Source: Thermoproteota archaeon (GTDB taxonomy: Archaea > Thermoproteota > Methanomethylicia > Methanomethylicales > B66-G16). From it: a stretch of 20,236 bases of DNA. Shown here piece after piece: positions 1 to 20,236 of the stretch. Below the pieces are notes generated by a model. That model made no database searches and was not told where the DNA came from. It saw only the letters and a program-made list of their open reading frames with translations. Both the position numbers and the translations under genes were made by a program. Numbering within the stretch: the first letter of the stretch is position 1; each line of letters begins with the position of its first letter. Location of the stretch: positions 1 to 20,236 of the forward strand of contig QMQV01000019.1 in the NCBI GenBank assembly GCA_003649085.1, in the 5' to 3' direction.

Positions 1-147
1 GACCATAGCGTAGGATGGCGTCTCTTTTGAAGCTTCCTCAGACACTTTTTCAACAACACCTTCTTTCTTAATTGTTAGGCTAGTCGCAGCCCAAATAGCT
101 AAGCCTATGACTATGATAGCTAACAAGACATAAACCTTACTGTGCAT
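1..147 (-). CDS. N-terminus of a small membrane-anchored protein (partial, runs off left edge)
   Basis: An open frame starts at ATG 147 on the minus strand and continues without a stop to the window edge, giving 49 residues. After a short basic start (MHSK) there is one hydrophobic stretch, about residues 5-23 (VYVLLAIIVIGLAIWAATS), followed by a charged segment rich in Lys and Glu. This is the layout of a signal anchor or uncleaved signal peptide with the rest of the protein outside the membrane. There is no cysteine lipobox. The family cannot be named from this fragment. It is divergent from the zinc-ribbon gene at 211, and a TATA-like CATATAAG at 177-184 could serve both directions. No clear SD precedes the ATG, so the exact start is uncertain. 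Confidence 0.55.
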   Translation of the reverse strand, partial: MHSKVYVLLAIIVIGLAIWAATSLTIKKEGVVEKVSEEASKETPSYAMV

Positions 148-210
148 CTGCACAAAACTTTATAGAGTAAAACTACCATATAAGATATTGCCTCTTTGAG
201 GTGTAGTTGC

Positions 211-420
211 TTGGCTTATGGCCGTGGAGCTGGCATGGGCAGAGGCGGTGGAGGAGGACCTGGCGGTCCAAGCGGTGCTCCAGGTAGAGGAGCTGGATTT
301 CGAGGACCAGGAGGCGAATGCATATGTCCACGCTGCGGACATAGAGAACCGCATTACCCAGGAGTACCTTGTAGAGCTAGAGTTTGTCCTAAATGTGGCA
401 TTCCCTTGGTTAGGGCTTAG
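211..420 (+). CDS. Glycine-rich small zinc-ribbon protein
   Basis: A frame of about 69 residues has two parts. The N-terminal half is almost all Gly, Arg, Pro and Ala (GRGAGMGRGGGGGPGG and on). The C-terminal half holds four zinc ligands as two CxxC knuckles, CPRCG and CPKCG, with a further CICP and a PGVPC between them. The C-terminal pattern (CPRCGHREPHYPGVPC, then CPKCGIPLVR) belongs to small archaeal and bacterial zinc-ribbon proteins related to the DUF5320 group, often found near iron-sulfur or NifX-like genes. No function is established. I chose TTG 211 because GAGGTG at 198-203 sits 7 bases upstream; the frame is open back to TTG 196, but that codon lies before the SD. Its stop overlaps the convergent DUF72 stop by a few bases. 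Confidence 0.6.
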   Translation: MAYGRGAGMGRGGGGGPGGPSGAPGRGAGFRGPGGECICPRCGHREPHYPGVPCRARVCPKCGIPLVRA

Positions 421-1631
421 GCACTCTCCGCTTGCTCACCTTCCTCTCCTACTAGTGGCTTAAACGTCCACTCATCAATTTCTTGATGTATTTTCTTTAG
501 GAGCTTTACCGCTGTTTGCTGAGGCATTGTTGTAAAGAGCCTTGCCAAATGTTTACAGAACTGCTTCGCTGTCGACACTCTTGAAAAATCGGCGCAGTCA
601 TGTAGTATAACTTTAGAATCGCCATCTACTACCACGACGTAGTCTTTTACCTTAGCTTTAACATAGTTATCTGTGAGTTCTTCAATCAAAACCTCGCTTG
701 TTGGTATTTCCTGAGACCTCTTTATCCTCTTTTCATCTGTAAACAACATTATGAGGTCTGATGGGTTATTACTTTGAGCTAGCATGTAAGCTTGTAATCC
801 CTTAAGCTTAGCTGAAGCTGGCGGTGGTATGAAGAGTTTTCCAGCTTTAAAGTGTTCACTTAACCTCTTCTTAGCTTCAGCTTGTTCAAGCGTAAGAATG
901 CCAAGCATTTCGAGCACGGTTAACGCGTTATCGCATGCATAGCCGTGAAAATGGTTATTAAAATATCCATAGAGTTCGCTAACTTGCGCCTCGACCTCCT
1001 TGACTTTCGGTATCCAAGCTTCAAGCTCTTCACGTTTATAATGATAGTTATACCAAGGCTTTTGTCCCCTACCATGCCATCTAATGTAAGCAAAATCTGC
1101 TGTGACAATACACTCAGGAGGTAAAAGTGGCTCATCAACTATCGTATACGCTACTTCATACTTTTCAAGCACGCTATAAGTCTCCTCTCTAAGCCAACTT
1201 GGATCACGAAACTCGACTGCAAACTTATACTTCGTAGGCAAATTTGCTAGAAGAGCCTCAAGCCTATCCAAGTCATATTTAAGCCCAGGTGGAAGCTGGA
1301 AAAGCAACGGCCCCATCTTACCAGCTTCAGCAAGCGGCTTCATTAAGTTTAGAAACAACTCCAAATCCTTCGCTATATCTAACCTCGGATTAATCATCTT
1401 CTTATGAGTTACAGTTCTAGGAACTTTAGCTGCAAACACAAAACTTCTCGGAGTTCTCTTAACCCAAGATTCAACAACTCTTGGTATTGGGTAATCGTAG
1501 AATGTCGAGTCTATCTCAGCAGTGTTAAAGACTTTTGAGTAGTATTCTAACTTTCCCTTATCTTTTAAGTAAAATACCCCAACCCAGTCTACGTAATCCC
1601 ACCCTGATGTGCCTATAAAGATCTTAGCCAT
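417..1631 (-). CDS. DUF72 (YecE-like) protein with C-terminal SWIM-like extension
   Basis: 404 residues starting at ATG 1631. Residues 1-260 are a DUF72 TIM-barrel-like domain: IGTSGWDY at 6-13, EIDSTFY at 39-45, FAAKVPRTVTH at 66-76, FQLPPGLK at 111-118, and AYIRWHGRG and YGYFNNHFHGYA further on. The biochemical role of DUF72 is not established. The family is usually about 240-280 residues, so about 140 are extra here. That tail contains H344-x-C346-x12-C359-x-H361 in the context HDCADF...FCKHLARLF. This resembles the SWIM zinc finger (CxCxnCxH) with the first Cys replaced by His. SWIM domains bind zinc and often DNA or protein; whether this one does is inferred. A second DUF72 gene lies 909 bases away at 2540, with a TauE exporter between. 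Confidence 0.85.
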   Translation of the reverse strand: MAKIFIGTSGWDYVDWVGVFYLKDKGKLEYYSKVFNTAEIDSTFYDYPIPRVVESWVKRTPRSFVFAAKVPRTVTHKKMINPRLDIAKDLELFLNLMKPLAEAGKMGPLLFQLPPGLKYDLDRLEALLANLPTKYKFAVEFRDPSWLREETYSVLEKYEVAYTIVDEPLLPPECIVTADFAYIRWHGRGQKPWYNYHYKREELEAWIPKVKEVEAQVSELYGYFNNHFHGYACDNALTVLEMLGILTLEQAEAKKRLSEHFKAGKLFIPPPASAKLKGLQAYMLAQSNNPSDLIMLFTDEKRIKRSQEIPTSEVLIEELTDNYVKAKVKDYVVVVDGDSKVILHDCADFSRVSTAKQFCKHLARLFTTMPQQTAVKLLKKIHQEIDEWTFKPLVGEEGEQAESA

Positions 1632-1669
1632 GCCTCTTCCCCACTCTTAAGCTTATTGTTACAGCTTAG

Positions 1670-1677
1670 CTTTAAAG
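1670..1677. promoter_or_regulatory. Palindromic TATA-like box between divergent DUF72 and tauE
   Basis: CTTTAAAG is self-complementary and resembles an archaeal TATA box. On the minus strand it would place a start of transcription near 1648, about 17 bases before the DUF72 ATG. On the plus strand a second candidate, TTTAATA at 1693-1699, is better placed for tauE. The call rests only on position and base composition. Confidence 0.3.
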
Positions 1678-1728
1678 CAAGCAATTCCTCTCTTTAATAG
1701 AGCTACCGCAAACGCTTGGTGATTCGTC

Positions 1729-2517
1729 GTGAACATAATTGTCATAAGCCTCTTCTTCGTCGCGATATCCTTCGTCTTCTCCATGTTAGGGCTTGGAGGA
1801 GGCTTAGTCTATGTCCCACTACTAGTTATCATAGGGTTTAGTATGAAGGAAGCTAGCATGTTAAGCTTATTTGCTATCTTTATGACTACCTTAATGGCAT
1901 CGATAAACTTCATAAGGTCTAAGCGTGTCGATTGGTCGCTCTTCGCTATAATGGAGCCGACAACAGCCATTACAGCCTTTATTGGCGGTTTCTTCGCTAT
2001 AAAATTTGGCGAGCATGTTCTTAGGCTTCTGCTCGTCTGTGCTCTAGTAGTTGCTGGGGTTATAACGCTTTTTTCAGGCAAGAAGGCTAAGGCGATTAAG
2101 CTAACACAGCTATGTATTAGGAGGAAAGTTGGCGGAGCTGAATACCTAGTAGATCTTCCAATAGTTGCTGGCTTATCCGGTCTTGTAGGCTTCATAGCTG
2201 GAATGATAGGTATAGCTGGTGGGGTTTTCAAAGTGCCCATAATGGTAGCTATCTGCGCTGTCCCAATGGATGTGGCTGTCGCCACATCAGCAGCTATGGT
2301 TGCTACAACAGCTGCTTTTGGCTTATCAGGACACTTAGCTTCAACACCTCATGTCAACCTACTCTTCATCTTAATTTTCGGAGTCGCATGCTTAATTGGT
2401 GGCTTTTTAGGATCTAAGTGTGCTTTAAAGGTAAGGAGAGAGCTTTTAAGAAAGTTTTACTTTCTCTTAATGATCTCCTTAGCTTTATGGGTAAGCTTAA
2501 CATCATACATTCTTTAG
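1729..2517 (+). CDS. Sulfite exporter TauE/SafE family membrane protein
   Basis: 262 residues, mostly hydrophobic, with about eight predicted membrane segments. Two internally repeated signatures mark the TauE/SafE (DUF81) fold: GLGGGLVYVPLL near residues 21-32 and GIAGGVFKVPIM near 163-174. A polar cytoplasmic loop separates the two halves. Members move sulfite, sulfonates or other organic anions across the cytoplasmic membrane; the substrate here cannot be told. The start is GTG 1729, with GGTGA at 1718-1722 six bases upstream. The DUF72 gene at 2540 follows after 22 bases on the same strand, so the two are probably co-transcribed. Confidence 0.85.
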   Translation: MNIIVISLFFVAISFVFSMLGLGGGLVYVPLLVIIGFSMKEASMLSLFAIFMTTLMASINFIRSKRVDWSLFAIMEPTTAITAFIGGFFAIKFGEHVLRLLLVCALVVAGVITLFSGKKAKAIKLTQLCIRRKVGGAEYLVDLPIVAGLSGLVGFIAGMIGIAGGVFKVPIMVAICAVPMDVAVATSAAMVATTAAFGLSGHLASTPHVNLLFILIFGVACLIGGFLGSKCALKVRRELLRKFYFLLMISLALWVSLTSYIL

Positions 2518-2539
2518 CTAACCAGTCAAGGTGGAGTAA

Positions 2540-3469
2540 TTGTCTAAGGTATTAATAGGAGCTGGAGGATGGTCATATTTCAGAGTTCCAGGCATGGACT
2601 CGTTAAGAGCTTACTCAATGGCGTTTGACTTTGTAGAAGTAAACTCAACTTTCTACACATGGCCTAGTCTAAGCCTCGTACATTCCTGGCGTTCAAGAGT
2701 CCCTGAGGATTTTGAATTTACGCTTCGTTGTCATAAATCTATAACGCATAGTCATATGCTCGCTACTAACGACTATGTGGTCAAAGCTTTAAACAAGACT
2801 GCTGAAATATACAAGATCTTGAAAGCTTCGCTACTCGTCATAGAGACGCCGCAAACCCTATCATTGCAAACATTACCTATTGAACGCTTAGAATCCTTCT
2901 TTAAGCTATGCTTAAGCCTCGATATGAAGCTCGCATGGGAAGCTCGCGGCTTAATCTCATTACCACAGCCTTATAAAGACTTAATGAAGGAATTTGACGT
3001 AGCGCATTGCGTGGATTTATCCTTAAAAGAGCCAGAAGTAGAGACTTCAACTATTTATTCGCGCATATTCGGTAAGGGAGAGCATAACATCTATCAGTTC
3101 ACTGATGAAGAGTTACTTGAAATTAATGAAAAAGCAGAAAGACATGGCAAGACGATGATATGTTTCCACGGTGTGAGAATGTACACTGACGCAGCTAGAC
3201 TTAAGGCCTATAGGAAAACAGGTATTTTCCCAAAAGCTACGAAATCTGTTGGAATAGAGTCCATAAGAGAGGTTATCCTTGAAGAAAACGTTAGGTTTCC
3301 AATATCAAGAGATGAGCTAAACAGATGTTGTGGATGGAGAGTTTTTGACTTAACTGAAGATAAGAGAATCAGGTTATCTACAATACTGTCAAAACTACCA
3401 GCAACTAAGTATCAAAGCCTTTCACATCTGCTAAACGACTTATCAAAAGTCATTAAAGATATTACTTAA
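2540..3469 (+). CDS. DUF72 (YecE-like) paralogue with DUF2795-like C-terminus
   Basis: 309 residues from TTG 2540, supported by AAGGTGGAG at 2528-2536. The N-terminal 235 or so residues are a diverged DUF72 domain: IGAGGWSYF at 6-14, VEVNSTFYTWP at 32-42, FTLRCHKSITH at 60-70 and ICFHGVRMY at 207-215. It aligns by motif with the protein at 417-1631 but differs widely. Residues about 238-303 form a separate segment with FPISRDEL and LSKLPATKYQSL. This resembles DUF2795, a short helical module usually found alone; the assignment is by motif and is tentative. The 3' end overlaps the convergent glycosidase by 8 bases. Function unknown. Confidence 0.75.
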   Translation: MSKVLIGAGGWSYFRVPGMDSLRAYSMAFDFVEVNSTFYTWPSLSLVHSWRSRVPEDFEFTLRCHKSITHSHMLATNDYVVKALNKTAEIYKILKASLLVIETPQTLSLQTLPIERLESFFKLCLSLDMKLAWEARGLISLPQPYKDLMKEFDVAHCVDLSLKEPEVETSTIYSRIFGKGEHNIYQFTDEELLEINEKAERHGKTMICFHGVRMYTDAARLKAYRKTGIFPKATKSVGIESIREVILEENVRFPISRDELNRCCGWRVFDLTEDKRIRLSTILSKLPATKYQSLSHLLNDLSKVIKDIT

Positions 3470-5792
3470 ACCTATAAGAAACGCTCAATGTTTTACCAGC
3501 TTTTACATCTAATGGCGTTAAAATCCTAAAGTATCCTTCTCCTATAGGCTCTATAACACCTTCGACTTCCTCCCCATTTACATGTATTCTGCATGTATCG
3601 GCGCATCCAATGCTCTTGAAACCTACATTCAAGTTCAACTCTCCCTCTTTAACATACAATTTAGCCTTAACCTCTCCATCGCTTAACCTCTGGATACGAA
3701 AATCTAAGGAACAAGATCCTACCTTAAGTTCTTCAAGCAAAATTTCACTTAGCCTACTTGATAAAAACGGGCATATGGTGGCTTGTTTGACGTATGCTTT
3801 AGGCTCAACCCCTGCCAATCCTTTAATTAAAGCGTAAATATATATGCCAGCTGACCACGCTTGAATAAAGCACCCTAAAGGATGTTCGTGCTCCGTCAAG
3901 ACCTCCTTAATAGGTCCGTCTCCAGGCAGCACCTCCTTAAAGTATGCTGTAACAAGCCTCTGCGCTTCTGCCATCCTTAATATGGTGTCAAGCCCCTTAT
4001 CAAGCCTGCCATATTGAAACTGCGAGAAAGCAACCCAGCCCGTACAGAAGGGCCATACTCCTCCTTTCTGATAGCTACGGCTATCATATTCAGGATCACT
4101 CTTAGCCCTACTTCTCACACCCCAAGGTGCCATGAAATCTGAGCTTTCAAGCTTTGCCAGCACCTTAGTAGCTTTCTCATAGTCAACTAAGTTGAAGAAT
4201 AACGGCACTACAGCGTTTATCGTCAAACTGGCATCTGGAAGACCGTCTGGCTTAATGGTATCGTAGAAAAATCCTCTCTCGTCATCCCAATACTTCTCCA
4301 CAAGCAGCTTTTTAAGTTCTTCAAACCTTCTAATAGCCTCCTTCTCGGTCTCATAATCTTCGACGATCTTAGCAAGCTCAGCTCCACACTTAAAGGCATA
4401 GGCAAAAATTGCTTGGACATCAACAGCAGATTTCCCTCTAAACAGTGAGTCCATCCACGTGACGTCAGGCAAAAAGCCTTCTGGGCCATGATCTATTAAG
4501 CCATTTCCATCCCTATCTGACTTAAAACACCACCTTAAAGCCTTGTAGACATTATCGTAGATATACCTTATGAAAACGTCGTCACCAGTCCATAAGTAGT
4601 AGTCGTAAACCCCTATGATGAAGAGAGGGGTTGCATCTATGCTATAGTATATTATTGTGCCATCTGTTCTCACTTCATGCGGTATCTCTCCTTTGTAGTA
4701 TGGGACCATTAGCTGATCTTCTCCATCATCTTTTGCCTGAAACCTAGCTAGCATGCTAAGAGCAGCTTTTGAAGTTTCGAAATCTCCAATAGCATTTACT
4801 CCCAGCAATGTCCATATGGTGTCTCTCCCAAAGTATATGGGGAAGTTCGGAAGACCAGCCATATAGCCGAGCCCATAGCCTCTCTTATAGTGTTTCAGGA
4901 CGTAAAGGTTGACTTTAGACCATGTAAATGCCTTATCAATAGACTTAACGGTAGTCGATAAGTCTGCTGTTTCAGCAAGATATCTTAACACATCTTGTCT
5001 ATTTTGCTCAAAAAACAGCTTAGCTTTGTTTAAAAGCTCATCATATTCTTTTAAGAAGAAGGTTAAAGTCCCTATGCCGCCAACTAAGACAAAGGTAAGT
5101 TCAAAGCTTTCACCTCTAGGTACTTTAACATCATATATGAGGAGGGCATCTCCATATACATGTTCTCTAGGTCTAGGTATCTTGCTTTGAAGAGGAAGCT
5201 TTGAATTACCGGGATGTTCAGCATATACGATGTTGGGCACTTTATTAGCGCCGAAAAGAGCGATCCACTCAGACCTCATGTGATGTCTATACAGTAAAGC
5301 CCCACGTACATGATCATATATTACTAACATTCTCCTCTCACGCCAGGGTTCGCCAGCTTGCTTAACTTCCCACATCAAGTTAACTACTGGATTAGCTATG
5401 AACTTCAACTGGACATCTTCATTACCTCGATTTTCAATTGTGAAAATCCAGCAAACAGCTCTATAAGAACTAGGCATGAAAAGCTTCTCCTTAATCACGA
5501 GTTGCCTAGGCAAACGATACGTTCGCTCAGCGTGTGAAACGTGGGCTTCAAATTTGGCACAATGGTCGTAAAGCCATAGAACTTCTTCGCCATCTAAGCT
5601 AATCGCGTAGTTTATGGAATCTGCCACCTTTATAGGAAGGTTCCAAACACCATTCCATCGTCCTTCAAACTTTCCGTTTTCAAGCTGTATTAAATATGTC
5701 CTTAAGCCTGAGAGAACATATTGTCCTCTAAAGTCCTTTTCCTTAACCCACACATACCTTTCGCGATATCCAGCATGTGGAACACTCTTCAT
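3462..5792 (-). CDS. Glycogen-debranching-type glycosidase (amylo-alpha-1,6-glucosidase-like)
   Basis: 776 residues from ATG 5792. The first 270 residues are beta-rich, as in the N-terminal sandwich of debranching enzymes. The catalytic (alpha/alpha)6 barrel follows: YFGRDTIWTLLG near 317-328, DVTWMDS near 443-449 (the Asp is a good catalytic candidate), KGGVWPFCTGWVAFSQ in the position of the YHxGTVWP motif, and GCFIQAWSAGIY near 638-649. About 100 beta-rich residues close the protein. These motifs match the GDE C-terminal family, which removes alpha-1,6 branches from glycogen or related alpha-glucans. Related six-hairpin enzymes act on other sugars, so the substrate is not certain. There is no signal peptide, which suggests a cytoplasmic enzyme. 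It stands alone, with its own probable promoter at 5839-5847. Confidence 0.8.
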   Translation of the reverse strand: MKSVPHAGYRERYVWVKEKDFRGQYVLSGLRTYLIQLENGKFEGRWNGVWNLPIKVADSINYAISLDGEEVLWLYDHCAKFEAHVSHAERTYRLPRQLVIKEKLFMPSSYRAVCWIFTIENRGNEDVQLKFIANPVVNLMWEVKQAGEPWRERRMLVIYDHVRGALLYRHHMRSEWIALFGANKVPNIVYAEHPGNSKLPLQSKIPRPREHVYGDALLIYDVKVPRGESFELTFVLVGGIGTLTFFLKEYDELLNKAKLFFEQNRQDVLRYLAETADLSTTVKSIDKAFTWSKVNLYVLKHYKRGYGLGYMAGLPNFPIYFGRDTIWTLLGVNAIGDFETSKAALSMLARFQAKDDGEDQLMVPYYKGEIPHEVRTDGTIIYYSIDATPLFIIGVYDYYLWTGDDVFIRYIYDNVYKALRWCFKSDRDGNGLIDHGPEGFLPDVTWMDSLFRGKSAVDVQAIFAYAFKCGAELAKIVEDYETEKEAIRRFEELKKLLVEKYWDDERGFFYDTIKPDGLPDASLTINAVVPLFFNLVDYEKATKVLAKLESSDFMAPWGVRSRAKSDPEYDSRSYQKGGVWPFCTGWVAFSQFQYGRLDKGLDTILRMAEAQRLVTAYFKEVLPGDGPIKEVLTEHEHPLGCFIQAWSAGIYIYALIKGLAGVEPKAYVKQATICPFLSSRLSEILLEELKVGSCSLDFRIQRLSDGEVKAKLYVKEGELNLNVGFKSIGCADTCRIHVNGEEVEGVIEPIGEGYFRILTPLDVKAGKTLSVSYRFK

Positions 5793-5838
5793 TGCTTAAG
5801 TGGACCTCTTACTAAAGCCTTCAGCCTCTAGCACACTG

Positions 5839-5847
5839 AAATATAAG
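5839..5847 (-). promoter_or_regulatory. TATA-like box for the debranching-type gene
   Basis: Read on the minus strand this is CTTATATTT, a fair archaeal TATA box. It would place transcription start near 5816, leaving a leader of about 24 bases before ATG 5792 that includes AGAGGT as a possible SD. Support is positional only. Confidence 0.35.
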
Positions 5848-5961
5848 CTTAAGTGTCAAGGATGCTTAGCAGCAATTTCAAAAGCTAATCGAGTCTTCAT
5901 CTATCTCTTAACATTTTCAAAACATAAACTTTTAAGTAGTGTACGAGTAAACATTATCCGG

Positions 5962-5979
5962 TTTAGTAAATTTAGTAAA
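5962..5979. repeat. Tandem 9-bp repeat upstream of the radical-SAM gene
   Basis: TTTAGTAAA occurs twice with no spacer. Each copy is itself an inverted repeat (TTTA-G-TAAA). The pair lies 33-50 bases before ATG 6012, in promoter territory. The same core occurs in three other intergenic regions of this window, so it may be a regulator site; in AT-rich DNA chance cannot be excluded. Confidence 0.4.
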
Positions 5980-6011
5980 GTTAATAATTATGCTTTAAAA
6001 CACTATAACCA

Positions 6012-7007
6012 ATGACCAGAAGAACAATATATGGGCCTGTTCCTTCATGGCGTTTTGGGCGTTCTCTTGGCATAGACGTTATCGTAGCACCAAAAACCTG
6101 TAGTTTTGACTGCATTTATTGTCAGCTTGGCAAAACAATCAATAAAATTGCTGAGCCAAGTCCTAACCTATGTATCGATGAAAACGACGTACTACGTGAC
6201 CTAGAGGATTACTTGCTGCAAATCGATCTGAAAAGCATTGATGTTATAACATTTAGTGGATGCGGCGAACCTACTTTAAACCTCAATTTAAAAGCAATAG
6301 CCAAAGCCATAAGAAAAGAGCTACCTGATTTCCCATTTGTAATACTTACTAACTCCTCCACTTTAAACATCGATTCAGTTAGAGACGCTCTACAAGAATT
6401 TGACATAGTATGTGTTAAACTTGATGCTGCCTCTGATGAGCTCTTTAGAAGAATTAATCGTCCAGCTAACGACGTGCCTTCAATAAATGGAGTATTGGAA
6501 GGGATAAAGCGTTTCAAAGAGGAGTTTTCAGGTGAACTAATGGTTCAATCAATGTTCTTAAAAACCACCTATAACTTTAGCAATATGAATGAAGAGGAGT
6601 TGTCAAAGCTAATCGAAGCTGTAGCTGATATAGATCCAGACGTGGTACAGCTATGTACCCCATATAGGCCTGCTTCAGAAAACTTTGTTATGCAAGCTTC
6701 TCCAGGAGAGCTAATAGCTATATGCAAGAAGTTCAGGAACTACTTTGCTAGAAGCAGGATATGGGTCTTCGGCCTACATGATAAGCGCGACGTTATAGTA
6801 AAATGGCGTGACAAAAGCGCTCTTGAGCAAAAAGCCTTAAGCTTGCTTAGGAGAAGACCCTGTAGAATCGTAGATATTTCAAATGCGCTAGGCATAAACT
6901 ATAGTAAAGCTAAGTTCATAGCTGACCTATTAGTAGAAAAAGGTTTTGCCGAGATGAAGTTCTCAAATGGAGAAATGTTTCTAAGAGTAAAATTGCCTAT
7001 ATGCTAG
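6012..7007 (+). CDS. Radical SAM protein, COG0731 (wyosine-synthase-like) with C-terminal winged helix
   Basis: 331 residues. After YGPVPSWRFGRSLGIDVI comes the cluster-binding motif CSFDCIYC (C-x3-C-x2-C), then TFSGCGEPTLN, the usual GGEP-type SAM-binding strand, and LDAASDELFRRINRP. This is the COG0731 group, whose best-known member Taw1/TYW1 builds the tricyclic base at tRNA-Phe position 37. This short, widespread subgroup is not proven to do that, so I do not give a gene symbol. Residues about 265-330 form a predicted winged helix (LRRRPCRIVDISNALG, then FIADLLVEKGF), an add-on suggesting nucleic-acid binding. It is monocistronic: about 220 non-coding bases lie upstream and a non-coding stretch downstream. 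Confidence 0.8.
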   Translation: MTRRTIYGPVPSWRFGRSLGIDVIVAPKTCSFDCIYCQLGKTINKIAEPSPNLCIDENDVLRDLEDYLLQIDLKSIDVITFSGCGEPTLNLNLKAIAKAIRKELPDFPFVILTNSSTLNIDSVRDALQEFDIVCVKLDAASDELFRRINRPANDVPSINGVLEGIKRFKEEFSGELMVQSMFLKTTYNFSNMNEEELSKLIEAVADIDPDVVQLCTPYRPASENFVMQASPGELIAICKKFRNYFARSRIWVFGLHDKRDVIVKWRDKSALEQKALSLLRRRPCRIVDISNALGINYSKAKFIADLLVEKGFAEMKFSNGEMFLRVKLPIC

Positions 7008-7020
7008 TTACGAGGGTGAA

Positions 7021-7030
7021 GCTTTAAAGC
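7021..7030 (+). promoter_or_regulatory. TATA-like box upstream of the structured element
   Basis: GCTTTAAAGC is palindromic and TATA-like. Centred at 7025-7026, it predicts a plus-strand transcript start at about 7052, three bases before the first paired base of the hairpin at 7055. TTTTAAAAA at 7033-7041 is an alternative box. Support is positional. Confidence 0.35.
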
Positions 7031-7051
7031 CCTTTTAAAAATTAATTCATT

Positions 7052-7164
7052 ATTGCCCCACCACCTAAGCTCTTCAGAGAAACCCTCTTTAAAAGGAGGG
7101 TTTGATGAAGAGGAGTGTGGTCAGGTTGGGGCACATGGCGATGATGAGGGTTTTCGCGCTCTGA
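7052..7164 (+). ncRNA. Candidate structured small RNA (H/ACA-like hairpin)
   Basis: Four nested helices can be drawn: GCCCCA 7055-7060 with TGGGGC 7127-7132, CCAC 7061-7064 with GTGG 7117-7120, CTCTTCA 7070-7076 with TGAAGAG 7106-7112, and AAACCCTC 7080-7087 with GAGGGTTT 7096-7103. The GAG/GA internal loop between the top helices is kink-turn-like. ACA follows the basal helix directly at 7133-7135, as in H/ACA guide RNAs. The ACA is 20 bases from the upper stem rather than the usual 14-16, so this is not a clean H/ACA match. Further on, GATGATGA at 7140-7147 and CTGA at 7161-7164 resemble boxes C and D. A rival reading is a 19-codon ORF at 7105-7164 with AGGAGGG at 7094-7100 as SD. The helices are clear; the identity is not. 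Confidence 0.45.
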
Positions 7165-7201
7165 ATAAAAAGGTGTAGAACGCGCCCTTATCTGAGCTAA
7201 A

Positions 7202-7615
7202 TTAATACTTCTTAGCCTCTTTATCAAGTGATATGACCAAATTCGTCAAATACCTAACAGTGATATTCTCAAGCTTAGATCGTATAGCGCTAGCCTCCAT
7301 TGAAAGCCTCTCATACCCCTCAGCTTTACCTAACAACTCCAGGTCCTTTACAGCCTTTAAACACCTCATTAACGTATCCCTAACTAGTAAACACCTAAAA
7401 CACTCGTGCTTGCGCATTAAGTTTTCAACACTTTCAGCTAACTTAGCAATTCTCTCTAGATACCTTAGGTAATCTTCCTGAATAGCTCTTTTAACAGATG
7501 CGCAATCTACGCAAACGTGCCAAACACTATCAGTGCAATTTTCGCAGATAAGCCTATAACACCTAGGACAGACCCTTATGGCGTCATTCTCACCACATAC
7601 TTCGCACTTAACCAC
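7202..7615 (-). CDS. Cys-rich zinc-binding protein with helical tail (unknown function)
   Basis: About 137 residues. The first 40 hold eight cysteines in four CxxC pairs (CEVC, CPRC, CENC, CVDC) plus a His before the last pair, a B-box/HIT-like treble-clef arrangement that should bind two zinc ions. The remaining 95 residues are predicted helical and charged, with one more CFRC. The frame is open to GTG 7627, but GAGGTG at 7625-7630 overlaps that codon, so GTG 7615 (nine bases after the SD) is the better start, giving MVKCEVCG. A TATA-like CTTTAAG at about 7657-7663 fits a start of transcription near 7634. I do not recognise the family; it looks like a conserved archaeal protein. Its neighbours give no clear pathway. 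Confidence 0.65.
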   Translation of the reverse strand: MVKCEVCGENDAIRVCPRCYRLICENCTDSVWHVCVDCASVKRAIQEDYLRYLERIAKLAESVENLMRKHECFRCLLVRDTLMRCLKAVKDLELLGKAEGYERLSMEASAIRSKLENITVRYLTNLVISLDKEAKKY

Positions 7616-7653
7616 TTCCCAGTGCACCTCATGAGATTAACATAAAGTAGTTT

Positions 7654-7692
7654 TTCTTAAAGTTTCGCAGAAGACCTACTTGCTTCTTAAAG
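7654..7692. repeat. Direct repeat TTCTTAAAG x2
   Basis: Identical 9-mers lie at 7654-7662 and 7684-7692, exactly 30 bases apart, in the gap between the zinc protein and the MFS gene. The first overlaps the likely TATA box of the zinc protein. They could be duplicated promoter elements or chance AT-rich matches. Confidence 0.3.
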
Positions 7693-7696
7693 CTAG

Positions 7697-8314
7697 CTAA
7701 CTACTTCCTATTGGGCATTGAGTTTCTTCTAAAGCTTCTAAAACTTGAACATCAGCTTCGCTAACGTTGCCTAGCTCCTTAAACACTATAATAGCTGATG
7801 TTAGCTCAGCCAGCGCACAGACATAGAATAGAGCATTTAACCCAAAGTTCCATGCGATAGCGCCTGCTAAGAGAAACGTCGTTGTTGTAGCAATATCATA
7901 TATTGACTCATAAAAACCAAAGTACTTACCTCTGGTCACATTATCAGTTATATCAGCTAAGGCAGCTTTCCAAGCAGGCTTTTGCATAGCTGTGGCAAAG
8001 CCTCCAATAACTTCAATTATGTATAGTAGGTGAAGTGCGTTAACAATGGTATACGAGAGCGTTACAGCAGCATTTAGTATTCCACCGTAGAAGACAAGCT
8101 CTCTCCTACCAATTCTATCAGAAAGCTTACCCATCGGTGTCTCTAAGATAGCTAATACATATCCAAAAACTGCTGAAAGCACTAAAGCATCCATGAACGT
8201 GCCATTTACAACTTCTTCCACATAAATGACGTAGATAGGGCCAAGTACCGCAGTCGCTATTGATCCTAATGCTCCTGCTATAGTTAGCATTGCAAATCTC
8301 CTCGCCACGAACAT
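7697..8314 (-). CDS. Half-size MFS transporter (six membrane segments)
   Basis: 205 residues with about six membrane helices. The loop after helix 2 carries MFS motif A as GKLSDRIGRRE, and PAWKAALADI matches the region after helix 4. The protein matches only the N-terminal half of a typical 380-420-residue MFS permease. It ends in a short acidic tail (EALEETQ), and the following DNA has no room for a second half. It is either a remnant, or a six-helix unit that works as a homodimer. There is no internal stop or frameshift within the half that is present. It lies 36 bases downstream of the PadR-type gene and is probably co-transcribed and controlled by it. Substrate unknown. Confidence 0.7.
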   Translation of the reverse strand: MFVARRFAMLTIAGALGSIATAVLGPIYVIYVEEVVNGTFMDALVLSAVFGYVLAILETPMGKLSDRIGRRELVFYGGILNAAVTLSYTIVNALHLLYIIEVIGGFATAMQKPAWKAALADITDNVTRGKYFGFYESIYDIATTTTFLLAGAIAWNFGLNALFYVCALAELTSAIIVFKELGNVSEADVQVLEALEETQCPIGSS

Positions 8315-8350
8315 GGTTGATCACCACCGCCCACCACGATGAATCGTCCA

Positions 8351-9016
8351 TCACCCTCTCCCTCCAGCTGAAATTATCTTCTCAACATACGGCATTCCAT
8401 GTTCTTCAAGCAATTGTCTCGCTTTGGCTGTGAGCTTGTAGATCTTACGAGCTTTGCCGGTTGCCGTTACTTCAGTAAGCTTGATGTACTTCATTCGCTC
8501 AAGCTCATCTAAATGCCTGTATATGTTGCCCATGTCTTCAAAGTCCTTGAACATGTTGAAGCTCTTTCTTAATACCCTCCATATCGCATAGCCATAGGCA
8601 TCCTTGCCTTCCTTTTCGCAACAGTATATAGCTGCCAATACCTTAAGCTTCGTATCGCTAAGCCTAGTCTCCGCTACTTCGCTCTCTCTAACTCCGATTT
8701 CGTCCATTGCGATGACCCTAATGCCCAATTTATCAGCCACCTCCCTAACCTTTTGCGTCACCGTAGGCAATAGCAACATACACGTCACGTCGCCTAGCTC
8801 TGCTTTTGCCGCTAGCAACACTTGCATGCCTTGCCTATACTCTTCAGCATCGCCTAGCACTTGAACTGCTAGTTTTTCACCATCCTTGACAGCGTATATG
8901 TCGATCTTTGACACCAGCAACTGTTTGCCAGCCTCTACGCGATAGCCTTTAGAGCGTAGCCACGCAATCGCCTTATCGCGTAAGGCAGCCTCGTCTACCT
9001 TAGATGCTTTCCGCAA
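8351..9016 (-). CDS. PadR-type transcription regulator fused to a degenerate nuclease-like domain
   Basis: 221 residues from TTG 9016. Residues 1-105 resemble the PD-(D/E)XK/Holliday-resolvase-like fold: a helix, then KIDIYAVKDGEKLAVQV with D39 in place, but Q52 where the catalytic acid normally sits and Leu at the usual Lys. It is therefore probably not a nuclease. Residues 122-205 are a PadR winged helix (DAYGYAIWRVL, IYRHLDELERMKYIKL, YKLTAKARQLLEEH). PadR proteins are dimeric repressors that respond to small molecules, often controlling a neighbouring exporter, and here the MFS gene follows directly. A palindrome over the probable TATA box (9045-9060) suggests self-regulation. The start is uncertain; GGTG at 9027-9030 is the only nearby SD-like match. 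Confidence 0.75.
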   Translation of the reverse strand: MRKASKVDEAALRDKAIAWLRSKGYRVEAGKQLLVSKIDIYAVKDGEKLAVQVLGDAEEYRQGMQVLLAAKAELGDVTCMLLLPTVTQKVREVADKLGIRVIAMDEIGVRESEVAETRLSDTKLKVLAAIYCCEKEGKDAYGYAIWRVLRKSFNMFKDFEDMGNIYRHLDELERMKYIKLTEVTATGKARKIYKLTAKARQLLEEHGMPYVEKIISAGGRG

Positions 9017-9030
9017 TACCTGTAGACACC

Positions 9031-9042
9031 TATCTGTAGATA
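9031..9042. promoter_or_regulatory. Interrupted palindrome near the PadR-gene transcription start
   Basis: TATCT-GT-AGATA has 5-bp arms around a 2-base centre. It lies at the transcription start predicted from the TATA box at 9054-9062. A second TCTACAG copy, on the minus strand, occurs a few bases downstream at 9020-9026. It could be a second contact for the PadR-type protein. Confidence 0.3.
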
Positions 9043-9044
9043 CA

Positions 9045-9060
9045 TATATTTGGAAATATA
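9045..9060. promoter_or_regulatory. Probable operator palindrome over the PadR-gene TATA box
   Basis: TATATTT-GG-AAATATA is a perfect 7-bp inverted repeat with a 2-base centre, flanked by ACA and TGT. Its right arm overlaps the best minus-strand TATA box (TTTATATTT, 9062-9054), which predicts a start near 9031, 15 bases before the TTG start. An AT-rich palindrome over the promoter of a PadR gene is the usual position for an autoregulatory operator. No binding evidence is available. Confidence 0.45.
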
Positions 9061-9095
9061 AATGTTTCTACTAAATCTCTTGTGTGCTCAGAAAA

Positions 9096-9122
9096 CAAAG
9101 AGTATTAATACTTCATCCTTTG
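9096..9122. promoter_or_regulatory. Palindrome AGTATTAATACT with flanking inverted repeat
   Basis: AGTATTAATACT at 9101-9112 is a perfect 12-base palindrome. CAAAG at 9096-9100 and CTTTG at 9118-9122 add an outer inverted repeat. It lies between the end of the RadB-like gene and the PadR promoter. It may be an operator or help end the upstream operon's transcript. Nothing else recognisable is seen in 9123-9279. Confidence 0.3.
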
Positions 9123-9279
9123 TCGAAAGCCCGTGCTGATAACCATTCTCAATATCTTGTCGCAGCTTACCTCCCATAGGTTATAACCTTCTGCCCCTCA
9201 ATAGCTATAAAAGACCCATTATACTGAGCGCATAAACTATCAAAATTTTCAACAAATCAAGCTATACCAACACCCAACA

Positions 9280-9918
9280 TTAAGCGAAAACATCAGTCTC
9301 CATAACTCCAGCGTCAGTTATCAAAGCCTTTACTCTCAACTTGAGCGGGGGTTTAATAATCGAAATCTCTTTAAAACCATCACTTAAATTCCTAGTTTCA
9401 AGTACTACGTTAAAATGAGGTATTATTGATTTCCTACACACAGGCATATTATCTAAAGCTACGCCACTAATACCTACTAACTTTACGTCTAACATATTTA
9501 GAGCAGTCTTAAGGCGTGCCAGCCCTAAGTTTAGCAACCTGTTTTTGGCAACATTTTCCTGAAAAACTTGTGATGTTATTAGCTGATATAACCTTGAAAC
9601 CGTATCGACTATAACTAACCTGGCTTCAATACTCTCTACAAGTAAATCTACTTCGTTTACAAATGTCATGAAGTCTTTAAAGCTGTTAAGTTTTAAGATA
9701 AAGAAGTTATTAACTAAGGCTTCTATACCTAGCAAATCCTGTGCTCGTTCTAAAGGCTCATCTTTATCAGTTACGTAGAGGACATTAGCATGGTTTTTAA
9801 CTACATCTTTAGCTATTTGCAGTGCCAATGTAGTTTTTCCTGATCCTGCTTCTCCATAAATTAATAGGGATTTTGCAGGCTGCAAAAGCTTATCTAATGC
9901 TCTAATACCTGTCTTCAC
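9280..9918 (-). CDS. RadB-like Rad51/RadA paralogue
   Basis: 212 residues made of a single RecA-fold ATPase core. Walker A is GEAGSGKT at 22-29. Walker B is LVIVD at 101-105, followed by TVSRLY. The helix-hairpin-helix domain of RadA is absent, as in RadB and other archaeal RadA paralogues, which are usually 210-260 residues. Such paralogues are thought to help or regulate RadA filaments rather than exchange strands alone. The C-terminal third is much diverged from RadA, so the subgroup (RadB, aRadC or other) is open. GTG 9918 follows AGGAGG by 7 bases, and the gene overlaps the SWIM gene by 17 bases. It is the last gene of the radA operon. Confidence 0.75.
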   Translation of the reverse strand: MKTGIRALDKLLQPAKSLLIYGEAGSGKTTLALQIAKDVVKNHANVLYVTDKDEPLERAQDLLGIEALVNNFFILKLNSFKDFMTFVNEVDLLVESIEARLVIVDTVSRLYQLITSQVFQENVAKNRLLNLGLARLKTALNMLDVKLVGISGVALDNMPVCRKSIIPHFNVVLETRNLSDGFKEISIIKPPLKLRVKALITDAGVMETDVFA

Positions 9919-10186
9919 CTTTCATCCTCCTATACGCTATTACTGCTCCTATGTGACTACATCCTTCTCTAGCTCTTCTAAGAGAAAATGGCTTTGACGG
10001 ATCTTGACAACTGCATACGTATCTTTTCAGTCCTTTGAGGTCAACTAGCTTTACAATGTAGTATCCGTCTCTATCGCCTAGCTCGCTTCTCCCCCTAACT
10101 TTCCACACCTTTCCGGGAACAATTTCCTCCACGTCATTTACTCGCGCTAAGCTACGCTTAGGCAAACTACGGCTTCTGCTCCGCAT
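9902..10186 (-). CDS. Small SWIM zinc-finger protein in the radA operon
   Basis: 94 residues. The SWIM signature CxCxnCxH is complete: C58 and C60 (VCSCQDP), C76 and H78 (GCSHIGAVIAY). A strand (GYYIVKLVDLKGLKRY) precedes it, as expected for the fold. The first 16 residues are strongly basic with an RSRSRS run. SWIM domains bind one zinc. In eukaryotes the SWIM proteins Sws1 (human) and Shu2 (budding yeast) pair with Rad51 paralogues to assist Rad51. Here the gene overlaps radA by 20 bases and a Rad51-paralogue gene by 17, so a similar role is a reasonable inference. ATG 10186 is supported by GAGGGT at 10194-10199, 7 bases upstream. Confidence 0.8.
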   Translation of the reverse strand: MRSRSRSLPKRSLARVNDVEEIVPGKVWKVRGRSELGDRDGYYIVKLVDLKGLKRYVCSCQDPSKPFSLRRAREGCSHIGAVIAYRRMKGEDRY

Positions 10187-11111
10187 CTACAATACCCTCG
10201 TCTTTAACGGCAAAGTACGTAGATGCCCTTGGATGTTTAGGAGAGTCTATTATCGTAGCTTTAGTCAAGCCCTTTGACTTTTCGAGTAAAATCCTGTACG
10301 TACAGCCATGAGCTACTATGTTGCCTCCAGCCGGCTTGTAATTAGCTGTTCCTGGGACGTATTCGGGCACGTCAAGTATCTGATTAGTAACTACAACTAC
10401 AATATCATATAGCATGAAGAGTCTTTGTAGCTGATGTATATGCCTGTTAAGCTTCTGTTGTCTAGCTACCAGTGCTTCCCTGCCAACATACTCACTTCTA
10501 AAGTGAGCAGTCAGCGAGTCCACAACAACTAGCTTGACGTTATTGTACTTCACGTAGTTAAATGCCTCCTCAACAAGGTCCATTTGGTGATCCGTGTTTA
10601 ACGCTTTGGCATGGTATATGTTCTCTAAGACCTCTTCTCCCATACCAAATCTTCGAGCAATTTCGACAATTCTAGTACTACTGAAAGTGTCTTCAGTATC
10701 TATGAAGAAAGCCCCGCCTCCTAAACCGCCCTTCTCTTTAGGTAATTGCACCGTGACGCATAGCTGGAAACATAGCTGCGTTTTTCCAGTTCCGTAAGCC
10801 CCTACAAGCTCCGTAATTCCCTTTTCAAGACCGCCTTTTAAAATTGCGTCAAGCCCAGAACATCCTGTCGTCAGCTTAGCTGCATTGCCTCTTAAATACA
10901 CCTTTGCTGGCACAATACCTACGCCGAGCTTTTCGCGCGCTGCTCGCGTTATAGCAAAAGCTCTTTCCTCTGATATTCCTTCAACTCTCTGTAGAAGCTC
11001 TCTTGTCGACAAAGCAGCTAAGTCTCTAAGACACGTAATGCCTCCTCTCCTAAGCTTTTCAGCGGTCACTGCACCTACACCATCTAAACTTTCAAGCTCA
11101 TCCTTCACCAC
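10167..11111 (-). CDS. radA: DNA repair and recombination protein RadA
   Basis: About 314 residues. Domain order is N-terminal helix-hairpin-helix DNA-binding (LESLDGVGAVTAEKLRRGG, GISEERAFAITRAA), a short linker, then the RecA-fold core. In 317-residue numbering, Walker A is GAYGTGKT at 107-114, FFIDTEDTF is at 138-146, Walker B is KLVVVD at 196-201, and VVVTNQIL (L2 start) is near 242-249. RadA forms ATP-dependent filaments on single-stranded DNA and catalyses strand exchange. The linker motif, normally FxxA, is IVPA here (69-72). The frame is open to GTG 11120, but that codon sits inside the SD GGAGGTGA (11117-11124), so GTG 11111, or 11108, is the likely start. It overlaps the HerA-like gene upstream and the SWIM gene downstream. 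Confidence 0.93.
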   Translation of the reverse strand: MVKDELESLDGVGAVTAEKLRRGGITCLRDLAALSTRELLQRVEGISEERAFAITRAAREKLGVGIVPAKVYLRGNAAKLTTGCSGLDAILKGGLEKGITELVGAYGTGKTQLCFQLCVTVQLPKEKGGLGGGAFFIDTEDTFSSTRIVEIARRFGMGEEVLENIYHAKALNTDHQMDLVEEAFNYVKYNNVKLVVVDSLTAHFRSEYVGREALVARQQKLNRHIHQLQRLFMLYDIVVVVTNQILDVPEYVPGTANYKPAGGNIVAHGCTYRILLEKSKGLTKATIIDSPKHPRASTYFAVKDEGIVDAEQKP

Positions 11112-12663
11112 TTTTCTCACCTCCTTCCACCTCCTTACTCAGTGAGCTTGATTTCCTCACATTATCTTCAAATTCCGTCAGAACGTCTTCACCAAAACTA
11201 GTTATAGCATACCATCTCACTCCATCACGATCATAATAATCGGTTATTAGCTTATGCCTAAGAAAGACCTTAATGAGCTGTCTAAACTCCTGTTCAGTTA
11301 AGAAAGGTATAGCTCGATAGCTTCCGTGAGGAATCCTATTGCTCTTAATGAAGTCTAACAACTTGTAAGCTTTAGCGACATCTTTAAGATCTTTAAATAA
11401 CCTTTCAAGCAGACTCCTCCTATAGGTTACAACCTTAAGCTTCTCTCTTGAAAAACCAAGCTTCTCCATATGTGCTACGATCTCTCCGTCACTTACTTCA
11501 GTAGGCGGTCGGCCTTCAAGCTCAATTAACATAGGCATGTGCTCAATAGGCTTGGATATCAAGTAGCGATGTGTGCCCAATGATATGTAAGTCTTAAGTT
11601 GCTCTGAGCTTAGAGAAAACATCCTAGCAATTAAGGAAACATCGTTTTCGCTTAACCCTCTGCAGAAAACCTTTGTCTTAGATCTAGACAACGCCTCTCT
11701 GCTAATTTCAGAAGGGCTTGAACAGCTAAGCACGACTCCTAAGTTTTTCGATGAGAAGGCATCAAATAAGTGCAAGATCACCGGTATGCGTTCATATACG
11801 AGTACGAGATCTTGTCTCATAGCCCTTTGAATGCTAGGCAATAAATATTGCGCATCCTCTAAGACAAGTAAGCTACCTAGGGGGTTTCCAAAAGCTAGCT
11901 TAACGGTTAAAACGGCCTGAGCCAGCGTTCTCAATCTAACGCTATAAACCCTCTTCAAATCCAATATGACAGGAGGCTTGATAATGTCGTTAAGGGAGAT
12001 TGTTGATTCCGCATTAAACGCTAATCCAGCAAATCCCACTTGAAGACTTTCTAAAACCATTTTCAAACTCTCAAGCTTGAAAACCTCTCTCGCCGAAACC
12101 TCGGCTTCGACAGCTAGCAGAGAGTCTAAAAGATCTTCAGCTGTGGGCTTTTCAATACCTTCTTCATAAACTCTTTTCAAGGCTTTAAGCAAATATCGCG
12201 CCTGTACATCATCAAGGTTTAGCACAGACTTTAAAACTTCAACTAATATCAAGGCATAGTCTTCTTTAACGCCAATAGGCTGAAAGATATTTAATGAGAA
12301 GTCTTCACCGAGCTTAAATACCTTCAACTCAGGGATTTCCCTAATTAAACCCACATATGCACCGTAAGTGTCTAACACAATGAACTTCTCGTTAGCTTCA
12401 TGAATAACCTTCAACAAGTTGTAAACAAAGAAGCTTCTAGCTTCATAATCTCCACATACACAAAGCAACTTCAAATCACTTTTTGAAAGACATACCTTAG
12501 CGATCCTCTCATCGCAAGCTGAAAGCGCATAGCCTATGAAAAAGTCCCCACTCTCAAGTTTAGGCATGTTAAAGTTAGCTTTAACAGCTTTCTGAGCTTC
12601 AACGCTAAGGGATGCTTTCAACAACGCTTTGATGATATCACTGCTTACGAAGTTGGCTTTCAA
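11098..12663 (-). CDS. HerA/VirB4-like P-loop ATPase with degenerate Walker A and C-terminal winged helix
   Basis: 521 residues from TTG 12663, with SD GGAGGT at 12673-12678. The pattern follows HerA/FtsK-superfamily translocases: IGYAL and KVCLS before the P-loop strand, FIVLDTYGAY at 94-103, VILDLKRVY at 232-240, a Walker B-like LLVLEDAQYLLP at 265-276, and GVVLSCSSPSEIS. The P-loop itself is gone: at 71-78 the sequence is GDYEARSF, lacking GKS/T. The Walker B acid order is ED rather than DE. It probably binds ATP poorly or not at all, and may act as a structural partner. Residues about 430-500 look like a winged helix. Both neighbours overlap: TTGA with the membrane gene, and about 14 bases with radA. 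Family level is fairly sure; function is not. Confidence 0.65.
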   Translation of the reverse strand: MKANFVSSDIIKALLKASLSVEAQKAVKANFNMPKLESGDFFIGYALSACDERIAKVCLSKSDLKLLCVCGDYEARSFFVYNLLKVIHEANEKFIVLDTYGAYVGLIREIPELKVFKLGEDFSLNIFQPIGVKEDYALILVEVLKSVLNLDDVQARYLLKALKRVYEEGIEKPTAEDLLDSLLAVEAEVSAREVFKLESLKMVLESLQVGFAGLAFNAESTISLNDIIKPPVILDLKRVYSVRLRTLAQAVLTVKLAFGNPLGSLLVLEDAQYLLPSIQRAMRQDLVLVYERIPVILHLFDAFSSKNLGVVLSCSSPSEISREALSRSKTKVFCRGLSENDVSLIARMFSLSSEQLKTYISLGTHRYLISKPIEHMPMLIELEGRPPTEVSDGEIVAHMEKLGFSREKLKVVTYRRSLLERLFKDLKDVAKAYKLLDFIKSNRIPHGSYRAIPFLTEQEFRQLIKVFLRHKLITDYYDRDGVRWYAITSFGEDVLTEFEDNVRKSSSLSKEVEGGEKSGEG

Positions 12664-13436
12664 CCTAAACCCACCTCCATAAACCTCAAAGCTTTCACAA
12701 CGTCACGACCAAGCAAGACATCGACCCTAGCCTTATCAAAACATGTGGAGACAACGGTTTCAAACGTCTTAAGCTTACTAATAAACTCTTGAACAAGTTC
12801 CTGAGCTTTAGCACCATCAAGCTTAACTAAGCGTTTTTTACTTCTCAGTAAAATCAAGATTCCAACTTTCCAAAAAGGCTCAGCATCAGAACCCATAGAA
12901 GAACATACGAGAGAGCATGTGAAATCAACTTTCAACTTCATAGCCGTAGATAGCAACACATCTAAGTTACCGCTAAAACCATTAACCTCACTTATAGCAA
13001 TAGCTCCCAAACATACAACAAATAAGCCGTCAATAGCGAGTAAGCAAGGAGAGTCCTCAAATGGAAGATAATATTTATCGCTTAAACTCACTTCGTAGAG
13101 CTCTTCAATCCTCTTAAGCTTCAAAAGCTTAAGTTCTCGTTTTTTAAGTAAGCGCTCTAGAAAACCTTTCTTCGAAACCTTATCTACAGGCCTACCAAAG
13201 TCACCTTCTTGAGCTTTTATATCAGGACCTTTACTCCTACCTGTAGTAACTGTCGCCAAGTTTCTAGTTGAAGTAAGGCTTTCTTCTCCATGAAGTTTAC
13301 TTATAATCTTCTTCTCAATAATCGAAATGCTTGCTAAAACTAAAATTGTGAGAAGCAGGTTCTTTAAAGTTAAAAGCGTTGTTAAGCCTATTAACGCCCA
13401 GGGCATTAAATGGACAATTTTCTTAATAATTTTCAT
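12660..13436 (-). CDS. Membrane-anchored protein, first gene of the radA operon
   Basis: 258 residues. Two short membrane helices, about residues 9-24 and 26-42, sit at the N-terminus, followed by a basic linker (KKGFLERLLKKRELKLLKLKR) and a soluble domain of about 150 residues that I cannot assign. The layout, a two-helix anchor plus an alpha/beta domain ahead of a HerA/VirB4-like ATPase, resembles the N-terminal part of archaeal VirB4/CedB-type proteins that are single chains elsewhere. The ATG to TTGA junction with the next gene (4-base overlap) fits a split gene or an obligate pair. This is inference. ATG 13436 has GAGGT at 13446-13450. The promoter is probably at 13478-13490. Confidence 0.6.
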   Translation of the reverse strand: MKIIKKIVHLMPWALIGLTTLLTLKNLLLTILVLASISIIEKKIISKLHGEESLTSTRNLATVTTGRSKGPDIKAQEGDFGRPVDKVSKKGFLERLLKKRELKLLKLKRIEELYEVSLSDKYYLPFEDSPCLLAIDGLFVVCLGAIAISEVNGFSGNLDVLLSTAMKLKVDFTCSLVCSSMGSDAEPFWKVGILILLRSKKRLVKLDGAKAQELVQEFISKLKTFETVVSTCFDKARVDVLLGRDVVKALRFMEVGLG

Positions 13437-13477
13437 TTACTTTAAACCTCAAAAACAATGCACTAACTTGTCTTGCT

Positions 13478-13490
13478 TAAACATTGTTTA
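13478..13490. promoter_or_regulatory. Palindrome over the probable radA-operon promoter
   Basis: TAAACA-T-TGTTTA is a perfect inverted repeat with 6-bp arms and one central base. On the minus strand it includes TGTTTAAG, the best TATA-like element, which predicts a start near 13456, just before the SD of the first operon gene. It may be both the TATA region and an operator. Binding is not shown. Confidence 0.4.
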
Positions 13491-13541
13491 GATGTTAATC
13501 GAAACCATTTTTGCACAAAAGTGAAAAGAAGACCATTCGAT

Positions 13542-13556
13542 GGAGCTCACAGCTCC
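13542..13556. repeat. Short perfect hairpin GGAGCT-CAC-AGCTCC
   Basis: Six-base arms with a 3-base loop lie mid-way in the 249-base divergent gap between the radA operon and yjbQ. It is far GC-richer than its AT-rich surroundings. No U-run follows on either strand, so it is not an obvious terminator. Role unknown. Confidence 0.4.
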
Positions 13557-13650
13557 TCAGAATTTTCGAAACTTAATTTACAACAAATAATTGGCTAAAC
13601 TTTATTACATTTCCAAAACAGAGTATAGAAAACTTTAGTAAAGACATCTC

Positions 13651-13681
13651 AAGACCTTAGCTCAACTCGACTAGGGGTCTT
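13651..13681 (+). promoter_or_regulatory. Leader hairpin that can pair the yjbQ ribosome-binding site
   Basis: AAGACC at 13651-13656 can pair perfectly with GGTCTT at 13676-13681. The second arm overlaps the GGGGT that is the only SD-like sequence before ATG 13686. If this leader is transcribed, the hairpin would compete with ribosome binding. The loop is 19 bases, so stability may be modest. Confidence 0.3.
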
Positions 13682-13685
13682 AACT

Positions 13686-14096
13686 ATGAATATATACTTC
13701 AAAGAGTTTACGTTATCCACTAAGAAGCGAAGAGAGCTGCTTGATGTCACACGCATTGTGGAGCAAGTGGTTTGCGAATCTAAGGTAGTTAATGGTATAT
13801 GCACGGTATATACTCCGCATACTACCATGAGCATCGTAGTTAACGAACCTGAAGGTGGGCTTCTTGAAGATTTTTTAAACAAAGTTTCGAGTGACTTTCC
13901 AGATGACGGTAGATGGTTACATAACAAGATCGATAGTAACGCATCAGCACACTTAGCTTCAATGTATTTAGGCAACGCTAGGACATTTATAGTCCGCGAC
14001 GGTAAGCTTCTATTGGGAACTTGGCAGAGCATATTAGCTGTAGAACTCGATGGTCCCCGCACTAGAAAACTATACGTCCAGGTGATGGGAGAGTAG
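13686..14096 (+). CDS. YjbQ/UPF0047 family protein
   Basis: 136 residues, the usual family length. Signatures include YTPHTTMSIVVNEPEGG at about 42-58, RWLHNKIDSNASAHLAS at about 76-92, and the C-terminal LLLGTWQSILAVELDGPR with a closing VQVMGE. The conserved His residues in these motifs form the metal or active site in solved structures of the family. Some members have weak thiamine-phosphate synthase activity, but the true role is not settled. ATG 13686 follows GGGGT by about seven bases. Two bases separate its stop from the DUF89 gene, so the two form an operon. Confidence 0.9.
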   Translation: MNIYFKEFTLSTKKRRELLDVTRIVEQVVCESKVVNGICTVYTPHTTMSIVVNEPEGGLLEDFLNKVSSDFPDDGRWLHNKIDSNASAHLASMYLGNARTFIVRDGKLLLGTWQSILAVELDGPRTRKLYVQVMGE

Positions 14097-14098
14097 CC

Positions 14099-14992
14099 TT
14101 GAAGTTAAACCCAGAATGCGTACCTTGTCTGGTTAGGACGAAGATAGCTGATCTGTTAAAGGCTAAGCCTCAAGCTACGTTACAGGATGTCAAAAGGGTA
14201 ATGAGCGTAATTTATCAAAACATTCACGAGCTTCCACCTCCAGTAATAGCTACATACGCGTTTAGAGAAGTCAAACGCGTTACTGGCATCAACGATCCTT
14301 ACTTTGACTTAAAGTCTTCCTCTATTGAAATGGCTATAAGACTAAGGTCTAAAGCGTTAGAACACCTATCTCTACTTGATGCTGATGAAGCGTTGACATA
14401 TGCTGTCAAAATTGCTCTAATAGGTAACTCCCTCGACGTAGGAGTAGCTGGTTATCAAATACCTTCGATAGAAGCGCTATTAAGTCAGTTGGAGGGTACT
14501 TTTGTCTTAGACGATGTAGCCTATCTTAGGGATTTTTCGAGGAAAAGTAGGCTTGCGTTATACTTACTTGATAACGCTGGAGAAGCGGTCTTAGACTGCG
14601 TTTTAGCTCAAGTTCTAAAAAACATGGGCTTAAAAGTCATAGCCGTTGTGAAAAGCGGAAGCTTCCAAGATGACATTACAGTCGACTACGTGGAAAAAGC
14701 TGGTTTACAAAGCTTTTTCGACGAAGTTATTGATAATGGAAGCGATTCAGCATGCGTATTAATAGAGGTTTTAAACGATAGGTTAAGGGAGTTAGTTAGT
14801 GAAGCGGACTTTATAGTATCTAAGGGCATGGCAAACTACGAGTACATATCAGAGCCAGAGGTCTTGTCAAGGCTTGACAAGCCAATTTTCTTTTTGTTGC
14901 GAGCTAAGTGTCCTCCTGTAGCTAAATCTCTAGGTGTAAGCGAACAATCCTACGTCATTAAGCTCTTTAAATCGCAGCACAAAGCTTCTTAA
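14099..14992 (+). CDS. DUF89 damage-control phosphatase family protein
   Basis: 297 residues. The N-terminal CVPC motif (residues 6-11, ECVPCL) marks the prokaryotic DUF89 subgroup with an N-terminal helical domain. The metal-binding core shows LLDNAGEAVLD at about 156-166 and SKGMANYE at about 240-247. DUF89 enzymes are metal-dependent phosphatases; some hydrolyse damaged sugar or cofactor phosphates. The natural substrate here is unknown. The start is TTG 14099, placed by GGGAGAG at 14087-14093 five bases upstream. Translation is probably coupled to yjbQ, whose stop lies two bases before. Confidence 0.88.
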   Translation: MKLNPECVPCLVRTKIADLLKAKPQATLQDVKRVMSVIYQNIHELPPPVIATYAFREVKRVTGINDPYFDLKSSSIEMAIRLRSKALEHLSLLDADEALTYAVKIALIGNSLDVGVAGYQIPSIEALLSQLEGTFVLDDVAYLRDFSRKSRLALYLLDNAGEAVLDCVLAQVLKNMGLKVIAVVKSGSFQDDITVDYVEKAGLQSFFDEVIDNGSDSACVLIEVLNDRLRELVSEADFIVSKGMANYEYISEPEVLSRLDKPIFFLLRAKCPPVAKSLGVSEQSYVIKLFKSQHKAS

Positions 14993-15031
14993 TATTAACT
15001 AAAAAAGCAAAAGTGTATTTAGGGGTTATCC

Positions 15032-15364
15032 ATGGCTAGGGTGTTAATTGTAACAACTGAAAAAGTTCCTGGATATGAAATTTCAAAAGTTCTCGGAATA
15101 GTTTATGCACCAGTTGCTATGGCTAGGTGGTTTGGTGCTGATATAATGGCTGGGATTAAAGATATCTTCGGTGGAAGAGTTGGACAATATGAAAAGTTGA
15201 TGAGCGAAGCTTTGAAAGAAGCTTTTGAAAGATTATCAAAACAAGCTGAGGAAATGGGTGCTGATGCTGTTATAGGCGTGAGGATATTCTCCCCGGAAAT
15301 TGGAGGAACTCGAAACATAGGTGAAGTAGTGGTTTACGGTACAGCTGTTAAGCTTTCAACATAG
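15032..15364 (+). CDS. YbjQ/UPF0145 family protein
   Basis: 110 residues, the normal family length. It begins LIVTTEKVPGYEISKVLGIVYA, then has ARWFGADIMAGIKDIFGGRVGQYEKL, a helix with charged heptads, and the strand MGADAVIGVRI. These are the classic UPF0145 ('heavy-metal-binding domain') motifs; solved members form pentameric rings, and the role is unknown. ATG 15032 follows AGGGGT by six bases. A short 39-base gap separates it from the DUF89 gene, so it may share that transcript or have its own start. Confidence 0.9.
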   Translation: MARVLIVTTEKVPGYEISKVLGIVYAPVAMARWFGADIMAGIKDIFGGRVGQYEKLMSEALKEAFERLSKQAEEMGADAVIGVRIFSPEIGGTRNIGEVVVYGTAVKLST

Positions 15365-15392
15365 CTTTCTCTAAACTTCTGAGGTGCTCTTC

Positions 15393-16616
15393 GTGGATGT
15401 TGAGAGGATTAGAGAAGACTTCCCAATACTAAGCAGGTCTATAAATGGGCATCAACTCATATACTTTGACAATGCGGCGTCTTCTCTTAAGCCAATACAA
15501 GTAGTTGACGCTATAGCAGATTTCTATAGGAGCCACTACTCTAATGTGCATCGAGGCTTACACACTTTAAGTCAAGAAGCGTCAAAGCTTTATGAAGATG
15601 CCCACGAAACATTAGCCAAGTTCATTGGTGCTACATTCGAGGAGATAATTTTCACAAAGAATACTACTGAAGGTCTAAACATGGTAGCTTACGGCTGGGG
15701 GTTAAAGCATCTTAGCGAAGGAGATGAAGTCATCATAGCGTTAATGGATCATCATAGCAATATGTTGCCGTGGAGAAAGCTTGCTGAGTATAAGAAGGTT
15801 AAAGTAAAGTATGTTAGCTTTACGAGCGACGGAGACTTAAACTACGAAGAGCTGCAAAGCTTAATCACTAAGAAGACGAGGATCATAGCTTTAGCTCATG
15901 TATCTAACGTCTTGGGAACAATTATTGATATTAAGAAAGTCGCTAAGCTAGCACACGAAGTTGGAGCGATATTTGTAGTTGATGGGGCTCAAAGTGTCCC
16001 CCATATCCCCATAAATGTCAAGGACATGGACATTGACTTCCTAGCCTTCAGTGGGCACAAAATGCTTGGCCCCACCGGCATAGGGGTACTCTACGGCAGA
16101 CGAGATTTGCTAGAGAAAATGGATGTGATCATGATAGGTGGCGGCTGCATAGATGATGTCACGATAAGTGATGTTAAGCTTACAAGTTTACCTTGGAGGT
16201 TTGAAGCTGGTACGCCGCATATAGCAGGAGGAATTGGATTGGCAAAAGCAGCTGAATACTTAATGAACATAGGGATGAAAAACGTACGAGAACACGAAGC
16301 AAAATTAACAGAATATGTGTTAAAACGTCTGAACGAGCTTGAGAATGTAGAAGTATATGGGCCAAGGGAAGTCTCTAAGCGTAGCGGAGTTGTATCGTTT
16401 AATGTGAAAGGGCTTGATCCCGACTATGTCGGCATGATATTAGATAAACATGGTATTGCTGTAAGGACAGGAAAACACTGCGCTCATCCACTTCACTATA
16501 GCTTAGGCATTAATGGTTCGGTGAGAGCGAGCTTCTACGTGTATAACACTACATGGGAAATCGACAAATTTACAGATGCGTTACTTCCATTAATTAAAAA
16601 TAAGATGAGAGCATAG
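15393..16616 (+). CDS. sufS: Cysteine desulfurase, SufS/NifS class II
   Basis: About 407 residues. A PLP fold-type I enzyme that takes sulfur from cysteine for Fe-S cluster and thiolation pathways. Visible sites, in numbering from GTG 15384: substrate region YFDNAASSLKP near 27-37, HHSNMLPW near 122-129, the PLP strand VDGAQSVPH near 199-207, the Schiff-base lysine K226 in SGHKMLGPTG, and the persulfide Cys366 in RTGKHCAHPLH. The RxGxHCAxP loop is the group II (SufS) form. The frame extends to GTG 15384, but GAGGTG at 15381-15386 overlaps it, so GTG 15393 with six-base spacing is preferred. No sufB or sufC is seen in this window. Confidence 0.9.
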   Translation: MDVERIREDFPILSRSINGHQLIYFDNAASSLKPIQVVDAIADFYRSHYSNVHRGLHTLSQEASKLYEDAHETLAKFIGATFEEIIFTKNTTEGLNMVAYGWGLKHLSEGDEVIIALMDHHSNMLPWRKLAEYKKVKVKYVSFTSDGDLNYEELQSLITKKTRIIALAHVSNVLGTIIDIKKVAKLAHEVGAIFVVDGAQSVPHIPINVKDMDIDFLAFSGHKMLGPTGIGVLYGRRDLLEKMDVIMIGGGCIDDVTISDVKLTSLPWRFEAGTPHIAGGIGLAKAAEYLMNIGMKNVREHEAKLTEYVLKRLNELENVEVYGPREVSKRSGVVSFNVKGLDPDYVGMILDKHGIAVRTGKHCAHPLHYSLGINGSVRASFYVYNTTWEIDKFTDALLPLIKNKMRA

Positions 16617-16618
16617 AG

Positions 16619-16624
16619 TTTTTT
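16619..16624 (+). terminator. Oligo-T stretch after sufS
   Basis: TTTTTT follows the sufS stop (16614-16616) by two bases, in the 17-base convergent gap before the end of fdhB. Runs of five or more T on the coding strand are typical archaeal termination signals. Confidence 0.45.
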
Positions 16625-16633
16625 ATAGTGTTG

Positions 16634-17860
16634 CTAAAGGACTCCCGGCTTAAGTTCCACGTCAGGTATTTTCAATTCCTTGTCCGTCACAGAAATTAGC
16701 GGCGGTTTTTCTTCAAGCCTCATGCCTGCCTCGTATTTAAACACCTCTCTAATCTTGCTGTTTACAGTAAAGAGCAATGATGTGATTGGAATTTCCATCA
16801 TACAGGCATCTTCGCATTGCCCGCAGTTAACGCACGAATCTGCAACGTGAGCTATGCGCATTATTGGAAAGAGCCTATCAGGAGGCAATTCTCCCGCCTT
16901 GACGTAGCCTCTCCACGCCTCAAGCATACATTCCATGCAATAGCAAAGTGGACAAGAATCGCGACACCCCATACACTTTATACATCTCCTAAACTGACTT
17001 GTCCAGTACTCAAGCCTTTCTTCAAGCTTCATTTTTTCTAAATGCTCAATGGTTTTTCTCTGCCAGTACCTTGCCTCTTCTAAAGCTCTCCTATACTTCT
17101 CCTCTCGCTCCTTAATGCTTTCTTCCGGAGCTTTCTCTACAAATATAACACCTTTCTCTATTGCCTTCTTGAGAAGCTCGGCACCCTTTGTTGAGCAGAC
17201 TTCTATAAACGATTTCTTATCTCTCGCTCCCCACTTGCCTATTGCTAGGTCAGCCATCTTAGGGATAGGCGTTTCACACCGTCTACAGTTTTCCCTTCTC
17301 CCATAACCTCTCTCCTCAAGCTCTCTAAGGTCTTTCTCAAGCTGTTTTCCATCGGAGGTTTTTAATATGAGTTTACCGTCCTCTATCTCCTCACTAACCA
17401 CTTTCTCTGGCTCTATCCCAAATACTTCTCTTGCCATCTTTTTAAAGTCATGAGGTCTAAATGTTCCGGTACAGTTTACCCCTATGACTATGACGTTATC
17501 TATGTTGACTTGTTTTCTCTTAGCAAGCTCTATCATCGCTTTGGCGTCGCATGGCTTGGCGACTAAGATTACTCTCTTATTTTCAGCGCCATCGAGATAT
17601 TCTCTTAAAAACTTGGCGATGCCTGGTGTCACACAATGTAAAGAACCAACGGGTTTAATTTCGTCAGGGTTGTCTACAGCTTTTAACATAACATCAAATC
17701 TACTGCCCTCTTTCTTGTCTATGGAAATGGCTACGTCAGCCATCCTTTCACGAAGAGCAAACCTCATCAGCGATATTACCACGCCGCCATGGTCGCTTTT
17801 TTCAAAGATCTCCTTATCAGCTGCCCAACCAAGATATAGATCTCCAACATTGACCAACAT
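16634..17860 (-). CDS. fdhB: F420-linked formate dehydrogenase beta subunit
   Basis: 408 residues. The N-terminal 240 residues are the FrhB/FdhB coenzyme F420-binding domain (AKPCDAKAM near 101-109, VIGVNCTGTF near 125-134, NCRRCETPIP near 191-200). The C-terminal part has two [4Fe-4S] ferredoxin motifs: C293, C296, C299, C303 (CIKCMGCRDSC) and C343, C346, C349, C353 (CVNCGQCEDAC), with extra cysteines between (C306, C308, C311). FdhB passes electrons between FdhA and F420/FAD in the cytoplasm. ATG 17860 has GGGGTGA just upstream, and three bases separate it from the fdhA stop. Homologous subunits occur in F420-hydrogenases, but the FdhA neighbour fixes the assignment. Confidence 0.88.
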   Translation of the reverse strand: MLVNVGDLYLGWAADKEIFEKSDHGGVVISLMRFALRERMADVAISIDKKEGSRFDVMLKAVDNPDEIKPVGSLHCVTPGIAKFLREYLDGAENKRVILVAKPCDAKAMIELAKRKQVNIDNVIVIGVNCTGTFRPHDFKKMAREVFGIEPEKVVSEEIEDGKLILKTSDGKQLEKDLRELEERGYGRRENCRRCETPIPKMADLAIGKWGARDKKSFIEVCSTKGAELLKKAIEKGVIFVEKAPEESIKEREEKYRRALEEARYWQRKTIEHLEKMKLEERLEYWTSQFRRCIKCMGCRDSCPLCYCMECMLEAWRGYVKAGELPPDRLFPIMRIAHVADSCVNCGQCEDACMMEIPITSLLFTVNSKIREVFKYEAGMRLEEKPPLISVTDKELKIPDVELKPGVL

Positions 17861-17863
17861 CCT

Positions 17864-19900
17864 TCACCCCGCTTTTTCTACCCTAACAGCGCATACCTTA
17901 AATTCCGGCATGCCTGTTGGATCTCGTGCAGGATTTGTCAGCATATTAGCTGGACACTCTGAGAAGTGAAAAGGCATGAAGACCACCCCTTTTAATATGT
18001 TCTCAGTAACTTTTGCTTTCACCTTAAGCTCTCCTCGTCTACTTACCAGCTTAACGAGATCTCCATCTCTTATACCAAGTTTTTCAGCATCTTCAACATT
18101 TATCTCGACGAAACCTGTAGGTACTTCACTGCTTAGCCTACGGGTTTTCCTAGTCATAGTTCCAGTATGATAATGGAACAGAACCCTGCCTGTAGTCAAT
18201 ATGAATGGGTATTCGCTATCGGGAATTTCGGCAGGGGGCTTATACTGAACAACTTGGAAATGTCCAAAGCCATCTGGTGTAGCAAATTTTTCAACAAACA
18301 TCGTCGGTGTTCCAGGATGTTCTTCTGAAGGACAAGGCCACTGAATACCTCCTGGTGTTTTTCTAAGTCTTTCATAGGTTATGCCTTTATACTGTGGAAC
18401 AACCTTTCGTATCTCCTCAAAGATCTCTTCAGCGCTACCATAGCTGAACTTATCTTGATAACCCATCTTCTTAGCAATCTCACAGATGATGATCCAGTCA
18501 GGCTTAGCTTCTCCTGGAGGCTTCACTACTTTTTCAACAAGCTGCACATGTCTATCCACCCACGTGTATGTACCTGTCTTTTCAACCCAGCAAGTAGCAG
18601 GTAAAACCACGTGTGCTAACTCGGCTGTTTCTGTTAAGAAGATGTCCTGTACAACGATGAAGTCCTTATTCTCAAGCCATCTTCTCACTTCACTTAAGTT
18701 AGGTGCTGAAACCATTGGATTGGTTCCTACAATGTAAAGCACAGAGCAGCTAGCAAGGATGTCTAAATAGGTCTTACCAGGCTTATTCGGTAAGTCTTCA
18801 ACACCCCACATCTGCTTAAAGAACTTTAAAGCTTCTTCATCGCCCACTTTCTTAAAGCCAGGATAGAATACGGGGAAGCACCCCATGTCTCCAGTACCCT
18901 CACCATTGATCTGCCCCCTCATAGGGTTAACGCCTGTGCCGGGTTTACCAATGTGACCTGTCATCAAGGCTAGGTTTGCTAACGCCTTGATATTATCAGA
19001 ACCTGTTGTATGTTGTGTTATGCCTTCATCATATAGGATGCATCCTTTTTTCGCTTTAGCGTAGGCTATTGCCGCTTTCTTCACGTCTTCTAGAGGAACG
19101 CCAGTTATCTTCTCTACTTCTTGCAAGTTGAGGTTTGATAGATATGCCTTTAACTCTTCAAAACCTTTCGTTCTCTTTTCAATAAACTCTCTATTTTCAA
19201 GCCCCTCGTCCACTATTATTTTCATCATAGCGTTGAGTAAGGCCACGTCAGTGCCTGGAATGAGCTTTAAGTGAATATCAGCATAGTTTCTAACGGTTAG
19301 GGTTTCACGAGGGTCAATGACGATGATAGTTGCTCCATTTCGCTTAGCTCTGTAAATCCTCCTGGAAATTGAGGGGAAGTTTTCGTGTATATTTACTCCA
19401 GCAATGATTATGCAATCCGCTTGGTCTATGTCGGTCATGCTAGTTTCGAAAACTCCTGAACCTACCGTAGGCAGAAGCCCGCCGACTGTAGTAGCATGGC
19501 AGAATCTAGCGCAGTAGTCGATATTATTGGTTTTCATGACGATACGGGCAAACTTCTGAAGAACGTAAGATTCCTCATTAGTTGTCTTTCCAGAGGCTAA
19601 TACTCCGAAGTTTTCGGGTGTTTTTACGCGCTTAAATTCTGAGGCTATTAAGTCTAATGCTTCGCCCCAAGTAGCTTCTACAAACTTACCTCCTTTCTTA
19701 ATTAATGGCTTCTTCAGCCTATCACCAGAATATATGTATTCGTAGCAGTTCCTACCTTTAGGACAAAGCTTTCCCTCGCTTAGGGGATGCTCTTTCCACG
19801 GCTCAACGCCAACAATCGTCCCGTCTTTCACAACCAAGTAGAGACCACAGCCGCACCCGCAGTAGGGGCAAATGGTTGGCACGTATCTCGCCATGATCAC
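17864..19900 (-). CDS. fdhA: Formate dehydrogenase alpha subunit (molybdopterin enzyme, Cys form)
   Basis: 678 residues, about the length of methanogen FdhA. A [4Fe-4S] motif comes first: C11, C14, C18 (CPYCGCGC) and C46 (KLCPKG). The active site is YCARFCHATTVGGL, where C134 sits at the selenocysteine position of bacterial FdhF and H135 follows it, so this is the cysteine variant. The molybdopterin domains follow, with VIDPRETLTVRNAD-like and GTNPMVSAPN segments, and a C-terminal dinucleotide-binding domain ending near FHFSECPANMLTNPARDP. The enzyme oxidises formate to CO2, or reverses it, in the cytoplasm; there is no Tat signal. GTG 19900 has a GGAGG five bases upstream and overlaps the mvhD stop as GTGA; ATG 19894 is an alternative start. 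Confidence 0.93.
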   Translation of the reverse strand: MIMARYVPTICPYCGCGCGLYLVVKDGTIVGVEPWKEHPLSEGKLCPKGRNCYEYIYSGDRLKKPLIKKGGKFVEATWGEALDLIASEFKRVKTPENFGVLASGKTTNEESYVLQKFARIVMKTNNIDYCARFCHATTVGGLLPTVGSGVFETSMTDIDQADCIIIAGVNIHENFPSISRRIYRAKRNGATIIVIDPRETLTVRNYADIHLKLIPGTDVALLNAMMKIIVDEGLENREFIEKRTKGFEELKAYLSNLNLQEVEKITGVPLEDVKKAAIAYAKAKKGCILYDEGITQHTTGSDNIKALANLALMTGHIGKPGTGVNPMRGQINGEGTGDMGCFPVFYPGFKKVGDEEALKFFKQMWGVEDLPNKPGKTYLDILASCSVLYIVGTNPMVSAPNLSEVRRWLENKDFIVVQDIFLTETAELAHVVLPATCWVEKTGTYTWVDRHVQLVEKVVKPPGEAKPDWIIICEIAKKMGYQDKFSYGSAEEIFEEIRKVVPQYKGITYERLRKTPGGIQWPCPSEEHPGTPTMFVEKFATPDGFGHFQVVQYKPPAEIPDSEYPFILTTGRVLFHYHTGTMTRKTRRLSSEVPTGFVEINVEDAEKLGIRDGDLVKLVSRRGELKVKAKVTENILKGVVFMPFHFSECPANMLTNPARDPTGMPEFKVCAVRVEKAG

Positions 19901-20236
19901 ATCCGCCTCCTCACGTTGTTAGGACCTAGTTCCTTAAGCGAGTTCACAAAATCCTTAATCGTATGTGCAAACTTTTCCCCTTCAGATGCTGAGATCCACT
20001 CTAGTCTAACCCTTCTAGGGTCAATGCCGAACACTTCGAGCAGCTTTTTAAGCTCGGTGTATCTTCTCCTTGCGAAGAGATTCCCACGTATATAGTGGCA
20101 GTCGCCAGGATGGCAGCCAGCTATCAAAACCCCATCTGCTCCATCTAAAAGTGCTTCTAAAACATGAACAGGGTTTATCCTGCCCGAGCACATGACCCTA
20201 ACAATCTTAACATTTGCAGGATATTGTATTCTGCTA
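19897..20236 (-). CDS. mvhD: MvhD/FlpD-type iron-sulfur subunit (partial, runs off right edge)
   Basis: The frame is open to the window edge. The visible 113 residues begin SRIQYPANVKIVRVMCSGR and contain LIAGCHPGDCHYIRGN, the hallmarks of the MvhD delta subunit (about 140 residues), so perhaps 30 N-terminal residues are outside. The first in-window ATG, 20193, is internal (VMCSGR) and is not the start. MvhD carries a [2Fe-2S] cluster and links a hydrogenase or formate dehydrogenase to the heterodisulfide reductase HdrABC. It overlaps fdhA by 4 bases, so the order is mvhD-fdhA-fdhB, and hdr genes might lie just upstream. Confidence 0.9.
   Translation of the reverse strand, partial: SRIQYPANVKIVRVMCSGRINPVHVLEALLDGADGVLIAGCHPGDCHYIRGNLFARRRYTELKKLLEVFGIDPRRVRLEWISASEGEKFAHTIKDFVNSLKELGPNNVRRRM

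Follow-up and report, generated by a model that had tools for sequence, protein, structure and literature searches.

A conserved archaeal operon of overlapping genes pairs a SWIM protein with Rad51 paralogues beside a degenerate HerA-like protein

Five overlapping genes at one locus

In the window (a stretch of 20,236 nucleotides of DNA from a Thermoproteota archaeon), we found that five genes on one strand overlap one another and encode a membrane-helix protein (HYP), a HerA-like protein, a RadA paralogue that we name RadA2, a SWIM protein and a RecA-fold ATPase (Table 1). That this is a conserved operon pairing a SWIM protein with Rad51 paralogues is well supported by the comparisons below. 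In the order just given, successive genes overlap by 4, 23, 20 and 17 bases, and GGAGG stretches lie no more than 25 bases before the starts of the HerA-like, RadA2 and ATPase genes. The first-pass annotation had described RadA, the SWIM protein and the RecA-fold ATPase as a trio overlapping by 20 and 17 bases, and these three genes and their coordinates are correct. As an account of the whole unit, however, the trio is too short: its overlaps are real, but the operon is longer, and the HerA/CedD-type and membrane-helix genes upstream had been overlooked.

Table 1. Positions of the five genes and their motifs in the window.
Feature	Positions	Strand	Remarks and basis
Membrane-helix protein (HYP), 258 aa	12660..13436	-	Hydrophobic N-terminal long helix, then alpha/beta domain (approximately 117-257)
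HerA/VirB4/CedD-type (HerA-like) protein, 521 aa, degenerate Walker A	11098..12663	-	Profile A6 matches and hhalign
Degenerate P-loop GDYEARS, HerA-like protein	12433..12453	-	Aligned P-loop
RadA paralogue (RadA2), 317 aa, N-terminal HHH domain and Rad51 core	10167..11120	-	Family matches and tree
Intact Walker A GAYGTGKT, RadA2	10779..10802	-	
FxxA polymerisation motif site, RadA2 (reads IVPA)	10905..10916	-	Column alignment
SWIM protein, 94 aa	9902..10186	-	
SWIM motif CxC-x15-CxHxxA	9944..10015	-	
RecA-fold (RadB/KaiC-like) ATPase, 212 aa, intact Walker A	9280..9918	-	TIGR02237 and hhalign
Walker A GEAGSGKT, RecA-fold ATPase	9832..9855	-	

Gene order is kept across genomes

We searched 40 genomes of the class of genome G116, including G001 (a Candidatus Methanomethylicia MAG), with a four-row SWIM profile (matches at E ≤ 1e-17). 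The SWIM protein is found in 12/40 genomes, in every case with an ORF that overlaps a RadA ORF at its 3' end; because each ORF was taken to begin at its first start codon, the overlap lengths are maxima. Three further overlapping RadA-SWIM pairs lie outside the class (G383, G343 and G359), so that the arrangement, whose occurrence beyond this genome was the test named beforehand, was recovered both inside and outside the class. Weak SWIM matches (L088 and L089, E 0.06-0.07) and a distant bacterial match (L002) are excluded from these counts. The HerA-like profile matches 29/40 class genomes, or 28 once G182 is left out because its sole match is its CedD-like ORF. RadA adjoins the HerA-like gene in all 27 of these 28 genomes whose loci were read (all but G235), and SWIM is absent from 16/28.

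When the 398 genomes of the phylum were searched, the HerA-like profile reached at least 160 bits outside the class in G231, G213, G343, G383, G371, G284 and G201; the neighbourhoods of all but G371 were covered, that of G201 being placed beside a RadA from coordinates alone. In G383 and G343, the order HerA-like, small protein, RadA, SWIM is kept, as it is in G359, which was added on its neighbourhood and has a weakly scoring HerA-like ORF. The small protein, of approximately 110 residues, sits between the HerA-like and RadA genes at many loci, whether or not SWIM is present, and is not found in the window. It is highly improbable that these are housekeeping genes that share a transcript but no complex, since order and overlaps are kept across genomes whose cluster RadAs are distant in the tree, and SWIM/Rad51-family neighbourhoods occur elsewhere too. 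An 800-aa neighbour of the clusters was not taken as part of the unit; in the single case tested (L038), it is a PEP synthase.

The full trio is conserved only in part. A recognisable RecA-like third gene follows SWIM in the window, in G116 and in G223, G110 and G077, but the third-position genes in the other compared sets have no RecA-fold similarity by profile. The window ATPase and its G116 relative align to the RadA family at 97.8% (hhalign), and the third genes of G223, G110 and G077 are also RecA-fold (96.3%). We dropped the idea that the third gene is a uniform RadB family, as profiles join only the window/G116 pair and G223/G110/G077. Its product in the window resembles RadB/aRadC paralogues in being a short RecA-fold ATPase that lacks the HHH domain, but it scores 49.8 bits on TIGR02237 (RadB), under the cut-off of 172.4.

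RadA2 is a paralogue with an altered polymerisation interface

Genome G001 carries two full RadAs, and at least 18 other class genomes with the cluster also have an additional full RadA. A housekeeping RadA would be expected in the window genome as well. We collected RadA sequences from loci around SWIM matches and from those scoring best against the window RadA, omitting two short RadA paralogues (L068 and L069) from both tree and motif counts and the RadAs of L140-L142 from the tree. In the resulting unrooted tree of 61 RadAs, one branch with 98/95 support divides 32 cluster RadAs (those of the unit) from 29 lone RadAs, and 0 of 500 label shuffles gave a split as low. The phenylalanine of the FxxA motif is present in 29/29 lone RadAs and in 0/32 cluster RadAs, where the residue is V (20), I (6), L (3) or A (3). 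Alanine at window position 171, which we take to be the residue lining the RAD51 pocket that receives the FxxA phenylalanine, is present in 29/29 lone RadAs and has gone from 29/32 cluster RadAs, with the window copy among the 3 that keep it. Two L2 positions that are each phenylalanine in 28/29 lone RadAs are phenylalanine in only 4/32 and 3/32 cluster RadAs.

RadA2 otherwise resembles archaeal RadA in its HHH domain, Rad51 core and Walker motifs, and it retains Walker A, the acidic D-x-E motif and the L1 residues. On TIGR02236 it scores 324.2 bits, below the cut-off of 361.15, and on NF003301 it scores 346.7, above the cut-off of 259. Since Walker A, D-x-E and L1 are kept while FxxA and its pocket are changed, RadA2 probably binds ATP and DNA, yet is probably unable to polymerise in the manner of RadA. 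The retained motifs, together with the HHH domain and pocket alanine of the window copy, would also suit a specialised true recombinase, in a division of labour like that of Dmc1, with the SWIM protein and ATPase as its private accessory factors; this is quite unlikely given the loss of the FxxA phenylalanine from every cluster RadA and of the pocket alanine and L2 aromatics from most. The tree and the FxxA column rule out that 'radA' here is the housekeeping gene. Because the unit's RadA is a distinct paralogue with an altered polymerisation interface, what the unit brings together is several paralogues and not a recombinase with its mediator.

The HerA-like protein has lost its Walker A motif

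Profile A6, built on the HerA-like protein, matches PDB 8j4u (NTP hydrolase, 1.3e-11), 8xau (HerA, 8.4e-7) and 4ag5 (VirB4, 5.5e-6). Among the DNA-translocation ATPases CedD, VirB4 and TedB, the protein is close to CedD-like proteins (hhalign 99.6%), although it scores 27.3 bits on the CedD model NF053655, far under the cut-off of 600. Its P-loop reads GDYEARS instead of GxTGxGKS, and no GK[ST] occurs in the aligned region. Walker A is lost in all 19 cluster HerA-like proteins with this region aligned and intact in 7/7 CedD-like proteins; judged by these residues, the HerA-like protein is probably catalytically dead.

In excerpts of PMC11868833, CedD is described as a TM segment, a VirB4-like NTD and a HerA-like ATPase. 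By analogy, HYP and the HerA-like protein could mirror this layout as two genes, whereas CedD is a single protein. The profile match of HYP to the CedD NTD is not significant, and a Foldseek search of the HYP model against the PDB gave nothing at E ≤ 0.001. HerA also belongs to archaeal end resection (excerpts of PMC9905601), and the unit resembles the HerA-NurA-Mre11-Rad50 repair operon in placing a HerA-family protein within a recombination operon; in contrast to that operon, its HerA-like protein lacks Walker A, and none of its five proteins matches the NurA, Mre11 or Rad50 families. Membership of a defence system was also considered and rejected, as the PADLOC matches of the five window proteins were all of a generic ATPase/HerA kind.

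Association with CedD-like and pilin genes

A CedD-family match of at least 170 bits is found in 17/40 class genomes, none of which attains the family cut-off of 600. The cluster HerA-like gene is present in 16/17 genomes with such a strong CedD-like protein and in 12/23 others, and in the 17 genomes the cluster HerA-like profile matches the CedD-like protein next (in G182, that protein alone). Counted as both, CedD only, cluster only and neither, the co-occurrence is 16/1/12/11 at 170 bits or more (Fisher p 0.005, kinship uncorrected) and 26/3/2/9 at 60 bits or more (p 4e-5, kinship uncorrected). We do not rely on these p values because kinship is uncorrected, the thresholds were set after the matches had been seen, and the lower threshold admits a possible repair HerA. 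In the seven CedD-like loci that we read, a secretion-ATPase-like gene and genes for one or two TM proteins lie upstream of the CedD-like gene, joined in four of the seven by that for a pilin-like protein of 71-79 aa (assignments from sequence reading, not family matches). The co-occurrence and these loci are consistent with DNA exchange.

In G019, the gene order is Rad51-family, HerA-like, SWIM, 153-aa pilin, 7-TM protein and a large 6-TM ORF. The pilin is identical at 111/112 positions to PDB 8dft, which is named merely 'Pilin protein' there and comes, we presume, from Pyrobaculum calidifontis. Read with excerpts of PMC9905601, the G019 pilin is taken as TedC of the P. calidifontis DNA-import system; those excerpts describe ted loci as containing HerA-like, ParA-like and 'rad50' genes, and the words 'SWIM' and 'RadA' occur nowhere in the main text of that paper. 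A stretch in G043 resembles that of G019 and has no Rad51-family gene in the part read.

These data bear on a different reading, in which the unit, as a Shu-like mediator, serves everyday repair of the chromosome or the rescue of replication forks, with the HerA-like protein as a scaffold for repair and no part played by DNA import. The pairing of a SWIM protein with Rad51 paralogues is a repair arrangement in eukaryotes (excerpts of PMC6316741), HerA has its part in end resection, and a strong CedD-like protein is missing from 12 cluster genomes of the class. Against this, the cluster HerA-like profile finds the CedD-like protein next in the 17 class genomes with a strong one, the HerA-like gene of the compared loci is preceded by a gene whose product has a predicted TM helix, and one related SWIM/Rad51-family pair adjoins the TedC-type pilin gene, and we consider the repair reading rather unlikely. 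Membrane coupling and a role of the unit in DNA exchange are put forward tentatively, with a somewhat less than even chance of being right.

Likeness to the Shu complex and proposed function

The yeast Shu complex consists of Csm2-Psy3-Shu1-Shu2, and the yeast subunits have degenerate ATPase motifs. The archaeal unit resembles the Shu complex (in yeast, and in humans SWS1-SWSAP1) in combining a SWIM protein carrying CxC...CxHxxA with Rad51 paralogues, a combination known here from genomic adjacency alone; such SWIM proteins partner Rad51 paralogues in eukaryotes according to excerpts of PMC6316741. It differs in also encoding HerA/CedD-like and membrane-helix proteins and in that RadA2 is a full-length RadA with an HHH domain. 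The window SWIM protein has the CxC...Xn...CxHxxA motif, with ligands invariant in 15/15 aligned rows and a last residue of A in 10 and S in 5. Its likeness to Shu2/SWS1 is one of motif: the SWIM profile found nothing in PDB sequences at E ≤ 1, and Foldseek of the SWIM model against the PDB found none at E ≤ 0.001. On Pfam PF04434 (SWIM), the window protein has no match at E ≤ 10, and 3/15 rows match (best E 0.058). By analogy, a Shu-like mediator complex would be the most economical function, and we favour it slightly.

We propose that the five overlapping genes would act as one functional unit, in which RadA2, SWIM and the RecA-fold ATPase make up a Rad51-paralogue/SWIM module alongside a membrane-anchored protein and a catalytically dead protein of HerA/CedD type. 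RadA2, lacking the phenylalanine for monomer polymerisation, would form no ordinary filaments on its own. RadA2 would instead be added to, or cap, the filament built by the housekeeping RadA and, using the SWIM protein as an adaptor, nucleate or stabilise that filament on single-stranded DNA, a principle shared with the eukaryotic Shu/SWS1-SWSAP1 and Rad51-paralogue complexes. Tethering of the module close to a membrane would fall to the HerA-like and membrane proteins, most likely where DNA of a partner cell enters via a CedD/Ted-type exchange system. Here we infer complex formation, with SWIM as the bridge between RadA2 and the ATPase, the effect on RadA, the tethering to the membrane and the connection with DNA exchange; for the explanation as a whole, we judge the chances to be evenly balanced. 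A bolder version, which we regard as doubtful, is that a dedicated archaeal machine takes up incoming DNA at the membrane and delivers it to the recombinase, with a RadA2-SWIM-ATPase loader anchored by a split and dead CedD/VirB4-like protein, and that the SWIM-Rad51-paralogue pairing was invented long ago in archaea, in association with DNA exchange, and inherited or reinvented by eukaryotic Shu complexes. An operon that joins a SWIM protein to RadA-derived paralogues whose polymerisation motifs are gone would carry the logic of Shu and Rad51 paralogues beyond eukaryotes and allow its origin to be tested in small thermostable proteins, and the CedD/Ted link would offer a candidate for an unexplained step of archaeal DNA exchange, in which imported single strands reach the recombinase. 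Our searches of the open-licence PMC literature returned no description of this unit.

Distribution of related SWIM genes

A protein search of 5.8 billion sequences returned no more than three SWIM proteins, at 63-99% identity and including the window's own cluster, and the SWIM profile matches 73 of the 398 phylum genomes. We surveyed 51 loci in 37 of these 73 genomes, mostly the best-scoring genomes. The nearest Rad51-family gene overlaps SWIM or lies within 50 bases of it at 17 of the 51 loci, within 1.5 kb at 27 and within 4 kb at 34, and at 31/51 loci a Rad51-family gene on the same strand lies within 4 kb. At 17/51 loci, some with short flanks, no Rad51-family gene was seen in the stretch read.

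Some genomes have several related SWIM genes (6 in G011, 4 in G172, 4 in G130, 11 in G184 and 9 in G154), and five of the G011 copies are located behind VirB4/HerA-type ATPase genes. Such copies would fit a unit that arose in mobile elements, whether integrated conjugative ones or others, or that belongs to them still, and that serves their transfer or maintenance. This origin is very unlikely for the unit described here, as 11/12 SWIM-bearing class genomes have a single SWIM match (the second in G158 is weak), gene order is conserved and the PADLOC matches are generic. In genomes that we label Thermoproteales-like, a multi-copy operon encodes a VirB4/HerA-type ATPase, two unknowns, a second HerA/TrwB-like ATPase, SWIM and an unknown, with a Rad51-family protein last in most copies.

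SWIM genes in other operons and neighbourhoods

SWIM genes also lie outside the cluster, in several arrangements (table). At locus L144, we found that the gene for a 265-residue protein overlaps another SWIM gene by about 7 bases. In genome G011, five of the six SWIM copies lie within the multi-copy operon type found at L165, and SWIM profile matches are more numerous still in G184 (11) and G154 (9).

At L172, a Rad51-family gene and a SWIM gene adjoin a TedC-type pilin gene. A paper on archaeal DNA import names 'rad50' among the genes of ted-type loci (PMC9905601); given the Rad51-family gene at L172, this label is possibly worth comparing with Rad51-family genes. In four of the seven loci L190-L196, a pilin-like gene is also near the CedD-like gene, and we regard all seven as candidate pilus plus DNA-import loci.

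Features in the window and the loci compared (positions local to each locus)
Locus	Positions	Feature
L144	5194-6332	265-residue protein, weak RadA similarity (36 bits)
L172	3227-7419	Rad51-family and SWIM genes directly preceding TedC-type pilin gene
L190-L196		CedD-like gene adjoining secretion-ATPase-like and TM genes
L165	649-7264	Multi-copy operon: VirB4/HerA-type ATPase, HerA/TrwB-like ATPase, SWIM, Rad51-family protein
L147, L161, L163, L164, L166		Same operon type as L165
L037	876-1493	Divergent ArsR-type HTH gene upstream of cluster
L038	3076-3708	Same
L046	9444-10088	Same
L093	9717-10343	Same
L094	9721-10413	Same
Window	7697-8314	MFS-like protein, only 205 residues, matching family's first half

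Cluster neighbours, split genes and a possibly truncated gene

The C-terminal part of the L037 ArsR-type protein is hydrophobic. At L099, the tested neighbour of the cluster is a uracil-DNA glycosylase; the window contains neither an ArsR-type HTH gene nor a uracil-DNA glycosylase. Two ORFs replace the single HerA-like gene at L092, L041 and L051 (G110, G098 and G188, respectively), splits that may reflect draft-assembly frameshifts or decay. The MFS-like protein of the window is possibly truncated.
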